Below, piece by piece: positions 1-64,000 of a stretch of DNA of 64,000 nucleotides. How positions within the stretch are numbered: position 1 is the first letter of the stretch; every line of letters starts with the position of its first letter. Source of the stretch: an archaeon (GTDB lineage Archaea > Thermoproteota > Nitrososphaeria > Nitrososphaerales > Gagatemarchaeaceae); NCBI GenBank assembly GCA_021819035.1, contig JAKASL010000001.1:868001-932000 (forward strand), written 5' to 3'. A program made the position numbers and the translations under genes. Below the pieces are notes generated by a model that saw only the letters and a program-made list of their open reading frames with translations, ran no database searches and was not told the DNA's origin.

Positions 1-938
1 ACGGGTACGATTGGGTTCCCGATTATGTTACCCTGGCCCGTGGTGAATACGTGCACCGCCGCCCCCGCGGCCGCGAAGAGGGTGACGCACTCGGCAGCCG
101 CCGAGGACGTGTTCATGTAGTTGAGCCCCTTCTTGGTGGGCTCTTCGGCGTAGTCGAGGGCGTCCACGAACTTGCTCTTCCCCGCTTTCTGGATGTTCCC
201 CAGCGCCTTCTCTTCGATTGTGCTGAGCCCCCCTTTGATGTTCCCCTGGGTAGGCTGAGACCCAAACAGGTCCGCCCCCTGCCTCGCGATCTCTTTCTGA
301 TAGTCGTCGAACATCTTCTGGAACTTCGCCTTCAGCGCGGGGGTGGCCATCTTTTCCGCGATGTAGCGTTCAGCCCCAGTGAGCTCCGAGGTCTCACCCA
401 GCAGCAGCGTCGACCCTTCCGCCACCAGCCTGTCGTAGAGGACCCCCACCGTGGGGTTGGACGCCAGCCCAGAGGTGGTGTCGGACTCACCGCACTTCGT
501 GCTAATGGTGAGGGACGAGAGGTCGTATTCGCGCCTGCGCTTTTCCGAGGCGTCCTGGACCATCTTCTTGGCGATCCTCGACGCCTTTTCTACCGTCTTC
601 AGGTCCCCGCTCCCTTCGATGCCCAGGGCCTCGACCTGCTTGCCGGTCTTCGCTATCCTGTCAGCTATCTCTTGCGTCCAGTTCTGTTCTATCCCTATCA
701 CGACGGCGCTCGCTACGTTGGGGTTCCTGCCGAACCCGGCCAGCGTCTTGAACATCAGCTCTAGGTCCGGGCCGAACTGGAGCCTCCCGTAAGGGTGGGG
801 TATCGCTCTGGTCCCCTCGATCAGGCTCTCGACCCCCGTCGCAGCCGAGTTGGACAGGTCGTCGAGTGGGATGATGAGGACGTGGTTCCTCACCCCTATC
901 CGCCCGTTCTCTCTCTCGTAACCGAGTATCTTGGTCAT
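1..938 (-). CDS. uxaA: Altronate/galactarate dehydratase, large (C-terminal) subunit, partial
   Basis: At least 312 codons of a UxaA/GarD-family dehydratase, which removes water from altronate or a related aldonate/aldarate to give a 2-keto-3-deoxy sugar acid in the cytoplasm. Visible family marks are the N-terminal GRIGVRNHVLIIP segment, the KCGESDTTSGLASNP segment around the middle, and the TTGQGNIIGNPIVP stretch near the window edge. The reading frame is open to base 1, so the C-terminus lies outside. I chose the ATG at 938 because it overlaps the stop of the upstream SAF-domain gene as ATGA; an in-frame ATG at 956 would lengthen the overlap. In many bacteria the SAF domain and this part are one protein; here they are split. 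The exact substrate cannot be read from the sequence. Confidence 0.9.
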   Translation of the reverse strand, partial: MTKILGYERENGRIGVRNHVLIIPLDDLSNSAATGVESLIEGTRAIPHPYGRLQFGPDLELMFKTLAGFGRNPNVASAVVIGIEQNWTQEIADRIAKTGKQVEALGIEGSGDLKTVEKASRIAKKMVQDASEKRRREYDLSSLTISTKCGESDTTSGLASNPTVGVLYDRLVAEGSTLLLGETSELTGAERYIAEKMATPALKAKFQKMFDDYQKEIARQGADLFGSQPTQGNIKGGLSTIEEKALGNIQKAGKSKFVDALDYAEEPTKKGLNYMNTSSAAAECVTLFAAAGAAVHVFTTGQGNIIGNPIVP

Positions 939-1231
939 CTCGAAGCCTTCCCCCATCTGAGGGAGCTAATGTTGTGGACGTGGACGTGTGCCCCCTTCTG
1001 GATGTTCTCTGTGGCGACCCCTATCGGCTCGCCGTACTCGACCACCTTCTCCCCCTTCTTTATCGCCGCCAGCGCTATCTTATGGCCCAGGGGGACGGCG
1101 TCCTGGCTCCTCAAAGAGACTTTGCCCCCGCTGTCCATCAACGTCCCCTCGACCTCTTCGCCGCTGTCGATGTCCGCCACGGCCACCCCGACCGAATCCT
1201 GTTTCGCGTGCACCAGGAACTTCTTCTCCAT
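935..1231 (-). CDS. Altronate dehydratase small subunit (SAF domain, UxaA N-terminal type)
   Basis: A 98-residue protein corresponding to the N-terminal SAF domain of altronate/galactarate dehydratases. Recognisable features are the hydrophobic VGVAVADIDSGEEV start, the central HKIALAAIKKGEKVVEYG segment, and the GVATENIQKGAHVHVHN end, all typical of the small UxaA module. It is expressed ahead of the large subunit, with a 4-nt stop/start overlap at 935-938, so the two are surely translated together as one enzyme. The start ATG at 1231 is the only sensible one. It sits about 60 nt from the 3' end of the aldehyde dehydrogenase gene on the same strand, so one transcript may cover all three genes. 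Confidence 0.88.
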   Translation of the reverse strand: MEKKFLVHAKQDSVGVAVADIDSGEEVEGTLMDSGGKVSLRSQDAVPLGHKIALAAIKKGEKVVEYGEPIGVATENIQKGAHVHVHNISSLRWGKASR

Positions 1232-1292
1232 GGGTTTCGCGCGCCCGTCTGACGCGATTTAAAGGTTCACGGAAGTCTGTCCCCGGCGGGGC

Positions 1293-2705
1293 TCAGTCGA
1301 GAGTGTACTCGACTATCTTCGGCTCAGTCATCTCCATCATGGTGTTCTTGGTCCCCTCCCTCCCTATCCCGCTCTTCTTGACCCCGCCGAAGGGGAGGCC
1401 GTCCCATCTGAGCCTGGTGGTGTCGTTTATGATCACTGTCCCAGCCTTCAGCTTCGACGCTATCCTGAATGCTCGAGAGAAGTCCCTGCTGAAGATGGCG
1501 GCGTCTAGGCCGTAGTCTGTCGAGTTCGCCTCCGCCACCGCCTCCTCGTCAGACTTCACCTCGATGACCGGGAGTATCGGGCCGAAGACCTCCTCCCTCG
1601 CGATTCTCATGGTCCTGTCCCCGTGTATGACGGTGGGCGGGAAGAAGTAGCCCGCGGTCCCCGCTGGTACGCTCCCTTCGTACACCACCCTGGCCCCGGC
1701 CCGCCTGGCGTCGGCGACGAACTCGCGCATGGAGTCGACTGCCTCGCGCGTGATGAGCGGTCCCACCGACGTGTCCAGCTCCATGGGGTCCCCCACCTTG
1801 AGGCGCTTGACCCGTTCCGTCAGCTTCTCCCCGAACTTCGCCGCGATCTCGGCCCGTACGATGAGCCTCTTCGTGGAGTTGCAGAACTGGCCGGCGTAGT
1901 CGAACCTGCCGAAGACCGCCGCCTCGGCAGCTCTGTCCAGGTCCGCGTCCTCTAGGACTATCTGGGCGTCGCTCCCCCCGAGCTCCATGATGACCCTCTT
2001 CCCTTTCGCGACGGCCTTCCCCGCGAGGTCCAGCCCGACCGTCTCCGAGCCTGTGAAAGATATCATGGAGACCTTGGGGTTCTCGACGAACTCCTTCCCT
2101 ATCATGCTGGACTTGCCAGTGACGAAGGAGACCGACCCCTCGGGGAACCCCGCCTCTTTCACCATGGCCGCGATCTTCAGCTGGGTCAGGGGCGCGAGCG
2201 CTGTCGGCTTGTGGACGACCGTGTTGCCCACAGCCAGGGCGGGGGCTACCTTGTGGGCGAAGCTCGACGCCGGAAAGTTGAACGGCGTGATTGTCCCAAC
2301 CACGCCGACAGGCTCTCTCGTTACGAACGCTATCCTCTTCCTGTTCCCCTTCGGGTACTCGTACGCCTCGAGCGGGACGAACTCCCCCTCGAAGACGCTC
2401 CGGAGGTCCGAAGCCACGAGGTCGAATATCTGGGCTGTCCTCGCTATCTCGCCCTTCGAGCTCGTCAAGGGCCTCCCCGCCTCCCTGGTCATCGTCGACG
2501 CGAGGTCGTCGGCGCTCGCTAGTATCCGCTGGGAGACGCTGCGGAGCATGGAGGCCCTCTCCGCTATCGTGAACGACTGGACTGCGCCGAGGGCAGAGTA
2601 GCTGCCGTCTATCGCCTCCCTCACCTGCTCCAGGGTGAGGTCGGGGACCGTCCCCACCGCCCGCCCCGACGCCGGGTTGATCACCTCTATCGTCGATTCA
2701 CCCAT
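1293..2705 (-). CDS. NAD(P)-dependent aldehyde dehydrogenase
   Basis: A 470-residue member of the ALDH superfamily, oxidising an aldehyde to a carboxylate in the cytoplasm. The oxyanion Asn is in PFNFP (about residue 143), the general base Glu is in MELGGSD (about 241), and the nucleophilic Cys is in GQFCNSTKR (about 275). Length and layout match succinate-semialdehyde, lactaldehyde or non-phosphorylating glyceraldehyde dehydrogenases. In this sugar-acid cluster, glyceraldehyde, glycolaldehyde or 2,5-dioxopentanoate are reasonable substrates, but that is inference. The ATG at 2705 is preferred over one 39 nt upstream because a TATA-like element (tttatac on the minus strand, near 2730) lies about 26 nt before it, fitting a leaderless mRNA, and because the extra 13 residues are not conserved-looking. 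Confidence 0.9.
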   Translation of the reverse strand: MGESTIEVINPASGRAVGTVPDLTLEQVREAIDGSYSALGAVQSFTIAERASMLRSVSQRILASADDLASTMTREAGRPLTSSKGEIARTAQIFDLVASDLRSVFEGEFVPLEAYEYPKGNRKRIAFVTREPVGVVGTITPFNFPASSFAHKVAPALAVGNTVVHKPTALAPLTQLKIAAMVKEAGFPEGSVSFVTGKSSMIGKEFVENPKVSMISFTGSETVGLDLAGKAVAKGKRVIMELGGSDAQIVLEDADLDRAAEAAVFGRFDYAGQFCNSTKRLIVRAEIAAKFGEKLTERVKRLKVGDPMELDTSVGPLITREAVDSMREFVADARRAGARVVYEGSVPAGTAGYFFPPTVIHGDRTMRIAREEVFGPILPVIEVKSDEEAVAEANSTDYGLDAAIFSRDFSRAFRIASKLKAGTVIINDTTRLRWDGLPFGGVKKSGIGREGTKNTMMEMTEPKIVEYTLD

Positions 2706-2790
2706 GATGCCGCTTCGGCGGGTCCGGCTGTATAAACCCTCCATCCCCCCTATCTTTATCAGCGGCAGGCCGAGCCCTGGGACACACTTC

Positions 2791-3654
2791 TTGGATACGA
2801 CACCAGCGCGGTGCAGCCATTATCAGGCCAGGCTGGGGGAGAGCCCTGTCTACGACCCTGCCTGCGACACGTTGTACTGGGTCGACATACCTGCGAAGAG
2901 GATAGTCCGCAGGGACCTGGGGACCGGAGGGGAGAGCTACGTCGAAGCTCCCGACCTCGTCACCTCGGTGCAGCTCACAGGTAGGCAGGGCGAGGTCGTC
3001 TGCACCCTCAGGCACTCGTTCTGTAGGGCTGACCTGGCCAAAGGGAGGTTCGATGTCCTCGCCGAGGTCGAGAAGGACGTCGCCAGCAACAGGTTCAACG
3101 ACGGCAAGTGCGACCCTTCGGGGAGATACTGGGCCGGGACCATGAACGTCGACCTGGTCTCGCCCACGGCCTCGCTCTATGTCCTGGACCTCGACGGCGA
3201 GGTGAGGACCAGGGTGTCCGGCCTGGCAGTCTCGAACGGCCTGGCCTGGTCCAGGGACGCGGGCAGGATGTACTTCATCGACACGCCCACCCTGAAGGTC
3301 TTCAGCTTCGACTACGAAGAGGAGACCGGGGAAGTCAGGAACAGGGCGGTGTGCGTTGACTTTCGAGAGGAGGCCGGCCGTCCCGACGGGATGACCATCG
3401 ACTCGGAGGGGATGCTCTGGATCGCGCACGCTCGCGGGGGGAGGGTCTCGAGGTGGGACCCGGCAAGGGGGAAGAAGCTCGACGAGCGCGCCCTCCCGTT
3501 CAAGGCCACCACATCGCTTGCCTTCGGGGGTAGAGGGCTCGACAGGCTATACGTGACGACGTCGAGCGAGCTCCTCAAGGAAGCAGGCGCCGGGCATCTT
3601 TACTCCCTCGACCCAGGGGTCAGAGGGCTTCCACCCGACCGGGTCAAGATCTGA
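2791..3654 (+). CDS. SMP-30/gluconolactonase family sugar lactone hydrolase
   Basis: About 287 residues of a six-bladed beta-propeller SMP-30/LRE/gluconolactonase. The metal-site marks are Glu in ARLGESPVYD near the N-terminus, Asn in ASNRFNDGKCDPSGRYW, Asn in VSNGLAWS, and Asp in RPDGMTIDSEG. It would open aldono-lactones after sugar oxidation, feeding the dehydratase at the left edge. The open frame begins at 2635 on the other side of the divergent ALDH promoter, but the conserved fold starts only around residue 65 of that frame. I therefore favour the TTG at 2791, which gives the usual family length and follows a TATA-like ctttatca at about 2753. The start is the least certain part. Confidence 0.85.
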   Translation: MDTTPARCSHYQARLGESPVYDPACDTLYWVDIPAKRIVRRDLGTGGESYVEAPDLVTSVQLTGRQGEVVCTLRHSFCRADLAKGRFDVLAEVEKDVASNRFNDGKCDPSGRYWAGTMNVDLVSPTASLYVLDLDGEVRTRVSGLAVSNGLAWSRDAGRMYFIDTPTLKVFSFDYEEETGEVRNRAVCVDFREEAGRPDGMTIDSEGMLWIAHARGGRVSRWDPARGKKLDERALPFKATTSLAFGGRGLDRLYVTTSSELLKEAGAGHLYSLDPGVRGLPPDRVKI

Positions 3655-3730
3655 GCAGCCGCGCCTGAGCCCCGAAGCACCCCGGCAGGTGCCGGAACCC
3701 ATTTAACCCCAAGGCGGGATGTCGGGCTTC

Positions 3731-4510
3731 ATGAACCTGGTAGAGGGCAACAGCGTGAAGAAGTCCCTGAAGGAAGGGAAGGTCGTCCTGGGGACTATGG
3801 TCAACGAGTTCAGCAACCCCGAAGTGGTGCGGCTCCTGGGGGCGGCGGGGTTCGACTTCGTCATGGTGGACACAGAGCACGGGCCCTTCACGCTCGAGAC
3901 CGTGGCAGACATGGTCAGGGCTGCCAAGTCGACAGACCTCATGGTCCTGGCCAGGGTCCCCACTGCCGACTACTTCCACGTCGCCAAGACCCTCGACCAG
4001 GGGGTCCACGGCATAATGATCCCGCACACCGAAGACGTGCAGCAGGTCAGGATGGCGGTCGACGCCGCCAAATACCCTCCCATGGGCCAGAGGAGCTACG
4101 GCATCAGGTCAATAATCACCGACTACCGCCCGTCGACGGTGAAGGAGCAGATCCAGCGCCTCAATGAGAACACGGTCGTCATAATCCAGATAGAGAGCCA
4201 GAAGGCGATCGACCACATCGAAGACCTGGTGTCCATAGAGGGGGTCGACGTGGCACTCATCGGCCCCAACGACCTCTCCATCTCGCTTGGATGCCCCGGG
4301 GAGCTGAATCACCCGAAAATGGTCAGCGCCATCGCCAGGGTCGTCGAGGCAGCGGAGAAGCACGGCGTCGCGGCCGGGAACCACATCCGAGACATGAAGC
4401 TGCTGAAAGAGTGGAGGGACAGGGGGATGCGGGTCCTGATGTACTCGACCGACTCGGGGTTCATGTTCTCAGCCGCGAAGGACGCCGTGCAGGCGCTAAG
4501 GTCTCCCTGA
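3731..4510 (+). CDS. HpcH/HpaI-family class II aldolase (2-keto-3-deoxy acid aldolase)
   Basis: A 259-residue HpcH/HpaI aldolase, cleaving 2-keto-3-deoxy (or 4-hydroxy-2-oxo) acids to pyruvate plus an aldehyde with a divalent metal. Signatures are MVDTEHGPF early, ARVPTADYFHVAKTLDQG, the Glu of IQIESQKAIDHIED, and the GPNDLSISLG motif. Placed with a sugar-acid dehydratase and an ALDH it would complete an aldarate/aldonate pathway yielding pyruvate and tartronate semialdehyde or glyceraldehyde (inference). Two ATGs are possible, 3719 and 3731. The second is 27 nt from the centre of a TATA-like catttaac at 3700, the spacing seen repeatedly in this window. The 3' end overlaps the convergent dehydrogenase gene by 15 nt. 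Confidence 0.88.
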   Translation: MNLVEGNSVKKSLKEGKVVLGTMVNEFSNPEVVRLLGAAGFDFVMVDTEHGPFTLETVADMVRAAKSTDLMVLARVPTADYFHVAKTLDQGVHGIMIPHTEDVQQVRMAVDAAKYPPMGQRSYGIRSIITDYRPSTVKEQIQRLNENTVVIIQIESQKAIDHIEDLVSIEGVDVALIGPNDLSISLGCPGELNHPKMVSAIARVVEAAEKHGVAAGNHIRDMKLLKEWRDRGMRVLMYSTDSGFMFSAAKDAVQALRSP

Positions 4511-5518
4511 TCCCCTGGCCCCGGGGACAGCCCCTGCGCGCAGGACTTCCCTGTTAACCAGATTCGGCGGGACCTCGCCCTTCAGCGCCGCCACGACGTT
4601 CCTTGCGGCCATCATGGCCATCTCCGTCCGCGTCTCCACGCTCGCGCTCGCCAGGTGCGGGGTGAGGACGGCGTTCTCCAGCTTCGCGATCGGGCTCGAA
4701 GGGCCGATCGGCTCGTCTTCGAATACGTCGATCCCCGCGCCTGCTATCGTCTTCTCCTCCAGCGCCCTGACCAGGGCCGCCTCGTCTATCACCTGCCCAC
4801 GGGAGGTGTTTATCACGTAGGCTGTCTTCTTCATCAGGGCCAGCTGCTTCGCCCCGATGCTCTTCCTGGTCGAGGGGAGGAGGGGGACGTGGACCGTCAG
4901 GAAGTCGGCTCCCTTCAGCAGGTCGTCGAAGGAGACGTAGCTGGCCCCGAGCCTCTCCTCCAGGTCGCGGTTCCTGTTGGAGTCGTAGTAGACCAGCCTC
5001 ATGCCGAAGCCCGAGGCCCTCCTCGCGACCGCGGCGCCTATCCTCCCGAGCCCGTAGATCCCGAGGGTCTTGCCGTACACGTCGTGCCCCACCATCATCA
5101 TGGGGCTCCATCTGAGCTTCCACCCTCCGCGCCTGATGAGCCTGTCCCCCTCCGCTATCCTTCGCGCGGCCGCGAGGACGAGCGCCATGGTGGCGTCCGC
5201 GGTCGTCTCTGTCAGGACGTCGGGGGTGTTCGTGACCATGACCCCCTTCCTGGTCGCCTCAGCCAGGTCGATGTTGTCGTACCCCACGGCCATGTTCGCC
5301 ACGGCCTTCAGCTTGGCCGCCCTGGCGAAGAGTTCGGAGTCTACCTTCTCCGTCAGGATGCAGAAGAGCGCGTCCGCGTCTGCCACCTCCTTCAGGAGCA
5401 GGTCCCTGGGGGGAGCGGCGGTCCCGTCGTACACCCTCACCTTGCCGACGGCCCTCATCAGGTCGAGGGCGCTTCGCGGCACCTCGTTGGTCGAAACGTA
5501 GATGTCGAAATCTGGCAT
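4496..5518 (-). CDS. D-isomer 2-hydroxyacid dehydrogenase (glyoxylate/hydroxypyruvate reductase type)
   Basis: A 340-residue NAD(P)H-dependent 2-hydroxyacid dehydrogenase, with the catalytic domain split around a Rossmann domain. Seen are MAVGYDNIDLAEA, the nucleotide-binding GKTLGIYGLGRIGAAVARR, catalytic Arg in VINTSRGQVIDE, Glu in DVFEDEP, and His in VLTPHLASAS. It resembles archaeal glyoxylate reductases and could reduce tartronate semialdehyde, hydroxypyruvate or glyoxylate from the neighbouring aldolase reaction. A TATA-like gttttagaag on the minus strand near 5548 lies about 30 nt before the ATG. It converges with the aldolase, and the two coding ends overlap. Confidence 0.88.
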   Translation of the reverse strand: MPDFDIYVSTNEVPRSALDLMRAVGKVRVYDGTAAPPRDLLLKEVADADALFCILTEKVDSELFARAAKLKAVANMAVGYDNIDLAEATRKGVMVTNTPDVLTETTADATMALVLAAARRIAEGDRLIRRGGWKLRWSPMMMVGHDVYGKTLGIYGLGRIGAAVARRASGFGMRLVYYDSNRNRDLEERLGASYVSFDDLLKGADFLTVHVPLLPSTRKSIGAKQLALMKKTAYVINTSRGQVIDEAALVRALEEKTIAGAGIDVFEDEPIGPSSPIAKLENAVLTPHLASASVETRTEMAMMAARNVVAALKGEVPPNLVNREVLRAGAVPGARGSGRP

Positions 5519-5649
5519 CGGTGCACGCGAGGCCGCGCCCTCTTCTAAAACCTAGCGACCCCGCTCTCGCGTCGGACGCCTTGGAACATGCTTCCGTCCA
5601 AATCGGCAGGCGAGGGCCATGGTCTTCAATGGCGCCGGCTGCTCCCTTC

Positions 5650-6798
5650 TCAGGCGAGCTGGCCCCGGTACCGCTTCGAAAGGAAAAGGGACGCAGCCGC
5701 GGTCGGCGCGAGCAGAGTCAGGAAGGAGGGCCGGATCCCGACCACCTCTATCATGTAGCCAAGGACCACCGGCACGGCTACGTACACGACGTTCGTGTAC
5801 GCCTGGAGGAGGCTCACAGCGGCGCCCCTCTCGCCCTCGGGGCTCGTCCTCGAGACCATGACCAGGGAGATGGTGTACGTCACCCCGTGCGGGAGCCCGA
5901 AGAGCGCCATCGCGCCCAGGAAGACGTAGTAGCTGGGGGCGGCGGCCATCGCGACCAGCCCTATGGAGGTCGCCAGGACTGAAGCAAGCACAGGGGCGCG
6001 CAGCCTCTTGAACGGCCTGACGCTCATGTAGGCCCTGAAGCAGAGCGATACCACGAAGAGGGGGACGAACGACAGGTACGACGCGGCCGCGCTCGTCCCG
6101 AACACCTGCGCCGCGTATATGGGGAGGAAAGCTGTGAACGCCGCGAACGGGATGTAGAACACAGACGATACCAGGGTCGCGGCGTAGATCCCGCTCTTGG
6201 ACCTGGGGCTGACCCCGGGACCCTGCCTAGGGGGGCTCTTGAAGTCGACCGTCCAGGACGCGAGGAACATGGCCCCTGCGATGAGGGAGAACACCAGGAA
6301 GACGAGCCTGTAGCTGAAGGTGAGGATGTCGCTCTCTAGTATCGGGCCGAGGACCAGGCTCACGGCGAGCCCCGTCGAGAAGACCGCCAGGAGCCTCTCC
6401 CCCCTGTACCCGCCGGCGAGGGAGGCCGCAGTGATTATGCTCGGGAAGACTATCCCGAACGCGAACCCGATCACCCCCCCGAGTATCAGCGCGGTCACGA
6501 TGTCGGAGTAGGTCAGCAGCAGCGCCGAGACAGCTATGACGGCGGTGGAAGCGAGGACGGCCCTCTTCTGGGCCTCCCCGGAAAGCCGGGGGGCGACGAG
6601 GTAGTTGGCAAGGATTCCCAGGACGCTGTATATCGAGAGCGCAGCCCCTCCGTAGAGCGTCCCGGCGCCGAAGACGTACTTCCCGAGGATGGGTATGGTG
6701 GTCGAGACCATGTTGCTCGTGGCCCGGGCACAGGCGCTTACGACGAATATCGAGAGCGCCCCGGGGAGGAACGCAAGCGCCGAGTCCTTCAGTCCCAT
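5650..6798 (-). CDS. MFS transporter, 12 transmembrane segments
   Basis: A 382-residue integral membrane protein with the hydrophobic pattern of a major facilitator: two blocks of about six helices with a charged central loop around residues 185-195. A family-A-like loop is not strict, so the subfamily is unclear. It begins with a hydrophobic helix directly after MGLKDSALAFLPG. It is divergent from the SelA-like gene and embedded among sugar-acid catabolic genes, so import of a sugar acid, or export of a product, is a fair guess. A weak catatccg TATA-like element on the minus strand near 6830 is about 30 nt upstream of the ATG. No substrate can be assigned. Confidence 0.75.
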   Translation of the reverse strand: MGLKDSALAFLPGALSIFVVSACARATSNMVSTTIPILGKYVFGAGTLYGGAALSIYSVLGILANYLVAPRLSGEAQKRAVLASTAVIAVSALLLTYSDIVTALILGGVIGFAFGIVFPSIITAASLAGGYRGERLLAVFSTGLAVSLVLGPILESDILTFSYRLVFLVFSLIAGAMFLASWTVDFKSPPRQGPGVSPRSKSGIYAATLVSSVFYIPFAAFTAFLPIYAAQVFGTSAAASYLSFVPLFVVSLCFRAYMSVRPFKRLRAPVLASVLATSIGLVAMAAAPSYYVFLGAMALFGLPHGVTYTISLVMVSRTSPEGERGAAVSLLQAYTNVVYVAVPVVLGYMIEVVGIRPSFLTLLAPTAAASLFLSKRYRGQLA

Positions 6799-6935
6799 TT
6801 GGGTCGCATGCCTTCGGAGCGGCCTCGGATATGGGTGAGGATATCACGTTTGCTGAGCGAGCTCGAATCAGGCCTCCGGCCGTGACCCGCTACAGACAGG
6901 TTAATACGCGAAAGCGGCTCGAGGTAGTAGAAGAA

Positions 6936-8075
6936 ATGGCGAAGGGGACGCTGGAGCAGCTCGGTTTCGTGAAGACGGTGAACGCAGGGGGGCACATCAC
7001 GGTCTACGGCGGCTCCTGCCCTGACCCCCAGGTCGTCAGAGCCATGGACGAAGCGTCGAGGCGGTGGGTGGACATGAGGGAGCTCCAGAAGAACGCGGGG
7101 AAGATGCTTCGCTCTTACCTGGGGTGCGAGGACGGGTTCGTGACCTCGGGCGCGTACGCGGCGAACGCCATGGCCGCCCAAGCCGCCCTTTCTCTCGCGA
7201 GGGAGCGGAGAGGGCGCGTCGACGCCCCCAACGTGGTCATCCAGGCCTGCCATGTGACGAAGTACGCGGATTCGTTCGTGACCGGAGGGATCGGCCTCAA
7301 GGAGGTGAAGAGAGCCTCCGAGTCGGAGTCCTTCGCCGAGCATATAGACGCGTCCACGGTGGCGGTCGTCTACGTAGTGAACGAAGTGGACCTCGAGTTC
7401 AGCCTGAAGGAGACCGTCGACGCGTGCAGGGAGAAGGGGGTCCCGGCGATCGTGGACGCGGCCGTGGTCGACCCAGCGATAAGGGGGATCAAGGAACTCC
7501 TCGCCTACGCCCCAGACTCCGTGTCTGTCAGCGGGGGGAAGAGCTTCAACGGGCCCAACGCCACCGGGCTCCTCGTCGGAAAGACTGGCTTCGTCTCAAG
7601 GGCGAGGGGCCTTTCGTTCCCTAACTACGGCCCCGGGAGGGCGATGAAGGTGAGCAAAGAGCAGATCGCTGGCCTGATGAAGGCTGTGGAGATGGCAGGC
7701 GCGTCGAAGGACGAGTCGCTGATCGACGAGTGGAGGAAGAGGACGGAAGAGGTCAGGGATTCCCTCTCCGGGATCCCCCATGTCAGGGCCGAGGTCATAT
7801 TCCCCTGGAAGCTGAACTTCCCGCAGCCGGTCCCTAGGTTGGGGATATTCATCGAGACCCCCGACGGGGAACAGATGGCCGACGAGGCGAAGCGCCGGCT
7901 GTCAGAAGGCGACCCGCGCGTCCTGGTCAGGCCCACCAACGACGTCGTCAAGGCTAAGAACAGCATCACCCTCGACCTCCGCACAGTCCGCCGGGGCGAG
8001 GTCAGGGTGCTGGCGGAGTCGCTGAGGGCGGTGCTCTCGGCGGTGACGAAGCACGGCCGGCGAGGCGTCAAATAG
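6936..8075 (+). CDS. SelA/DgaE-like PLP-dependent enzyme
   Basis: A 379-residue fold-type I PLP protein of the SelA-related family, which includes D-glucosaminate-6-phosphate ammonia-lyase and many enzymes of unknown substrate. The early GGHITVYGGSCPDPQVV segment, the GAYAANAMAAQAAL cofactor-phosphate region, IVDAAVVDPA, and the Schiff-base lysine in VSVSGGKSFNGPNA are all present. No selenocysteine genes are near, so selenocysteine synthesis is unlikely; dehydration or deamination of an amino sugar acid fits the context better. The open frame starts at 6831, but the ATG at 6936 follows a TATA-like ggttaatac (6899-6907) by about 30 nt and begins at the first family-like residues. Confidence 0.78.
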   Translation: MAKGTLEQLGFVKTVNAGGHITVYGGSCPDPQVVRAMDEASRRWVDMRELQKNAGKMLRSYLGCEDGFVTSGAYAANAMAAQAALSLARERRGRVDAPNVVIQACHVTKYADSFVTGGIGLKEVKRASESESFAEHIDASTVAVVYVVNEVDLEFSLKETVDACREKGVPAIVDAAVVDPAIRGIKELLAYAPDSVSVSGGKSFNGPNATGLLVGKTGFVSRARGLSFPNYGPGRAMKVSKEQIAGLMKAVEMAGASKDESLIDEWRKRTEEVRDSLSGIPHVRAEVIFPWKLNFPQPVPRLGIFIETPDGEQMADEAKRRLSEGDPRVLVRPTNDVVKAKNSITLDLRTVRRGEVRVLAESLRAVLSAVTKHGRRGVK

Positions 8076-8207
8076 CGACGGACATCCATCTGTCGACGCC
8101 CGAGGGGTGGCGCCCCGCGGGCGCGGCCGCCCTCGACCGGGAGGCCCATGTGGCACCCTTTAATACGAAGCGGAGGCGCCGGGGCACGAAGGGGTCTTTC
8201 GCGCGAG

Positions 8208-8981
8208 ATGCAGCTGGGGAGCCTTGAAGGGAAGAGGTGCCTGGTCACCGGCGGGACGAAGGGGATAGGGGAGGCTACCGCGAAGCTCTTCGAAGAGCTC
8301 GGAGCCGAAGAAGTGCTCATCGTGGGCCGTGACAGAGAGAGGGGGGAAAGGATAGCGGAATCCTCCGAGAAGATCAGATATCGGCGGGTCGACCTCGAGG
8401 ACCTGGACGACGCTCGACGCTTCGCGAAGTGGCTCGAGTCAGACTCAGGGGCTCTCGATGTCGTGGTGAGCAACGCCTCAAGAGACAGCAGGTACAGCGT
8501 GCTCAACATCCCTTTCGAGGAGTGGGAGAAGATGGTGGCGCTAAACCTGACGTCGCCCTTCCTCATATGCCGGGCGGCCGCCCAGAGGATGGTCAGAGAG
8601 AAGGTCAGAGGGAAGATCATACTGGTCGGCGCGATCCAGGCGATCTACCCTCTGCAGGATTCGTTTGCATACGTCTCCACCAAGGGCGGCGCCATATCGA
8701 TGATGAAGAGCATGGCCTCAGACCTGGGGAAGTTCGGCATACAGGTCCTCTCGGTCCTCCCGGGGCCGATCTACATCAAGGACGGCGAGGTCCCCCCTTC
8801 CCTGGACGAAAGGGCGGCCCCGCTCCTCGGAAGGATGGGGCGCAAGGAAGAGGTGGCCAAGGTCATCGCGTTCCTGGCGTCTGACGACAACTCCTTCATC
8901 ACCGGGAGCCAGGTCATCGTGGACGGCGGGCGCCTGATAAGCCGCAGGCCCGACCCCACGGAGATCTCTGCGGTGTCCTAG
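8208..8981 (+). CDS. Short-chain dehydrogenase/reductase (SDR), atypical active site
   Basis: A 257-residue classical SDR. It has the TGGTKGIG nucleotide motif near residue 16, SNAS in place of NNAG, and the catalytic YVSTK. The residue normally serving as catalytic Ser, 13 positions before that Tyr, is Ala (in ILVGAIQAIYP), so either another residue replaces it or the enzyme is altered. The C-terminal LASDDNSFITGSQVIVDGG is typical of ketoacyl/sugar dehydrogenases. The ATG at 8208 gives the normal SDR length; an upstream in-frame ATG at 8148 would lie before the TATA-like ctttaatac at 8158. It follows the SelA-like gene on the same strand and may act on the same sugar-acid route. Confidence 0.82.
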   Translation: MQLGSLEGKRCLVTGGTKGIGEATAKLFEELGAEEVLIVGRDRERGERIAESSEKIRYRRVDLEDLDDARRFAKWLESDSGALDVVVSNASRDSRYSVLNIPFEEWEKMVALNLTSPFLICRAAAQRMVREKVRGKIILVGAIQAIYPLQDSFAYVSTKGGAISMMKSMASDLGKFGIQVLSVLPGPIYIKDGEVPPSLDERAAPLLGRMGRKEEVAKVIAFLASDDNSFITGSQVIVDGGRLISRRPDPTEISAVS

Positions 8982-9078
8982 CCAGGCCCCCCGGCCCCGC
9001 GTGACATCGGGCTAAGAAAGCTCGACGCGCCAGCGCCCGAACCCATAGGTCAGATGGACAGGGAGCGCCTCGCCGGCT

Positions 9079-10164
9079 ATGGACCAAGCATCACCTGGGG
9101 AAACAACGTCAAGGAAAAGAAAGAAATATCCTGAAACTCGGTCCGAGGCAGTGCCTCGCTTCCGGCGCTCGCTCCACCTTCCGAGGAGACTTCGCGGCTC
9201 CTACCTGCGGCAGCGCATCCTCGTCTCCATCGCCGCATTCTTCGTGGCCTACCTCATCAACTTCATCCTGCCAAGGCTCGAACCGGGGAACATAGTGAAT
9301 GTGATAGCTTCGTCTGACCTCCTCCCGCTCCAGCGGCAGCAGCTGGTGCAGCAGCTCGGGCTGAACCAGCCGCTTTGGAACCAGTTCCTGAAGTACCTCG
9401 TCGACACCTTCGGGAGCTTCCCTCCTAGCTTCGGGGTGTCGTTCGCCCACTACCCTCTAACCGTCTGGACCCTGGTCTCCACAGCCCTCCCCTGGACCCT
9501 CCTGCTTGTCGGGGTCTCCCAGCTCATCGCCTGGCCGCTGGGGGTGCTCTTAGGGGCATGGCTTGCTTGGCACCGCGGCTCCAAGGCAGACAACGCGATG
9601 TTCGCTCTTTCCAACGTGATGTGGGGGGTACCAAGCTACTGGCTCGCCACCATACTGATATTCATCTTCGCGATACAGCTCAAAATCTTCCCTCCTTCTC
9701 TGTCGACCAGCGGGGGGGCGACGACCCTGTCCGCGGGGGCGGTGGTCAACATCCTGGGGCATTCGTTCCTCCCCATACTCACCTTGGTCATTCTCAACAT
9801 GCCGCTGCAAGCGCTGGTTATGCGCAACAACATGGTCAACATCCTGGAAGAGGACTATGTGATGGCAGCGAAGGCCCGCGGGCTTAGACAGAGGACGCTC
9901 ATCCTGGGGCACGCCGCCCGGAACGCCCTCCTCCCTAGCATCACCAACCTCGCGCTGAGCTTCGGCAACATACTCTCCGGGGCGTACCTCGTGGAGATAA
10001 TCTACTCCTATCCTGGGATGGGGTATCTGATAGAACAGTCCGCACTCGTCCGTGACTACCCGGTCCTCGAAGGAGTGTTCTTCGTCTCGGCGATACTTGT
10101 GATCCTGGCGAACCTCCTGGCAGACATCTCGTACCTCTATCTGGACCCTAGGGTGGAGTACTGA
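9079..10164 (+). CDS. Opp/Dpp-type ABC transporter permease 1 (DppB-like)
   Basis: A 361-residue inner-membrane permease of the oligopeptide/dipeptide/nickel ABC family. A basic N-terminal tail of about 45 residues precedes the first helix (RILVSIAAFFVAYLINFI), then a long extracellular loop and five more helices. The EAA cytoplasmic loop is DYVMAAKARGLRQRTLILGH, and the end LVEIIYSYPGMGYL is characteristic of DppB. It is followed after 6 nt by the second permease and then two ATPases in one operon. In archaea such systems often move oligosaccharides or cellobiose rather than peptides. No solute-binding protein gene is next to it. Confidence 0.9.
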   Translation: MDQASPGETTSRKRKKYPETRSEAVPRFRRSLHLPRRLRGSYLRQRILVSIAAFFVAYLINFILPRLEPGNIVNVIASSDLLPLQRQQLVQQLGLNQPLWNQFLKYLVDTFGSFPPSFGVSFAHYPLTVWTLVSTALPWTLLLVGVSQLIAWPLGVLLGAWLAWHRGSKADNAMFALSNVMWGVPSYWLATILIFIFAIQLKIFPPSLSTSGGATTLSAGAVVNILGHSFLPILTLVILNMPLQALVMRNNMVNILEEDYVMAAKARGLRQRTLILGHAARNALLPSITNLALSFGNILSGAYLVEIIYSYPGMGYLIEQSALVRDYPVLEGVFFVSAILVILANLLADISYLYLDPRVEY

Positions 10165-10170
10165 GCAAGG

Positions 10171-11028
10171 ATGGCTGACCTCGCCTCGTTCGCCAGGAAG
10201 CGCCTGGATGACTTCAGAATCATAGTCGGCTCCACGTCCGGGAAGGTCGGGCTTGGGATAACCCTCGCTTTCTTGGTCATGGTCTTCTTCGCCCCCTGGC
10301 TCGCCCCCTATCCGCCTACAGAGAGGTTCCCCCTCGCATACGCTCCGCCGTCCTGGGCCCACCTCCTCGGCACAGACGACATCGGGGAGGACCTGTTCAG
10401 CCAGCTGATCTGGGCTGCGAGGGGGTCGTTCATCATCGGGGTGTTCGCCGGAGCGATCGCCACCGTGATAGGGACGAGCATCGGGCTGATTTCCGGATAC
10501 CGTGGGGGGAGGACAGGCGAAGGGCTGATGAGGTTCACCGACGTGGTCCTCGTCCTCCCCCTCCTCCCGCTCCTCATAGTCATCGCGTCGATCTTCCCGG
10601 CCAACGTGGTTCTGGTCATAGCCGTCATCGGGTTCCTCTCCTGGCCTTCCATGGCGAGGGTCATCCGGTCCCAGGCGCTGACCCTGAAGACGAGACCCTA
10701 CGTGGACGCGAGCAAGCTCAGCGGTATGAACGACTGGGAGATTATGCTCAAGGTCCTGCTCCCCAACATGCTCCCCCTGGTTGTCCTCTACGGGGTGTAC
10801 GCTGCCGTCACCGCTGTAGTGATAGAGGCGGGGCTGGACTACATCGGCCTCGGTTCTGTGACCAACCTGAGCCTGGGCTCGATGCTCTACTTCGCCCTCA
10901 GCAGGAACGCCCTCCTGATAGGGGCCTGGTGGTGGTTCGTCCCCCCCGGACTCCTGATAGCCCTGCTCGGCATCGGGTTCATCCTCCTCGGGCACAGCAT
11001 CGAGCGGGTGGGGAGGGTCCGCTCTTGA
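10171..11028 (+). CDS. Opp/Dpp-type ABC transporter permease 2 (DppC-like)
   Basis: A 285-residue partner permease with six predicted helices. It shows the N-terminal DppC segment (APYPPTERFPLAYAPPSWAH followed by LGTDDIGEDLFSQL) and the EAA-like loop YVDASKLSGMNDWEIMLKV. It would form the membrane channel with the preceding gene. The ATG at 10171 lies 6 nt after the previous stop. Its own stop overlaps the TTG start of the next gene as TTGA (11025-11028), so translation is coupled. Confidence 0.9.
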   Translation: MADLASFARKRLDDFRIIVGSTSGKVGLGITLAFLVMVFFAPWLAPYPPTERFPLAYAPPSWAHLLGTDDIGEDLFSQLIWAARGSFIIGVFAGAIATVIGTSIGLISGYRGGRTGEGLMRFTDVVLVLPLLPLLIVIASIFPANVVLVIAVIGFLSWPSMARVIRSQALTLKTRPYVDASKLSGMNDWEIMLKVLLPNMLPLVVLYGVYAAVTAVVIEAGLDYIGLGSVTNLSLGSMLYFALSRNALLIGAWWWFVPPGLLIALLGIGFILLGHSIERVGRVRS

Positions 11029-12005
11029 GCGCCGCGCGCGCAAGGCCCGCGGGGACCCCGATCGCAGAGATCAGGGACCTCGTGGTGACCTATCCTACCA
11101 GCAGGGGTCCCCTGAAGGCGGTGGACGGGGTGAGCTTGGACCTCACGGAGGGGGAGTTCCTCGGGGTCGTCGGCGAGTCCGGGTGTGGGAAGACGACCAT
11201 GGCCCTTACCCTGCTGAGGATGAGCGACCCCGGGAGGGTGACCGGGGGGGCAGTGAAGGTGGAAGGGACCGACATACTGTCATTGCGCGACGAGGCCCTC
11301 AGAAAGTTCAGGTGGGAGAAGGTCGCAATGATTTTCCAGGCGGCGATGAACGCCTTGGACCCGGTCAAGACGGTCGAGTCCCAGATAGTCGAGACGATAC
11401 TCCAGCACCAGGACGTGACGAAGGAACAGGCCAGGGACAGGGTCAGGAAGCTCCTCGAGGCGGTCAGCATCGACCCAGCGAGGGCGAAGTCGTACCCTCA
11501 CGAGCTCAGCGGGGGGATGCGGCAGAGGGTGGTCATCGCACTGGCCCTCTGCCTCTCCCCCTCGATCCTTGTCGCAGACGAGCCGACCACGGCCCTGGAC
11601 GTGGTGGTCCAGGCCGAGGTGATTAGGACGCTGAAGGAGCTGCAGAGGGGGCTCGGGCTCACCGTGATGCTCATCACCCACGACATCTCGATCATGAACG
11701 AGACGAGCGACCGGCTGGCCATAATGTACGCGGGGAAGATAGTCGAGGTCGGTCCCACCTCCCAGATAATCTCCGACCCGCAGCACCCTTACACCGAGGC
11801 GCTCCTCAACGCCGTCCCTGTGATGGGGAGCGGGAAGGCTGATGTGAGAGGGATACCCGGGAACCCCCCGGACCTCGTCTCCCCGCCCGTCGGGTGCAGG
11901 TTCAGCCCGCGGTGCCCCTATGCCTTCGACAGGTGCAGGGAGGAGGAGCCCCCCCTCGTCTTCGGAGGGAAGGACATGGTGGCGTGCTGGTTGAGGTCGA
12001 AATGA
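11025..12005 (+). CDS. Opp/Dpp-type ABC transporter ATPase 1 (DppD-like)
   Basis: A 326-residue ATP-binding subunit. Walker A is GESGCGKTT, the signature is LSGGMRQR, Walker B is ILVADEPTTALD, and the switch His is in LITHD. The C-terminal oligopeptide-transporter extension carries the Cys pattern CRFSPRCPYAFDRC plus a later C, a motif that can bind an Fe-S cluster in this family. The open frame extends back to 10929, but the TTG at 11025 overlapping the previous stop gives the correct N-terminus just before the AEIRDLVVTYP strand. It ends in an ATGA overlap with the second ATPase. Confidence 0.9.
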   Translation: MSAARARPAGTPIAEIRDLVVTYPTSRGPLKAVDGVSLDLTEGEFLGVVGESGCGKTTMALTLLRMSDPGRVTGGAVKVEGTDILSLRDEALRKFRWEKVAMIFQAAMNALDPVKTVESQIVETILQHQDVTKEQARDRVRKLLEAVSIDPARAKSYPHELSGGMRQRVVIALALCLSPSILVADEPTTALDVVVQAEVIRTLKELQRGLGLTVMLITHDISIMNETSDRLAIMYAGKIVEVGPTSQIISDPQHPYTEALLNAVPVMGSGKADVRGIPGNPPDLVSPPVGCRFSPRCPYAFDRCREEEPPLVFGGKDMVACWLRSK

Positions 12006-13021
12006 GTCAGGAGACGTCGGTGGTGGAGGTGCGGGACCTCAAGGTCCACTTCCAGGTGAAGAACGCGCCGGCCGGGGAGCTGCGGAGCAGGCACGACGTC
12101 GTCAAGGCAGTGGACGGCGTCACCCTGGGGATAAGGCGGGGGGAGGTCATATCGATAGTGGGGGAGAGCGGGAGCGGCAAGACAACCCTCGGCAGGGCGG
12201 TCATAGCCCTCACCCCGCCCACCTCTGGGGAAGTGTTCGTCGAAGGCAGGAAGATAGACTATCGGAAGAGGAGCGTGCTGAAGGACCTCTGGAAGTCTAT
12301 GCAGATGGTCTTCCAGGACCCTTACAGCACCTTCAACCCGCTTTCGACTGTCCTCGACAACCTATCTACCCCACTCAGGAAGTTCAAAATCGCCACCGGC
12401 GAGGGGGACCTGAGGAAGAGGGTCGAGGACGCCCTGAGCGGGGTCGGGCTGCGCCCCGACGAAGTGCTTGACAAATACCCGAACCAGCTAAGCGGGGGGC
12501 AGCGGCAGCGGGTCTCGATCGCTAGGGCCATGGTGGTCGGCCCCGAGGTGCTGATCGCGGATGAGCCCGTCTCGATGATCGACGTCAGCCTCCGGGCAGG
12601 GATCCTGCAGCTGCTGAAAGACCTGAACCTGGCGAAGAAGCTGACCGTCGTCTTCATCACCCACGACCTCGCGGTAGCTCAGTACATCAGTGACAGGATC
12701 GCGGTGATGTACCGCGGTAAGATCGTCGAGATCGGGACCTCCAAGGACGTGGTCACGTCCCCCCTCCACCCGTACACCCAGCTCCTGATCAAGTCGGCGC
12801 CGAGGCTCAGGGGGGAGCAGAGCTGGAACGAGGCCGACTCGAACGTCCTGAAATCTGTGGACCCCTATGCCTTCTCGGGGTGCGCGTTCTACCCGAGGTG
12901 TCCTATCGGGGTAGACAGGTGCGTCACCGCGGAGCCTGCGCTCTTCGAGGTGACCAAGGGACACTTCGTGTCGTGCTTCGTCCGCGGCGACCCTTCGAAG
13001 AGGGACCCCTCTCCGCCGTAG
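12002..13021 (+). CDS. Opp/Dpp-type ABC transporter ATPase 2 (DppF-like)
   Basis: A 339-residue ATPase, partner of the preceding one. It has Walker A GESGSGKTT, the Q-loop in MVFQDPYSTFNP, the signature LSGGQRQR, Walker B VLIADEPVSMID, switch His in FITHD, and the C-terminal CAFYPRCPIGVDRC extension. The ATG at 12002 overlaps the previous stop (ATGA). This closes the four-gene transporter operon; the start of the next gene has its own TATA box at 13068, so transcription probably ends here. Confidence 0.9.
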   Translation: MSQETSVVEVRDLKVHFQVKNAPAGELRSRHDVVKAVDGVTLGIRRGEVISIVGESGSGKTTLGRAVIALTPPTSGEVFVEGRKIDYRKRSVLKDLWKSMQMVFQDPYSTFNPLSTVLDNLSTPLRKFKIATGEGDLRKRVEDALSGVGLRPDEVLDKYPNQLSGGQRQRVSIARAMVVGPEVLIADEPVSMIDVSLRAGILQLLKDLNLAKKLTVVFITHDLAVAQYISDRIAVMYRGKIVEIGTSKDVVTSPLHPYTQLLIKSAPRLRGEQSWNEADSNVLKSVDPYAFSGCAFYPRCPIGVDRCVTAEPALFEVTKGHFVSCFVRGDPSKRDPSPP

Positions 13022-13067
13022 GCCTGCGAGACGCTCCTCCCCGAGGGCTGGCGGAGACGGTCCAAAT

Positions 13068-13075
13068 CTTATAAG
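13068..13075 (+). promoter_or_regulatory. TATA box (cttataag) of the Gfo/Idh/MocA gene
   Basis: A near-perfect archaeal TATA element. A start 26-30 nt downstream would fall at about 13097-13101, where no ATG, GTG or TTG exists in frame; this bears on the odd start of the next gene. Confidence 0.6.
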
Positions 13076-13098
13076 CGGAAGCCAGGCTCGCGGGGACC

Positions 13099-14136
13099 AC
13101 GGCCAAGATCAGACTGGGCCTCGCGGGGTACGGGAGGTTCGGACGGATGCACGCTGAGGCTGTTTCTCGGATCCCCACCGCCGAGCTGACGGCGGTCTGC
13201 GCCGGGAGCGAAAGGAGCCTCCATGAAGCCAGGGAAGAGACGAAAGTCCCGGCGTATCTTGACTACTCCGATTTCCTGAGGCACGGGGGCTTGGACGCGG
13301 TCATCATCGCGACGCCAAACCACACCCACGCCAGGCTCGCCGTCGAGGCGCTCTCTTCCGGCAAGGACGTCTATCTTGAGAAGCCGATTGCAATCACCCT
13401 GGACGACGCCGCTAAGGTCGTCGATTCGCAGCGCCGAGCCCAGAGGGTGGTGCAGATCGGGTTCGAGAACAGGTACTCCAACCTCTGGACGGCCGTCAAG
13501 TCAGTCATCGACAGGGGGGACATCGGCTCGCCTGTCTTCGGGAAGATCGAGTCATGGCGGTTCCCCATGCGCAGCGGCTCCGGAGGGTGGAAATACGACA
13601 GGCAGAGGGTCGGGCACCAGCTCTTCGAGGAGGCGATCCACTACGCCGACCTCTCCAACTGGCTCTTCGGCGAGGGCCACCCCCCGCTCAGGGTCTCGGG
13701 GTTCATCGACTCGAAGGAACCTCTCGCCGCCGGGACGTTCAGGTGCGCCCATTTCGAGGTCGAGTTCGAAGGAGGGAGGAGGTTCCTAGTCGCAGACGTG
13801 CTGGAAGGGTTCGGGTCGGACCTCTCGATCATGATCGCGGGGGACAGGGGGGCGCTGACCGGCGCTGCGCGGGCGGACTCGGACGACTCACCGAAGGTCG
13901 AGAGCTACCTCAAGGTGAGGGAGAAGGGAGACAGGACGGAGCTGCGAGACGTGCATCCGAGCGGGCAGCTGTCTGACCTGACCGCTTCGCTCGCTAGCTT
14001 CGTGGGTGCCGTCCAGGGCCGCAGCCCCCGGGGCGCGACCGTCCAGGACGGGTATGCCGCCCTCGCCGTCTGCGAAGCGGCGCTCAGGTCGGCGGAGAGC
14101 GGCAAGCCCGAGCCAGTCCGACGCCTGCAAGCCTGA
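13099..14136 (+). CDS. Gfo/Idh/MocA-family oxidoreductase, non-standard start
   Basis: A roughly 345-residue NAD(P)-dependent dehydrogenase of sugars or inositol. The Rossmann motif GLAGYGRFGRMHAEAV, the EKP motif (YLEKPIAITLDDAA) and the C-terminal beta-sheet domain with GHQLFEEAIHYADLSNWL are clear. The first ATG in frame is at 13147, but it falls after the glycine-rich loop and would delete the first strand of the Rossmann fold. The frame is open back to 13075 without ATG, GTG or TTG; available codons are ACG (13099), ATC (13108) and CTG (13114). I place the start at 13099 because it lies about 27 nt from the TATA box, but it is a guess. Context suggests sugar or polyol oxidation feeding the catabolic genes to the left. 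Confidence 0.75.
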   Translation, partial: TAKIRLGLAGYGRFGRMHAEAVSRIPTAELTAVCAGSERSLHEAREETKVPAYLDYSDFLRHGGLDAVIIATPNHTHARLAVEALSSGKDVYLEKPIAITLDDAAKVVDSQRRAQRVVQIGFENRYSNLWTAVKSVIDRGDIGSPVFGKIESWRFPMRSGSGGWKYDRQRVGHQLFEEAIHYADLSNWLFGEGHPPLRVSGFIDSKEPLAAGTFRCAHFEVEFEGGRRFLVADVLEGFGSDLSIMIAGDRGALTGAARADSDDSPKVESYLKVREKGDRTELRDVHPSGQLSDLTASLASFVGAVQGRSPRGATVQDGYAALAVCEAALRSAESGKPEPVRRLQA

Positions 14137-14344
14137 AAGGAGGAGCGAAGCGGACTAGGCCTGCTTCTAGCCCCGCCTGCTACGACGGGCCTCCTCGGCG
14201 ACCCTGCAGGCTCTCGGTGGTGACCTCTGACAGGGAGCCTCCAGTTCACGGGCCGAGCCTGCGCCATCAGGCTTCGAGGCGGATTCCTACACGAATAAGT
14301 TCGCCAACAAGGTATTTATCGCGTTACAGAAGGGCGCCTACCCC
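14137..14344. other. Intergenic region holding the metK leader promoter
   Basis: About 200 nt without a convincing gene. A TATA-like ggtatttatc at 14311-14320 lies 29 nt before the ATG at 14345. I see no tRNA or repeat. Confidence 0.5.
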
Positions 14345-14608
14345 ATGCCAGTCGGTGATGCTGTGGCCCGGCGCTCGTCCGTGGGCCCCGGGGTAGTCGG
14401 CATATTTACTCGAGGCCCAGACGGGGAGAAGGACGTCGTGGACGATGGGGGTTCGCGGCCATCCGCGGGGAGGAGCCGCTCCTGCTGTCCCTATATCGAC
14501 GAAGCGGCGGTCGCTCGGACCAGCGCTGTCTCGTCCGAGGGTCTAGGTGGGTCAGGCGATCGGGCGTCGCGGTCGTCAGGGGAAGCCGCAAGGAATCTGC
14601 CGATATGA
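14345..14608 (+). CDS. Possible 87-codon leader ORF upstream of metK
   Basis: An open frame that begins with ATG 29 nt after a TATA-like element and ends in an ATGA overlap with metK, exactly the arrangement used by real operon partners in this window. Against it, the protein (rich in Ser, Arg and Gly, with a CCP motif) matches nothing I know, and its codons (CGG, TCG, GGT) differ from the AGG- and GTC-rich usage of the neighbours. It may be a translated leader, a small protein, or simply the 5' leader RNA of metK. A second TATA-like ctatatcg near 14490 could give metK its own promoter. Confidence 0.3.
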
Positions 14609-15756
14609 GCCACCATCTGTTCACTTCTGAAAGCGTCGCCGAGGGGCACCCCGACAAGGTCGCCGACCAGATCTCTGACGCCATACTCGACGACGTGCTG
14701 CGCCAGGACAAGAAGGCCCGGGTCGACGCCGAGACCCTGATAATGCAGGGGACCGTCATCGTCACGGGGCAGATAACCACCGCGGCCTACGTCCACGTCA
14801 AGGACGTGGTCCGGGGGGTCCTCAGGGACATAGGCTTCAACAACGCCCGGGACGGCCTCGACTGGGAGACCTGCGGCGTCCTGACCTCGATCGAGGAGCA
14901 GTCCCCGGACATAGCCCTGGGGGTCAACAGGCCCATCGAGGAGATCGGGGCCGGGGACCAGGGGCTGGTGTTCGGCTACGCTTCCAATGAGACTAGCCAG
15001 CTCATGCCCCTCCCCATATCCCTGTCGCACGGGATAGTGAAGGCGCTCGCCGACGCCAGGCACCAGGGGGTCCTCCCTTACCTCAGGCCGGACGGGAAGT
15101 CCCAGGTGACCGTGGAGTACGACGACGGGAGCCCCCGGCGAGTCGACGCCGTGGTGGTGGCGGCCCAGCACAACGAGAGCGTCGGCGAGGCGCAGGTGAA
15201 GAAGGACGTCGTCGAGAAGGTGGTGAAGAAGGTGGTCCCCAAGAACCTCATCGACGGTGACACGAAGTTCATAGTCAACGGGACGGGGCGCTTCGTGATA
15301 GGGGGGACCCTCGCCGACTCGGGGCTGACAGGGAGGAAGATCATAGTGGACACCTACGGGGGGATAGGAGCCCACGGAGGCGGGTGCCTGTCCGGCAAGG
15401 ACCCGACCAAGGTAGACCGCTCCGGGAGCTACATGGCCAGGTACATAGCGAAGAACATAGTCGCCGCGGGGCTGGCCGCCAAGTGCCAGGTGCAGATAGC
15501 CTACGCCATAGGCGTCCCCAGGCCGGTCTCCTTCATGGTGGACACCATGGGGACAGGGAAGGTGGACGACGAGAAGATAACGGAGGCGGCGAGCCTCATC
15601 TTCGACATGCGCCCGGGGATGATCATCAGGGAGCTCGACCTTCTCAGGCCGATCTACAGGAAGACGGCCTGCTACGGCCACTTCGGGAGGGAAGACCCTG
15701 ACTTCACCTGGGAGAGGACCGACAAGGCGGATGTCCTCCGGAAGAGGCTGTCATAG
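14605..15756 (+). CDS. metK: S-adenosylmethionine synthetase, bacterial type
   Basis: A 383-residue methionine adenosyltransferase making SAM from ATP and methionine. It is unmistakably of the bacterial/eukaryotic MetK family: [19 protein letters not shown] at the start, the ATP motif GAGDQG (about 115-120), [17 protein letters not shown] (about 258-274) carrying the P-loop-like lysine, and [12 protein letters not shown]. Length is the normal one. Most archaea instead encode the unrelated-looking archaeal MAT family, so this gene was probably acquired from bacteria. The ATG at 14605 overlaps the stop of the possible leader ORF. No other methionine-cycle gene is adjacent. Confidence 0.95.
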
Positions 15757-15901
15757 CGGGGCCCACAGGCGCGCCTTTCACCCAGATATATACTGAGGTA
15801 ATTACAGAGATAAAAACCCTAGTACTGACCCAGGGCTCTCCGCGTCGGGTCGCACCCCCTCCTGCACCACTTAACTAGCACCCAGGCCGCCGCGCCCGCC
15901 G
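15757..15901. promoter_or_regulatory. AT-rich spacer with promoter elements
   Basis: Contains an AT-rich tract (atatatactgaggtaatta region at 15785-15803) just after metK and a TATA-like acttaacta at 15869-15877, 29 nt upstream of the TTG start at 15902. Confidence 0.45.
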
Positions 15902-16354
15902 TTGAGCTCTCCGAGGCCCACAGGGCTCGTCGTCCTCGCCCTGGCCGAGGCAGCAGGGGGGGCGCTCACAGCGGCCCTGGCTGCGAGGGACCTCGGCGTC
16001 GTCTACGCCTATGTCTCCCTGTCTGGGATCAGCCTGCTGCGCTTCCCTGACTTCCTCTCCTACTTCTCGACCCTCGTAGCGGTCGGCCTGGCGGCCGCCG
16101 CGTCCGCCTACGGCCTCTGGACAGGGAGGCGGTGGGGGTGGACCCTGGGCTCCTACCTGGGCGTGGCCTACATGGTCTTCTTCGTGGGCTTCCTATCGTA
16201 CTTCCTCGCCCAGTACGACGACAACTACACCGAGTTCCAGGCGGGGGCGGCCTACCTGGCCGTGTCCGTGGCGGCTGTCTTCTACCTCGACAGGGCCCAC
16301 ATCAAGGCACGCTTCGGCCGGGCCCCCGGCCCCGGGGCGGCGCCGGCGGCTTAG
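15902..16354 (+). CDS. Small integral membrane protein, unknown function
   Basis: A 150-residue protein with about four hydrophobic segments (roughly residues 8-28, 57-80, 86-107 and 118-136) and a Pro/Ala/Gly-rich cytoplasmic-looking tail. Not recognised; it looks like the small uncharacterised membrane proteins common in archaea. It starts at TTG, supported by a TATA-like box 29 nt upstream. It stands alone between metK and the sugar transporter operon, which has its own promoter. Confidence 0.65.
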   Translation: MSSPRPTGLVVLALAEAAGGALTAALAARDLGVVYAYVSLSGISLLRFPDFLSYFSTLVAVGLAAAASAYGLWTGRRWGWTLGSYLGVAYMVFFVGFLSYFLAQYDDNYTEFQAGAAYLAVSVAAVFYLDRAHIKARFGRAPGPGAAPAA

Positions 16355-16374
16355 CGCGACCGTCCGCCTATACC

Positions 16375-16384
16375 GTAATATATC
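16375..16384 (+). promoter_or_regulatory. TATA box (gtaatatatc) of the sugar ABC transporter operon
   Basis: AT-rich element in a GC-rich spacer, about 30 nt before the TTG start at 16411; consistent with a leaderless transcript. Confidence 0.6.
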
Positions 16385-16410
16385 CTGCCGGCGGACGGCC
16401 CTCCGCTCAT

Positions 16411-17826
16411 TTGTATACGAAAAAAAGAGCAATAGGAACCACAGTCATCGCAGCCATCGTCATCATCCTGATCGTGATCGCAGGCATAGGCGTCTACTTC
16501 TACGAGACCTCAGCGCCCTCCACGAAGACGGTGAAGCTCAACGTCATCACCTTCACCGACCCGTCCAACGCCTGGCTGAAGGCGGCGGCGGCGTCCTTCG
16601 ACGCCAGCCACCCGGGCGTCAACATCAGCGTCATCGCCCAGGGGTTCAGCAGCTATACGACGACGGAGCTGACCTCCCTCAAGGCGGCCTCCCCCACCTA
16701 CAACATCGTCACCTACACCTCCACCAGCGCCCTCGGGTTCGAGAACTACGTGGCGAACCTCCAGGGATTGGTCACCCTCAACTCCTCGGACATCCCCGCG
16801 CCTCAGCTGAACTTCGGCGGGTATGCCCAGGCCAACGGGACAAAGGTGCTCATAGGCATCCCCTACGACTCCTCGACCTTCTCCATCTTCTACAACAAGA
16901 CCCTGCTTAGCAACCCGACGCTGAGCGCCGAGTTCCAGAAGGAATACGGCTACAGCCTCAGCCCGCCGTGGTCCAGCTGGCAGGCGGTCCTCAACGTGGA
17001 CAACTTCCTCGTGCACCAGACCCACACGGTCCCCTACGGGATCGTGGTGGACGGCTCTGAGTCCCACGACATCATCGACACCTACCCGGCCATATTCGGG
17101 TACTACTACATGAACGACAAGTCCGTCAGCGGGAACAACCCGCAGGGCGGGCTCCTCAACTACAACATCATGTTCAACGGGTTCGCGGGGAGCAACGGCA
17201 TCCCGGCGCCCTCCTTCAACGGCACGGCAGGGGTCCAGGCACTCCAGATGATGTACAACCTCATGCAGTACGACCCGCAGCCGGCCGGGACAACGGTGAA
17301 CTACGGCACCGTCTTCGCGCCTCTGCAGGCAGGCGAGGCGGCGGGGGCCCTGATGTTCACCGCAGACGCATCGACCCTCCTCTCCTCCAAGAACATCTCG
17401 TCCTCCATCGGCGTCACCACCCTTCCGGGAGGCTATGCCGAGACGGGGACCGACTTCTACGCCATCAACAAGTACTCCGCCAACCAGAACATCGCAGCCG
17501 AGTTCATCCAGTACCTCATCTCGCCAGCCATCAACTCTCAGATCTACAGGTACTCCGGCGAGTTCCCCATCTCCAAGGCGGCCACGGCGATGCTGACGTC
17601 TAACACGACCCTCTCCCAGCCGGTGAGGAGCGTGATACAGGACGTCTTTGACACCGCGTCCGTCGGATGGGCAAACCCGCCTAACCTCGCTATCACATCG
17701 TCCACGCTCATCCCGGCCTTCAACCAGCCGGTGTACGCCTTCCTCACAGGTAGCACCAACAGCACATCAGCAGCTCAGCAGGCACTGAATCAGGCCGCGG
17801 CCGCATGGGCGACCGCCGTAGGCTGA
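16411..17826 (+). CDS. Sugar ABC transporter substrate-binding protein, membrane-anchored
   Basis: A 471-residue family 1 (MalE/UgpB-like) extracellular solute-binding protein. A short basic start (LYTKKRAIG) is followed by one hydrophobic helix (about residues 10-30) that probably anchors it, then a Ser/Thr-rich linker and the binding domain beginning VKLNVITFTDPSNAWLKAAA. Typical elements include GIPYDSSTFSIFYNKTLL and PLQAGEAAGALMF. The many Asn-X-Ser/Thr sites suit N-glycosylated archaeal surface proteins. The open frame reaches back into the previous gene, but the TTG at 16411 is fixed by the TATA box and by the start of the anchor. It heads an operon with an ATPase and a fused permease. 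Confidence 0.87.
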   Translation: MYTKKRAIGTTVIAAIVIILIVIAGIGVYFYETSAPSTKTVKLNVITFTDPSNAWLKAAAASFDASHPGVNISVIAQGFSSYTTTELTSLKAASPTYNIVTYTSTSALGFENYVANLQGLVTLNSSDIPAPQLNFGGYAQANGTKVLIGIPYDSSTFSIFYNKTLLSNPTLSAEFQKEYGYSLSPPWSSWQAVLNVDNFLVHQTHTVPYGIVVDGSESHDIIDTYPAIFGYYYMNDKSVSGNNPQGGLLNYNIMFNGFAGSNGIPAPSFNGTAGVQALQMMYNLMQYDPQPAGTTVNYGTVFAPLQAGEAAGALMFTADASTLLSSKNISSSIGVTTLPGGYAETGTDFYAINKYSANQNIAAEFIQYLISPAINSQIYRYSGEFPISKAATAMLTSNTTLSQPVRSVIQDVFDTASVGWANPPNLAITSSTLIPAFNQPVYAFLTGSTNSTSAAQQALNQAAAAWATAVG

Positions 17827-17832
17827 ATTCCA

Positions 17833-18897
17833 GTGCCTGTCCCTGATTTTTCCGCCAGGCCTCCGGCCGAGGAGGGGACGGGAGTCAGGCTGGAAGGGAT
17901 ATCGAAGCGGTTCGGAAAGTTCGCGGTATTCGACGGCATCGAACTCGAGGTCCACCCCGGGGAGCTCTTCTCCCTGGTGGGCCCGTCAGGGTCGGGGAAG
18001 ACGACCCTGCTCAGGATCATCGCGGGGCTCGAGGCCCAGGACTCGGGTCACGTCTACATCGGCGGGAAGAAGGTCGACTCCCTGGGCCCGGCAAAGAGGA
18101 ACGTGGGGATGGTCTTCCAGGACTACGCCCTCTACCCCAACAAGACGGTGATGGAGAACATAGCCTCACCGCTGATGGTGAAGGGGGCGAAGAGGGCTGA
18201 GGCCATCAAGGAGGCGGCGGAGATGGCCGCCCTCCTCGACATCGGGGAGACGGTCGACAGGAGGCCAGGGCAGATCTCGGGGGGGCAGCAGCAGAGGGTA
18301 GCGCTCGCCAGGGCCCTGGTGAAGAAGCCGGACGTCTTCCTCCTGGACGAGCCCTTCTCCAACCTCGACGCGCAGCTGAGGTTCTCGTCAAGGAAGTTCC
18401 TGAAGGACGTCCAGAGGAGGTTCGGGATAACCACGATCTACGTCACCCACGACCAGTCCGAGGCCCTCTCGATCTCGGACAGGGTCGCCGTCGTGGGGAA
18501 GGGGAGCGTCCACCAGGTGGGGACCCCGAAGGAGATCTACGCCTCCCCGGCCGACGAGTTCACCGCCACCTTCATCGGCAGCCCCCCGCTCAACGTCCTG
18601 ACAGTCACGGTCGCCGGGGGCGCGTCCTCGCCGCTCTTCATCCCCGTCGACGGCCTGAAGGACGGCGAATACCGCGTGGGGATAAGGCCGGAGAGCATCG
18701 CCCTCGGCTCCGGGCCCAACGGGGCGGAGGTCACGGCGCTGGAGTTCGCCGGGAGGGAGACCATCGTCTACCTGAAGGTCGGCGGGGTGGAGCTGAGGGG
18801 GGTGGTCCAGGACGCCGGGGGGCTGCAGATAGGCGGGAAGGCGAGGTTCGCCGTCCAGCCGGGGGCCGTCAGGGTCCTCGCCGGGGGGGAGCGGTGA
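17833..18897 (+). CDS. Sugar ABC transporter ATP-binding protein (MsmK/UgpC/MalK-like)
   Basis: A 354-residue ATPase of the carbohydrate-uptake class 1 family. It has Walker A GPSGSGKTT, Q-loop VFQDYALYPNKTV, signature ISGGQQQR, Walker B FLLDEPFSNLD, switch His in YVTHDQSEAL, and a C-terminal OB-like regulatory domain (from about residue 240, with YRVGIRPESIAL). GTG start at 17833, 6 nt after the binding-protein stop. It would energise the fused permease encoded next. Confidence 0.9.
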   Translation: MPVPDFSARPPAEEGTGVRLEGISKRFGKFAVFDGIELEVHPGELFSLVGPSGSGKTTLLRIIAGLEAQDSGHVYIGGKKVDSLGPAKRNVGMVFQDYALYPNKTVMENIASPLMVKGAKRAEAIKEAAEMAALLDIGETVDRRPGQISGGQQQRVALARALVKKPDVFLLDEPFSNLDAQLRFSSRKFLKDVQRRFGITTIYVTHDQSEALSISDRVAVVGKGSVHQVGTPKEIYASPADEFTATFIGSPPLNVLTVTVAGGASSPLFIPVDGLKDGEYRVGIRPESIALGSGPNGAEVTALEFAGRETIVYLKVGGVELRGVVQDAGGLQIGGKARFAVQPGAVRVLAGGER

Positions 18898-18901
18898 CCC
18901 C

Positions 18902-20641
18902 ATGTCCAGGCTAGGGGACGCCCTCGCCAGCAGGGTCTTCTACCTCCCGGCCGCCGCCTACCTTGTAGCCTTCGCCCTCGTCCCTCTCCTCTTGTCAGTG
19001 GCGCTGTCGGCCCCCAGCTCCGACCTCGGCTCCTACGTCAGGCTGTTCCAGCTGACCGACTTCCCTGAAGTGGTGTACAACACGCTGTTCTTCTCGCTGG
19101 GGACGGCCGTCGCCGCCCTCCTCGTCGGGACCGCCTTCGCCATCTTCGTCGACAGCCGCCGGCGCGGGAGGCGCGTCTTCTCGCTTGTGGCGTACCTCCC
19201 GTACATGATCCCCTTCACCGCCAGCGCCCTCATCTGGGCCACCCTGTTCAACCCCGGGTACGGCCCCATAGACCCGATCCTGAAGTCAGTCGGCCTCCCC
19301 ATCGTCGACTGGATGGGCCCGTCCCTGCAGCTCTACTCCCTCACCCTGGTCAGCGTCTGGACGGCCATCCCGCTCGCTTTCCTCATCGTCCTGGCGGGGC
19401 TGACGTCCGTCCCCAAGCAGGTGAAGGAGGCCGCCGGCGTCGACGGGATGGGGATGTGGGACTACTACTCCTCGGTGGCGCTCCCGCTGGCCAAGGGGGC
19501 CGTGGTCACCGCCTTCCTCATGACGATGATACTCGCCTTCGGCAACTTCGACCTACCGTTCATCCTCAGCGGGGCAGGGGGGGTCCCCCCGGCCACGATG
19601 GCTACCCTGGTGGTCTACGCCTACGCCGAGATGTTCTACGTGGGGCTCTCGTCCCAGGGGCTCGCCGCCGCCGTCTTCCTCGCCCTCATCGCGAGCATCC
19701 CGGGGCTCCTCCTCGTGAGGACCACCCTGGGCCGCCCCGGGGAGGGGAAGGCGCGACTCCGGGTCCCGCACCCCCGCCTCCCCAGGCTCCCTGAATCCCC
19801 GTTCAGGTACCTCATCTACGCGGTGGTCGCCCTCGTCTCCGTCTTCATCCTCTTCCCTGTCTACTGGATGTTCCTGGTCGCCTTCAGGCCGCAGGCGCTG
19901 GACTACCTGCTCCCCCCCGTGATCTACCCAACCAAGATAATCACGGGGGTCTTCCTCTCCACCGTCCGCCAGGCCACCCCTGAGATAATCACCACCTTCG
20001 CCGTGGCATGCGCCGTGACCGCCGTCACCGTCCTCCTGGCGGCCCCCGCGGCCTACACCATAGCGAGGGACGGGCGGAGGGCCCTCCTAGGGGTGATGAT
20101 CTACGTCTTCTCCCTCCCGTCCATAGTCTTCGTCTACGGGGCCTTCTACATCATCGCCAGCCTGAAGCTGCTGAACACCTGGGCCGCGCTGATACTCACC
20201 GAGCCCCTGTTCACCATCCCCTTCGTCGTCTGGACGATGTCCAACTTCTACAACTCGCTCCCGAGGCAGTACGAGGAGGCGGCCCTGGTCGACGGCTACT
20301 CGAGGGTCCGGGCGTTCTTCTCGGTGGTGATGCCCTTGGCGAGGCCCGGGCTGATAGCCGCCGGGATGGTCGCCTTCATCTTCTCCTGGCACCTCCTCCT
20401 CTTCCCCCTCGTCCTATCCCAGACCCCTTGGTCCTTCGGCTTCCCCCCCGTGGGGTCCAACACGGTCACCACCTTCGCCATCCTCTTCGACCCCGACAGC
20501 ACCGGGGGGACGCTGTCCAACAACGTCTGGACCCAGCTGGCGTCGTCCGGGATAATCCTCGCGATACCTGTCATCGTCCTCTCCCTGGTCGCACAGGGGT
20601 ACCTGCTGAAGGGGCTCTACTCAGGCGGGACCAAAGGGTAG
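18902..20641 (+). CDS. Fused sugar ABC transporter permease (MalF-like plus MalG-like)
   Basis: A single 579-residue protein that carries both permease subunits of a carbohydrate ABC transporter. The first half (about 1-275) has six helices and the EAA loop KEAAGVDGMGMWDYYSSVAL. A Pro/Arg-rich linker (about 280-300) leads to the second half (about 300-575), which has the EAA loop YEEAALVDGYSRVRAFFSVV and ends in a MalG-like helix. In most organisms these are two genes; here a single chain would form the channel with a homodimer of the upstream ATPase. The ATG at 18902 lies 4 nt after the ATPase stop. The 3' end overlaps the convergent kinase gene by 25 nt. Confidence 0.9.
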   Translation: MSRLGDALASRVFYLPAAAYLVAFALVPLLLSVALSAPSSDLGSYVRLFQLTDFPEVVYNTLFFSLGTAVAALLVGTAFAIFVDSRRRGRRVFSLVAYLPYMIPFTASALIWATLFNPGYGPIDPILKSVGLPIVDWMGPSLQLYSLTLVSVWTAIPLAFLIVLAGLTSVPKQVKEAAGVDGMGMWDYYSSVALPLAKGAVVTAFLMTMILAFGNFDLPFILSGAGGVPPATMATLVVYAYAEMFYVGLSSQGLAAAVFLALIASIPGLLLVRTTLGRPGEGKARLRVPHPRLPRLPESPFRYLIYAVVALVSVFILFPVYWMFLVAFRPQALDYLLPPVIYPTKIITGVFLSTVRQATPEIITTFAVACAVTAVTVLLAAPAAYTIARDGRRALLGVMIYVFSLPSIVFVYGAFYIIASLKLLNTWAALILTEPLFTIPFVVWTMSNFYNSLPRQYEEAALVDGYSRVRAFFSVVMPLARPGLIAAGMVAFIFSWHLLLFPLVLSQTPWSFGFPPVGSNTVTTFAILFDPDSTGGTLSNNVWTQLASSGIILAIPVIVLSLVAQGYLLKGLYSGGTKG

Positions 20642-21126
20642 GCCAGGGACCTCAGCACGAGCTCCGCAGCCTCCTCCGGTCCCAGCCTCGCGGTGTCCAC
20701 CTCGACTGCGCCGGGGGGGTCCTCGAACGCCGACGCTATCCCAAGCAGCCTCTCCGTGGGGACCGCCTTCTCCCTGCCTGTGTTCCTCCTCAGAGCCGTC
20801 TGCTGGTCGCAGACCGTGCGGACGAACGTGACGCTGCCGTAGTGCCCCTCCAGGGCGGACACGGCGGATTCCCTGCGCGCCCCCGTCCTGAACGTCCCGT
20901 CGAGGACGACGTCGTATCCCGCGTCCAGGGCCGCCCTCGCCACCGCCAGGCAGGCCCCGTAGACGAACTCAGACTCCTCGGGTGAGTAGTCCGGGTTGGC
21001 TATGGCCCCCCTCACCGCGTCGGTCTGGAGGTGGACCGCTCGGCCGCTGCGCGCCGCGACCAACCGGGCGAGGGTCGACTTCCCGCTCCCCGGGACGCCG
21101 CAGATTATCACCAGCCTGCCGGGCAC
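20617..21126 (-). CDS. Small P-loop kinase / AAA-type ATPase of unknown substrate
   Basis: A 169-residue protein with an N-terminal Walker A (ICGVPGSGKSTLAR), an Asp in HLQTDAVR, and VVLDGTFRTGARR resembling the substrate/Walker B region of gluconate kinase-like and Zeta-toxin-like small kinases. It probably phosphorylates a small metabolite, but the sequence does not say which. GTG start at 21126, with a TATA-like gtttttaacg on the minus strand about 26 nt upstream, inside the end of the EamA gene. Lying against a sugar transporter, a sugar or sugar-acid kinase role is conceivable. Confidence 0.72.
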   Translation of the reverse strand: MPGRLVIICGVPGSGKSTLARLVAARSGRAVHLQTDAVRGAIANPDYSPEESEFVYGACLAVARAALDAGYDVVLDGTFRTGARRESAVSALEGHYGSVTFVRTVCDQQTALRRNTGREKAVPTERLLGIASAFEDPPGAVEVDTARLGPEEAAELVLRSLAYPLVPPE

Positions 21127-21150
21127 GGACTCCCCTTCCTCCTCCGGGCG

Positions 21151-22059
21151 TTAAAAACCTGGGCCGCGCGCCTGCTTCTTCCCTCTCAGCTGCACTACGG
21201 CCACCCCGGCGACGACAAGGGCGATGCCGACGGCCATCAGGGGGGTGACGGCCTCCCCCAGGAAGGCGAGGGCGAAGAGGGCTATCTCCACCGTCATCAG
21301 GTCTTGGAGGACGGTCAGCTCGTAGGGGGGTATCGCCTCCAGCGCCCGGTTCCACAGGAGGAAGGCGAAGGCGGTGTTCGCCAGGGCCAGCCACGCCACC
21401 GCTTCCACCCCGGCGGTGCCGATGGGGGCGTACTCCCCGGACGCGGCCGTCAGGGCAGCCATCCCAGCCACCCCCACCCCCATGGTGGCTGTGGTCAGCC
21501 CGAGGGGGCTCATCCCGCCGGACCTCTGCACCCCTCTGACAGCGAAGAGGTACACCGCCCAGCCTAACCCCGACGCGACAACCACCAGCACCCCGAACCA
21601 CTGGCCTCCCCAGCTCAGCCTCTCGCTGAAGTAGGCCCAGGCGCCTGCGAGCGCCACCCCCATCCCGAGCAGCTGGGCCGCCGACACACTCTCTCCCAGG
21701 GCGGCCATCCCTATCATCAGCACGAACAGCGGGTTGAAGTCGAGGATGAGGCTGGTGGTGACCGCCGGGAGATAGTAGAGCCCGACGTACTGGAACCCCT
21801 GCGCGACGGTGTACCCCGCCAGCCCTGCCACAGCCAGCAGGCCGAGGGACCTCCTGCCGGGGGCCGGGCCGAAGGCGCGCCGGGGCCCGGTCGCGACGGT
21901 CAGCGCCAGCAGCACGGAGAAGGCGAGGGCGTACCTGAGCGTCGCGAAGTAGAGAGGGGGGATCTCCTGCAGCCCCTCCTTGATCAGGACGTAGGACGAC
22001 GACCAGAGCACCGTCACCAGGAGCGCCCCCGCGTACGCCCACCCCCTCCGCCCCGGCAT
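21151..22059 (-). CDS. EamA/DMT-superfamily transporter
   Basis: A 302-residue membrane protein with ten hydrophobic segments in two repeated EamA halves (about 8-150 and 160-300). Typical phrases are LLVTVLWSSSYVLIKEGL at the start and an FLGEAVTPLMAVGIALVVAGV end. Such proteins export or exchange amino acids, nucleotide sugars or other metabolites. The ATG at 22059 is chosen because a ttataac TATA box on the minus strand (22090-22097) is about 30 nt upstream; the longer open frame to 22497 overlaps the divergent gene and is not membrane-like. Confidence 0.85.
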   Translation of the reverse strand: MPGRRGWAYAGALLVTVLWSSSYVLIKEGLQEIPPLYFATLRYALAFSVLLALTVATGPRRAFGPAPGRRSLGLLAVAGLAGYTVAQGFQYVGLYYLPAVTTSLILDFNPLFVLMIGMAALGESVSAAQLLGMGVALAGAWAYFSERLSWGGQWFGVLVVVASGLGWAVYLFAVRGVQRSGGMSPLGLTTATMGVGVAGMAALTAASGEYAPIGTAGVEAVAWLALANTAFAFLLWNRALEAIPPYELTVLQDLMTVEIALFALAFLGEAVTPLMAVGIALVVAGVAVVQLRGKKQARGPGF

Positions 22060-22089
22060 CTGCAACGGGGCGGCCTGCTCCGGCAGGGC

Positions 22090-22117
22090 GTTATAACGGC
22101 CACAAAACCACTTAACC
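22090..22117. promoter_or_regulatory. Divergent promoter pair
   Basis: Two TATA-like elements lie back to back: cgttataac (minus strand, for the EamA gene at 22059) and acttaacc at 22110-22117 (plus strand, about 31 nt before the TTG/ATG of the FtsX-like gene at 22145/22148). Confidence 0.5.
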
Positions 22118-22144
22118 CGTCCCGTCCCCGACCCGAGCCTGGGC

Positions 22145-22714
22145 TTGATGAGCATCCGCCTCTCCGTCGGGCGCCCCCGCTCCTTCGTGGCGAGGATGCT
22201 GGCGCTGTCCTCCCTGGTCGCCCTCCTGGCCGGGTCGCAGGCCCTCGGAGGGCTGGTCGCCCAGGCGGCCCCGCCGGCGGGGGGCCCTGGGGCCCTCTTG
22301 GTGTCTTCGTTCCTCGGCGAGGTGGGGTCCCTGCTCGCCGCCTGGCTGGTCCCGGCGTGGGCGCTCACCGCCGCGGCCGCGTTCGCCGTCTCGGCAGGCT
22401 CGTCCAGGGAGTTCGCCGCTACCCGGCGGCTCCTCTCGACCCTGGGGGCGCCGGCGGGGGCGACAGCGAGGCTGCTGGCCCTGAGGACGGCCCTCATCGC
22501 CGCGCTGTCGCTCGTCCTCGGGGTCGCCCTGGGGGTGGTCGCAGCCCAGGTGGCTTTCCGGGGGGCCGCCGTCCTGGCGGGGGCGCCCTACTACGTCCCC
22601 GAACTCACCCCGGGGTCGCTCGGGGCCACGTCACTGATGGCCGCGTCCGCGGTCTTCCTGGGGGCGGGTGGGGCGTCGCTGGCATCCAGGCGCAGGGGGC
22701 GGTCTGCACGCTGA
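22145..22714 (+). CDS. FtsX/MacB-like ABC permease, short subunit
   Basis: A 189-residue membrane protein with one N-terminal helix and three helices in an FtsX-like pattern, including the RRLLSTLGAPAGATARLLALR segment that resembles the cytoplasmic coupling helix of FtsX-family permeases. It lacks the large extracellular domain. Start is TTG at 22145 or ATG at 22148. It is directly coupled to the next, longer permease by a CTGA overlap, so the pair may form a heterodimeric transporter or lipoprotein/peptide exporter. No ATPase is adjacent; the LolD-like ATPase at 29.6 kb is a possible partner. Confidence 0.6.
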   Translation: MMSIRLSVGRPRSFVARMLALSSLVALLAGSQALGGLVAQAAPPAGGPGALLVSSFLGEVGSLLAAWLVPAWALTAAAAFAVSAGSSREFAATRRLLSTLGAPAGATARLLALRTALIAALSLVLGVALGVVAAQVAFRGAAVLAGAPYYVPELTPGSLGATSLMAASAVFLGAGGASLASRRRGRSAR

Positions 22715-23871
22715 GGCGCGTCACAAGGTGGAGGGACCTCGGGGGGCTCCTCGCCGTCGTCCTGCTCCTCTCCGTGGTGATGTCGACGACCACGTTCATC
22801 CTCTCCGGCTCGTCGGGCGCCTTCCTCGCGGCCCCGGGGGCCGGGAAGGACGTGGTGGTGATCTCCGGGGGAGGGAAGGTCCCGGAGACCGGGGCCGTGG
22901 ACCTCACGCAGGTGATGAACGCCGCCTCGGTCCCCGGGGTCCTGGCGCACAGCGCCGAGGTGTACGCGCCCGTGGAGTCGGGGGGGAGCGTCGCGGTGGT
23001 CCTCGGGGTCGACTACGCCGACTTCTCAGCGATGCAGCCGACCGCCCTGGTCTCCGGGAGCGCGTCAGCCTTCGGGAACGGGACCGCCCTGGTGGGGGAG
23101 GCCCTGGCCAGCAGGGGCGGGGTGAAGGTCGGGGAGGAGATCGTCGTCTCGGGGATACTGGCGAACTCGTCGGCGACCCTCCGCGTGGTGGGCATAGTGT
23201 CCGCCGGCCCCCCCTTCGACTCCGAGGTGCTCACGACCCTCTCGACCGCCCGGGCGCTCAGGGGCCTCTCCGCCGACCAGGCGACCTTCCTCAGGCTGAG
23301 GGTCGACCCTGCGGTGTTCAGCGAGTCTGCCATGCTGAAGTCCATCGGCGCCGGCCGTCAGGGGGGCGGGACGCCTTCCAACCCCTACGTCCAGCAGCTC
23401 GGGCTGGCCCCGTACTCGCTCCTTGTGTCCCTGGCTCCCCAGGGGGGCCCTCCGTCCCTGTCGGCGGAGCTGGCCGGGGGGTCGGGGCTGGTCCGGTCCC
23501 TCCTGGAGTCCCTCGGCGCGGTCGTCCTCGCGGCGTCCCTCATGGCCGTCTACTTCGCCACCTCCAACTGGCTGGAGGGGACAGCGCCCACGGAGAGGAC
23601 CCTCGCCGCCCTCGGGATGGGGGCGGGGAGGCGGCTCGCCTGGCTAGCCGGCGCGTCCGTCCCTCTGGCGGCCCTCTGCGGGGCCCTGGGGTACGCCGCC
23701 GCCTTCTGGGGGGTCGGGACCCTCTCGTCTGCGGGGGTGCTCAGCTTCTTCTTCCAGCCCCTCCTGGTCGCGCCGACCCTGGAGGGCGCCGCCGTCTCCG
23801 TCCTCGGCCCGGCGCTTGCTGTCTTCGCGTCCCTGGCGTTCGCGTTTCGCGGCGAGGGGCCGCGGCTCTGA
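22711..23871 (+). CDS. FtsX/MacB-like ABC permease with extracellular domain, apparent CTG start
   Basis: About 386 residues. One helix near the N-terminus (GGLLAVVLLLSVVMSTTTFIL) is followed by a large extracellular MacB-PCD-like domain (about 35-235) and then three C-terminal helices with the coupling segment RTLAALGMGAGRRLAWLAG. No ATG, GTG or TTG lies in frame near the start. The nearest downstream one (GTG 22774) would remove the basic segment and half the first helix. The CTG at 22711 overlaps the preceding stop as CTGA, mirroring ATGA, GTGA and TTGA junctions elsewhere here, so I propose it as the start. Partner of the preceding permease. Confidence 0.65.
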   Translation: MRRVTRWRDLGGLLAVVLLLSVVMSTTTFILSGSSGAFLAAPGAGKDVVVISGGGKVPETGAVDLTQVMNAASVPGVLAHSAEVYAPVESGGSVAVVLGVDYADFSAMQPTALVSGSASAFGNGTALVGEALASRGGVKVGEEIVVSGILANSSATLRVVGIVSAGPPFDSEVLTTLSTARALRGLSADQATFLRLRVDPAVFSESAMLKSIGAGRQGGGTPSNPYVQQLGLAPYSLLVSLAPQGGPPSLSAELAGGSGLVRSLLESLGAVVLAASLMAVYFATSNWLEGTAPTERTLAALGMGAGRRLAWLAGASVPLAALCGALGYAAAFWGVGTLSSAGVLSFFFQPLLVAPTLEGAAVSVLGPALAVFASLAFAFRGEGPRL

Positions 23872-24013
23872 CCGCGCGGGGTACAGGAAGCTGCCGCGCG
23901 ACCCGGGCGCGAGCGATTGTCTTTCCCGACGTGTACGGAACGCCGCGCGCGAGCAGGGCGGCAGCCATGGACTAGACGTAATAACGACCCCGACGCCGCT
24001 GTAGGGGAGACCA

Positions 24014-24793
24014 ATGGAGAAAAGGAAAGACGTCATAGTCTCCATTAGGGAGAAGGGGCAGAAGCTCTACCTGGTGGGGCTCGAGGTCCGCCACGAGGTG
24101 GGCGCCATCGCCAACCTGGCGAACATCCTCGAGAAGGGGCGGTTCAGCATCGTGTCAGGGTTCGTCTCGTCGCCGGGGGAGGACGGCTATGGCAGGTGCA
24201 GCTTCTTCGTCCAGGCGACGGAGGGGAGGCCGTCGGCCGCGGCCCTGGCTAAGATGCTCGAGGGGTCCAAGTACGCCCGCGCGGTCGAGGTGGCCGAGGC
24301 GCACAAGGGGCTGATAACCGACGGGATGAACTTCCCCCTGGCCTGGAACTCGGGGGACCGTGGGATCATGCTCCGGACGCACTTCTTCTCCGTCATGGAG
24401 GAGGGGATCCGCGACATCCTGGGGACCGGGGGGGACGTCCTGCTCTACCAGCTCGGATACCACCACGGAGCGCCCACCTGGCGAGACCTCCTGAGCGGCT
24501 ACCACGTGGAGGACGCCGAGGACCTCCAGGTGGCCCTGGGGTACTACAACGCGACAGGGTGGGGGCGCCCCGAGGTGGTGTCCTTCGACCTGGAGGGGAA
24601 GAAGTCGGCGGTGGAAATATGGGACAACTTCGAGTGCCTGTCGAAGCCGGCGAAGCTACCTGCGGGGAGCAACTTCTTCCGCGGGCACCTCGCAGGGATG
24701 TTCGAGAGCGTCTACAATGCCAGGGTCAAGGTGGTCGAGACGAAGTGCGTCTCTACCGGTTCGGACCGCTGCGAGTTCGCCGTCACCGCCTGA
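24014..24793 (+). CDS. ACT-V4R ligand-sensing protein, copy 1
   Basis: A 259-residue soluble protein. Residues about 18-95 have the beta-alpha-beta-beta-alpha-beta look of an ACT-like domain (YLVGLEVRHEVGAIANLANI). The rest is a V4R (4-vinyl reductase) domain, whose end FFRGHLAGMFESVY, then CVSTGSDRCEF, keeps the two Cys typical of ligand- or metal-binding V4R domains. No DNA-binding or catalytic domain is present, so it is likely a small-molecule sensor working through protein partners. A TATA-like gtaataacg at 23978 is about 32 nt upstream. It is the first of four paralogues in the window. Confidence 0.8.
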   Translation: MEKRKDVIVSIREKGQKLYLVGLEVRHEVGAIANLANILEKGRFSIVSGFVSSPGEDGYGRCSFFVQATEGRPSAAALAKMLEGSKYARAVEVAEAHKGLITDGMNFPLAWNSGDRGIMLRTHFFSVMEEGIRDILGTGGDVLLYQLGYHHGAPTWRDLLSGYHVEDAEDLQVALGYYNATGWGRPEVVSFDLEGKKSAVEIWDNFECLSKPAKLPAGSNFFRGHLAGMFESVYNARVKVVETKCVSTGSDRCEFAVTA

Positions 24794-24838
24794 GGCCATG
24801 TTGAAATCCTCCCCCGCCCCGGCCAGGGCAGAGCCAGA

Positions 24839-26446
24839 GTGAGCCAGAGGCAGGGCGTCTACTTAGCTGCGGCGATCGTCCTGGTCGCCTTCGCCCTGAG
24901 GGCGTCCCCCTACCTGGCGAGCGGTGTCCCCTACCACACGGACACCTACCCTCAGCTGGCCAACGCCCGCAACCTCGTCGCTTCGACCCCCGTCCCTCTG
25001 GGCCCGGGGAACGGGTTCGGTCCGTACAACATACTCTGGCCCGCCGACACGCTGTTCTACGCCGTCTCCTCCGTCCTCCTCGGCCTGCCGCCCTTCTCGC
25101 TGATGCCCCTCCTCGGGCCCCTGGTCACGAGCCTGATGGCGGTCGTCTTCTTCGCTCTCCTCCGGTCCTTCGGGATCGGGACCCGGGCCTCCGCAGCGGC
25201 GACGCTCTTCTTCGCAGTGGCGGGGGGGACGGTCATGATCTCGGCCGGCGTCACCAAGGAGGGGTTCGCCCTCCCCCTGATGGTCCTCGTGGTCCTCCTG
25301 ATGAACATCTGGCTGAAGAGAGGGAAGAAGGGGGCCCTGGCCCTCTCCGCCTTCGCCTTCGGCGCCCTCCTCGCGGCCCACAGCCTCGCCAGCGTGGTAG
25401 GCCTCCTCCTCTGCTGCTACCTCGCGATGGCCTACGCCCTGTCCCCCGGGGGGCGCGCCAGGGTGGGGTGGGCCTCTGCCGTCCTCGCCCTCTACTCCGT
25501 CGCCGCTTACCTGTACTTCTACGTCCACGCTGTGACCAGCCTCCCCTACGACCTGACCCCCTCCGACGTCATCGCCGTCTTCGCCTACGAGGCCCTGCTC
25601 ACCGCGCCTGTCTGGGTCGCAGGCGCGTTCAGGCTCGACGTGCACAGGTGGACCTCAGCCTGGCTTGCCGTCCTTTCGCTCGGGGTGGCGGGGCTCTTCG
25701 CATCCGCCCTCGCCTTCCACACCCTGCTCGACTCCCCCGTCGCCTCCCCCTACGTCCTCGCCCTGCTCCTCCCCTACGTCGCCGTCGCCCTCCTCTCCGC
25801 GGCCGGGATGCTGTCGGCAAGGGGGACCGCATACTCGAGGGGGGCGGTCTTCGCGTCCCTCTGGGCCCTGGGGGTGCTCGGGCTGGTGGGGTTCTCAGCC
25901 TTCGCGACCCCGGGGGCGGTGGGGACCACCCTGAGGATACTCGACTTCGTCTATCCGGGGGCCGCGGTCCTAGCGGCCCTCGCCCTCGCGAAGATGATGG
26001 GGGGACGGGGGTGGACCGCCGCCGCCGGCTTCGCCGCCGTCGCCCTGATCGTCGCGGGGTCGGCGTACGTCGTCCCCTACTCCGCCTACTGGTCGGGCCC
26101 CCTCGGGGGGAGCCAGCGCGTCTACACCCCTGCCGAGGTCTCCGCCCTGGTCTGGGCGGGGAGGTCCCCCCCCGGGCAGCAGATATACGCCGACGCCAGG
26201 TACGGCTACCTCTCCTCCTACTACGGCGGGAACGTCAGCTCCGGCCCCGGCTTCCTCTACCTCGCCGGGGCGCACCCCCTCAGCCGCGGCTGTCTGATAC
26301 TGGACAACCTCATCGGGGAGATAGGCTACGTCGGGGGGACCTACGGCCACCCGGTCAACATGACCTTGGTGGCAGGGCTCCCCGCGCAGACCTCCCTCCA
26401 GCGGGTGTACGCGGACGGCCAGGACTCGACCTACTGCAGCCTCTAG
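24839..26446 (+). CDS. Polytopic membrane protein, probable GT-C glycosyltransferase-like
   Basis: A 535-residue protein with about twelve hydrophobic helices and a C-terminal extracellular part of about 100 residues. The first extracellular loop has ASGVPYHTDTYPQLANARNL, with an acidic position (HTD) where GT-C enzymes keep their catalytic Asp. The C-terminal ADARYGYLSSYYGGNVSSG stretch resembles the soluble tail of oligosaccharyl- and mannosyl-transferase-like proteins. Function is not certain; surface glycan synthesis fits the adjacent GT2 gene. GTG start at 24839, about 46 nt after the ACT-V4R gene. Confidence 0.65.
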   Translation: MSQRQGVYLAAAIVLVAFALRASPYLASGVPYHTDTYPQLANARNLVASTPVPLGPGNGFGPYNILWPADTLFYAVSSVLLGLPPFSLMPLLGPLVTSLMAVVFFALLRSFGIGTRASAAATLFFAVAGGTVMISAGVTKEGFALPLMVLVVLLMNIWLKRGKKGALALSAFAFGALLAAHSLASVVGLLLCCYLAMAYALSPGGRARVGWASAVLALYSVAAYLYFYVHAVTSLPYDLTPSDVIAVFAYEALLTAPVWVAGAFRLDVHRWTSAWLAVLSLGVAGLFASALAFHTLLDSPVASPYVLALLLPYVAVALLSAAGMLSARGTAYSRGAVFASLWALGVLGLVGFSAFATPGAVGTTLRILDFVYPGAAVLAALALAKMMGGRGWTAAAGFAAVALIVAGSAYVVPYSAYWSGPLGGSQRVYTPAEVSALVWAGRSPPGQQIYADARYGYLSSYYGGNVSSGPGFLYLAGAHPLSRGCLILDNLIGEIGYVGGTYGHPVNMTLVAGLPAQTSLQRVYADGQDSTYCSL

Positions 26447-26485
26447 CCCCCTGCGAACGTAGAAGAATCCCGCCCCGGCCGGGGG

Positions 26486-27655
26486 GTGCGGTTGGACCCT
26501 GCCCTCCTCGCCCTGGCTGCGGCAGCGTGGCTCGCGGGGGCGGCGCTCTTCGGACTCACCGCCTACTCCCTCGCCCTCTTCGCCTACGGCAGGTCCCTCG
26601 CCGAAGAGCCGCCCGACGCGTTCTCTGCCACGCCTGAGGTGACCGCCCTGGTCGCGTCGCTGGGGGGGACCCCTGCCCTCGACGAGACGCTCCGCAGGCT
26701 GGCTGGGGTGAAGTATCCCGCGCTGGAGCTGGCCGTGGCTCTCGGCCCCTCGGCCCAGCCTCCCCGGGGGGTCGGGAAGCAGCTCACGCTCGTCCGCTCC
26801 CCTTCGGCGGGGAAGGCCAGGGCCCTCAACGCGGCCATCGGGGCGGTCAGGTCAAGGTACCTGCTCCTCCTGGACGAGGATTCGCTGGTCGAGCCGGACT
26901 GCATAGACAGGCTCCTCCCGCTGGCCGACGCCCCCGGGACGTGGGCGGTGGTGGGGGTCCCCTACCCGAGCAACGCCGGAGCGGGCCCCCTCCAGGGGAC
27001 CCTGGCCCTCGAAGCCGAGGCCTGGGCCGCCGCCGCCAAGGCAAAGGACAGGCTCGGGCTCTTCCTCCCTGCGACAGGCTTCTTCTCCTTCATCCCGGTC
27101 GCAGCCCTCGGCCCCGGAGGGGGGGAGGTCTGGGACGAAGGGGCCCTCGCTGAGGACGCCGACCTCTCCCTGAGGCAGCTGGCGAAGGGGCTGAGGGTCA
27201 GGCTCTCCACCGCGAGGGTCGGGATAGAGGCGCCTGGGACCCTGGGGGCGCTGGCCAGGCAGCGGCTAAGATGGTACAAGGGGATGCTCGACGCCCTCTG
27301 GAAGAATCGCAGGGTGGTCGCGCGCCTGAGGCCGGCCCTCGCCGCGGACGTGGTCCTCTCCTTCCTCGCCCCCCTCGCCCCGGCGGGGTTCGTCGTCCTC
27401 GCCGCCCTCTCCCCCCTCTGGCCGTCCGCGCTCGTGCCTGTCGTCCTCGGGGCGGCCATGGCCTACGCGGCGTCGGCCTGGCTCTCGGCTTCGAAGCTCA
27501 AGGGGGGGAGGGCGGGGGTCATGCTCCTGTCCCTCCCCTACGCCCTGGTCCAGGGGGCGGTGGCCCTGGCCGCCCTGGGGGCGTTCCTCTTCCATGTCCG
27601 GGTCAGGTGGCAGAGGACCCCGAAGGAGGGGGACGCGCAGACCCGGTACGCTTAG
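26486..27655 (+). CDS. Membrane-bound family 2 glycosyltransferase
   Basis: A 389-residue GT2 protein of the processive/membrane type. An N-terminal helix (about 5-30) is followed by a GT-A domain with the donor-binding LLLLDEDS, the acceptor EDADLSLR, and the QRLRWYKG motif typical of cellulose-synthase-like enzymes; three helices follow. The GT-A domain is somewhat short and Ala/Gly-rich. GTG start at 26486. It is co-directional with the GT-C-like gene 39 nt upstream, so together they may build or transfer a surface glycan. Confidence 0.8.
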   Translation: MRLDPALLALAAAAWLAGAALFGLTAYSLALFAYGRSLAEEPPDAFSATPEVTALVASLGGTPALDETLRRLAGVKYPALELAVALGPSAQPPRGVGKQLTLVRSPSAGKARALNAAIGAVRSRYLLLLDEDSLVEPDCIDRLLPLADAPGTWAVVGVPYPSNAGAGPLQGTLALEAEAWAAAAKAKDRLGLFLPATGFFSFIPVAALGPGGGEVWDEGALAEDADLSLRQLAKGLRVRLSTARVGIEAPGTLGALARQRLRWYKGMLDALWKNRRVVARLRPALAADVVLSFLAPLAPAGFVVLAALSPLWPSALVPVVLGAAMAYAASAWLSASKLKGGRAGVMLLSLPYALVQGAVALAALGAFLFHVRVRWQRTPKEGDAQTRYA

Positions 27656-27883
27656 ACACGCGCCTACGACCTCGTCGAGCTGTACAACTCAGGGATCTTC
27701 GAGTACATGATGAAGATATTCATGGCGCACGCGGTGGTGATACTCTCGGGCCCCAAGGGGTACGCCATCAGGGAGCCGCAGAAGGCGAAGGGGGAAGGGC
27801 TACTGAGGGCGGTCCGGTCGAAGTTCACCGGCGTCGACGTCAGCCAGGAGGGGCAGGGGATACGTCCGGCTTCGCTGCGGTGA
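27656..27883 (+). pseudogene. Coding-like remnant or very short gene after the GT2 gene
   Basis: In the same frame as the preceding glycosyltransferase, directly after its TAG, the frame continues with good genome-like codons (TRAYDLVELYNSGIFEY, then MMKIFMAHAVVILSGPKGYA) to a TGA at 27881. An ATG at 27707 would give a 58-residue protein. It may be the tail of a gene whose front was lost, or a small real gene. The 3' end overlaps the convergent membrane-protein gene by about 44 nt. I do not recognise the protein. Confidence 0.35.
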
Positions 27884-28328
27884 GGACCGCCCCCTTCACC
27901 ACGGTCAGGAGAGGCGGGAGCATGAACAGGTACATCAGGGCGGCCATGGATATCGCCACGCTCCCCGCGGCCGAGTACTGCGAGAGGGTCGGGACAGTCG
28001 CATACACGGTCCCCCCGTGGAAGAGGACGTACACGTAGGCCAACAGGGCTAAGCCGAGGACGACGAGGACCGGCCCGTACGCCTTGGTCCCCCTGAGGAA
28101 GAAGCAGACGAAGACAAGGACGGCGACGGCGACGCCCAGCGCCGGGAGCGTCGGGCCGACGAGCGAAGCGACGAGGGATGACACAGCCGGTGTGTCCGCC
28201 GGCCCCACAAGGCGCGAGGCCAAAGTCCCCAGGGACGCGGGGACGTAGTAGAACACGACCAACGCTATGGCGCCGAAGACGGCGGCGAGGACGGCCCGGA
28301 GCCCCAGCTTCCCCGCGCTCATCTCCAC
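27840..28328 (-). CDS. Four-helix membrane protein, unknown function
   Basis: A 162-residue protein with four hydrophobic segments (about 8-30, 58-78, 84-104 and 122-146) and a Pro-rich tail. Not recognised. It starts 10 nt after the stop of the secreted protein gene on the same strand, so the two form an operon and may work together at the cell surface. Its last 40 or so codons overlap the open remnant on the other strand. Confidence 0.6.
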   Translation of the reverse strand: MEMSAGKLGLRAVLAAVFGAIALVVFYYVPASLGTLASRLVGPADTPAVSSLVASLVGPTLPALGVAVAVLVFVCFFLRGTKAYGPVLVVLGLALLAYVYVLFHGGTVYATVPTLSQYSAAGSVAISMAALMYLFMLPPLLTVVKGAVLTAAKPDVSPAPPG

Positions 28329-28338
28329 CCCTAGGAGC

Positions 28339-29499
28339 CTAGGCAGACGCGGTCACCTCCGTGGATATGGTCCCATACTGGGTGCCGATGGTCAGGTGCA
28401 AGACGTAGCTCCCCTGCCCCAGGGCGGCGTTCTGTATGAGCCCGGAGACCGTCGCCAAGAACTGCTGGCCCGGGTCAGCTGTCACGACCATCGGGGCGAT
28501 GGTCCCGACGACGGTCCCTGAGGGGCCAGTGATCGTCCCGCTCACCGTCGCGTTGAGCCTGATGAACGACGACGCGTCCGTGAACGTGAGGGGGGCGGCC
28601 ACCGACGAGTAGGTGGCGTTGACCGGGGACGCGGTCAGGGGGCCGACGCTGAGCCCCTCTAACGGCGCCCCCCAGGCGTAGGTGACGGGCTCGGAGAGGG
28701 TGAAAGGGCTCCCCCCGGTCGGGATGGTCACCACCGCGGTGTAGCTCAGCGTCTGGTCCTGGGTGAGCAGGGACTGGACCTGGCTCGCGGGGATGTCGAC
28801 GTACAGGGTCACGGCCTGGTCGAACTGGCCGCCGGGGACGGCGTCGATGGAGACCAGCCCGGAGCCTACCTTCTGCCCCGTGGAGTTCAGCACGGAGACG
28901 GTCCCGTCACCTGTCACCGCGAGGTAGGCGTTGTCGTCAGAGAACTTTACAGGGACCGATGCCTCCACCGCGGTGGAGTTGTGCTGCGAGAACGTCGGCT
29001 CCCCGACCGTCAGCCCGGCCACAGGGGCGCCCCACTTCAGCTGGGCGCTGACCGTCCCTGAGACGCCTACGAACGGGGGGACCGAGGCCGCCAGGGCCGC
29101 TGTGACTGTAAGGTTCTGAGGGGTGGTGAGCAGGCTCTGCAGCGCCGCGGAGGAGAGGTTCGCCGTCTCGAACGCAAGGGAGGCTGTCGTGCGCAGCGTC
29201 TGCCCTGGGTCGACGGTGAACGGGCCCAGGGTCCCCGCGAGCAGCTGCGCCCCGGCCGCGTCCTTCACCACCACGTCGACGGCGACGTTGGAGAAGCTGA
29301 AGTACCCGCGGTCCCCTATCTGGAGCGGGGCCACGATGTAGGTCACCCCCCCTGAAGTCCGGGTGGTGGGCGTCCCTATCGATATGGCCGACGCTGACGA
29401 CGCCCCCCCGACGACTACGAGGGCGAGGACGGCGGCGGCCGCCAGGAGCGTGACGAGGATGAGGACGTTGAGGACGAGCACGACCCTGGAGCGCTTCAA
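28339..29499 (-). CDS. Membrane-anchored extracellular protein with repeated beta-sandwich domains
   Basis: A 386-residue protein with an N-terminal signal anchor (about residues 7-31), then about three repeated extracellular modules. Each contains a conserved-looking WGAP(V/L)xGL(T/S)VG phrase between sandwiches (seen around residues 155 and 275) and an ending like DPGQ(T/Q)(L/F) near 107 and 340. The modules resemble LEA14/WHy or Ig-like folds. Asn-X-Ser/Thr sites are frequent. A taataac TATA box on the minus strand at about 29530 is 30 nt upstream of the ATG. It might be a surface or pilus-associated protein; function unknown. Confidence 0.65.
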   Translation of the reverse strand: MKRSRVVLVLNVLILVTLLAAAAVLALVVVGGASSASAISIGTPTTRTSGGVTYIVAPLQIGDRGYFSFSNVAVDVVVKDAAGAQLLAGTLGPFTVDPGQTLRTTASLAFETANLSSAALQSLLTTPQNLTVTAALAASVPPFVGVSGTVSAQLKWGAPVAGLTVGEPTFSQHNSTAVEASVPVKFSDDNAYLAVTGDGTVSVLNSTGQKVGSGLVSIDAVPGGQFDQAVTLYVDIPASQVQSLLTQDQTLSYTAVVTIPTGGSPFTLSEPVTYAWGAPLEGLSVGPLTASPVNATYSSVAAPLTFTDASSFIRLNATVSGTITGPSGTVVGTIAPMVVTADPGQQFLATVSGLIQNAALGQGSYVLHLTIGTQYGTISTEVTASA

Positions 29500-29593
29500 G
29501 CCTCGCGAGGTCCCTGCGGCTGTTATTAGAGCGTTGCAGCAGGCCCGCGCGGCCCCGCTCCCTTAAAGCGCCTGGAGGGGAGGCGGCGGGGAG

Positions 29594-30304
29594 GTGGCCT
29601 TGCCCGTCCCTGTGCTCGCCCTCGAGGACGTGTGGAAGTCCTACGCCGACGGCGAGGCGGTGCTGAAGGGGGTCACCCTCTCGGTCTACGAGGGGGAGTT
29701 CGTCGGGATCTATGGGCGCTCCGGGTCGGGGAAGTCGACCCTGCTCAGGCTGATGGGCCTCCTGGACAGGCCGACGAAGGGGTCCGTGGCAGTCCTGGGC
29801 GCCGACGCCTCCGCCCTGAGCGACTCGGCCGCGGCCAGGATGAGGAGGGAGAGGCTCGGATTCGTCTTCCAGGGGTTCAACCTGATACCTCACATCACAG
29901 CCCTCGAGAACATAGAGGTCCCGATGTGGCTGGCAGGGGTCCCGAAGGAGGAGAGGAGGGCGCGGGCGACGGCGGACCTGAAGCACTTCGGGCTGGAAGG
30001 GCTCGCGGGGCGCTACCCGGGGGAGATGAGCCACGGCGAACAGCAGAGGGTGGCCGCCATCAGGGCGATGGCGAACCGGCCGGGGCTGATCCTGGCCGAC
30101 GAGCCCACTTCGGCCCTCGACGACGAGAGCGCGAAGGTCTTCTTGGACCTGGTGGCCAGGTTCAACAGGGAGCTCCGCACCACGGTGGTGATGGTGTCCA
30201 CCAGCGAGGAGGAGGCTGGGGCAGGGACGGCGGTCTACAGGCTGTCCGGGGGGGCCCTCAGCCGCGTGCGACCGCAAACCAGGTTTTCCGACGAAAACTG
30301 CTAG
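29594..30304 (+). CDS. LolD/MacB-type ABC ATPase with altered H-loop
   Basis: A 236-residue ATP-binding protein of the lipoprotein/macrolide exporter family. Walker A is GRSGSGKST, the Q-loop is FVFQGFNLIPHIT, and Walker B is LILADEPTSALDDES. The signature is MSHGEQQR rather than LSGGQQQR, and where the switch His (VTHD) should be there is VSTSEEE. It may be a slow or regulatory ATPase. GTG start at 29594, 28 nt from a cttaaagc TATA box. It has no adjacent permease; the FtsX-like pair at 22-24 kb is the only candidate partner in view. It converges with and overlaps the next ACT-V4R gene by 4 nt. Confidence 0.83.
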   Translation: MALPVPVLALEDVWKSYADGEAVLKGVTLSVYEGEFVGIYGRSGSGKSTLLRLMGLLDRPTKGSVAVLGADASALSDSAAARMRRERLGFVFQGFNLIPHITALENIEVPMWLAGVPKEERRARATADLKHFGLEGLAGRYPGEMSHGEQQRVAAIRAMANRPGLILADEPTSALDDESAKVFLDLVARFNRELRTTVVMVSTSEEEAGAGTAVYRLSGGALSRVRPQTRFSDENC

Positions 30305-31077
30305 CCGTGCCTCGCCTTCTTGATGGAGAAGCGGCACTCGTCTTCCTTGGGGTCGTACTCGACGGGTCCGGCCGCCAGGTGCCCCTTGCTATGCGCCGCG
30401 AGCATCCCCACGAGCAGCCCCACCACGAACTTTCCGGGCCCCTTCGCTGACCCCGTCCGAGGGCTGGCCGGGGCAGACTTCACCTTGACGTCGTACCCCT
30501 CGGGCGACTCCTTGACCGTGGCGACCCCCCACCCTTCAGCCCTGAACAGGTCCTCTATGTTGCTTATGTCCCACTCCGCGCCTACCGAGCGCCTGTACTG
30601 CTCGAGGGCCTTCATAGTCGACTCGGCGTAGGCCTTCCCCTGCTCGTACGACATAGTCTCCCCCGCCGTCCCGAATATCTCGACAAGCCTCTCCTCCATC
30701 TCCACGAACGCGCCGGCCCCCAGGGTCAGCATCCTGTCCGCCAGCACTGACGCCACCGGGAACATGAACTTCTCGAACATCATCCCCTTCATCGACGTCA
30801 GGCGGACCTCCGCCACGAAGGGGAGCTTCCGGAGCCGCTTCTCCAGCTCCTCGGGGGTCACCTTGGCCCCCGCGAACTCGCAGTAGTAAGCGTGGACGAA
30901 CTCTTTCCCCCCTTCGTCCATCTGCCCGTGGGTGAGGACGAAGTTCACCCCGGCGTCGCTGACCACCCCTGATATCTTGTGGAGGACCCCGACGGAGTCC
31001 GCCCCGGTCACCACCAACTCATACACGTCCACCCCGGGGGGGCGGGTGGACATCACAAACCGCGGCAGGAAACCCAA
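30301..31077 (-). CDS. ACT-V4R ligand-sensing protein, copy 2 (degenerate V4R)
   Basis: A 258-residue paralogue. The N-terminal ACT-like domain is clear (YELVVTGADSVGVLHKISGV), followed by a V4R-like half with TAGETMSYEQGKAYAEST. The terminal part is eroded: only one Cys remains (KEDECRF) of the usual pair, and the GHL motif region reads VVGLLVGMLAAHSKG. It may bind a different ligand or none. Start ATG at 31077, with a gttataga TATA-like element on the minus strand about 30 nt upstream. Confidence 0.72.
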   Translation of the reverse strand: MGFLPRFVMSTRPPGVDVYELVVTGADSVGVLHKISGVVSDAGVNFVLTHGQMDEGGKEFVHAYYCEFAGAKVTPEELEKRLRKLPFVAEVRLTSMKGMMFEKFMFPVASVLADRMLTLGAGAFVEMEERLVEIFGTAGETMSYEQGKAYAESTMKALEQYRRSVGAEWDISNIEDLFRAEGWGVATVKESPEGYDVKVKSAPASPRTGSAKGPGKFVVGLLVGMLAAHSKGHLAAGPVEYDPKEDECRFSIKKARHG

Positions 31078-31234
31078 GTGTTTTCCATTCGCATAGATGA
31101 CCCCTCTATAACATTTGTTTACCTGGCGTCCACCTATCGTCAGGGCTGACGGCGTCCGACCACAAGAGGCCGCGCCCCTTCTGCAGGCCAGTATGGTGGG
31201 GGTCCGCCTGGGTCCCCCGCCGCCCCCCGGCCCG

Positions 31235-33235
31235 CTAGTGCCCGATCAGGGCACGGAGCCAGAGCGGCAGGAACGCCTTGTCAGGGAAGTAGACGAGGAA
31301 GAAGACGAACACCATGACAAGGTACAACGCGGTCAGCCACTTTGGGAACCACCTCCTCGACGCCCAGTAGGCGGTCCCCATCGCCATCGCTGGTATCGCA
31401 GGGATGATGTAGAAGGGGTATGTCACCCTCCCGTCGAAGAAGAGGAACAGGTATGGGACGTAGCTCCATCCGAAGAGGGTCAGCGTGAAGGCGGCGAGCC
31501 TCCCCTCCCCCGAGAGGGCTGGGCCGGGAGGCTCCTGGAGGGGCGTTTCGTCGGCAGGGACGCCTTCGGGTACAACACGGAGGACGGAAGAAGGATCACC
31601 ACGGACCTGGAGGGGCGTTTCGTCGGCAGGGACGCCTTCGGGGCTCGGCCGCCTCCTCTTCCGCTCCAGGTAGAGTGCGTACGCCATCAGGGGGACCCAG
31701 ATGAAGGTGGCCCAGGTCACCAGGAGGTTGGTCACCCCGTAGTACCCCACGGAGACGTACGTCAGGTTCCCCGGGTTGACCGTGACTGTGACCAGGTAGT
31801 ACGCCACCGGGCTGTAGTAGAGGAGCCAGTCGAACGGGAGGATGGGGGGGCCTCCGGGGTCGTTGGCGAACATGCACCAGTACCCCGTGGTGGGCTGGCA
31901 CGCGAGCTGGTGGGCCACGAGGGACGTCCCGTAGCTTATGATGTACTGCACCTGGGCGACGAAGGTGGGGAACGCCGCGCTCGCGAGCGTGGAGTCGAAG
32001 GCCTGCATCCCTATGGCGAACACCGCCCCCACCGCCAGGACGACCTTCAGTGCGCGGTAGACGCGCCCTAGCCAGGCCCCCTCCTCGAAGAGGAGGACGT
32101 AGGTGGCCAGGGCGGCGACCGCGAAGACGGCCGTCTCCTTCGCGAGGCCTGCCAGCCCCATCAGCGCCCCGGCGACGACGTACTTGTCTGCCTTCCACCA
32201 GCGGACCCCCCTGAAGTAGACGAAGAAGGCGAGCAGCCCGAAGAAGACGGGGGGTATGTCGAGGACCCCGGCGCTCGACTGGGTGAAGAACATCACGTCG
32301 AGCGAGAGGAGGGCGGCCGAGAGGTAGGCGACCTTCTTGTCCCCGGAGACCTCCCAGGCGGTCCCGAACAGGAGGGGGATGCAGAACGAGCCGAGGACCG
32401 CAGGCATCACCCTCCAGCCGGCCGCGTCGTACTCGCCGAGGACCGCCATCCCGGCGGCCATCAGCGCCTTGCCGAGCGGGGGGTGCTCGGGGTTGCAGTA
32501 GGCGCCGGTCCCCGAGGGCGCCCCCACCTGGCACTGGTCCCCTGCGAGGAGGTGCTGCGACGCAGGGACGTAGTACACCTCGTCCATGATGCAGCCGTAG
32601 CCCTGGCTAGACGTGTCGTAGCAGACCAGGGGGGCGTAGTCGACGGTCAGCCTGGTGAGGTTCTCCCCTGCGGGGACGGTCCAGTACCCTGACGTCGACT
32701 CGTTGGGCTGGAGGGGGGACGCGTAGCTGGGCGGCGGGGAGAACCCACCGCCGGCCATGGGGGCTCCGTTGCCGAGGAGGGTGAGGTTCGCTATGGCGTC
32801 CCCCCCATCCTCCGCCTGGACGGTGACCTCGAGCTGCTGCCCCACCACAGAGCTGGTGACGGACACCTTGCTGTCCCCGAAGGGGGTCCCTGGGGCCCCG
32901 CTCACGGCCCCTGCCCCGGCCGCCGGGGGGGTGTTGATGATGTACGCGTGGGCCAACAGAGTCGCCAGCGTGACCCCCACCACGAAGAGTATCGCCCGCC
33001 TGTGCTGGCGGTACCTCCCCCAGGCGAACCACACCCCCGCGGCCGCCGACGCCACGGCGAAGGCCGCCAGGGCCGCGGTCAGCGCCGAGGCGAGGGCCAG
33101 CGTCGAGGGCTCCGGGTAGTAGAAATGGACGAAGACCAGTGCGACGACGGCTGCCAGGGTCAGGACCGAGGCGGAGACGAAGATGCGGACGAGTGTCTCC
33201 GGGACCCTCCCCCCCTGGGCCGGCTCTATCTCCAC
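31235..33235 (-). CDS. PMT-like (GT39/ArnT) protein glycosyltransferase
   Basis: A 666-residue polytopic protein of the dolichyl-phosphate-mannose protein mannosyltransferase type. After two N-terminal helices there is an extracellular beta-rich insertion (about 100-195), then the catalytic loop with IMDEVYYVPASQHLL and the CNPEHPPLGKALMAAG motif, both classic PMT elements. About ten further helices follow. A cytoplasmic loop near residues 530-570 contains a duplicated PEGVPADETPLQ, encoded by a perfect 37-bp direct repeat. It probably attaches sugars to surface proteins such as the nearby pilins. GTG start at 33235. Confidence 0.85.
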   Translation of the reverse strand: MEIEPAQGGRVPETLVRIFVSASVLTLAAVVALVFVHFYYPEPSTLALASALTAALAAFAVASAAAGVWFAWGRYRQHRRAILFVVGVTLATLLAHAYIINTPPAAGAGAVSGAPGTPFGDSKVSVTSSVVGQQLEVTVQAEDGGDAIANLTLLGNGAPMAGGGFSPPPSYASPLQPNESTSGYWTVPAGENLTRLTVDYAPLVCYDTSSQGYGCIMDEVYYVPASQHLLAGDQCQVGAPSGTGAYCNPEHPPLGKALMAAGMAVLGEYDAAGWRVMPAVLGSFCIPLLFGTAWEVSGDKKVAYLSAALLSLDVMFFTQSSAGVLDIPPVFFGLLAFFVYFRGVRWWKADKYVVAGALMGLAGLAKETAVFAVAALATYVLLFEEGAWLGRVYRALKVVLAVGAVFAIGMQAFDSTLASAAFPTFVAQVQYIISYGTSLVAHQLACQPTTGYWCMFANDPGGPPILPFDWLLYYSPVAYYLVTVTVNPGNLTYVSVGYYGVTNLLVTWATFIWVPLMAYALYLERKRRRPSPEGVPADETPLQVRGDPSSVLRVVPEGVPADETPLQEPPGPALSGEGRLAAFTLTLFGWSYVPYLFLFFDGRVTYPFYIIPAIPAMAMGTAYWASRRWFPKWLTALYLVMVFVFFLVYFPDKAFLPLWLRALIGH
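31534..31570 (+). repeat. 37-bp perfect direct repeat, copy 1
   Basis: Identical to 31606-31642, 72 bp (24 codons) away and in frame inside the PMT-like gene. The unit contains the short inverted repeat ggcgt...acgcc. It encodes PEGVPADETPLQ. Confidence 0.9.
31606..31642 (+). repeat. 37-bp perfect direct repeat, copy 2
   Basis: Second copy of the unit at 31534-31570. Flanking bases differ on both sides; the 35 bp between the copies are not repeated. Confidence 0.9.
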
Positions 33236-33289
33236 GGTGCTCCTCCTGAAAGGGTGGTAAAAAAACCGGCCATCGGGGCGCGCCGCAGC

Positions 33290-34072
33290 CTACGGCGCCC
33301 TTGGGGTAAGGGTGAACTCGCAGACCTCGTCCCCCTTGGCGATGCAGAGGGCCTCTCTGCACTCCATCGGCTTCCCCAGCCAGACTGTCAGCATGCCCTC
33401 CAGGTGGCCCCTGACGAAGTGGCTGTGGGGGACCTTCGCCTCCACCCCCGCGCACTCGAAGCTGTCCGCCGCCCTGACCGAGACCCGCTCCCACCCCGGC
33501 GCCGCCTTCGCGCCCTCGACCCTGAACCACCCCAGGGCCTGGTAGAGCTTCACGACGTCTTCGAGGTTTGCCATTATGAAGTCGGCGCCCAGCCTGAGGA
33601 GGTACTCCCGGCCGAGCTCCCGGCCGTACGTCTTCCCCTCCTCGTGGAGTATGACGTTCCCCCCCGTCCCGAACCTCTCGTTCATGGTGCTCAGCATGTT
33701 GGCCGCGGCCCCGGCCCCCATCATTATCGCCCTCGTCCCGTTGTTGAACGCCACGGGGAAGTGCACGCTGTCCACCAGGAACCCGTTGTTGCTCTCCATC
33801 ACGATCGCGTCGTGGACAGCGGGGGAGGCGCCGAGCTTCCGTTTCAGGTCCTGGGCGGTGTATTCGCCGTCCTCGACGAACCCGCTCCAGACCCCCACCC
33901 TGGCGGCGCTGTCCGCCGAAGTGAAGCTCCCGAGGATGTTCAGGTCGAGGCCGTGTATCACCTCCATGGCGCTCTTGAGGGCGCCGGGGACGTTCTCCAG
34001 CTCCAGCACTATCTGGAAGTACTTCCTCGCAGGGTCGAAGAGGCACACGTTGACGTCCTTTCGCAAACGCAC
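33290..34072 (-). CDS. ACT-V4R ligand-sensing protein, copy 3
   Basis: A 260-residue paralogue with an ACT-like N-terminal domain (FQIVLELENVPGALKSAMEV) and a complete V4R domain: FGTGGNVILHEEGKTYG in the middle, then FVRGHLEGMLTVWL and CIAKGDEVCEF with both Cys. It is therefore the copy closest to 24014-24793. GTG start at 34072, about 26 nt from a ccttaag TATA box on the minus strand (34094-34103). It is divergent from the pilus operon, whose own TATA lies only about 70 nt away. Confidence 0.8.
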   Translation of the reverse strand: MRLRKDVNVCLFDPARKYFQIVLELENVPGALKSAMEVIHGLDLNILGSFTSADSAARVGVWSGFVEDGEYTAQDLKRKLGASPAVHDAIVMESNNGFLVDSVHFPVAFNNGTRAIMMGAGAAANMLSTMNERFGTGGNVILHEEGKTYGRELGREYLLRLGADFIMANLEDVVKLYQALGWFRVEGAKAAPGWERVSVRAADSFECAGVEAKVPHSHFVRGHLEGMLTVWLGKPMECREALCIAKGDEVCEFTLTPRAP

Positions 34073-34167
34073 AAGGCCGCGCCCTCTCGGGCGTTCTTAA
34101 GGGGGGTGAAGAAGTTCTCCACAGGCCCCCCGCGCTCCCTCGTGTGTGCACCTTCCGATGTGACACA

Positions 34168-34177
34168 CCCTTAAGCG
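34168..34177 (+). promoter_or_regulatory. TATA box (cccttaagcg) of the pilus assembly operon
   Basis: About 28 nt before the ATG at 34200; the operon appears to run through 38755 with overlapping or 1-nt gene junctions. Confidence 0.55.
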
Positions 34178-34199
34178 GCAACGCCGCGCCCGCGGACCC

Positions 34200-36008
34200 A
34201 TGAAGAGGCTCCGAGGGTTCCCTCCGCACCGGCTCAGGCTATGGGCCCTCGGGGGGGCGGCGGCGTACCTGCTGGCAGAGCTGTCAACCCTGGCCGTCTT
34301 CCGGGGGCCTGTCCTCCCCCTGTCCCTGCTCCTGGCCGACGTCCTCGGGCTGGGGGCCGCGCAGGCTGCGGCTGTGCTGGCAGGAGCGGGGGTGGCAGTC
34401 GTCGCCCTGGCGGTGGGGGTGTCGTGGATGGGGCCGGGGCCGATGCCCTCGCCGGAGGCCGCCATCCCTGAGCCGAAGGGGCTCGAGCGTGCCACCCTAG
34501 ACCGGATGCTGGCCGAGTCCGCTTCGAAGAACTTCGTCGAGGTCTTCCCGCTGAAGGCCGGGGCGCTGAACGTCTATGGCGCGATCGCGAAGGAGGAAGG
34601 GGTCGAGGGGTACAGGTACGTGGTCATCGAGCCTGAGCTGACGGCCGAGGAGAAGAAGCAGTTCGCCGACCTGAAGGAGCTCCTCATCGAGGAGATGGAC
34701 GTGGACCTGCGGAGCATCGAGACCAGGGAGAAGGCGGAGGCTTTCCTGTCAGACAAGGTGGCGAAGATGGCGCAGACCTACGGGTTCAAGGTCCCCAGGC
34801 CGAGCATGCGCAAGCTCCAGTACTACTTCACCAGGGACTTCATCCACCTGGGGAAGATAGAGCCGCTCATGCTCGACCCGCTGATCGAGGACATCTCCTG
34901 CGACGGCTCTGGGATACCCATCTACGTCTGGCACAGGGACTACGAGTCCATCCCGACCAACGTGGCGTTCGACACCGACGGGGAGCTCGACACCTTCGTC
35001 TCCAAGCTCGCGTACGTCTCGGGGAAGCACATCTCCATGGCCATCCCGATGGTCGACGCCTCCCTGCAGGACGGGAGCCGCCTCCACCTCACCTATGGGA
35101 AGGAGATCACCCAGAGGGGAAGCACGTTCACCATAAGGAAGTTCAAGGAGGACCCGTTCACAGTCATAGACCTCATCAAGTACAACACCCTCAACGCGGA
35201 GGTGGCCGCCTACCTCTGGTACCTCGTGGAGAAGAGGCTCTCCATGCTGATAGCCGGGTCCACCGCCTGCGGGAAGACAACCTCACTCAACTGCCTCTCC
35301 ATGTTCATCACCCCCGGGCAGAAGGTGGTCAGCATCGAGGACACCCCCGAGCTCAACCTCCCGCAGGAGAACTGGGTCCAGGAGGTGAGCAGGGCGGAGG
35401 GGTCCGCCGGGGAGATATCGCTGTTCGACCTGGTGAGGAACGCCCTCAGGCAGAGGCCGGACGTGATCATCGTGGGAGAGGTCAGGGGGAAGGAGGCGTT
35501 CACACTATTCCAGGCGATAAGCACGGGGCACGGCGGCATGTCAACCATCCACGCCGACTCGGTCGAGGCGGTCTTCAACAGGCTGACGACCGAGCCGATG
35601 AACCTCCCGAGGAGCCTGGTCGGGACAAGCCTCGACTGCGTGATACTCCAGCTCAAGCTGAGGATGGGGGACAGGTCCGTCCGCCGGGTGGTGAGCGTCA
35701 ACGAGATACTCGGCTACGACAGCAGGACCAACGAGATGGTGATGAACGAGGTCTACAGGTGGGACCCGGTCACCGACCGGATCTCAGGGACGGGGCGGAG
35801 CAGGCTGGTCGACAAGATAAACCAGAGGTACGGGCTGAGGCCCGAAGAGATCAGGCGGGACCTCGAGTCGAGGAAGGTGTTCCTCGAATGGCTTGCAGGG
35901 AAGAACTACAGGTCGTACAAGGAGGTCAGCAGCTACGTCCAGGAGTTCTACGGGAACCCCTACGCCATGGCGAGCAGGGCGAGGACGGAGCTCGAGGCGA
36001 TGGCTTGA
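34200..36008 (+). CDS. Type IV pilus / archaellum-type secretion ATPase with N-terminal membrane helices
   Basis: A 602-residue ATPase of the TadA/ArlI/GspE family that powers pilus assembly. Walker A is GSTACGKTTS (about 353-362), the Asp box is SIEDTPELNLPQ, Walker B lies in DVIIVGEVRG, and the His box is STGHGGMSTIHADS (about 441-454). Unlike most of the family it begins with two hydrophobic helices (about 15-33 and 55-77), so it is probably tethered to the membrane. The C-terminal region after about residue 520 matches the archaeal extension. It is coupled by TTGA overlap to the first platform protein. ATG start supported by the TATA box at 34168. Confidence 0.88.
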   Translation: MKRLRGFPPHRLRLWALGGAAAYLLAELSTLAVFRGPVLPLSLLLADVLGLGAAQAAAVLAGAGVAVVALAVGVSWMGPGPMPSPEAAIPEPKGLERATLDRMLAESASKNFVEVFPLKAGALNVYGAIAKEEGVEGYRYVVIEPELTAEEKKQFADLKELLIEEMDVDLRSIETREKAEAFLSDKVAKMAQTYGFKVPRPSMRKLQYYFTRDFIHLGKIEPLMLDPLIEDISCDGSGIPIYVWHRDYESIPTNVAFDTDGELDTFVSKLAYVSGKHISMAIPMVDASLQDGSRLHLTYGKEITQRGSTFTIRKFKEDPFTVIDLIKYNTLNAEVAAYLWYLVEKRLSMLIAGSTACGKTTSLNCLSMFITPGQKVVSIEDTPELNLPQENWVQEVSRAEGSAGEISLFDLVRNALRQRPDVIIVGEVRGKEAFTLFQAISTGHGGMSTIHADSVEAVFNRLTTEPMNLPRSLVGTSLDCVILQLKLRMGDRSVRRVVSVNEILGYDSRTNEMVMNEVYRWDPVTDRISGTGRSRLVDKINQRYGLRPEEIRRDLESRKVFLEWLAGKNYRSYKEVSSYVQEFYGNPYAMASRARTELEAMA

Positions 36009-36904
36009 CCGCCAAGGAGCCCCGGAGGCTCGGGTTCTGGGGGGCGTCGTACGTCCTCTACTCCCCCTACGCCAGGCGCTTCGAGGGCCTCTTCGACGGG
36101 GTAAGGGAGGACCTCGCCCGGAGCGGGCTCATGGTCACCTTCCGCGCCTACGTCGCCGGGGCCCTCTTCACGTCGACCGTCGCCGGGGTGGCTGGGGCCC
36201 TGGCCGGGTTCACCGCCGCGTTCTACGCCCGCCTCCCGCTCGGGTTCGCGGTCATACTCCCGGCCGGGTCAGGGGTCCTCGCCTTCGCCTGCAGCATGGC
36301 AGCCTTCTACTTCCTCCCGAGCGCCATGGCGAGCTCCAGGGGGCGGAGGCTAGACGCCGAGCTCCCGTACGCCGTCGGCCACATGTCTGTCCTCGCCACG
36401 GCCTCGGTGACGCCTGAGAGGATCTTCGACGTCCTCGCCAGGGAAGAGGACGGAGGGGTGGTCGCCAGGGAGTCGAAGATGATGGTCAGGGACATGGCCA
36501 CCATGGGGATGGACCTGACCCAGGCAGTCGAGGCGGAGATAAGGCGCTCCCCCTCCGACAGGTTCGGCGAGTTCCTCGACGGGTTCAGGGCCGCGTCGGT
36601 GTCAGGGGGGGACCTCAACTCCTACCTCAGCAGGTCAGCGTCGGCCATGATGCTGGACAGGAGGCTCCAGGCGAAGGCGGTGGGGGAGAACGTCGGGATG
36701 GTGGCTGAGATATACACCATCGTCCTGGTCGTCGCCCCCCTCCTCCTCCTGATCATGTTCTCGGTGATGGGGGCGATAGTGGGCTCCTTCGCAGGGCTGA
36801 GCGTCCTCACCCTCATGTACCTGGTGGGGTACCTCTTCGTCCCCGTGGGGGGCCTGGTGAGCCTCATCCTCGCAGACCAGACCGTCAGGAAGGAGGTCGA
36901 GTAG
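36005..36904 (+). CDS. Pilus platform membrane protein 1 (TadC/ArlJ-like, T2SSF)
   Basis: A 299-residue membrane protein. Two N-terminal helices (about 45-70 and 75-100) are followed by a T2SSF cytoplasmic domain starting ELPYAVGHMSVLATASVTPERIFDVLA, and two C-terminal helices separated by a short loop. This is the ArlJ/TadC-type platform on which the pilin fibre grows. TTG start at 36005 inside the TTGA overlap with the ATPase stop. Confidence 0.82.
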   Translation: MTAKEPRRLGFWGASYVLYSPYARRFEGLFDGVREDLARSGLMVTFRAYVAGALFTSTVAGVAGALAGFTAAFYARLPLGFAVILPAGSGVLAFACSMAAFYFLPSAMASSRGRRLDAELPYAVGHMSVLATASVTPERIFDVLAREEDGGVVARESKMMVRDMATMGMDLTQAVEAEIRRSPSDRFGEFLDGFRAASVSGGDLNSYLSRSASAMMLDRRLQAKAVGENVGMVAEIYTIVLVVAPLLLLIMFSVMGAIVGSFAGLSVLTLMYLVGYLFVPVGGLVSLILADQTVRKEVE

Positions 36905-36905
36905 C

Positions 36906-37769
36906 TTGGGCGTCCTGGAGCTGCACGAGAGGCGCAGGGCGCTCTACCTGTGGGCCACGGCGGGGGCCGCGGCCGCCCTCACGGCGCTGGCCGCCCTCAA
37001 CCTCGTCTTCGGCGCCCCCCTCCCCTTCCCCCTCCCGTCCACCATGCTCCTCGCCGGCGTCGGGTTCATGGCTGTCCCAGGCGGCGTCGACTGGGCCTTC
37101 GAACGCTGGAGGGGGAAGATAGACGACGCCCTGCCGACTTTCCTCTCCGACGTGACGAGCAACGCGAAGTCGGGGTTCAGCCTGACCCGCGCCCTGGAGA
37201 TGGCCGCTGACAACGACTACGGCCCCCTGACCAAGGAGCTCGTCAGGATGAGGACCCAGCTGTCGTGGGGGGTCCCCTTCGACGACGTCGTGCGGATGGA
37301 GATGCGGCGGCTCGACTCGAGGATGGCGAAGAGGACGTTCGGGATCATCCTCGAGGCTGACAGGTCAGGGGGGAAGGTCGAGGAGATGCTGGAGGCCATC
37401 CAGAGGCACACCATGGAGCTCCACCAGATAGGGAAGGAGGTAAGGAACTCGCTGAGGCCCTTCACCCTCACAACGTATATCGCCGTCTTCATATTCCTCG
37501 GGATAGCGATAGTCATGATAGACACCTTCTTCGCCGGGCTCATCAGCACCCAGAGCTCCGCCGCGGGGGCGGCCGTCGCCTTCGAGGGGCTCCAGGGGGT
37601 CAGCCTGTCGTCCATCAAGAGCGCCTTCTTCCAGATCGCCCTCGTGGAGGCGGTGGTGGGGGGGCTGGGGGCCGGGAAGCTTGGGGAGGCGTCCTTCGCC
37701 GCAGGGATCAAGCACATAGTCATACTCGTGACAGCGACCGTGCTGGCGTTCCAGCTCTTCGCAAGGTGA
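36906..37769 (+). CDS. Pilus platform membrane protein 2 (TadC/ArlJ-like, T2SSF)
   Basis: A 287-residue second platform protein: two N-terminal helices, then a T2SSF domain (ALPTFLSDVTSNAKSGFSLT, later RTFGIILEADRSGGKVEEML) and C-terminal helices ending VLAFQLFAR. Archaeal pilus systems such as Ups, Aap and Tad-like ones often need one or two such proteins; having two adjacent, clearly diverged copies suggests a heteromeric platform. TTG start at 36906, one base after the preceding stop. It ends in a GTGA overlap with the zinc-ribbon gene. Confidence 0.82.
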   Translation: MGVLELHERRRALYLWATAGAAAALTALAALNLVFGAPLPFPLPSTMLLAGVGFMAVPGGVDWAFERWRGKIDDALPTFLSDVTSNAKSGFSLTRALEMAADNDYGPLTKELVRMRTQLSWGVPFDDVVRMEMRRLDSRMAKRTFGIILEADRSGGKVEEMLEAIQRHTMELHQIGKEVRNSLRPFTLTTYIAVFIFLGIAIVMIDTFFAGLISTQSSAAGAAVAFEGLQGVSLSSIKSAFFQIALVEAVVGGLGAGKLGEASFAAGIKHIVILVTATVLAFQLFAR

Positions 37770-38755
37770 GATGGTTGCAGGCCCCCGCCCCCAGGATAGA
37801 AGCGACCCGCCTGTACAGCGACCCCAACACCAGGGAGCTCCTGCGCAGGATGCTCACCGACAACGTCCTCCTCGAGCCGTCCATAGGGGCTGACGGGAAG
37901 GTCCACTACCTCCTGGCCGAGGCGGTGCTCGGGCCGGAGGTGGACGTGAAGGGGTGGATAGGGGAGATGGTGGAGCAGGCGGTCCTCCGGAAGGCGTCGA
38001 GCAGGCAGGTGGTGATGTGCCCGGTCCATCTCAGGGCGGACCCGATGGCGATGGTGGAGTGCGTGAAGTGCAGGGCGAAGAACTCTGTGAAGCGCTCCCT
38101 CGTGGAGCACACCTACTGCGGCTACATCGGGGACGACTCGCGCTTCGACAAGGGGGGGACCCTCCAGTGCCCCAACTGCGGGAGGCCGATAAGGTCCCAG
38201 AGCGAGCTCAGGGTCTCGGGGGTGTGGTACGAATGCCAGAACTGCCTCTCGAAGACGAGCTCCCCGAGGCTGGTCTTCCTCTGCAAGGAGGGGAGCCACG
38301 AGTTCAACACGGCGGACCTCGCGCTGGTCACCATAGACGCCTACTCCGTCAACGAGAAGGCGCTGGTCGAGCTCAGGAACACGCTCCTCCTCGACCCCGA
38401 GCTGGCGGCCATGCTGGCAGCCATGGGGTACGAGGTCTCAGCCCCCGCCAGGGTGCAGGGGCAGTCGGGGTCGGTCCACTCCCTGGACGTCTACGCCAAG
38501 AAGGACTTGGAGACTGTGGCGCTCCAGGTCGCCGTGGACACCAAGCCGGTGGACGCCAGCGCCGTGATAGCCTTCTTCGCTAAGACGTTCGACATCAAGC
38601 CCAGCCGGGCAGTGCTGGTGGCCATCCCCGCGGCGTCCGAGGACGCGAAGCGCCTCGAGGCAGGGTACGGGGTCTCTTTGGTCGAGGACTTCGACGGCTC
38701 CGGGGTGGTGAGGAAGGTGAAGGCGGTACTCGAGGGCGCCGGGGCCTCTGGCTAG
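37766..38755 (+). CDS. Multi-zinc-ribbon protein with restriction-endonuclease-like C-terminal domain (TackOD1-like)
   Basis: A 329-residue soluble protein. The middle (about 90-175) has several Cys pairs: CPVH, CVKC, CPNC and CQNC, plus a further C and H, enough for two zinc sites. The C-terminal third (about 235-320) has the strand pattern TVALQVAVDTKPVDASAVIA and RAVLVAIP of a PD-(D/E)XK-like fold. This resembles the TackOD1 proteins of TACK archaea, from memory and not verified. Its GTGA overlap with the pilus platform gene puts it in the pilus operon, so a regulatory or assembly role is likelier than DNA cleavage. Confidence 0.65.
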   Translation: MRWLQAPAPRIEATRLYSDPNTRELLRRMLTDNVLLEPSIGADGKVHYLLAEAVLGPEVDVKGWIGEMVEQAVLRKASSRQVVMCPVHLRADPMAMVECVKCRAKNSVKRSLVEHTYCGYIGDDSRFDKGGTLQCPNCGRPIRSQSELRVSGVWYECQNCLSKTSSPRLVFLCKEGSHEFNTADLALVTIDAYSVNEKALVELRNTLLLDPELAAMLAAMGYEVSAPARVQGQSGSVHSLDVYAKKDLETVALQVAVDTKPVDASAVIAFFAKTFDIKPSRAVLVAIPAASEDAKRLEAGYGVSLVEDFDGSGVVRKVKAVLEGAGASG

Positions 38756-39612
38756 GCGTGCGCGCCCAGGAACGAGAGCAGGGCCCCGTTGAAGGCCCCA
38801 GGCTGCGAGATGTTGACAAGGTGGTCGGCCCCCCTGATGAGTATCCTCGACGACCCCGGTATCCTCTGGTGGACCCTCTCGGCGCATGTGATCTGGCCCG
38901 GGAAGTCGTTGTCCCCCCAGACCAGCAGGGTCGGGGCGCTGACCTCGCCGAGCCGCCTGAAGGCAGGCGTCGCCCTGGAGGCCCTCAGGTCGAAGAAGGG
39001 CTCGGTGAACACCCGGTAGTTGTCCTTGGCCATCGACGCCACCCTCTCCCTGGCGGCCCCCAGGGACTGGCCCATTATCGAGAGGTGGACGTCGATCGCC
39101 TCGCCCACCCTCCCCTGCTTGACCGCCTCCTCCCAGCGCCCCCAGTCCCCGTCCCTGGCGTGGTCCATGTGCTCCTCCTGCTCGGACCCGTACTCGTAGC
39201 CGTCCACGGTGGGGGCCACCAGGACCATCCCCCTGACCCGCTGCGGATGTGCCAAGGCGAAGTCGATGGCGACGCTCCCTCCGTTCGAGAGCCCTACGAG
39301 CGTGGCCGTCTTCACCCCGACGTGGTCGAGTAGGTCTTTGAGGTCCTTGGCGTCGTCGTAGGGCCCCCTCGGCCTGTCTGAAAGCCCCGACCCCCTCAGG
39401 TCGTACCTGACGGCCCTGAACCCCTTCCTGGGGAGCAGGTCGAACTGTTCGTCCCACATCCTCCTGTCTAGGAACCCTGCGTGTATCAGGACCACCGTAG
39501 GGTCCTTCTCCGCACCCGCTGCTTCGTAGTAGAGCCTTCCGCCGTCCACCTGGGCGTAGGCCCCGGAGGCCGTCACGGCCTCCACCTCCGACCCCGTCGC
39601 TTGGAAAAGCAT
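38752..39612 (-). CDS. Alpha/beta hydrolase
   Basis: A 286-residue alpha/beta hydrolase fold enzyme. The oxyanion region is LIHAGFLDRRMW, the nucleophile elbow is GLSNGGS, the acid lies in LLVWGDND, and the His is in GADHLVN. It is like non-haem peroxidase/esterase or 3-oxoadipate enol-lactonase relatives; the substrate is unknown. It faces the pilus operon and overlaps its 3' end by 4 nt, so it is probably unrelated functionally. ATG start at 39612. Confidence 0.85.
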   Translation of the reverse strand: MLFQATGSEVEAVTASGAYAQVDGGRLYYEAAGAEKDPTVVLIHAGFLDRRMWDEQFDLLPRKGFRAVRYDLRGSGLSDRPRGPYDDAKDLKDLLDHVGVKTATLVGLSNGGSVAIDFALAHPQRVRGMVLVAPTVDGYEYGSEQEEHMDHARDGDWGRWEEAVKQGRVGEAIDVHLSIMGQSLGAARERVASMAKDNYRVFTEPFFDLRASRATPAFRRLGEVSAPTLLVWGDNDFPGQITCAERVHQRIPGSSRILIRGADHLVNISQPGAFNGALLSFLGAHA

Positions 39613-39770
39613 TGCGGTCCCCCCAGGCGGGGGGCCTGGGTATGATGCGACTTTGGCTGCACCCGCGGATGTTACACCTCCTTAAGACGACTCTGCCCGC
39701 CTCGCACCGAAGATGATACAGTGGCCGGCGGGAGCGGCTTCCAGGCCCTCTGTCCTGGGGGGGCGCTGAG
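39613..39770. promoter_or_regulatory. Promoter region of the pilin genes with a tiny upstream ORF
   Basis: TATA-like ccttaagacg at 39680-39689. An ATG at 39713 lies 29 nt downstream and opens an 18-codon frame that ends TGA at 39769, one base before the TTG start of the first pilin. Confidence 0.45.
39713..39769 (+). CDS. Possible 18-residue leader peptide
   Basis: Placed at the leaderless position (29 nt) behind the TATA-like box, ending immediately before the pilin start (tga-g-ttg). Encodes MIQWPAGAASRPSVLGGR. It could couple or set the level of pilin translation. Very short; supported only by position. Confidence 0.25.
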   Translation: MIQWPAGAASRPSVLGGR

Positions 39771-40289
39771 TTGAAGGTCTCGAGGAGGAGGGGGCTCTCC
39801 CCCATAATCGCCGAGCTGATACTGGTGGCCATCACCGTGGTGATAGGGACCACCGTCTTCTACGTCGGGAGCACCGCCGTGGGGGGGTACGCCAGCGGGT
39901 TCTCGCTCCTCTTCGGTAAGGGCGCAAACGCCGCCCAGGAGATATACGTGGTCGAGTACGCCCAGTTCGGGACCGGGGGGGCCAACATCACAATAAGGAA
40001 CGTGGGGTACGTGGTGACGCAGCTGACGTCGGTGGACCTGTTCAACCAGACGGCCGTGGGGGCGGGGTACCCGACCTCGGGGATCTTCACCAACTCGACC
40101 ACCCCGGCCATGGTCAGGCTCCCGTCGACGGCGAGCCCTTACTGCTACTGGTCGCAGCATGTGCTCGTCATACCGGTGGGGACGTTCTGCAACGTCAGCG
40201 TCCCCTTCAAAGGGTACACCGGGGCCGTCTATGACGTCGTGGTGAGCACGGACAGGGGGAACAGGCTTGTCGTCCAAGAGATCGCATAG
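39771..40289 (+). CDS. Type IV pilin-like protein 1 (class III signal peptide)
   Basis: A 172-residue prepilin. The short basic N-terminus KVSRRRG is followed by LSPIIAELILVAITVVIG, a class III signal peptide cut after Gly by an archaeal prepilin peptidase. The mature part is a beta-rich domain with GGANITIRNVGYVVTQL, the usual archaeal pilin phrase, and two Cys that might pair (about 126 and 142). TTG start at 39771. Its end overlaps the next pilin gene by 23 nt. Likely assembled by the pilus operon just upstream. Confidence 0.8.
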   Translation: MKVSRRRGLSPIIAELILVAITVVIGTTVFYVGSTAVGGYASGFSLLFGKGANAAQEIYVVEYAQFGTGGANITIRNVGYVVTQLTSVDLFNQTAVGAGYPTSGIFTNSTTPAMVRLPSTASPYCYWSQHVLVIPVGTFCNVSVPFKGYTGAVYDVVVSTDRGNRLVVQEIA

Positions 40290-41808
40290 GCCCGCCAGGA
40301 GGAGGGGGCTCTCCGAGATGATAGGGGCCCTGTTCATCCTCGTCCTCCTCGCTGTCTCGTTCGGCTTCACCCTGGTGATGTTCAACTCCTTCACCGCCTA
40401 CCAGAGCGCCGTCGACACAAGGGCCCAGTACGACGCCCAGCTCCCGAGGGAGCAGCTGGGGTTCAGCAGGGTGGTGTTCGGGGCCTCGGAGGCGTACAAC
40501 CCGAACCCCGGCTTCCTCGGGACCGTGTCCTCCACGGCGTCGGCTGATTTCTTCCCCATATCCAACATGAACTTCACGTCTAGCTCCGCGGGGTGGACTT
40601 TCACCAGGGTCTACCTGCAGCCAGGGGTGTACGGGATGAGCGGGAGCTTCGACCCCATCACGGCGACAGGCTCCCCGTCGGGGCCGGGATCCATCTTCAC
40701 AGACTTCACCTACAACCCTGGTTCGAAGAACACCGTGCAGGCCATCGGGAACTGGACGGCCCAGTTCACCCTGACCCCCGGCCAGGTCTCCTCACTGGCA
40801 TCGGGCCAAGGCGTGGTCGAGTTCTCAGTGGGGCAGTTTCTGGCGATCGACAACCAGGGGTCGAGCTCCTCCCCACCGACGATCTCCGTCTACCTCCAGG
40901 ACGCCAACACAGGCAAGACTGTGACGGTGGTGGCCCCGACCCCGGCGACGACAGTCTGGTCTGAGACGTACGGCATACCCTTCCCGGCAGGGGCCTTCCC
41001 CAGCTCTCTGGCAGCCCAGGAGAGCTTCTTCACCGGGAGCTCAGGGACGTACAACTTCATACTCGAGGCGGACGAGTCCTTGAAGGGGCAGAGCAGCACC
41101 CTGTCAGAGGTGAGGGTCATCTTCGACGACAGCGGGGTCGAGCTCGTCCTGAACAACTACTACTCGGCGACGGTCTGCCCCACCTTCACCATCAAGCAGA
41201 ACCCGCTGTCTATCCAGGACCTGACAATGAGCGTCACCTCGGCATACACGGCCCCCGTCACCCAGACCATCTACCTTTGGGACTTCTCCCAGGGGACGTT
41301 CACCCAGGTAGACCTGGCGTCCGTGGGCTCCACGGCCACTACCAGGTTCATCGACCTCGGAGGGCTGGTGGGGGGGGCCAGCGAGGTCCAGCGGTTCCTG
41401 CAGACGGCGACGGCGAGCGTCAGCCCGCCGGGGTGCCCCAACGCCCCGATATCCACGACCCCGGGGTACGCGATAATGAAGATCTACGCCGTGGGGGGCG
41501 CTAGCTTCACCGGGGACCTGAGCGCTGACGTGCTCACGGCCTACTACACAGACACGAGCCACATGTCCTTCGCCCTCGTCAACGACGGGACCTCGACGAT
41601 ACACCTGGTGAGCCTCTGGATAGTCGGCTCCTCGGGCCCGACGCACTACGCGTCGACGCTCCCTCCACCCTACAACTTCTCCGAGTGGGTCCCCGCGGGG
41701 GGGAGCGTGTCCGTAGCCGTGTCGTACGACTGGACCCCCGGGGAGTACACGATCGAGCTGGTCTCTTCGCTAGGGAACGTGTTCTCGGTGACCGCCACTG
41801 CCTCGTGA
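40267..41808 (+). CDS. Large pilin-like or pilus-tip protein (class III signal peptide)
   Basis: A 513-residue protein, three times the length of an ordinary pilin. ARRRG is followed by LSEMIGALFILVLLAVSFG, a class III-type signal. The long extracellular part is Ser/Thr/Gly-rich with many predicted beta-strands and N-glycosylation sites, and the last 50 residues (from about 460) resemble an Ig-like terminal domain. It may be a minor pilin or adhesin at the fibre tip. TTG start at 40267, embedded in the end of pilin 1, so the two are translated together. Confidence 0.75.
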   Translation: MSSKRSHRPARRRGLSEMIGALFILVLLAVSFGFTLVMFNSFTAYQSAVDTRAQYDAQLPREQLGFSRVVFGASEAYNPNPGFLGTVSSTASADFFPISNMNFTSSSAGWTFTRVYLQPGVYGMSGSFDPITATGSPSGPGSIFTDFTYNPGSKNTVQAIGNWTAQFTLTPGQVSSLASGQGVVEFSVGQFLAIDNQGSSSSPPTISVYLQDANTGKTVTVVAPTPATTVWSETYGIPFPAGAFPSSLAAQESFFTGSSGTYNFILEADESLKGQSSTLSEVRVIFDDSGVELVLNNYYSATVCPTFTIKQNPLSIQDLTMSVTSAYTAPVTQTIYLWDFSQGTFTQVDLASVGSTATTRFIDLGGLVGGASEVQRFLQTATASVSPPGCPNAPISTTPGYAIMKIYAVGGASFTGDLSADVLTAYYTDTSHMSFALVNDGTSTIHLVSLWIVGSSGPTHYASTLPPPYNFSEWVPAGGSVSVAVSYDWTPGEYTIELVSSLGNVFSVTATAS

Positions 41809-41829
41809 GTGTAGAATTTCTTCACCGGC

Positions 41830-41839
41830 CTTAAGTACG
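41830..41839 (+). promoter_or_regulatory. TATA box (ccttaagtac) of the tandem pilin pair
   Basis: About 26 nt before the ATG at 41860; separates the tandem major-pilin-like genes from the upstream pilin pair. Confidence 0.6.
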
Positions 41840-41859
41840 GTGGGGGGCTAGTCCGGCCG

Positions 41860-42378
41860 ATGAACGTCTCGCAGAAGAAGGGCGTCTCGCCCATCATCGC
41901 GACGCTGCTGCTCATCGCAATCACCGTCGCCGCCGGGATCATCGTCTACGTCTTCGTCACCGGGCTCGCAGGGAACCTGACGAAGTCGGGGGGGAACCAG
42001 GTGACTGAACAGGTCTCTCTCGACTCGTACAACTTCCAGTCTACCAACTACCTCACCATGTACCTGAGGAACACCGGCACCAGCGCGGTAGAGGTCTCTG
42101 CGGTGTACTTCAATGGCGTTCAGGCCATATTCCAGGGGACCTGCGGGGCAAGCTCGGGCACGATCACGGGTCCGACGACGATTGGTACGATATCTCTCAC
42201 GTCCAGTCAAACTACTACAATCGTAGCTACCACAACGGCGGAATCCGCGCAGAGCACCTGCCAATTGAACGTCTACATCATTCCTAGCGCTGACGCAGGG
42301 ACGTCTTACCAGGTAAGAATCGTCACATCGGACGGTGGCATATTCCCGTTCAACGTGGTCGCTGGGAGCACAGGGTAG
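41860..42378 (+). CDS. Type IV pilin-like protein 3 (tandem paralogue A)
   Basis: A 172-residue prepilin: NVSQKKG, then VSPIIATLLLIAITVAAGII, cleaved after Gly. The mature domain contains SLDSYNFQSTNYLTMYLRN, VYFNGVQ, a Thr-rich stretch (about 100-130) likely O-glycosylated, and a single CQLNVYII strand. It is about two-thirds identical in the N-terminal half to the next gene, the pair being a clear tandem duplication. Probably a major pilin. Confidence 0.85.
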   Translation: MNVSQKKGVSPIIATLLLIAITVAAGIIVYVFVTGLAGNLTKSGGNQVTEQVSLDSYNFQSTNYLTMYLRNTGTSAVEVSAVYFNGVQAIFQGTCGASSGTITGPTTIGTISLTSSQTTTIVATTTAESAQSTCQLNVYIIPSADAGTSYQVRIVTSDGGIFPFNVVAGSTG

Positions 42379-42380
42379 AC

Positions 42381-42896
42381 ATGAAGGTCTCGCAGCGCAG
42401 GCGCGCGGTCAGCCCGATAGTGGCGACGCTCCTCCTCATCGCGATATCCGTCGCCGCGGGGGTGATAGTCTACGTCTTCACCGTCGGCATCGCCGGGACG
42501 CTGACGAACTCTCACGTCAACCAGCTCACTGAGCAGATAAGCCTCGACGCCTACAACTTCCAGAGCTCGCCGCCGAACTACCTGACCATGTACCTGAGGA
42601 ACACCGGGACAGGGGCGGTCACAATCTCAGCAGTGTACTTCAACGGGGCTCTGGCGAGCTGGTACGGGACATGCGGAGCCACTGCAGCCACGACCACGGT
42701 TACGAGCGGCAGCGATAGCACGGTGACGACTCTGATTGTCTCGACCGCCTCGACCACTGCCGAGTCTGCGCAGGGGACCTGCCAGCTGAACATATATGGC
42801 ATCACAGCCTCGGCCGGAACCTCTTACCAAGTCACCATAGCCACCGTCGACGGCGGGAAGTTCATCTACAACGTGGTAGCGGGACAGACTGGCTGA
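42381..42896 (+). CDS. Type IV pilin-like protein 4 (tandem paralogue B)
   Basis: A 171-residue duplicate of the preceding pilin, starting 2 nt after its stop. The signal is KVSQRRRA then VSPIVATLLLIAISVAAGVI; note Ala instead of Gly before the cleavage point, tolerated by archaeal prepilin peptidases. It keeps SLDAYNFQSSPPNYLTMYLR and CQLNIYGI but has a different Thr-rich segment. It is followed after 26 nt by an ACT-V4R gene on the same strand. Confidence 0.85.
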   Translation: MKVSQRRRAVSPIVATLLLIAISVAAGVIVYVFTVGIAGTLTNSHVNQLTEQISLDAYNFQSSPPNYLTMYLRNTGTGAVTISAVYFNGALASWYGTCGATAATTTVTSGSDSTVTTLIVSTASTTAESAQGTCQLNIYGITASAGTSYQVTIATVDGGKFIYNVVAGQTG

Positions 42897-42922
42897 GGGC
42901 CCCGTCACCCACAGGATGCGCC

Positions 42923-43720
42923 TTGGCGGACCAACCCTGGCTGACTCCCCGGTCTTTGGGCATCACGGCTCCCGAAGGGTCGGACGTCTACGAGTTCTAC
43001 ATGAAGGTGAAGTCGAAGCCCTCCGTCCTGGGGAGGGTGTCCAACCTCGTCGGCTCCAAGGGGATCGACATACTCTGGATGACGGGCCAGGCGTCCGACG
43101 ACAAGCAGACCGCCGATTTCTTCTTCTTCGCCGAGATGTGCTCTTCCACGGCCTCCCATTCCGAGGTGGTCGAAGAGCTGCGGAAGCAGGACTTCGTCCT
43201 GGAGGCGAGGTCCCACAGGCTGGACAGGGTCTACTTCGAAGAGTTCGCCTTCCCCCTCACGAGCGGGGGGCACAGGCGGGTGATGGTCCTCGACGCCGTC
43301 GGCTGGGCCAGGCTGGTGAAGAACTTCCTGGACAGGTTCGGGAGCGCAGGGCAGTCAATCCTCCATGAGGAGGGGGTCGCCTTCGGCCAGGAGGTGGCCG
43401 ACAGGCTCCAGAAGAGGCTCGACGCCGAGCCGGGGCAGGTCGTCCAAAACCTGAAGGCGCTGGTGAGGGCCAGCGGCCTCGGCCTGCTGGAGGTCGCAGA
43501 GGTCGAAAAGGGGGAGCGGTTCACGGTGTCGATATCCGACTCCGTCCTCTGCCAGGGAGAGGGGGAGAAGCTCGCCGACGACTTCCTGGCCGGGGTGGTC
43601 AGGGGGGCGATAGGCCGCACCTACGGCCGGGACTTTTGGGTGAGCGGGACCAGGTTCGAGGGGGACGACATGGTCTTCGAGCTCGCCCCCAAGGGCGCCC
43701 AGCTCGTCCCTCCCGCCTGA
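42923..43720 (+). CDS. ACT-V4R ligand-sensing protein, copy 4 (Cys-less V4R)
   Basis: A 265-residue paralogue. The ACT-like part (VYEFYMKVKSKPSVLGRVSN) is well kept; the V4R part has FGSAGQSILHEEGVAFGQEV in the middle, but the C-terminal cysteines are replaced (WVSGTRFEGDDMVFEL has none). TTG start at 42923. It is directly behind the tandem pilins and before the KaiC-like protein, which ties the sensor family to pilus biology. Confidence 0.75.
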   Translation: MADQPWLTPRSLGITAPEGSDVYEFYMKVKSKPSVLGRVSNLVGSKGIDILWMTGQASDDKQTADFFFFAEMCSSTASHSEVVEELRKQDFVLEARSHRLDRVYFEEFAFPLTSGGHRRVMVLDAVGWARLVKNFLDRFGSAGQSILHEEGVAFGQEVADRLQKRLDAEPGQVVQNLKALVRASGLGLLEVAEVEKGERFTVSISDSVLCQGEGEKLADDFLAGVVRGAIGRTYGRDFWVSGTRFEGDDMVFELAPKGAQLVPPA

Positions 43721-43790
43721 GCGCAGGGGAGGAGACGCCCCTCCGCCGGCCCCGAAAACGCATGATATCGCAGGCCGACGGGCCGCCTAG

Positions 43791-43800
43791 CTTATATAAG
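43791..43800 (+). promoter_or_regulatory. Strong TATA box (cttatataag) of the KaiC-like gene
   Basis: Textbook archaeal TATA palindrome, 30 nt before the TTG at 43826, indicating a leaderless transcript starting at TTG. Confidence 0.75.
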
Positions 43801-43825
43801 AGACTTAAAGGCGCTTCCAATATCC

Positions 43826-44599
43826 TTGGCCTACGACGGCCAGCGCGCAGAGACGGAACAGTCTGCTCCTGGAATCAAGCTGACAAACCTCGGCCTGCAG
43901 GGGTTGGAGTACGTCCTCGGCGGAGGCCTGCCCGAGAGCTCGGTCTACCTTTTGACGGGGGGCCCGGGGACGCACTACGTCACCTTCGCCGACCAGGCGA
44001 TCTACAACCACCTCGCCACAGGTGGGAAGGCTGTCTACTACAACCCTGAGACACCCCTCAGCGACGTGGCCGAGGACATGGCCCTCTACCACTGGGGGAT
44101 ACGCCCCTACCTCGACGACAGGTCCCTGGTGTACTCGAGGCCGATGCCCCCCCAGCTCCAGAGCCTGGCCGACGTGATGGAGGAGGACCCCATGGAGGAA
44201 GTGATCAGGCTCGGCTCGTCCCTCGCGGGGCTCACGAAGGACTTCGTCGAGAAGCTCAAGGAGGGGAGGTGGAGCATACTCAACGCCGGGTACCTCATGG
44301 GCGTCTATCAGCGCCAGGAGATGACCGACCTGGTCATGTTCTGGGTCGGCGCGGTGCACAGGTACGGCGGGGTCCACTTCGTCACCCTCCCTGAAGGGGT
44401 CCACGACGAGAAGCACGTCAACTTCATCAAGAGCGTGGTCGACGGGGTGCTGTCGTTCAAGTTCGCCCAGGGCTTCGGCCAGGCGGAAGGGGAGGTGGAG
44501 GTCCAGAAGCTGCGGCGCATCATACCAAAGTCAAAGACCTTCAGGCACACCGTCCAGGCAGACGGGATCGCCATCGAGACCACCGCCCGCATAGGCTAG
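43826..44599 (+). CDS. KaiC/ArlH-like RecA-fold protein lacking the P-loop lysine
   Basis: A 257-residue RecA-superfamily protein of the KaiC/ArlH type: GLEYVLGGGLPESSVYLLTG opens as in KaiC. The Walker A is GGPGTHYV (about 45-52), with His where GK-T/S normally stand, so ATP hydrolysis is doubtful. Residues from about 95 to 130 are extended, and a Walker B-like WSILNAGYLMG and VHFVTLPEG follow. ArlH, a KaiC homologue, pairs with ArlI/ArlJ in archaella; this may be its non-hydrolysing counterpart for the pilus at 34-43 kb. Converges with the next gene, overlapping 4 nt. Confidence 0.72.
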   Translation: MAYDGQRAETEQSAPGIKLTNLGLQGLEYVLGGGLPESSVYLLTGGPGTHYVTFADQAIYNHLATGGKAVYYNPETPLSDVAEDMALYHWGIRPYLDDRSLVYSRPMPPQLQSLADVMEEDPMEEVIRLGSSLAGLTKDFVEKLKEGRWSILNAGYLMGVYQRQEMTDLVMFWVGAVHRYGGVHFVTLPEGVHDEKHVNFIKSVVDGVLSFKFAQGFGQAEGEVEVQKLRRIIPKSKTFRHTVQADGIAIETTARIG

Positions 44600-45780
44600 G
44601 GCTTGTCTTCGGCTGCCTGGCCTTCGTCGGGGAGGGCGGGCCGCCTCTTGTTCAGAGTGTATCTCACCAGGGCCAGCCCGGCCACGAGGACCGCAGCGAC
44701 CACGAACACTGGTATGAAGTCATACAGCCCGGAGAGCGCGCCGGGGACCGCGGGGGAGGTGGCGGTGGTCGACGTGCTGGTCACGACCACTGTAGTGACA
44801 GCGGTGAGCCCCCCCAGCAGGGTGCTGTTTGACGAGGCTGTTATCGTGGCGGCGCCGAGCCCGGAGGGGATGAAGCGCACCGAGACCTGGCCGGCCTGAT
44901 CCGTGGCCAGGGCCCCTCCTGGGACCAGTGTCCCCTGGCTCGCGGCGAGGTAGACCGGGACCCCCGGCACGGGCATCCCAAGGACGGTCACGGAGACGGT
45001 CAACGACACGACCCCGTCCAAGCCTATGAACTGCGGGTCCGCTGAGACTGACATGCTGGCCGAAGCGGGGAGGACGCTCAGCTTGGCGGACCCTGTGGCG
45101 AGCTCTGGGGCGAGGGCGGTCAGGGTGGTCGACCCGGGAGCCTGCACCTCGATGGTCCCGTAGGCGGGGTCAGCCCCGGGGGGTATCGCCACGTAGACCG
45201 GGTCCCTGAGGACAGTCCCGTTGGAGGCCGTCAGGACCACGTTGGTCCCGAGCGGCGTGTACGCAGGCTCCCCTGCTGAGTCCACGGCCTGGACCGCGAA
45301 GACCTCGTCCGCCCCAGAAAGCGCCATGACAGACTCAGGCGGTGCCAGAAACAGGGCGAGGGCGACGGGCGCCGACGCCGGGACTGCTGTCTTCAGGACG
45401 CTCGAGGCGGGCTGCAGCCCGGCGCTGGTGGCAGCCAGCGTCGCCGTCCCCGCGCTGGAGGAGGTCGACACGGGGACCAGGACGTACGCCTGCCCAGCGG
45501 GTATGGTGACCGTCGTCGGAATCGACCCGACGGTGGAGTTGGACGAAGAAAGGAACACAGTCACGTCTGTGAGTGAAAGGGTGGGATTCCCCGAGGAGTC
45601 GAGGAGCGAGACCACCAGCGCCTGTTGGGTGCTGGAGTCCGCGGGGAGCACCGGGGGGACGACTGTGACCTCGAGGGCGGCGGGGGCGCGCCCCGCGGCT
45701 GACTGGCCGGCTGCGGTGAAAGCAGGGACCACGAGACCGGCCAGGAGGAGCGCAAGGATGACAGAGGCTGCCGCTCTCAT
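44596..45780 (-). CDS. Secreted Ig-like repeat protein with C-terminal membrane anchor
   Basis: A 394-residue surface protein. An N-terminal signal peptide (MRAAASVILALLLAGLVVPA) precedes three to four Big-1/Ig-like beta-sandwich modules (for example SLLDSSGNPTLSLTDVTVFL, then VQAVDSAGEPAYTPLGTNVV, then SVTVLGMPVPGVPVYLAASQ). A Thr/Ser-rich stalk, one helix (about 358-377) and a basic tail follow. Cell-wall stalk, adhesin or transport-accessory roles are possible. The ATG at 45780 is preferred over 45858 because a ttttataagc TATA box (45802-45811) lies about 26 nt before it. Confidence 0.75.
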   Translation of the reverse strand: MRAAASVILALLLAGLVVPAFTAAGQSAAGRAPAALEVTVVPPVLPADSSTQQALVVSLLDSSGNPTLSLTDVTVFLSSSNSTVGSIPTTVTIPAGQAYVLVPVSTSSSAGTATLAATSAGLQPASSVLKTAVPASAPVALALFLAPPESVMALSGADEVFAVQAVDSAGEPAYTPLGTNVVLTASNGTVLRDPVYVAIPPGADPAYGTIEVQAPGSTTLTALAPELATGSAKLSVLPASASMSVSADPQFIGLDGVVSLTVSVTVLGMPVPGVPVYLAASQGTLVPGGALATDQAGQVSVRFIPSGLGAATITASSNSTLLGGLTAVTTVVVTSTSTTATSPAVPGALSGLYDFIPVFVVAAVLVAGLALVRYTLNKRRPALPDEGQAAEDKP

Positions 45781-45844
45781 GTGAGGGAGCGCGCTCCACC
45801 GCTTATAAAACAAGGTAGTTGCCCGACCAGGTGTTACTATCCAC

Positions 45845-46873
45845 ATGACAGGCCTCACGGTCGGCCCGTTCGACCCCTCCGTCTACGCGTCCCTGGCCCT
45901 CCTCTTCGGCATCGCGGCGCAGTTCAGGGCGATGGACGGATACTCATTCCTCCGCGGGGTCCTCGCCTACCTGGAGCGGCGGATGGGCGTGCTCTTCGCC
46001 GTCTCCCTGCTCACGTTCGTCGTGTCGCCCTTCATCCTGAACGACGTCGTCGTCCTCATCCTCACCCCTGCCATCATCCGGTACTCGAAGGGGCACGGCA
46101 TAGACGCCGTCCCGTTGATAGTGGCCGAGGTCACCTTCACCAACATATCCAGCTCGCTCACCCCCATCGGAAACCCCCAGAACATCATACTCTGGACGTC
46201 GTCCGGGGTAGGCTTCGTCAGGTTCGTCGAAGGTACGTGGGCCCCTGTCTTCGCCTCCGCAGCCATCGCCTCCGTCGCGCTCGTCCTCGTCACCCGGCGT
46301 GCGAGAGGGCCAAGGGGCCCTCCGGCGGCCATCGGCCGCTTCACCCCGGCCGCCTACCTGGCGTACGTGGCGGCCGCCGTGCTGGCCGCGAACCTCTACG
46401 GGCTCCCGAGCTACGTCCCCCTCGCGGCAGGGTTCCTCGGCGGGTTCGCATCCACCGGGCGAAGCCTGCGCGCCCTGCTGAGGGAGTTCGACGTGAAGTC
46501 CCTCCTGGTCCTGTACGCGTTCATAACCGCGGTAGCCTTCGCCGCCTACTACCTGTCGGGATACATCGCCCCCTTCGTGGCCCCGGCGGCCCAGGGGGTC
46601 CAGCCATACTCCGGGGAGTTCGTCGGGGTCCTCTCCAACGTGATCAGCAACGTCCCGGTCACCCAGCTCCTGGTAAACACCTCCGGGGTCTCGGCCCACG
46701 TCGCCCCGAAGATAGCTGTCGAGGCGGGGCTCGCCGGGAACCTGGGCCCGGTCGCTTCCTTCGCCAACCTGATCGCGCTGCGGATGGCGGCTAGGGAGGG
46801 GCTATCGGTCAAGAAGGCGGTCGGGCTCCAGGCCCTGGTGGGGATAATATCATACCTCCCTGCCCTGCTCTGA
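45845..46873 (+). CDS. ArsB/NhaD (ion transporter superfamily) anion or Na+/H+ carrier
   Basis: A 342-residue membrane protein with about ten helices. Two signature regions, FILNDVVVLILTP (about 59-71) and SSLTPIGNPQNIILW, with VLSNVISNVPVTQLLVN near the end, mark the ArsB/NhaD/CitMHS group. It is shorter than typical ArsB (about 430), with fewer helices at the front. No arsenic-resistance genes are adjacent, so arsenite extrusion is not assumed. ATG start at 45845. Confidence 0.8.
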   Translation: MTGLTVGPFDPSVYASLALLFGIAAQFRAMDGYSFLRGVLAYLERRMGVLFAVSLLTFVVSPFILNDVVVLILTPAIIRYSKGHGIDAVPLIVAEVTFTNISSSLTPIGNPQNIILWTSSGVGFVRFVEGTWAPVFASAAIASVALVLVTRRARGPRGPPAAIGRFTPAAYLAYVAAAVLAANLYGLPSYVPLAAGFLGGFASTGRSLRALLREFDVKSLLVLYAFITAVAFAAYYLSGYIAPFVAPAAQGVQPYSGEFVGVLSNVISNVPVTQLLVNTSGVSAHVAPKIAVEAGLAGNLGPVASFANLIALRMAAREGLSVKKAVGLQALVGIISYLPALL

Positions 46874-47022
46874 GGGGCGTCGGGGGCGCCTGGACCCTCC
46901 GCGGAGGGCGGGGCCGGGGGGCGAAGATGGACTCCGGCTCGGTAGCATTATACTAGATGAGAGGTCTGGTTGTATGTTCCATTTGAGCGAACACACCGAG
47001 ATAACGCCCGTTCCCCTATGCG

Positions 47023-47403
47023 TTGGTAACCACGTTGGCTAACCTAAGCCTCTACGGCGGAACCCGGGAGACTGCAGAGGTGCAGAGCTCGTCCCCCATG
47101 CAAGAAAAGCACAAGGTCCTTTCGCGCAGGTCCCAGCTTGAGATTAGGATGGATATGCTCAGGGTGATAAAGGCAGGCGCAGAGAAGCCCACCCAGATCA
47201 TGTACAAGGCGAACCTGTCCTGGGTCGCCCTGCAGACCCACCTGACCCAGATGATCGAACGGGGGCTCCTGAAGTGGGTGACGGAGGGGACGAGGAAGCG
47301 CTACGAGCTGACCCTCAAGGGCTCCAGCGTGATGTACGCCTACCAGAAGGTCCTCGAGGAAGTCGGGGAAGAGGACGCCACAGAGTATTCGGGCGCCTTC
47401 TAG
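47023..47403 (+). CDS. Winged-helix transcriptional regulator (archaeal MarR/PadR-like)
   Basis: A 101-126-residue DNA-binding protein. After a short basic start, RSQLEIRMDMLRVIKAGAEK is followed by the helix-turn-helix PTQIMYKANLSWVALQTHLTQMIERGLL and the wing KWVTEGTRKRYELTLKG, as in many single-domain archaeal winged-helix regulators. Two starts are possible: TTG at 47023 or ATG at 47098 (MQEKHKVLSRR), the latter giving the common length. The C-terminus is acidic. Target unknown; probably local or global transcription control. Confidence 0.78.
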   Translation: MVTTLANLSLYGGTRETAEVQSSSPMQEKHKVLSRRSQLEIRMDMLRVIKAGAEKPTQIMYKANLSWVALQTHLTQMIERGLLKWVTEGTRKRYELTLKGSSVMYAYQKVLEEVGEEDATEYSGAF

Positions 47404-47440
47404 ACCGGCACGGGAGGGATGGCCGCTGGTACGCATCACG

Positions 47441-47450
47441 GATATATCAC
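47441..47450 (+). promoter_or_regulatory. TATA box (gatatatcac) upstream of a CTG start
   Basis: Centre is 27 nt before the CTG at 47472; no ATG, GTG or TTG occurs in that frame at the expected distance. Confidence 0.6.
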
Positions 47451-47471
47451 CGGCCCCGCCATGCCTGCGCC

Positions 47472-48056
47472 CTGGCACAGCCATCGACCGCCGGCGCGCC
47501 TCCAGGGCTCCCCCCGTTCACCAAGGGCCTCCTGAAGTGGAGCTTCGCCGTCGGGGTGATACCACCGGTCGCCCTCGTGCTCGGCCTGGCGCTGAAGAGC
47601 CTCTTCGTGCTGGACTACGTCCACGTGATAACAGGGGCGAGCTGGACCGGGTTCGACCTGTATACCGGGATAGTCCTCTCCAGGATCCTCAGGTCGCTCG
47701 AGGTGCCGGCGAGGGTCGAGGTGGCCAAGAGGCTCACGCCGACGACGTTCTTCATCATCCCGTCCCTGGCTGCGGTCGCCATCACCTCAGGGATATATCT
47801 CGCCCAGGCCATGGGGAAGTTCGACCTCGGGGACCCCTGGATACTCGCCGCGGGGGCGATAGTCGTTGTGCTCACTGTCCAGGGGTTCGGCGTCTTCCTC
47901 CCCAACGGGGTCAGGATATTCCTCGAGCTCGCGAAGGCGAAGCCTGACCCGGCGCTCATCTCCAGGCTCACCATGCGCAACGTCCGGCTCGCTGCCAGCC
48001 AGGCGGTCTTCCAGGTCCTGATCATCCTCGTCATGGCGCACCTGGCGGTCTACTAG
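47472..48056 (+). CDS. Membrane protein, five helices, apparent CTG start
   Basis: About 194 residues: helix 1 around WSFAVGVIPPVALVLGLALK, then VLDYVHVITGASWTGFDLYTG, a third helix in FFIIPSLAAVAITSGIYLAQ, and two more. The conserved-looking His and Trp in HVITGASWTG recall haem-binding or CopD/DUF2269-like membrane proteins, but I cannot name a family with certainty. The frame is open upstream, but the TATA box at 47441 points to CTG at 47472; the first canonical in-frame codon (GTG 47556) would cut the first helix. Followed by a small membrane protein in the same operon. Confidence 0.65.
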   Translation: MAQPSTAGAPPGLPPFTKGLLKWSFAVGVIPPVALVLGLALKSLFVLDYVHVITGASWTGFDLYTGIVLSRILRSLEVPARVEVAKRLTPTTFFIIPSLAAVAITSGIYLAQAMGKFDLGDPWILAAGAIVVVLTVQGFGVFLPNGVRIFLELAKAKPDPALISRLTMRNVRLAASQAVFQVLIILVMAHLAVY

Positions 48057-48067
48057 GGGGAGGCTGA

Positions 48068-48265
48068 TTGAATACAAGCGCCCTCGCCGCGATAGCTGTC
48101 TTCGCGGCGGCCCTCCTCTCCGTGTTCGGGGTGCTGTACAGGATGGCCTCGCGGAGCCACGCGAGGGGGGAGCTCAGCTACGACGGGATACGGATACTGA
48201 GGTGGGCCCTGCTGGGCCAGCTGGCTATCTTCGCGATACTGGCGCTGACCGCTTTCCTGACGTAG
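48068..48265 (+). CDS. Small two-helix membrane protein
   Basis: A 65-residue protein with helices at about 4-25 and 46-64. Starts at TTG 48068, preceded by gggggagg at 48055-48062, a plausible ribosome-binding site within the operon. It probably partners the preceding membrane protein. Not recognised. Confidence 0.6.
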   Translation: MNTSALAAIAVFAAALLSVFGVLYRMASRSHARGELSYDGIRILRWALLGQLAIFAILALTAFLT

Positions 48266-48386
48266 GTCGAAGCCCGAGGTTAGCGGTTCGGCTGATTATA
48301 AGTCTTGGAAAACACATGGAGGTTCCTTGCGCATGTCGATTGGATTACTCAGCGTTTAAATCAGGCGGGGCTACGCCGATGCCGCA
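48266..48386. promoter_or_regulatory. AT-rich spacer with two TATA-like elements
   Basis: gattataag at 48294-48302 and gtttaaat at 48354-48361. The second is 30 nt before the ATG of the 40-residue gene. The first has no ORF at the right distance and might start a short RNA. Confidence 0.4.
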
Positions 48387-48509
48387 ATGACTCTCGACGA
48401 GAAAATCCGACTCGGCATGGTGGCCCTGACCGGTGCGAGCATTGTTTTCGCCTCGCTCGGCCTGCACCTGGGGCCTCTGGACATCATAGGTGGATCCGGT
48501 TCTACTTAG
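48387..48509 (+). CDS. 40-residue single-helix membrane protein
   Basis: A short frame with protein-like composition: a basic/acidic start MTLDEKIRLGMVALTG followed by a hydrophobic helix, GASIVFASLGLHLGPLDIIG, and a Gly/Ser tail. The ATG is exactly at the leaderless position behind the TATA-like box at 48354. Small proteins of this kind, with a charged start and one helix, are common but rarely annotated in archaea. The stop overlaps the convergent regulator gene by 4 nt. Confidence 0.55.
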   Translation: MTLDEKIRLGMVALTGASIVFASLGLHLGPLDIIGGSGST

Positions 48510-49654
48510 GCGGCTCCACCTATCTCTGTTATTTTTGCGATTAGCCCGCTAAACCTGTCTAGCAGATCACTCGAATTAAGGACCCACTGCTTCTTCCGCT
48601 CGTCGAAGAGCTGGTAAGACACGGTGAAGGACAAAGCCTCGGTCTGGTCCAAGGGCATCACTGAAACTCTGTCCCTGGCCATTGAGATGGCATCTGTCAG
48701 GTACTGGTATGCTTCTGTGATGTGCTCTGTCGGGAAGTAGAAGTGCGCGCAGTATTCATTCTCCCCCCCCATCTCGTTCCAGAGGAATGGCACCCCGTTC
48801 GACTTAGCCATCAGCTGAATCCGTTCCATCTCGGTCAAGTGCGTCCCAAGCAACGCAAGGTGTTGGTATCTGTGCTTCCTGTGCAGGGCCCTTTCAAGGA
48901 TGGTGCTGTAACTAGTCCCCATCCATCTTAAGCTGTAGCCGTTGATGAGCCCGCGTTCGATAACGTGTGTCTTGTAGTGCCAGGAGAGTTTCTTGTAGTT
49001 CTCCTTCAGCTTCGTCGCGATATCGACGAAGCTTCTGGTGGCGTCTGTCTGCAGCTCTTTGAGTATCAGAAGGTCGTCCTTGTCGAATTTCGCCCTGCTA
49101 GAGCGTTGGTATCCAGCATCACCTGTAGGCTTGAGCCCGGCAGACCAGTCAAAATCCCACCTGCCGGTGTCGAAGTCGTATGACTCGGCCCTCATTGGCA
49201 CGGCCCTGAACCAGTCGAACTCATAGACTTGTAGACTCTTGAAGAGGCCCTTCTCCTGCAACTTCGTCATCAGATCCCTGAACTCTCCAACGTGTTCGGT
49301 GGGGACGCTCGCTTCTACAATGAAGTCTCCTTGGAACATTCGTTTCTCGAAATACACGACATAGCAGAGTTCATTCATCGCGGTCAGGATCGAGTTCGCA
49401 TAGGTGGCATAGAGCGAATTGAAGTCCAGTAGCAGCATCACTCTCCGCAGCCCCAGCTTCTCGTGGCTGGGAAGAGCATGCACGGCGAAACCCTTGCTAA
49501 GCACCTTCTCCTTGTACCTGTACCTCACTGATTCCTTGAACTGGTCCAGTCGCCTTGCGATTTCAGGGATATCTGGTCCGATTTCAGATATCATGTTGAC
49601 TAACTCGGCGGTCCTTGCGCTGGTGTCTCTCGGGACGATGGTCTGTTTCCCCAT
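48506..49654 (-). CDS. Two-HTH Lrp/AsnC-like transcriptional regulator
   Basis: A 382-residue protein made of two similar halves. Each half starts with a winged HTH: ELVNMISEIGPDIPEIARRL in the first, and FDKDDLLILKELQTDATRSF in the second (from about residue 192). Each HTH is followed by an Lrp-like alpha/beta region. Such double regulators occur in Nitrososphaeria-type archaea. Base composition is visibly less GC-rich than its neighbours. A gatttaagtg TATA-like element on the minus strand is about 45 nt upstream of the ATG, so this gene probably has a short leader. Confidence 0.75.
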   Translation of the reverse strand: MGKQTIVPRDTSARTAELVNMISEIGPDIPEIARRLDQFKESVRYRYKEKVLSKGFAVHALPSHEKLGLRRVMLLLDFNSLYATYANSILTAMNELCYVVYFEKRMFQGDFIVEASVPTEHVGEFRDLMTKLQEKGLFKSLQVYEFDWFRAVPMRAESYDFDTGRWDFDWSAGLKPTGDAGYQRSSRAKFDKDDLLILKELQTDATRSFVDIATKLKENYKKLSWHYKTHVIERGLINGYSLRWMGTSYSTILERALHRKHRYQHLALLGTHLTEMERIQLMAKSNGVPFLWNEMGGENEYCAHFYFPTEHITEAYQYLTDAISMARDRVSVMPLDQTEALSFTVSYQLFDERKKQWVLNSSDLLDRFSGLIAKITEIGGAA

Positions 49655-49746
49655 GTTCCTACGAACTGGCCTTTAGTGCGCTCACCACCTTCGGCACTTA
49701 AATCTATGGGAATTCGAGAGGCAGGCGCCCCGTCGGCGGAGAGGGG

Positions 49747-50151
49747 CTATCTCGCGACCTCTTCCTCGGCCGACGCCATCCTGTTGAGCCTGAGCAGCCC
49801 GGGGGCCGGGTACGGGATCTTCAGCGTTCCGCAGAGGAGGTACATGGTGGGGTAGACCCGCTGGTATATCTTCATGAAGAGCGACGGGCTGCCGTCCCCC
49901 TCCTTCGCGGCCAGGAGCTGGTCTATCTCGTCGTCCTTCCCTTTCAGCGCGGCCATCCCGGAGACGAACACCCGGGCCGCCGCAGGCTGCGTCTCTACGT
50001 CCATGGAGAACTTCAGGTTCAGGAACCCGGGGCCGCGGTCGGCCTCGGTGATGGAGGAGTTGACGTTGAAGGTGACCTGGGTCGACTCGTTGGCCTCGTC
50101 TGACGTCTTGTTCGCCTCTATCCCCTTGACAGACACTTCTATCTCTACCAA
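49747..50151 (-). CDS. SecB-like small protein, divergent from the MoxR operon
   Basis: A 134-residue protein with the strand pattern VTFNVNSSI, FLNLKFSMDVET, ARVFVSGMAALKG, and a helix ending KIYQRVYPTMYLLCGTL, then IPYPAPGLL. That arrangement recalls SecB-fold chaperone-like proteins, but identity is low and I am not sure. TTG start at 50151, about 30 nt from a cgttaaatac TATA box on the minus strand. Facing the MoxR/VWA operon across a shared promoter region suggests a functional link. Confidence 0.45.
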   Translation of the reverse strand: MVEIEVSVKGIEANKTSDEANESTQVTFNVNSSITEADRGPGFLNLKFSMDVETQPAAARVFVSGMAALKGKDDEIDQLLAAKEGDGSPSLFMKIYQRVYPTMYLLCGTLKIPYPAPGLLRLNRMASAEEEVAR

Positions 50152-50177
50152 TCTACGGTGCGAAGCGGCCTCAAATC

Positions 50178-50234
50178 GTATTTAACGGTCATAGATTCCA
50201 AATTCATAGCAGCGGTTCGCAATCCATTTTATGC
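50178..50234. promoter_or_regulatory. Divergent promoters of the SecB-like gene and the MoxR operon
   Basis: Minus-strand gttaaata near 50178-50187 and plus-strand attttatgc at 50226-50234, each about 28-30 nt from the start codon it serves (50151 and 50256). Confidence 0.5.
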
Positions 50235-50255
50235 GAAATCCACCCTCGCGTCGGC

Positions 50256-51821
50256 ATGTCCACCGCCGACGACGCACCGGGAACAACGAGCATCAGGGCG
50301 GACGGGGACAACGCCAGGCTGTCGGTCAAGATTTCGCTCAAGCCCCGCTTCGGGAAGGAGGACCTGAAGGCGAAGTACAAGGTCGGGAAGTACAGCCTCT
50401 CCGAGGGCTACTCTATGGGCCCCTCCCTGCAGGCCCTCGTCCCCAAGGGGACCCCCGACTACGTCGAGCACGGGGAGAACTACGTCGAGAGGATAATGCG
50501 GGCGCTGTACCACTTCAAGCAGTGCGCGCTCATAGGGCCCTCTGGGACGGGCAAGAGCGTCGTCGGGTCGGAGCGCCTGGACGTCATCTGCAGGGGGGAG
50601 CGGCTCGAGTCCACCTTCGACGACCTGTTCGCGCGCCTCGCCGCGCCGGGTCCCTCGATGGCCTCCGCCGACGGCTGGGAGTCGATCGAGATCAGGGACG
50701 GGGAGCTGATGGTCCTCTCCTTCGAGGGAGGGAGCGGCGAGGTCACCTGGCGCGCGCCGTCGTTCTTCGCCAGGTCGCGCCACGAAGGGGAGGTGGCGGT
50801 CATAACCACGTCTTCAGGGAGGAACGTAGCAGCCACCCCGGACCACTCCTTCGTGACAAGGAACGGGACGGTCAGCGCCTCGGAGCTCAGGCCAGGGGCC
50901 CTGGTCCCGGTAGCGAAGGAGGCGCCGCGGCTCGCCAGCGTCCCCACAGGCGACGGGAGGTCTGTCACCATCAGCCTCGCCGCCGACGCCTCCTGGGAAG
51001 AGATCGCGGAGGTGGCATACGAGCGGTACAGCGGCTGGGTGTACGACTTCGAGGTGCCCGGGAACGAGACTTTCGTCGCCGGGGACGGGGTGGTTACCCA
51101 CAACACCCACATCACATACCTGGTCTCTGAGCTCGCGGGCCTCCCCCTCTGGGAGATCAACTGCGGGCTGCAGACGTCGGTCTACGACCTCTTCGGCAGG
51201 TTCGTCGGGCTGGGGAAGGAGAACTGGGTCGACGGGCAGATAGTGTCGTGGTGCAGGTACGGTGGGATCCTCTACCTTGACGAGGCCAACATGATGAAGC
51301 AGGACATAGCCACCAGGCTGAACCCCATCCTCGACACCAGGGGGCACATGGTCCTCAACGAGAGGGACAACGAGGTGATACCGAGGCACCCCAACGGCTA
51401 CGTGATAATCAGCATGAACCCCTACTCGGCGGAGTTCGCCGGGACGAAGCCGCTCAACGCCGCGTTCCGCCGGAGGATGACCGTCTGGATAGACTTCGAC
51501 TACCTCAGCGTGGGGAGCAAGATAGCCCCCGACGAGGTGGAGATGATAGCCCAGAGGGCGAAGATAGACGGCCACGTCGCCGAGAAGCTGGTGAGGGTGG
51601 CGGCGGAGATACGCAGGCAGTACAAGACAGGGGACCTCCCGTACGCCCCTTCCGTCGGCGACCTGGTCAACTGGGGGACTCTGGTCGCGGACGGGCTGAC
51701 CCCGGCCCTGGCGGCCGAGGAGACCATCATAGCGCTCACCGCAGACGACCCCGAGGTCCAGAACAACGTCAGGAGGGTGGTCAGGATGGTGGTCGGTGAC
51801 GCGAAAGCAGGGTCCAAATGA
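50256..51821 (+). CDS. MoxR-family AAA+ ATPase interrupted by an intein
   Basis: A 521-codon precursor. The mature ATPase (338 residues after splicing) is a CbbQ/NirQ/MoxR-type AAA protein: Walker A GPSGTGK-T is restored by joining residue 100 to 284, and ISMNPYSAEFAGTKPLNAAFRRR is the sensor 1/arginine-finger region. Walker B is ILYLDEANMMKQD. Such ATPases remodel or activate partners through a VWA protein, encoded next in an ATGA overlap. The insert at residues 101-283 is an intein (separate entry). ATG start at 50256, 28 nt from its TATA-like box. Confidence 0.9.
   Translation: MSTADDAPGTTSIRADGDNARLSVKISLKPRFGKEDLKAKYKVGKYSLSEGYSMGPSLQALVPKGTPDYVEHGENYVERIMRALYHFKQCALIGPSGTGKSVVGSERLDVICRGERLESTFDDLFARLAAPGPSMASADGWESIEIRDGELMVLSFEGGSGEVTWRAPSFFARSRHEGEVAVITTSSGRNVAATPDHSFVTRNGTVSASELRPGALVPVAKEAPRLASVPTGDGRSVTISLAADASWEEIAEVAYERYSGWVYDFEVPGNETFVAGDGVVTHNTHITYLVSELAGLPLWEINCGLQTSVYDLFGRFVGLGKENWVDGQIVSWCRYGGILYLDEANMMKQDIATRLNPILDTRGHMVLNERDNEVIPRHPNGYVIISMNPYSAEFAGTKPLNAAFRRRMTVWIDFDYLSVGSKIAPDEVEMIAQRAKIDGHVAEKLVRVAAEIRRQYKTGDLPYAPSVGDLVNWGTLVADGLTPALAAEETIIALTADDPEVQNNVRRVVRMVVGDAKAGSK
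50556..51104 (+). other. Mini-intein in the Walker A motif of the MoxR ATPase
   Basis: A 183-residue in-frame insert between K100 and T284, splitting GPSGTGK/T. Block A starts SVVGSERL with Ser as the first nucleophile. Block B has TPDH (T194-H197), block F is GWVYDFEVPGNETFVAGDGV, and block G ends VVTHN with penultimate His and terminal Asn. The next residue is Thr, a valid downstream nucleophile. No LAGLIDADG or HNH region is visible, so it has lost, or never had, a homing endonuclease. Splicing appears intact by these residues, although untested. Confidence 0.92.
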
Positions 51822-53503
51822 ACATCCTGGAGTACGCCTGGACCAACTTCTCCAGCGTCTCCGGGGTGGACCAGAGCAGGTTCAGGCTGGTCCTGAGCGA
51901 GACGTCGGCCAGGCCCGCGGTGGGGCTCGAAGGGGAGGGTTTCGTCGTCAAGGTCCCGGTCCCCAGGAAGGAGAAGGAGGGGGTGGTGTCGGTGCAGGGC
52001 CTCTTCGCGGACGCAGACGACCAGGGGTGGGCGATGCTCTGGCGCCTGTTCAGGGCGTCCCTGTACCACGCCGCGTTCCACGTGGCCTACGGGAACCTCA
52101 AGCCCCTGGCGAGGTGGGCGAAGGGGAAGGAGCGCTTCCCCGCCATCTTCACGGTCTCCCTGCTGGAGGACTATCGCATCACCCTCGCCGCCAGGGAGAA
52201 GTGGCCGGGGGTGATGACAGACGTGGCGTACGCCAACGCCGTGGGCGCTATGAGGATGCCTGAGCTGGACGACATAGAGAACAGGGGCCTGAGGACGTCC
52301 GCCAAGATGCTCGCCTCCCTCTGGGGTGTCTCCCCGGCCAAGGGGGGGCGGGTAGACGAAGACCAGGCGATCCTGGCCCTCACAGAGAAGGTGCGCGGGA
52401 TGGTCGAGAACTCGGTCGAGGACCCTGAGAACCCGCTCCTGCCGAAGGCAGCCGACCTGGTATACAGCCAGTTCAACAAGGTCGTCCTCCCCCAGATCCC
52501 CGCCTTCCCCCACACGGAGGCGCACTCCGGGGACTCGCTGTTCAGGGACCACCTCGAGGCGAAGAAGGGGAAGGGGGGCCCGAAGCTGGCCGGCGCCCTG
52601 GCGGCGATAGGGGTGGAGGGGGGCGGAGTGGAGCTCCCCGACGAGCCGGAGTTCAAGGACACATTCGCCGCCCTCCAGGACGCCCACGCGAAACGGCAGA
52701 GGGCGATCGAGTACTACAGCAAGCTCATGGCGAGCACGAGGCTCGACGGGGTGTCGTTCCCGGACGGGGACTACGCGGCGTTCCTCCGGGCCAGGGCTGA
52801 CCTCGCCGGGCCCATCAGGAACATCAAGAACCAGCTCCTGGCCATCAAGAACGTCGCCGACGAGGAGCCCGGGAAGCTCAGCGGCCAGGTCGACATACCG
52901 ATGGCCATGCAGGTGATCGCATCGGGGTCGCAGAGGTCGGACGTATTCATCAGGGAGGAGCCGATACTGAAGGACGAGGCCTGGGCCATCCTGGTCGACG
53001 CGAGCAGGAGCGTCTCGAAGTCTTCCATGGAGATGCGCGGGATAGCGACGTGCCTCGCGGAGGTGGCATCGGCCGTGATGAGGGAGAGGAGCAGGTGGGC
53101 CCTCTACGGGTTCAACGACTCCCTGCAGATAGTGAAAGACTTCGACGAGCCGTACTCCATGGAGGCGAAGTCCAGGATAGGGGGGCTCTCCCAGAAGGGG
53201 GGGACGTACCTCCCCGACGCCCTCTCCGTGGCGTCGAGGGCCCTCAACTCCAGGCCGATAGAGAGCAAGTACCTCGTCGTGGTCTCGGACTGCCTCCCCA
53301 CAGGCTACGCGGGGATAGAGGAGGAGCTGGTGGAGAAGGTCAAGGACGCCGGGAAGATGGGGGTAATGCTGGTCGGGATAGGGGTGGAGAGCCCCGAGGT
53401 CAAGAAGTACTTCAAAGTGAACTCTGTCCTCGACACCCCGTACGAGATGATGAAGTTCTTCACGAAGGCGTACATGGAGCTGTCTGGGGCCCCCGAGTCG
53501 TGA
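51818..53503 (+). CDS. VWA-domain protein, partner of the MoxR ATPase (CbbO/NorD/CoxE-like)
   Basis: A 561-residue protein. The N-terminal 370 residues are mostly helical and unfamiliar. The C-terminal von Willebrand A domain has a complete metal site: DASRS (D394, S396, S398), Thr in GGTYLPDA (about 463), and Asp in VVSDCLPTG (about 491). MoxR ATPase plus VWA pairs act together as metal-dependent remodelling or cofactor-insertion chaperones. The ATG overlaps the ATPase stop (ATGA at 51818-51821). Confidence 0.88.
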   Translation: MNILEYAWTNFSSVSGVDQSRFRLVLSETSARPAVGLEGEGFVVKVPVPRKEKEGVVSVQGLFADADDQGWAMLWRLFRASLYHAAFHVAYGNLKPLARWAKGKERFPAIFTVSLLEDYRITLAAREKWPGVMTDVAYANAVGAMRMPELDDIENRGLRTSAKMLASLWGVSPAKGGRVDEDQAILALTEKVRGMVENSVEDPENPLLPKAADLVYSQFNKVVLPQIPAFPHTEAHSGDSLFRDHLEAKKGKGGPKLAGALAAIGVEGGGVELPDEPEFKDTFAALQDAHAKRQRAIEYYSKLMASTRLDGVSFPDGDYAAFLRARADLAGPIRNIKNQLLAIKNVADEEPGKLSGQVDIPMAMQVIASGSQRSDVFIREEPILKDEAWAILVDASRSVSKSSMEMRGIATCLAEVASAVMRERSRWALYGFNDSLQIVKDFDEPYSMEAKSRIGGLSQKGGTYLPDALSVASRALNSRPIESKYLVVVSDCLPTGYAGIEEELVEKVKDAGKMGVMLVGIGVESPEVKKYFKVNSVLDTPYEMMKFFTKAYMELSGAPES

Positions 53504-53640
53504 AGCGCTCGGGCCGCGGCTGAATCCGGCGTGGGAAGGCGCATGAGGGGGCCGTCGAACCGCCGTGCGATTCTTCGGGGGCTCGCGTATGGATTCGTGG
53601 TTCACAAACCTATTATCAGCGGCGGGCCATCTGTCTCCGG
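53504..53640. promoter_or_regulatory. Spacer with a TATA-like box before the coiled-coil gene
   Basis: ctattatcag at 53609-53618 is about 28 nt before the ATG at 53641, so the following pair has its own promoter even though it is co-directional with the MoxR/VWA genes. Confidence 0.45.
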
Positions 53641-54180
53641 ATGCCCGCAGCCCAAGAAGCGAAGGAGAAGGACGCCCCCGATGTGCAGGAGACAGACCCG
53701 CAGGAGGTCATCCGCGAGATGCGCGAGATACAGAGCGACGCTGCCCAGCTCTCGGAGATAGAAGAGTTGGAGTACTCTCAGACTATGAAGCTGGTCGAGT
53801 CCATGAAGGTCATCCAGGCGGGGATAGGGACGGCGATCTCGATACGCCCTGTCTCCCTGGGCGAGCCGCTGAACCACGTCAAGCAGGCGATCATAGGGGC
53901 GGACGCGGTGATCATAGGGCTGGACGCCGACGGGAAGCCTTTCTCCAAGCCCCTGTCGGACCTGAAGCCGGTCGACATACTCAACGTGGTCCAGGAGTGG
54001 GCCCCGAAGCTGAGGGTCAAGATAGCGGAGCGGAAGAAGGGGGCCGAGGAGAGGCTCTACCTGGTGGAGAAGATCCTCCGCGAGTTCAAGGAGGGGGGGA
54101 CGGCCGTCAAGGACTCCCGGAAGCAGTTCTACGATTCAGTCGAGTCAGACCTGGTCAAGGACACCCTGGAAAAGGAGTAG
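53641..54180 (+). CDS. Helical protein, unknown, linked to the MoxR/VWA module
   Basis: A 179-residue protein. The first 60 residues are highly charged and likely coiled-coil (EVIREMREIQSDAAQLSEIE). The middle has a compact segment, IGTAISIRPVSLGEPLNHV and AVIIGLDADGKPFSKPLSDL, and the end is helical and charged. Not recognised. Position directly after the VWA gene and before another unknown suggests a part of the same remodelling system. Confidence 0.6.
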   Translation: MPAAQEAKEKDAPDVQETDPQEVIREMREIQSDAAQLSEIEELEYSQTMKLVESMKVIQAGIGTAISIRPVSLGEPLNHVKQAIIGADAVIIGLDADGKPFSKPLSDLKPVDILNVVQEWAPKLRVKIAERKKGAEERLYLVEKILREFKEGGTAVKDSRKQFYDSVESDLVKDTLEKE

Positions 54181-54186
54181 GCCGCC

Positions 54187-54681
54187 GTGCAGCGCGGAAA
54201 CCTCGAGCTGAACTCGGGACTGGTGAAGTTCCCGAGCAGGGAGAGCGCCACTGCGTACCTGGAGGCGCTCCTGCAGTACTACAAGGCGAGGCAGGAGGAG
54301 TACGGGCACCAGCTCGGGGAGCAGCTGAGGAACCCGCAGGAGGCCGCCCCCCAGAAGGACAAGAAGGGGGACTCGAAGAAGGACAAAGGGGGGCAGCAGA
54401 CGCCGCGCGGCTGGACAAAGGTGGGGAGCCTCCCGGTGAACGTGTCAGACCCCCAGGGGGCGCTCGCCCAGGTGACGCTCAGGATAGTGGACGACTACAA
54501 GTCGCGCGCGGAGAGGGTATCGGAAGCGCTGAAGTCGTTCCAGGAGGTGGACGCGCTCAGCCAGGCAGGAACGAAGTCGTACACGCTCTTCGTCTTCAGG
54601 GGGGTCCCCGAAGGGGTGATAGTGGAGAGCGCGCCGAAGAGAGATGCCTTCGCGTTCACCGCGAGGTTCAGGGCGACGTAG
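54187..54681 (+). CDS. Unknown protein with Lys/Gln-rich linker, linked to the MoxR/VWA module
   Basis: A 164-residue protein. The N-terminal 45 residues are helical (SATAYLEALLQYYKARQEE). Residues about 50-75 form a low-complexity Lys/Asp/Gln linker (KDKKGDSKKDKGG), and the C-terminal half is an alpha/beta domain (VTLRIVDDYKSRAERVSEAL, then YTLFVFRGVPEGVIVESAP). GTG start at 54187, 6 nt after the preceding gene. Not recognised. Its end touches the broken VapC gene on the other strand. Confidence 0.6.
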   Translation: MQRGNLELNSGLVKFPSRESATAYLEALLQYYKARQEEYGHQLGEQLRNPQEAAPQKDKKGDSKKDKGGQQTPRGWTKVGSLPVNVSDPQGALAQVTLRIVDDYKSRAERVSEALKSFQEVDALSQAGTKSYTLFVFRGVPEGVIVESAPKRDAFAFTARFRAT

Positions 54682-55045
54682 CCCCTCTGCATGCGTCGTC
54701 CCGCGTCGGCAGCGTCTCGCCGTTGGTCCTGGCCGCAGCTGCGATGAGGAGGTCGAACTCGCCCATCATCTTCACTGACCTGGCGAGCTTCGTGTAGAGG
54801 TTGGAAGCGAGCTCCGCCTACTCGAGTGCTGTGGGTAGCAGGCGGAGCCTCTTGGAAAGAGCCAGGACCTTGGCCGTGTTCTCCTCGGCGCGGGGCGAAA
54901 TCTGCGGTACCCTCATGAGCTCGTACGCGGTTAGCGCCGCCGCGCTCAGGACGCGCTCCTGCGATTCCAGTTTCCTGAGCATGCCGGCCGCCTCCCCGTC
55001 CCCCCTGAGCACGGCTGCGAGGAAGTCTCGCGGCAGACCAATCAG
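54668..55045 (-). pseudogene. VapC toxin (PIN domain), inactivated
   Basis: The frame reads IGLPRDFLAAVLRGDGEA, LTAYELMRVPQISP, then a TAG at 54818-54820, then in the same frame KMMGEFDLLIAAAARTNG and TLPTRDD. This is a PIN-domain RNase of the VapC type with a nonsense codon after about 75 residues. The first catalytic Asp (normally in LDTDFL) is Pro. The start, if the gene was once intact, is a CTG overlapping the antitoxin stop (CTGA, 55042-55045). The C-terminus also looks eroded. The toxin is therefore dead while its antitoxin is intact. Confidence 0.75.
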
Positions 55046-55263
55046 AACGCGAGCTCCTCTGTCCGAGCCGACCGCCTCTGCTCCTTCAACGCCGCTCCGG
55101 TCATGTCCAGGTCGCCCCTCTCCCAGGCACCGACGAATCTTGATGTGGAGCGCTGCCTTCTCCCTGCCATCTTGAGGGCGACGTCGGAGAACGACTCCGC
55201 CTTCTCCTTGTTCTTCCTGAGTTCCCGGTAGGCCTGCTCAGAGAGGGAGACCACTTTGACCAT
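55042..55263 (-). CDS. VapB-like antitoxin
   Basis: A 73-residue protein with the pattern MVKVVSLSEQAYRELRKNKE...SFSDVALKM, as in the archaeal VapB (UPF0330/DUF217-like) antitoxins, including a basic N-terminal strand for DNA binding and a C-terminal toxin-binding tail. Complete. The cognate toxin downstream is broken. The agcgcatgcgct palindrome at 55276-55287, directly upstream, could be its operator. Confidence 0.7.
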   Translation of the reverse strand: MVKVVSLSEQAYRELRKNKEKAESFSDVALKMAGRRQRSTSRFVGAWERGDLDMTGAALKEQRRSARTEELAF

Positions 55264-55275
55264 ACAGCATGCATA

Positions 55276-55287
55276 AGCGCATGCGCT
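55276..55287. promoter_or_regulatory. Possible operator palindrome upstream of vapB
   Basis: Perfect 12-bp palindrome agcgcatgcgct 13 nt before the antitoxin start, next to a TATA-like cgcttatg on the minus strand. Autoregulation by VapB is typical of the family. Confidence 0.35.
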
Positions 55288-55449
55288 ACTTGAGCCCCGA
55301 CCCCTCCGATGCCCCTTGGAACCGCCTCAGTCGCAGGGGGATCCTCACCGGGCCTATTGCGACGGCTCCGGCAGCGCTCGAAGGGCAGCCCGAAGACGGC
55401 CGGTCAATCGCCAGGGGATGGCGCGAACAGGGTAGAATAGGCCATGTGC

Positions 55450-55914
55450 TCACGCGGACCTGAGCAGGAGGGGGAGGTTGTTCCCTAACACTATCGCGCC
55501 CAGGCCGATGTCGGCGGCGACGAGGACTACGAAGGCGGTGAACTTCAGGAGCCTGACCTGGAAGTCGTATCTGGGGTCGCTTCTCTTCAACCCGGCCATG
55601 TAGGCGAGAGGGACCACGGGGACGAACTTCAGCAGGTATGCGAGCATGAACCCTGAGAACCCGAGCTGGAAGAAGCGTGAGGCGATCGGGTTGAACTCGA
55701 CGAAGCCGGCCCCGAAAGCAGAAGCCAGCAGGGTGGTCAGGGTGTCGGAGAACCCGAGGAGGACGAAGAGTGCGAGGAGGGGCCAGAGCGCCTTCTGGAT
55801 GCGCTTAAGATTCAGGCTATCTATGAACCGCCTCTCCCCTTCGAAAGGCCCGTACCACGGCACAGTTCTGCGCGAGCCGGACCGCCCTTTCAGCGATATG
55901 GATTCGACATCCAT
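55450..55914 (-). CDS. DUF5658-like membrane protein
   Basis: A 154-residue membrane protein with three helices. Helix 1 carries FSDTLTTLLASAFGAG followed by VEFNPIASRFFQ; the DTLTT...E-NP pattern is that of the DUF5658 family of archaeal and bacterial membrane proteins with unknown function. The ATG at 55914 is favoured over TTG at 55929 because the TATA-like element (55931-55942) would overlap the latter. It shares that AT-rich element with the divergent pilin gene. Confidence 0.65.
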   Translation of the reverse strand: MDVESISLKGRSGSRRTVPWYGPFEGERRFIDSLNLKRIQKALWPLLALFVLLGFSDTLTTLLASAFGAGFVEFNPIASRFFQLGFSGFMLAYLLKFVPVVPLAYMAGLKRSDPRYDFQVRLLKFTAFVVLVAADIGLGAIVLGNNLPLLLRSA

Positions 55915-55930
55915 AGCCGCCCTACACAAC

Positions 55931-55942
55931 CGTTAATATAAT
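55931..55942. promoter_or_regulatory. Shared divergent AT-rich promoter (cgttaatataat)
   Basis: A nearly symmetrical AT-rich element, about 26 nt from the pilin ATG at 55962 and about 23 nt from the membrane protein ATG at 55914 on the other strand. It could serve both. Confidence 0.55.
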
Positions 55943-55961
55943 CTGAGAGGACCGATGGCCA

Positions 55962-56423
55962 ATGAAAATTTCAGGACGACAAAGAAAAGGAATCTCTCCA
56001 ATCATAGCGACAGTCCTCATCATAGCAGCCACCCTCATCGCCTTCGCGGCGGTGGCAGGGTACATATTCGGCCTGTTCGGGTCAAGCACCAAGAGCGCCC
56101 AGGCAGAAGTTACAAGTTCAAACTTGGTCGCCTCGACGGGCGTTCTCACACTTGATTTCTCCAACAGCGGAGGGCAATCTGTCACAATCAGCTCAGTTTC
56201 GGTAACAGTGGGCGGCACTACATACACAGAGAGTGGAACAGCGATTGCATACATATCACCAAGCGGTGCAGCCGCAATTAATCCTGGTGTCACCACAACA
56301 GTTACTGTTTCTCCAGCTAGCGGAGAGTGGACGACATCTACATTCACTCCCGGCACGACTTACACCTTCAGCCTGGCTCTCTCTAACGGCATCACCTCGA
56401 CCATCACAGTCACAGCCTCGTAG
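55962..56423 (+). CDS. Type IV pilin-like protein 5 (class III signal peptide)
   Basis: A 153-residue prepilin: GRQRKG then ISPIIATVLIIAATLIAFAA, cleaved after Gly. The mature domain has SSNLVASTGVLTLDFSNSGG and VTISSVSVTVGGTTYTESG, a beta-rich archaeal pilin, with no Cys. It is away from the pilus operon and lower in GC than the cluster pilins. It is followed by a strong hairpin terminator. Confidence 0.85.
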   Translation: MKISGRQRKGISPIIATVLIIAATLIAFAAVAGYIFGLFGSSTKSAQAEVTSSNLVASTGVLTLDFSNSGGQSVTISSVSVTVGGTTYTESGTAIAYISPSGAAAINPGVTTTVTVSPASGEWTTSTFTPGTTYTFSLALSNGITSTITVTAS

Positions 56424-56437
56424 AAACACGCTTCACT

Positions 56438-56476
56438 GCGGAGGACGGAGCCGTCCTCCGCCCTCCGATTTTTCTT
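56438..56476 (+). terminator. Hairpin plus T-run terminator after the pilin
   Basis: A perfect 10-bp stem (56438-56447 with 56452-56461) and 4-nt loop, followed within about 10 nt by tttttctt. It starts 14 nt after the pilin stop. Confidence 0.75.
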
Positions 56477-57241
56477 AACCCCCCCGCGGCGACTCGTGGC
56501 CGTCACTTGCCTACTGCTGCGTCCAACTCCCGCGCTGCTGTCAACCGGTCGATGTCAGGCGCTCGGCCTCCTCCGTCTTCCCTCCCTTCACCGGCTCATC
56601 ATACTTCCTTCGAGCACCTTGAAGCGTCTTCTGACATCCAGCCAAATCAGAACGCGACGAACCGGAGCACGAAGAGTCCCTGGAGGGGCATCCGGAACCG
56701 CGAACCAGCCGTCGGAGCTGGCGGGGGAAGTGGGTTACCTTTTTCCTGTAACGTCTGTAACCTCTGTATCATGACGCCGCAGCAAGGGCCCGGATTCCGA
56801 GCCCCTGCTGCCGGAGTCCCGCCATCTACCACGCGCCGGATGTCAATCCCGGTCTGTCTCCAGTCGCGGCGTCTCGTGTCCAAGGCGAGCCTGACCATCC
56901 TTCGGAGCCCTAAACGCCGCCGGGTGATTTCGTTCTGGATGATGGGATGCAGGCACAGATCGGGGAGGCGGGTTCTATAGCGCTCAGAGGTTCGCCAGGA
57001 AGCGCGGGAGGCTGACCCCACTCCGGGGACACCTCGCAGGCCTGGGCGTCCACTCCAGGTCCCTCCCCTCGGTCGGCGTCGGCGCCGCCCTCGGCCCTGA
57101 CGAGCTGGCCAGGGATGACCTTAGGCGCGTCTACGAACCAAGCACTACTGAGGTGAGCAGAGGTCAGGTCGGATGGTCCGCGGTGGGCGCTGGACGCAGC
57201 AGCAGGAAACCTTTAGCAAGAAGGCATACCGCAAGTAAGAC
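56477..57241. other. Gene-poor region with possible gene debris
   Basis: About 760 nt without a convincing gene. Frames are broken and codon use is mixed. Around 57030-57140 a plus-strand stretch reads like genome-typical coding DNA (GVHSRSLPSVGVGAALG, then ARDDLRRVYEPS) without a start, perhaps the tail of a lost gene. No tRNA or CRISPR seen. Confidence 0.5.
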
Positions 57242-57484
57242 ATGGAGACGTACCGGACGAAGATTACGAGCAAGGGGCAGACCACGATCCCGAAGCCTCT
57301 CAGGGACAAGTATCACCTATGCGAAGGGGAGGTTGCCACCCTTCTCCCCACCGACGGAGGGGTGGTGTTGCGCCACGAGGTCGAACCCCTGAGGGAGCTC
57401 AGGGGGCTCCTGCGAGAGGAGTTCGATCTGGAGCGGGCGTCCGAGTTCGTCGGAAAGACGAGAAAAGAGTGGTGTATCGAGTGA
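57242..57484 (+). CDS. AbrB/SpoVT-type antitoxin
   Basis: An 80-residue protein whose first 45 residues are the swapped-hairpin AbrB fold: YRTKITSKGQTTIPKPLRDK, the standard archaeal AbrB start. The C-terminal half is acidic and helical, suited for toxin binding. GTGA overlap at 57481-57484 with the following VapC remnant shows they were a toxin-antitoxin pair. Confidence 0.85.
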   Translation: METYRTKITSKGQTTIPKPLRDKYHLCEGEVATLLPTDGGVVLRHEVEPLRELRGLLREEFDLERASEFVGKTRKEWCIE

Positions 57485-57853
57485 AGAGGGGGCCGTCTAC
57501 ACCACGGTCGCGGTGCTGGGCTGCCTCGCAGACCCGCTCCCCAGAAGTGCGAACGGGGCATTCGAGCGGGCGGAGAGAGGCGAAGCTACGTTGTGGATCC
57601 CCTCAATCGTCCTTGGCGAGGTTCTCTTCACACTGTTGAAGGGGAAGGATGTCTTCGGCCACCGGATCCCCCCGAAAAATTCGTGGTCCGTCTCGACCCC
57701 CTCCAGCACAGCGTAAGCAGCCGGGTGCACGAGCTGGGCATCGAAGGGTGGAGACGCGCCCGGGCATGTGCGGAAAGAGTGGAGCGCCAGGGCGCCGTGC
57801 CAGGGGGCGAGAAGATGGAGTCCGAAATCATATTTTCCTTCCATAACAGGTAA
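57481..57853 (+). pseudogene. VapC toxin (PIN domain), frameshifted
   Basis: Starts GTG in the antitoxin overlap, but the PIN sequence jumps frames. VKRG is in the first frame. AVYTTVAVLGCLADPLPRSA through PSIVLGEVLFTLLKGKDVFG is in the second, consistent with one missing G in the run at 57488-57492. EKFVVRLDPL and RVHELGIEGW are in the third, a shift at the C/A runs near 57667-57677. The first catalytic Asp (usually DTT) is Tyr. The usual last acidic motif is not found. A dead toxin beside a complete antitoxin. Confidence 0.75.
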
Positions 57854-57858
57854 TTAAA
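57851..57858 (+). promoter_or_regulatory. TATA box (taattaaa) of the GT2 gene
   Basis: About 26 nt before the ATG at 57880; placed right after the VapC remnant. Confidence 0.55.
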
Positions 57859-57879
57859 GAGAAGCGCCGCAATGAAACG

Positions 57880-58989
57880 ATGACAAGCGTGCGGGCCGCT
57901 CTCGACCTGGCGGGCAGGGGCCGCAGAGGACCTTTCGCCGCTCTCGCCGTAGAACATGTCGCCAGATCCTCTACGGTGGATGTCGGGGTATTCGCCCACA
58001 ACGAGGCGGCAAACATCCGCAACGTCCTCCTCTCCTTGACAGCCCAGAGGATACTTCCCACAAGTCTTAGGAAGGTGCTCGTCTTCTCGTCGTCATACGA
58101 CGGCACCAACGAGGTCGTCGACGAGCTTGCCCGGCGTGACAGTAGGATAATCCTGGTGAGGGAGAGGACCAGGGACGGCAAGGCAGCCTCGGTGAACCGC
58201 TTCCTGAAGTCCTCCGACGCGGACATATGCGTCGTCCTCGGCGCCGACGTCGTCCCTGACATCGGAGCGGTGGATGCTCTGGTCGAGGCGCTAAACGACC
58301 CGGGGGTGGGCCTGGTAGGTGCGACGGTCGTCCCGACGAACCGGGCCAATGCCTTCTTCGGCTACGTCAGCCACCTGCTTTGGGGGCTCCACGGGCGGTT
58401 CGGCAAGGTCGGGGAGATGATCGCGTTCCGGCGGTGCCTCGTCCCGGGGATAGCCGATACGACGTCCGTCGACGAAGCGTTCGTGCAGGTCATCGTGAGC
58501 CGGAAGGGGAAGAGAGCCGTATGCGTCCCTGACGCGGTCGTCTGGAACAGGGGACCGGGGAACGTTTCAGACTTCATGCGGCAGCGGTCAAGGATATTCG
58601 CCGGGCACATGAAACTGGCGGCGGAGCTCGGCGCCAAGGTGCCCACCATGGACTACGGCTTCTTTAAAGACGCCGTGCGCCTCGCCGTCCGGGAGAGCGA
58701 CCGTGTGCGAAGGCGCTCGGGCATCCCAGCGTGGAAGGCGGCGGCTTGGCTCGTCTTGGCCGGCTTCCTCGAGGCCGCGGCGAGGGTCGAAGGCGTTCTG
58801 ACGCTCGTCACTTCGGGAGAGCAGACGGTCTGGAAGCAGGTGCCTTCGGGCAGGTCGCCGTTTCGAACGGGTGGCTCCTGCCCGTCTAGGGGAGCACAAA
58901 TAGGGACTCGTGACCCGCCGAACTACGCCACGGCCACACCCTGCCCCATCATCGGCGTGACCGCGGCGGACGCAAGGCTATCAGGCTAA
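57880..58989 (+). CDS. Family 2 glycosyltransferase
   Basis: A 369-residue GT2 protein. The GT-A domain has VGVFAHNEAANIRNVLLSL, the DGT region (SSYDGTNEVVDELA), GKAASVNRFL, and the metal-binding motif region VVLGADVVPD, where the usual DxD reads GAD. DEAFVQVIV follows. A membrane-like segment is found near 283-300. The last about 60 residues (RSPFRTGGSCPSRG onward) look unlike the family and may come from a frame extension. Likely transfers a sugar in the glycan locus that begins here. Confidence 0.78.
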   Translation: MTSVRAALDLAGRGRRGPFAALAVEHVARSSTVDVGVFAHNEAANIRNVLLSLTAQRILPTSLRKVLVFSSSYDGTNEVVDELARRDSRIILVRERTRDGKAASVNRFLKSSDADICVVLGADVVPDIGAVDALVEALNDPGVGLVGATVVPTNRANAFFGYVSHLLWGLHGRFGKVGEMIAFRRCLVPGIADTTSVDEAFVQVIVSRKGKRAVCVPDAVVWNRGPGNVSDFMRQRSRIFAGHMKLAAELGAKVPTMDYGFFKDAVRLAVRESDRVRRRSGIPAWKAAAWLVLAGFLEAAARVEGVLTLVTSGEQTVWKQVPSGRSPFRTGGSCPSRGAQIGTRDPPNYATATPCPIIGVTAADARLSG

Positions 58990-59024
58990 GAGTTCGCGTG
59001 CGGCCATCATAGGGGTTTCCGACC

Positions 59025-60353
59025 TTGAATCACAAAGCGCTGGCCGCTGTCGTGGGCGTCGCCCTGGTCGCGAGGATCGTGACGTCTCTCTTTCGCATAA
59101 CCTACGGGATTGTGCCGGTGCCGTTCGTCGGCCCGTCGCCGTGGACAGATTACAACCTCTATGTTTCCGATTTACACTTTGTGGCGAGCGGATATGTGCC
59201 CTACAGAGATTTCGGATTCTGGTACACGCCTCTCTTCCTATACTTCCTCCTTCCGCTCTATTACCTGTTCGGGACATTTGGTCCCTCCTTGTTCATAGTG
59301 CTGTCTGACGCCCTGACCGCTGGCATAATCTTCCTCATTGTGGCTAGAAGGCACGAAACGCGACTTGCGATGGTTGTCGGTCTCGCTTACGCGTTGCTTC
59401 CCTTCGCCCTGTACAATGAAGGATACCTTTGGCTCAGCAGTCAACCTATGACATTCTTTGCGCTTCTTTCTGTGTATATGTTGCTGAAGGACAAGCCGTA
59501 TTGGTCCGTTGCTGCCTTGGCCATATCCGTCCTCTTCAAGCAAGAGGTGATAATCCTGCTACCACTGTTGATTTTCTGGCAATTCAAGCGAAATCCAAAA
59601 AAGGCGTTGAAGGGTGTTGTGCTCTTCTTAACGATCATCGCTGTCGTTTCCACCCCCTTCCTTATCCTGGATGCGAATAATTACCTATTCGAGACAAGTT
59701 ATGGATTGATAAAGACCGGGCTATCCGTTCCATTTATCGTCTCGGCCTACCCATCAGGCGGGACGAGTCCCATTTACCCGTTACTTGCATGCATGAGTAC
59801 AATAGTGGCTGGAAAGTTCACTGGAAACGTTTGTAGCGCGGGGAATCTGTTGAGCATGAATTGGATCTATACTCAGCCTTTCGCCTACAGGGTTGTCTCC
59901 TCCTTCACCAGTATGCTCGTATTTCTGATTCCCGTTCTTTTTGGGCTGTTGTGCGTCTCACTCTACGCAGTCCGTCGAGCGGACGGTGTCCTTCAGCTGG
60001 CCTTCGCCTCGTCCATTGTTGGCCTTCTTTCGCTATTTGAGTCAACCGTCAGTGCCGCGTTGGCTTACTACTTCATTCCTGTATATGCATTAATCCTCTC
60101 TGCGTCTACGGGCAAGAAATCCTTGGCGGTGGCGATTACCGGGAGTTTGATTCCGGCGTTGATTCCTGACGGTCTATTTCAAACACTGTTCGCAATCGGC
60201 GTCCTGTTCGCGTTGGTCGTAGCGAAAGACAGAGAAATTTTGAACGGAAGGGCACGTGTCGAAATCGGAGAACCCCGAACGCCGTCGTACGTGGAGGTCA
60301 AACGGGCAGACCACCGACAGGCGAAGAGCGGATTTGAGAGTGATGCCCTGTGA
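59025..60353 (+). CDS. GT-C-type polytopic glycosyltransferase
   Basis: A 442-residue membrane protein with about eleven helices. The first extracellular loop has the acidic motif SPWTDYNLYVSDLHF followed by VPYRDFGFWYTPLF, which in GT-C enzymes (ArnT/PIG-M-like) holds catalytic residues. The soluble tail after about 400 is short and basic. TTG start at 59025. The DNA from here to 62.2 kb is noticeably richer in A and T than the rest of the window, suggesting a transferred glycan island. Coupled to the next gene by GTGA. Confidence 0.75.
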   Translation: MNHKALAAVVGVALVARIVTSLFRITYGIVPVPFVGPSPWTDYNLYVSDLHFVASGYVPYRDFGFWYTPLFLYFLLPLYYLFGTFGPSLFIVLSDALTAGIIFLIVARRHETRLAMVVGLAYALLPFALYNEGYLWLSSQPMTFFALLSVYMLLKDKPYWSVAALAISVLFKQEVIILLPLLIFWQFKRNPKKALKGVVLFLTIIAVVSTPFLILDANNYLFETSYGLIKTGLSVPFIVSAYPSGGTSPIYPLLACMSTIVAGKFTGNVCSAGNLLSMNWIYTQPFAYRVVSSFTSMLVFLIPVLFGLLCVSLYAVRRADGVLQLAFASSIVGLLSLFESTVSAALAYYFIPVYALILSASTGKKSLAVAITGSLIPALIPDGLFQTLFAIGVLFALVVAKDREILNGRARVEIGEPRTPSYVEVKRADHRQAKSGFESDAL

Positions 60354-61168
60354 CGGTTGGCGTCTACGCCTTCGCCACCCAGGATTATAAAGAGAAAGAT
60401 TATCCTCTCGATTTGTGGCTGGAACATAATCTACTCGTCTTTGACCAAATCGCAGTCGCGAAATACGACTGTGATTTCCCGCTCCCTGTTGATAACAAAA
60501 AAGTGATTCAGACTGTGATAAAATCTCCCGAGAGGTCCACATTCCGGTTCTTCAGGCTAGGAAAGCAAACGGCCATGAGGCTCTTAAGCACCGACTGGAA
60601 AGTCCTCCTCGACATCGACGAATTCGTTTGGCCGGTTCCGGATTTCGACAACCTAGATAAGACGAAGACTTACCGGCTTCAGTGCAGGGCTCTGTGGGGC
60701 AGCATAAAAACTGAAATTGTGGAGTACTGGCTTGCACATTCATCACCTCGGGTGCACTTCGGAGACGTCCCAATTCTGAGGGATGGGGAAGCTGGTGGGA
60801 ACAAGGGTGGAGTCATTGGACAATTCTGGCACACAAATGGCCTACGAACTCGCGAAAGCTTGTTCGCCAAATGGGCTGCGATTCGGAATGATTTCGCTTC
60901 TGAGCGCCTCGTTAGAAACGGGGTCTTCCCCACTTCCGCTCTCCGCTTTGAGGATTACTCGCGGACCTTCCCAAACGCCTATCTTAGGAATGTCTGCCTG
61001 TGTGACCTGCCCAAAGTTCTTGCCGAGAACCGTGTGCGGTTCAACGATGAAGAGTTGCGAGCTCTTCGCTACGGAAGCCTAAAAGAACTTTGTTTGCGAG
61101 AACTCAGAATCCCACGTTATTTGGCGCAAAGAATCAAGAATACGATTTTGAAGAGACGTCGTTATTGA
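60350..61168 (+). CDS. Putative glycosyltransferase (GT2/GT92-like, DIDEF motif)
   Basis: A 272-residue protein. After VGVYAFATQDYKEKDYPLDL there is STDWKVLLDIDEFVWPVP, the W-hhhhDxDEF motif of the Glyco_tranf_2_4/GT92-like transferases, and a C-terminal part with HFGDVP and FWHTNG. The protein is shorter than GT92 enzymes. GTG start overlaps the preceding stop (GTGA, 60350-60353). Part of the AT-rich glycan island; presumably a sugar transferase with unknown acceptor. Confidence 0.68.
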   Translation: MTVGVYAFATQDYKEKDYPLDLWLEHNLLVFDQIAVAKYDCDFPLPVDNKKVIQTVIKSPERSTFRFFRLGKQTAMRLLSTDWKVLLDIDEFVWPVPDFDNLDKTKTYRLQCRALWGSIKTEIVEYWLAHSSPRVHFGDVPILRDGEAGGNKGGVIGQFWHTNGLRTRESLFAKWAAIRNDFASERLVRNGVFPTSALRFEDYSRTFPNAYLRNVCLCDLPKVLAENRVRFNDEELRALRYGSLKELCLRELRIPRYLAQRIKNTILKRRRY

Positions 61169-61194
61169 AAAGTACAAAGGATGGTCCTTAGGCC

Positions 61195-62193
61195 GTGGAA
61201 TCTGAACTTGGTGTCTCTGAAGACATTCATCCTGTGAAATCAGAGGACCATAATGTTTCTCGAAAATCCTTGGAAGATGCTCCATCTGTCTTCGCAGTAG
61301 TTGTTGGCTACGGGAACAAGAAGGAGTTGGTATCAACTGCCCAACATCTACTGGCTCTACCATATTGCAATCTTTCTGTCATCGCTGTCGACAATGATGA
61401 AGGCGAACCCGAGAGAGTCACTAAGATTGGTGAAAGGCTTGAGCTTGTTTGCACAGGACTCAACCGTGGTTTCGCCAGTGCATGCAATGTAGGGATTTGC
61501 CTTGCGCTCGAACGAAATGCGAAATTCGTCTTCCTTCTCAACGATGACGCGATGGCTGTTGCTGATTGTATTGACAGAATGGTGAAATCGCTGACGAAGA
61601 ACCCAAACATCGGCCTTGCGTGTCCGATAGTATTTTCTGAGGGATTGATGGCTGTAGAAGCCGCGGGTGGCTGGTTCAATCGATGGGTCTCCCTGACGCT
61701 TCACAACAAAGTTGTGAAGCCACAAGATGGAGTCTCAAGCACCGACGTGAAAGTTGATTTCGCCCCGGGCGTTGCGCTTATGGTTAGGGTAGATGCATTG
61801 AAAAAAGTTGGGTTTCTGGACACGCGGTATTTCATGTATCTCGAAGACCTCGACCTCTCTATCAGGATGAAAAGGGCAGGATACTCTGTTGTCTGCGTAG
61901 CGGAGGCGTACGTCTCTCACATCACGTCATCCACCTCGAAACGGTACCCCGGCCTCAAGGAATACTACATGATGAGGAACAGGTTCATCCTCTGCCTTCT
62001 CCTCAAGAGACGAATCCAGCTCGTTACTGTAGCCTTATCCACCCCCTGGGTGTTGCTGTTGCGAGTCCTGCGAAAGCTCCCCCACCCGGACCTGGACGAA
62101 TTGAAGGGTCTCTACTATGGCATTGTCGACGGGATGAAGCTCAACTATGGACCCAGTTCGAGGGAAGCCTACACCCCTAGCATCCCGGATTGA
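61195..62193 (+). CDS. Family 2 glycosyltransferase, rhamnosyltransferase-like (WbbL)
   Basis: A 332-residue GT2 enzyme similar to WbbL-type rhamnosyltransferases. Motifs: VDNDEGEPERV (nucleotide site), GFASACNVGICLAL, the metal site FLLNDDAM, the FAPGVALMVR segment, and YFMYLEDLDLSIRMKRAGY. GTG start at 61195. The genes for dTDP-rhamnose precursors on the opposite strand fit this assignment: the window carries both an activating enzyme (RmlA) and an RmlD-like reductase. Confidence 0.85.
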   Translation: MESELGVSEDIHPVKSEDHNVSRKSLEDAPSVFAVVVGYGNKKELVSTAQHLLALPYCNLSVIAVDNDEGEPERVTKIGERLELVCTGLNRGFASACNVGICLALERNAKFVFLLNDDAMAVADCIDRMVKSLTKNPNIGLACPIVFSEGLMAVEAAGGWFNRWVSLTLHNKVVKPQDGVSSTDVKVDFAPGVALMVRVDALKKVGFLDTRYFMYLEDLDLSIRMKRAGYSVVCVAEAYVSHITSSTSKRYPGLKEYYMMRNRFILCLLLKRRIQLVTVALSTPWVLLLRVLRKLPHPDLDELKGLYYGIVDGMKLNYGPSSREAYTPSIPD

Positions 62194-62291
62194 CGGAGAC
62201 CGACTCCGTCGAACGGGCGGACTCGCAGCCCCGCCGAGCTTGTTCAGCACTCGCATGGCAACGTGGGGCGAGCGAACGCTTGACGGGCCGT

Positions 62292-62315
62292 CCTTGGTAA
62301 GGTCATTTACCAAGG
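62292..62315. terminator. Inverted repeat between convergent genes
   Basis: Perfect 9-bp stem ccttggtaa / ttaccaagg with a 6-nt loop, in the 225-nt gap between the convergent GT2 and thymidylyltransferase genes. Possible terminator or protein-binding site; it lacks a T-run. Confidence 0.4.
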
Positions 62316-62418
62316 GATTCAGGCGGCGCACGGCGCGATATAGGTCTGGGTTGGCAGGCGCGTCAATGACCGGGCGACGTAGAGCCTACGAAGTCCCTTC
62401 ACGCGGCGGCCCTGCCCG

Positions 62419-63486
62419 TCAGAGTTCTATGGTAGACTGCGCGCCGACCACCAGGCGCTTCCCTTTCGGTCGCGCTGTCCCCAGCGAGGCGACCTTCGAG
62501 TTGGGCCCTATCAGGCTGTCCACGATCCGCTCGCTTGTGTCTATGGTGCACCCGTCCATTATCATCGAATTCTCCACTTCGCCGCTCCTCAGGACGACGT
62601 TGTTGCCTATGCTCGTATATGGGCCTACGTAGACGCCTTCGTTCACCACGGACCCGCTCCCTATGACCACTGGGCCGCGGACCTCTGCCCCTCTCTTGAT
62701 CACGCTGTTCAAGCCGGTGGAGACCCTGCCGTGGACGTTGGATTCGTCCTCTATGGTGCCGCGCACCTGGTGTTCCAGGTCGTCCAGCACGAGGCGATTC
62801 GCTTCAATCAGGTCTTCGACGGTCCCGGTGTCCTTCCACCAGCCCGTGACCTCCTGTGCCTCGACCTTCGCCCCACTGTCTATCAGCCACTGTATCGCGT
62901 CAGTGACCTCAAGCTCGCCCCTCAGGCTTGGCTCGATCCTGCCCACGGCCTCGAAGACGGCCGGCCCAAAGACGTAGACCCCCACCAGGGCGAGGTTGCT
63001 CCTTGGGTGCTTGGGCTTCTCCACGGCCCTTGTGACCTTCCCTGCCTCCATCTCGACGACGCCGTATCGCGACGGGTCCTTGACGGCGCACACCCCGATC
63101 ACACAGTCGGCCCCGCTCTGCCCGAAGCGCTCCACGAAACCCTTGGCCCCCTGCTTCAGGAGGTTGTCCCCGAGGTACGTGACGAAGGGTTCCCCTTCCA
63201 TGTACCCTTCCGCCAGCCGCACCGCGTGCGCGATCCCCTTGGGCTCAGGCTGGTCGATGTACGAAACCCTAACGCCGAAGTCGGACCCGTCCCCGAGGAG
63301 CTCCACTATCCCCTCCTTTGTCGGGCCGAGGACGACCGCTATGTCCGTGACCCCTGCGTTCTTCAGGTGCTCCAGCCCGTAGAGGATCATCGGCTTGTTG
63401 GCTATCGTGAGGAGGTGCTTGTTCCCTGTGAACGTGAGGGGCCTCAGCCTCGTCCCGTGCCCGCCGGCCAGGAGCAGGCCTTTCAA
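62419..63486 (-). CDS. rmlA: Glucose-1-phosphate thymidylyltransferase, long form
   Basis: A 355-residue nucleotidyltransferase with a GT-A fold and a C-terminal left-handed beta-helix. The N-terminus GLLLAGGHGTRLRPLT is the nucleotide-binding loop. Later come the metal-binding YLGDNLL and the EKP-like AVEKPKHPRSN; the hexapeptide repeats (GPVVIGSGSVVNEGVYVGPY) cover about 255-330. This length and the beta-helix are typical of archaeal RmlA-type enzymes, which form dTDP-glucose, the first step to dTDP-rhamnose. TTG start at 63486. The RmlD-like gene upstream is on the same strand with a 30-nt gap. Confidence 0.85.
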   Translation of the reverse strand: MKGLLLAGGHGTRLRPLTFTGNKHLLTIANKPMILYGLEHLKNAGVTDIAVVLGPTKEGIVELLGDGSDFGVRVSYIDQPEPKGIAHAVRLAEGYMEGEPFVTYLGDNLLKQGAKGFVERFGQSGADCVIGVCAVKDPSRYGVVEMEAGKVTRAVEKPKHPRSNLALVGVYVFGPAVFEAVGRIEPSLRGELEVTDAIQWLIDSGAKVEAQEVTGWWKDTGTVEDLIEANRLVLDDLEHQVRGTIEDESNVHGRVSTGLNSVIKRGAEVRGPVVIGSGSVVNEGVYVGPYTSIGNNVVLRSGEVENSMIMDGCTIDTSERIVDSLIGPNSKVASLGTARPKGKRLVVGAQSTIEL

Positions 63487-63516
63487 ACGGGCAAAGCACC
63501 CTGTCCCCCGACTATT

Positions 63517-64000
63517 CTACTTATCCGTGCGCGTGCGCGCGTGCATCTGCTGCCGCTTCAGCGATGGGATGAACACCCTGAGTGACTCCTCCAGGCTCTC
63601 GGGTTTCGCAGCCAGAAGCGAATTCGCCTTGGATACGTTCAGCGTCGTGTCCCTCGGCCTCACCGCGCGCCAGCCGACCTCCTCGCCGCTCGCGGGTCTC
63701 AGGAGGCTCCCGTCGAGCTCGAGCTCTTTCGCGACCCGCGCGGCGAACTCGAGCCTGGAGATGCCGGTGGAAGAGCTGACATGCAGGGTGCCTTCGGACC
63801 TCCTCGCGGCCAGCTCCAGGATCATCATGGAGAGGTTGGCGGTGTGCGTGGGGGAGGTGCGCTGGTCGGACACCACCTTCATTTCCTGGCCGGCCGAGAG
63901 CCTCTCGGCCACGACCACCGGGAAGCTCTTCCGCCTCGGGTGGAGGCCGTAGGGGGTGCTCGTCCGGGCGATGCACCAGGTCGACGCGAAGCGCTCCGCG
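63517..64000 (-). CDS. rmlD: RmlD-like dTDP-4-dehydrorhamnose reductase, C-terminal part (cut by window edge)
   Basis: At least 160 residues of an RmlD/SDR-extended sugar nucleotide reductase; the N-terminal Rossmann part lies beyond base 64000. Present are WCIARTSTPYG, the substrate region VVVAERLSAGQEMKVVSDQ, TSPTHTANLSMMILELA, and GTLHVSSSTGISRLEFA, all matching the C-terminal half of RmlD. The frame is open to the window end. It would form dTDP-L-rhamnose and so supply the WbbL-like transferase. The stop at 63517 lies about 30 nt from the thymidylyltransferase start. Confidence 0.8.
   Translation of the reverse strand, partial: AERFASTWCIARTSTPYGLHPRRKSFPVVVAERLSAGQEMKVVSDQRTSPTHTANLSMMILELAARRSEGTLHVSSSTGISRLEFAARVAKELELDGSLLRPASGEEVGWRAVRPRDTTLNVSKANSLLAAKPESLEESLRVFIPSLKRQQMHARTRTDK

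Follow-up and report, generated by a model that had tools for sequence, protein, structure and literature searches.

A reading frame at positions 50256–51821 (+ strand) of the window, the 64,000-nucleotide stretch of archaeal DNA analysed here, encodes 521 amino acids in its open-reading-frame translation and raises the question of whether the 183 codons that split the P-loop of its ATPase are a splicing intein, and how such an element came to lie there. The precursor reads ...CALIGPSGTGK / SVVGSERLDV...TPDH...WVYDFEVPGNETFVAGDGVVTHN / THITYL..., where the slashes mark the junctions, and Walker A is split exactly between Lys and Thr (GPSGTGK/T). The insert occupies codons 101–283 (50556–51104), exactly 183 codons in frame. 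Its removal in silico leaves 338 residues, and a natural homologue with an empty site is just as long; the proposal of the earlier note, a mini-intein placed exactly inside Walker A, is thus borne out. Third-codon-position G+C is alike in the intein (0.907) and the two exteins (0.92 and 0.908), so that composition does not mark the intein as foreign or newly arrived. The features of the locus are the following.

50256..50555, + strand: N-extein, 100 aa, of a CbbQ/NorQ-type AAA+ ATPase, ending ...GPSGTGK (open reading frame; aligned to the empty-site homologue L012)
50535..50555, + strand: N-terminal part of Walker A, GPSGTGK, with Lys as residue −1 (sequence, alignment)
50556..51104, + strand: mini-intein, 183 aa, Ser1 to Asn183 (profiles, alignment, AlphaFold2, Foldseek)
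50556..50591, + strand: block A / N1 region SVVGSERLDVIC with the nucleophile Ser1 (aligned to full-length same-site inteins)
50835..50846, + strand: TPDH of block B, Thr94 to His97 (sequence, alignment)
50928..50993, + strand: linker, where full-type relatives have an endonuclease region of ~280 aa (alignment, Pfam of two relatives)
51036..51083, + strand: WVYDFEVPGNETFVAG, block F (sequence, alignment)
51090..51104, + strand: VVTHN, the end of block G, with His182 and Asn183 (sequence, alignment)
51105..51818, + strand: C-extein, 238 aa; Thr+1 completes Walker A, followed by the AAA_5 core and CbbQ_C (open reading frame, Pfam, alignment)
51273..51290, + strand: Walker B region, YLDEAN, with Asp342-Glu343 of the precursor (invariant in an alignment of 33 sequences)
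51818..53500, + strand: partner gene with a C-terminal VWA domain (Pfam VWA, E 9e-7), whose DASRS agrees with the DxSxS metal-site motif

The insert matches the Pfam Intein_splicing model PF14890 with E 5e-15 and 56 bits (cut-off 35.8) and lies above the NCBIfam cut-offs for TIGR01443 and TIGR01445 (intein_Nterm and intein_Cterm). The PF14890 match begins at insert residue 71 and that of TIGR01445 at residue 48; the first 47–70 residues are left uncovered, and this N-terminal part is backed by alignment with same-site relatives. Profile comparison to solved inteins retrieves PI-PkoII (E 4e-18) and the Pho RadA intein (E 1e-13). The latter is also the best Foldseek match (E 8e-13, TM 0.77/0.81) of the AlphaFold2 intein model (pLDDT 90.9, pTM 0.85), in which confidence is lowest at residues 131–140 (mean pLDDT 72). 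In the AlphaFold2 model of the whole precursor (33 sequences) the AAA part is poor, with pLDDT below 50 at residues 20–99 and 284–415.

A class 1 intein has an N-terminal Cys or Ser, TxxH in block B, a C-terminal HN and Cys, Ser or Thr at position +1. The insert has Ser1, TPDH, His182-Asn183 and Thr+1, is in frame, is missing from homologues and has flanks that form an intact protein; an intein (HINT) fold is predicted by AlphaFold2 and Foldseek. The splicing motifs listed in the earlier note (Ser1, TPDH, VYDFEVPGN, HN and Thr+1) are all present, and Ser1, Thr94, His97, Asp164, His182 and Asn183 are invariant in the six aligned same-site inteins. The note's claim that an endonuclease domain is absent likewise stands: with 183 aa, the insert gives Intein_splicing as its sole Pfam match at E 0.1, with no homing endonuclease domain, and faces a gap of ~280 aa against full-type relatives, so that it qualifies as a mini-intein. 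Cys or Ser at position 1 is named as a class 1 feature in a passage of PMC6195587. On sequence grounds, we assign the insert to the class-1-type mini-inteins and place it at the Lys/Thr junction of a CbbQ/NorQ-type P-loop; autocatalytic splicing is predicted for it.

The host extein contains AAA_5 and CbbQ_C in Pfam, the latter C-terminal, as in the CbbQ/GvpN/NorQ (CGN) subfamily of the MoxR AAA+ family, and its nearest PDB relatives by sequence are midasin, CbbQ and NorQ (5C3C, 6L1Q, 9QH4). The narrow MoxR model AAA_3 (PF07726) has no match at the locus (E 0.001), in the precursor (E 0.1) or in the empty homologue (E 0.01), and the NCBIfam equivalog models GvpN and CobS match far below their cut-offs. 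The designation as a MoxR ATPase therefore holds in the broad sense, that of the CbbQ/NorQ type, but not in the narrow one. The suggested MoxR/VWA module is confirmed by the adjoining VWA-domain gene: of the named loci (best 80 of 138 relatives), 67 have a relative of the VWA partner starting no more than 700 nt past the ATPase match, and in 71 the sequence continues downstream for 1500 nt or more. Comparable ATPase/VWA pairs are CbbQ/CbbO and NorQ/NorD. By analogy with the MoxR-vWA chaperone-cochaperone pairs named in a passage of PMC7824862, the two proteins probably act together as a protein-remodelling chaperone. Small conserved reading frames flank the module at 49747–50151 (−), 53641–54177 (+) and 54187–54678 (+), with tblastn matches in 44, 23 and 12 of the 80 named loci, respectively; the three have no Pfam match at E 0.1. 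In G005, a single-contig genome of the same genus with a completeness of 100, the ATPase is unmatched at E 0.001, and the module therefore looks dispensable at genus level.

In the proposed mechanism, attack by Ser1 and transfer to Thr+1 would be followed by cyclisation of Asn183, aided by His182, which would excise the intein and yield a 338-aa ATPase acting with the downstream VWA protein. Before excision the precursor is very probably unable to use ATP normally, since the P-loop intein of P. horikoshii RadA disrupts ATPase function, according to a passage of PMC6195587; the dependence of the ATPase on splicing is thus a reasonable expectation.

Intein occupancy was followed in a census of 46 family genomes (31 of the genus and 15 from the rest of the family), many of the gene-less ones being incomplete MAGs. 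The gene is present in 18 (13/31 and 5/15), of which 13 are occupied (G000, the window genome, G004, G008, G009, G013, G017, G019, G022, G029, G030, G031, G037 and G040) and five are empty (G016, G023, G024, G035 and G039). G008 and G037 were counted from what lies at a contig end, the N-extein plus part of the intein; in G013 and G029 part or all of the N-extein is missing. Six alleles are minis of 183 or 184 aa (G000, G004, G009, G013, G030 and contig C199 of G019), that of G009 being identical to that of G030. Eight are of full type: five are complete, with 462–465 aa (G017, contig C54 of G019, G022, G031 and G040), and three are cut by contig ends, with 454 aa (G008), 360 aa (G029) and 324 aa (G037) present. 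Bin G019 (L010, L052, L055) combines a mini with a full-type allele and also has a third fragment, one that falls short of the site, and for this reason looks like a mixture of co-occurring strains.

Beyond the family, empty sites prevail, a point that the earlier note had proposed to check in MoxR homologues of related archaea. In an order-level sample the gene is found in 87 of 400 genomes at E 1e-50 (16 of the family and 71 from other families), and all 71 of the latter match across the site unbroken, as judged from the match table. Among the named loci (best 80 of 138 relatives), 74 read GK-T without an insert and six are occupied, the six being taken as family genomes already in the census. 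Site calls were made by reading the residues after GK, BLAST alignments running over the junction at occupied loci; such a reading of 119 loci, in which some sites are held twice, gave 93 empty, 23 occupied and 3 unresolved. In a phylum-level sample of 398 genomes, 58 of them matching the G022 precursor at E 1e-20, no further occupied site occurs among the matches listed. The open frames listed at extein matches reach at most 431 aa, the window genome apart (from the table, not base by base), and G723 (842 aa) matches the G022 precursor in the intein part only.

The family full-type inteins share the identical site and the Ser...HN/T ends with the window intein, to which they are 37–44% identical in shared columns; unlike it, they are ~280 aa longer and, in four of the five complete ones, have Cys3. 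The two submitted to Pfam both have LAGLIDADG_3 and Hom_end. The second LAGLIDADG motif reads GDGW or GEGW in six full-type inteins and is replaced by GFFDGGGG in G008 (L050) and G029 (L053), in which the endonuclease is therefore probably dead. The window mini-intein would derive from a same-site LAGLIDADG intein of ~463 aa through loss of the endonuclease region. In the intein tree, which leaves out the G009 sequence identical to G030's, five minis are set apart by a branch with 99/98 support; this is compatible with a single endonuclease loss, the root being a midpoint root and no proof. Empty, full-type and mini alleles occur side by side within one archaeal family, in line with the homing-cycle model. 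Between the full-type G031 and the empty G039, identity is 95.7% along 3.66 kb spanning the site and 92.9% along another 0.43 kb; even close relatives therefore differ in carrying the intein, a difference that fits gain as well as loss. With the full-type G022 intein as the one query for both collections, viral_contigs gave no match and 50,697 phage records yielded one weak match (24% identity, E 3e-6, a Bacillus phage terminase), which leaves a viral or phage source unsupported.

Selection on the minis bears on whether splicing is still required. The minis diverge by up to ~56% in sequence while the splicing residues stay. The G004–G030 intein pair is under purifying selection, as judged from dN 0.087 and dS 0.552 (dN/dS ~0.16), and ratios of ~0.47 in G000–G013 (0.055/0.117) and G000–G004 (0.5/1.076) indicate weaker selection, all these values being rough owing to codon bias and saturation. 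An inactive insert, or a permanent domain of a protein that functions unspliced, is very improbable: it would leave the P-loop split, and it agrees poorly both with the invariance of the splicing residues in six of six aligned inteins and with the low G004–G030 ratio, although the two higher ratios speak less strongly. Third positions differ between G000 and G004 at 100/183 sites in the intein vs 59/229 in the C-extein; with the intein the more diverged, it is not evident that every mini simply descended vertically together with its host gene.

P-loop inteins of this kind have several known counterparts. The RadA inteins of P. horikoshii and Thermococcus sibiricus (2LQM, 4E2T) are likewise P-loop mini-inteins in an ATPase, but they differ from the window intein in host protein, share ~20% identity with it in the structural match and begin with Cys instead of Ser. 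The Pho RadA intein has a variable loop at the former endonuclease place, as described in a passage of PMC5790916. TerL1-a, MCM-a and VMA-b are similarly inserted directly after the conserved Walker A Lys (passages of PMC5050341 and PMC10643990), and mycobacterial DnaBi1 is a P-loop mini-intein in Walker A (passage of PMC6195587); all four sit in other hosts, and DnaBi1, unlike the window intein, is of class 3 with a redox-sensitive Cys. A passage of PMC5050341 calls the K/T P-loop insertion classic and places ~70% of inteins in ATP-binding proteins. The kind is therefore already known, and the CbbQ/NorQ-type host is the new part. CbbQ, NorQ and midasin are homologues of the extein by sequence (AAA_5 plus CbbQ_C), and no intein in these proteins turned up in the searches made. 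No description of an intein in a MoxR, CbbQ or NorQ ATPase was found in open-access main texts, which is not a claim that none has been reported; in the parts covered of PMC10638138, PMC2147016, PMC7824862 and PMC4499774, intein and ATPase-family words occur only in separate contexts. Literature matches for acid-mine-drainage archaea include none naming inteins among those listed.

The earlier note regarded the intein as a possible control point, and conditional splicing retained as a switch of ATPase/VWA activity (by temperature, acidity, substrate or partner binding) finds some encouragement in the structural comparison. The closest solved structure is the P-loop mini-intein of P. horikoshii RadA, which in its native exteins requires heat or ssDNA for splicing, a reaction that also depends on the former-endonuclease loop (passage of PMC5790916); a temperature or substrate version is possible by this analogy. 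The retention of the splicing residues despite mini divergence points in the same direction, but plain selection for splicing would conserve the motifs likewise. The redox version fares worse: the nucleophiles Ser1 and Thr+1 are not thiols, no Cys is conserved among the minis, and the only Cys of the window intein, C12, is missing from four of the six, so that a thiol-redox switch is unlikely. A DnaBi1-like Cys toggle was considered and judged unlikely, the needed residues being missing in the window intein. Empty sites in the relatives G016, G023, G024 and G039 and the absence of an ATPase match in the complete genome G005 argue against an indispensable switch, and a regulated role is, on balance, unlikely.

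The mini allele of G013 departs from its genomic background. The flank and background of G013 are 91–95% identical in DNA to the empty-site G016 (90.9% over an unrelated 6.1-kb stretch), against 77.3% over 4.1 kb and 72.7% over 0.84 kb to the window genome, and yet the G013 mini-intein is 93% identical to the window mini-intein. Accordingly, G013 groups with G016 in the extein tree (100/100) and with the window genome in the intein tree (99/98). Four-fold sites differ between window and G013 at 11/100 positions in the intein and 51/103 in the C-extein (Fisher p 1.4e-9). G004–G030 lacks such a contrast (34/91 vs 48/109, p 0.39), and the cross-group mini pairs display the opposite contrast or none: G000–G004, 38/61 vs 47/108 (p 0.025, the intein being more different); G000–G030, 26/55 vs 46/108 (p 0.62); G013–G004, 38/61 vs 55/106 (p 0.2). 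Vertical descent with loss in G016 was rejected, as it would not yield the low synonymous divergence of the G013 and window inteins.

The junctions locate the change more closely. In the 35 nt that the contig offers upstream of the G013 intein, all five informative sites are window-like. On the downstream side, G016-like states occur at positions 12, 18, 22, 36, 42, 75 and 78, a window-like one at 105 and neither at 24; the informative sites in the 687 nt compared comprise 59 that are G016-like, 13 that are window-like and 8 that are neither. The switch from window-like to G016-like thus falls within 11 nt of the 3′ junction. A G016-like chromosome seems to have received the intein and its upstream flank from a window-like lineage, which suggests that G013 recently acquired an endonuclease-free intein horizontally.

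How this acquisition came about can be answered only tentatively. In a trans-homing event, a full-type same-site intein would have cut the empty allele and the mini allele would have templated the repair, with the tract ending within 11 nt; homing of endonuclease-free inteins with outside help is named as a research need in a passage of PMC10643990. Ordinary homologous recombination with no endonuclease involved is a possible route of similarly tentative standing. It would accommodate the window-like sites in the 35 nt upstream, a tract whose upstream end lies outside the G013 contig and which may be long, and the 13 of 80 downstream informative sites that are window-like; moreover, a passage of PMC4071816 describes mini-inteins as mainly vertical but allows that they may travel along with the host gene. 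The downstream breakpoint no more than 11 nt from the site, on the other hand, would fit repair of a break at the site better than a random crossover. An assembly artefact, in which metagenome reads of a window-like and a G016-like strain were joined into one contig, is improbable as the source of the mosaic. The contig is of low coverage (3091 bp, title coverage 2.14) and breaks off 35 nt before the intein, as a chimera might, but the window genome and G016 share 11 nt past the junction, a short bridge for an assembler, which argues against a chimera without being decisive.

Taken together, it is highly probable that the locus carries a mini-intein whose splicing restores ATPase/VWA action, which arose by endonuclease loss and coexists with other alleles, and that at least one mini allele, that of G013, was acquired recently by horizontal transfer. 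The anatomy, empty sites, full-type relatives, allele distribution and mosaic contig are read from sequence, and from them we infer splicing, the precursor's loss of ATP use, the role of the VWA partner and the direction in which evolution proceeded. With a CbbQ/NorQ-type ATPase, the known kind of P-loop intein gains a further host; of greater use is that a single site within one archaeal family offers a series of alleles: empty, full-type with endonuclease sequence, full-type with the second LAGLIDADG motif changed (two alleles) and mini. If trans homing is true, mini-inteins would be mobile wherever endonuclease-bearing alleles co-circulate, beyond being a late stage of the homing cycle.

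The window genome also contains other inteins. On contigs C1–C3 of G000 (L158–L168, 1.67 Mb), eleven further reading frames have Intein_splicing matches, eight of them above the Pfam cut-off; the eleven include GlmS-like, Top6A, CDC48, actin-like, eIF2 gamma, radical SAM, PolB and RadA proteins. The three below the cut-off are an Fe-S protein, an archaeal helicase and an NDP-sugar epimerase, and another weak match lies at C3:302164 (E 0.003). RadA (L166:795-3356) has a second P-loop intein in this genome, GEFGSGK/C...HN/S, with Cys1 and LAGLIDADG_3. The epimerase intein (L168:1554-3527) matches no LAGLIDADG model at E 1e-4; its inner part matches DUF559 (E 4e-6), and it possibly carries a different type of endonuclease.
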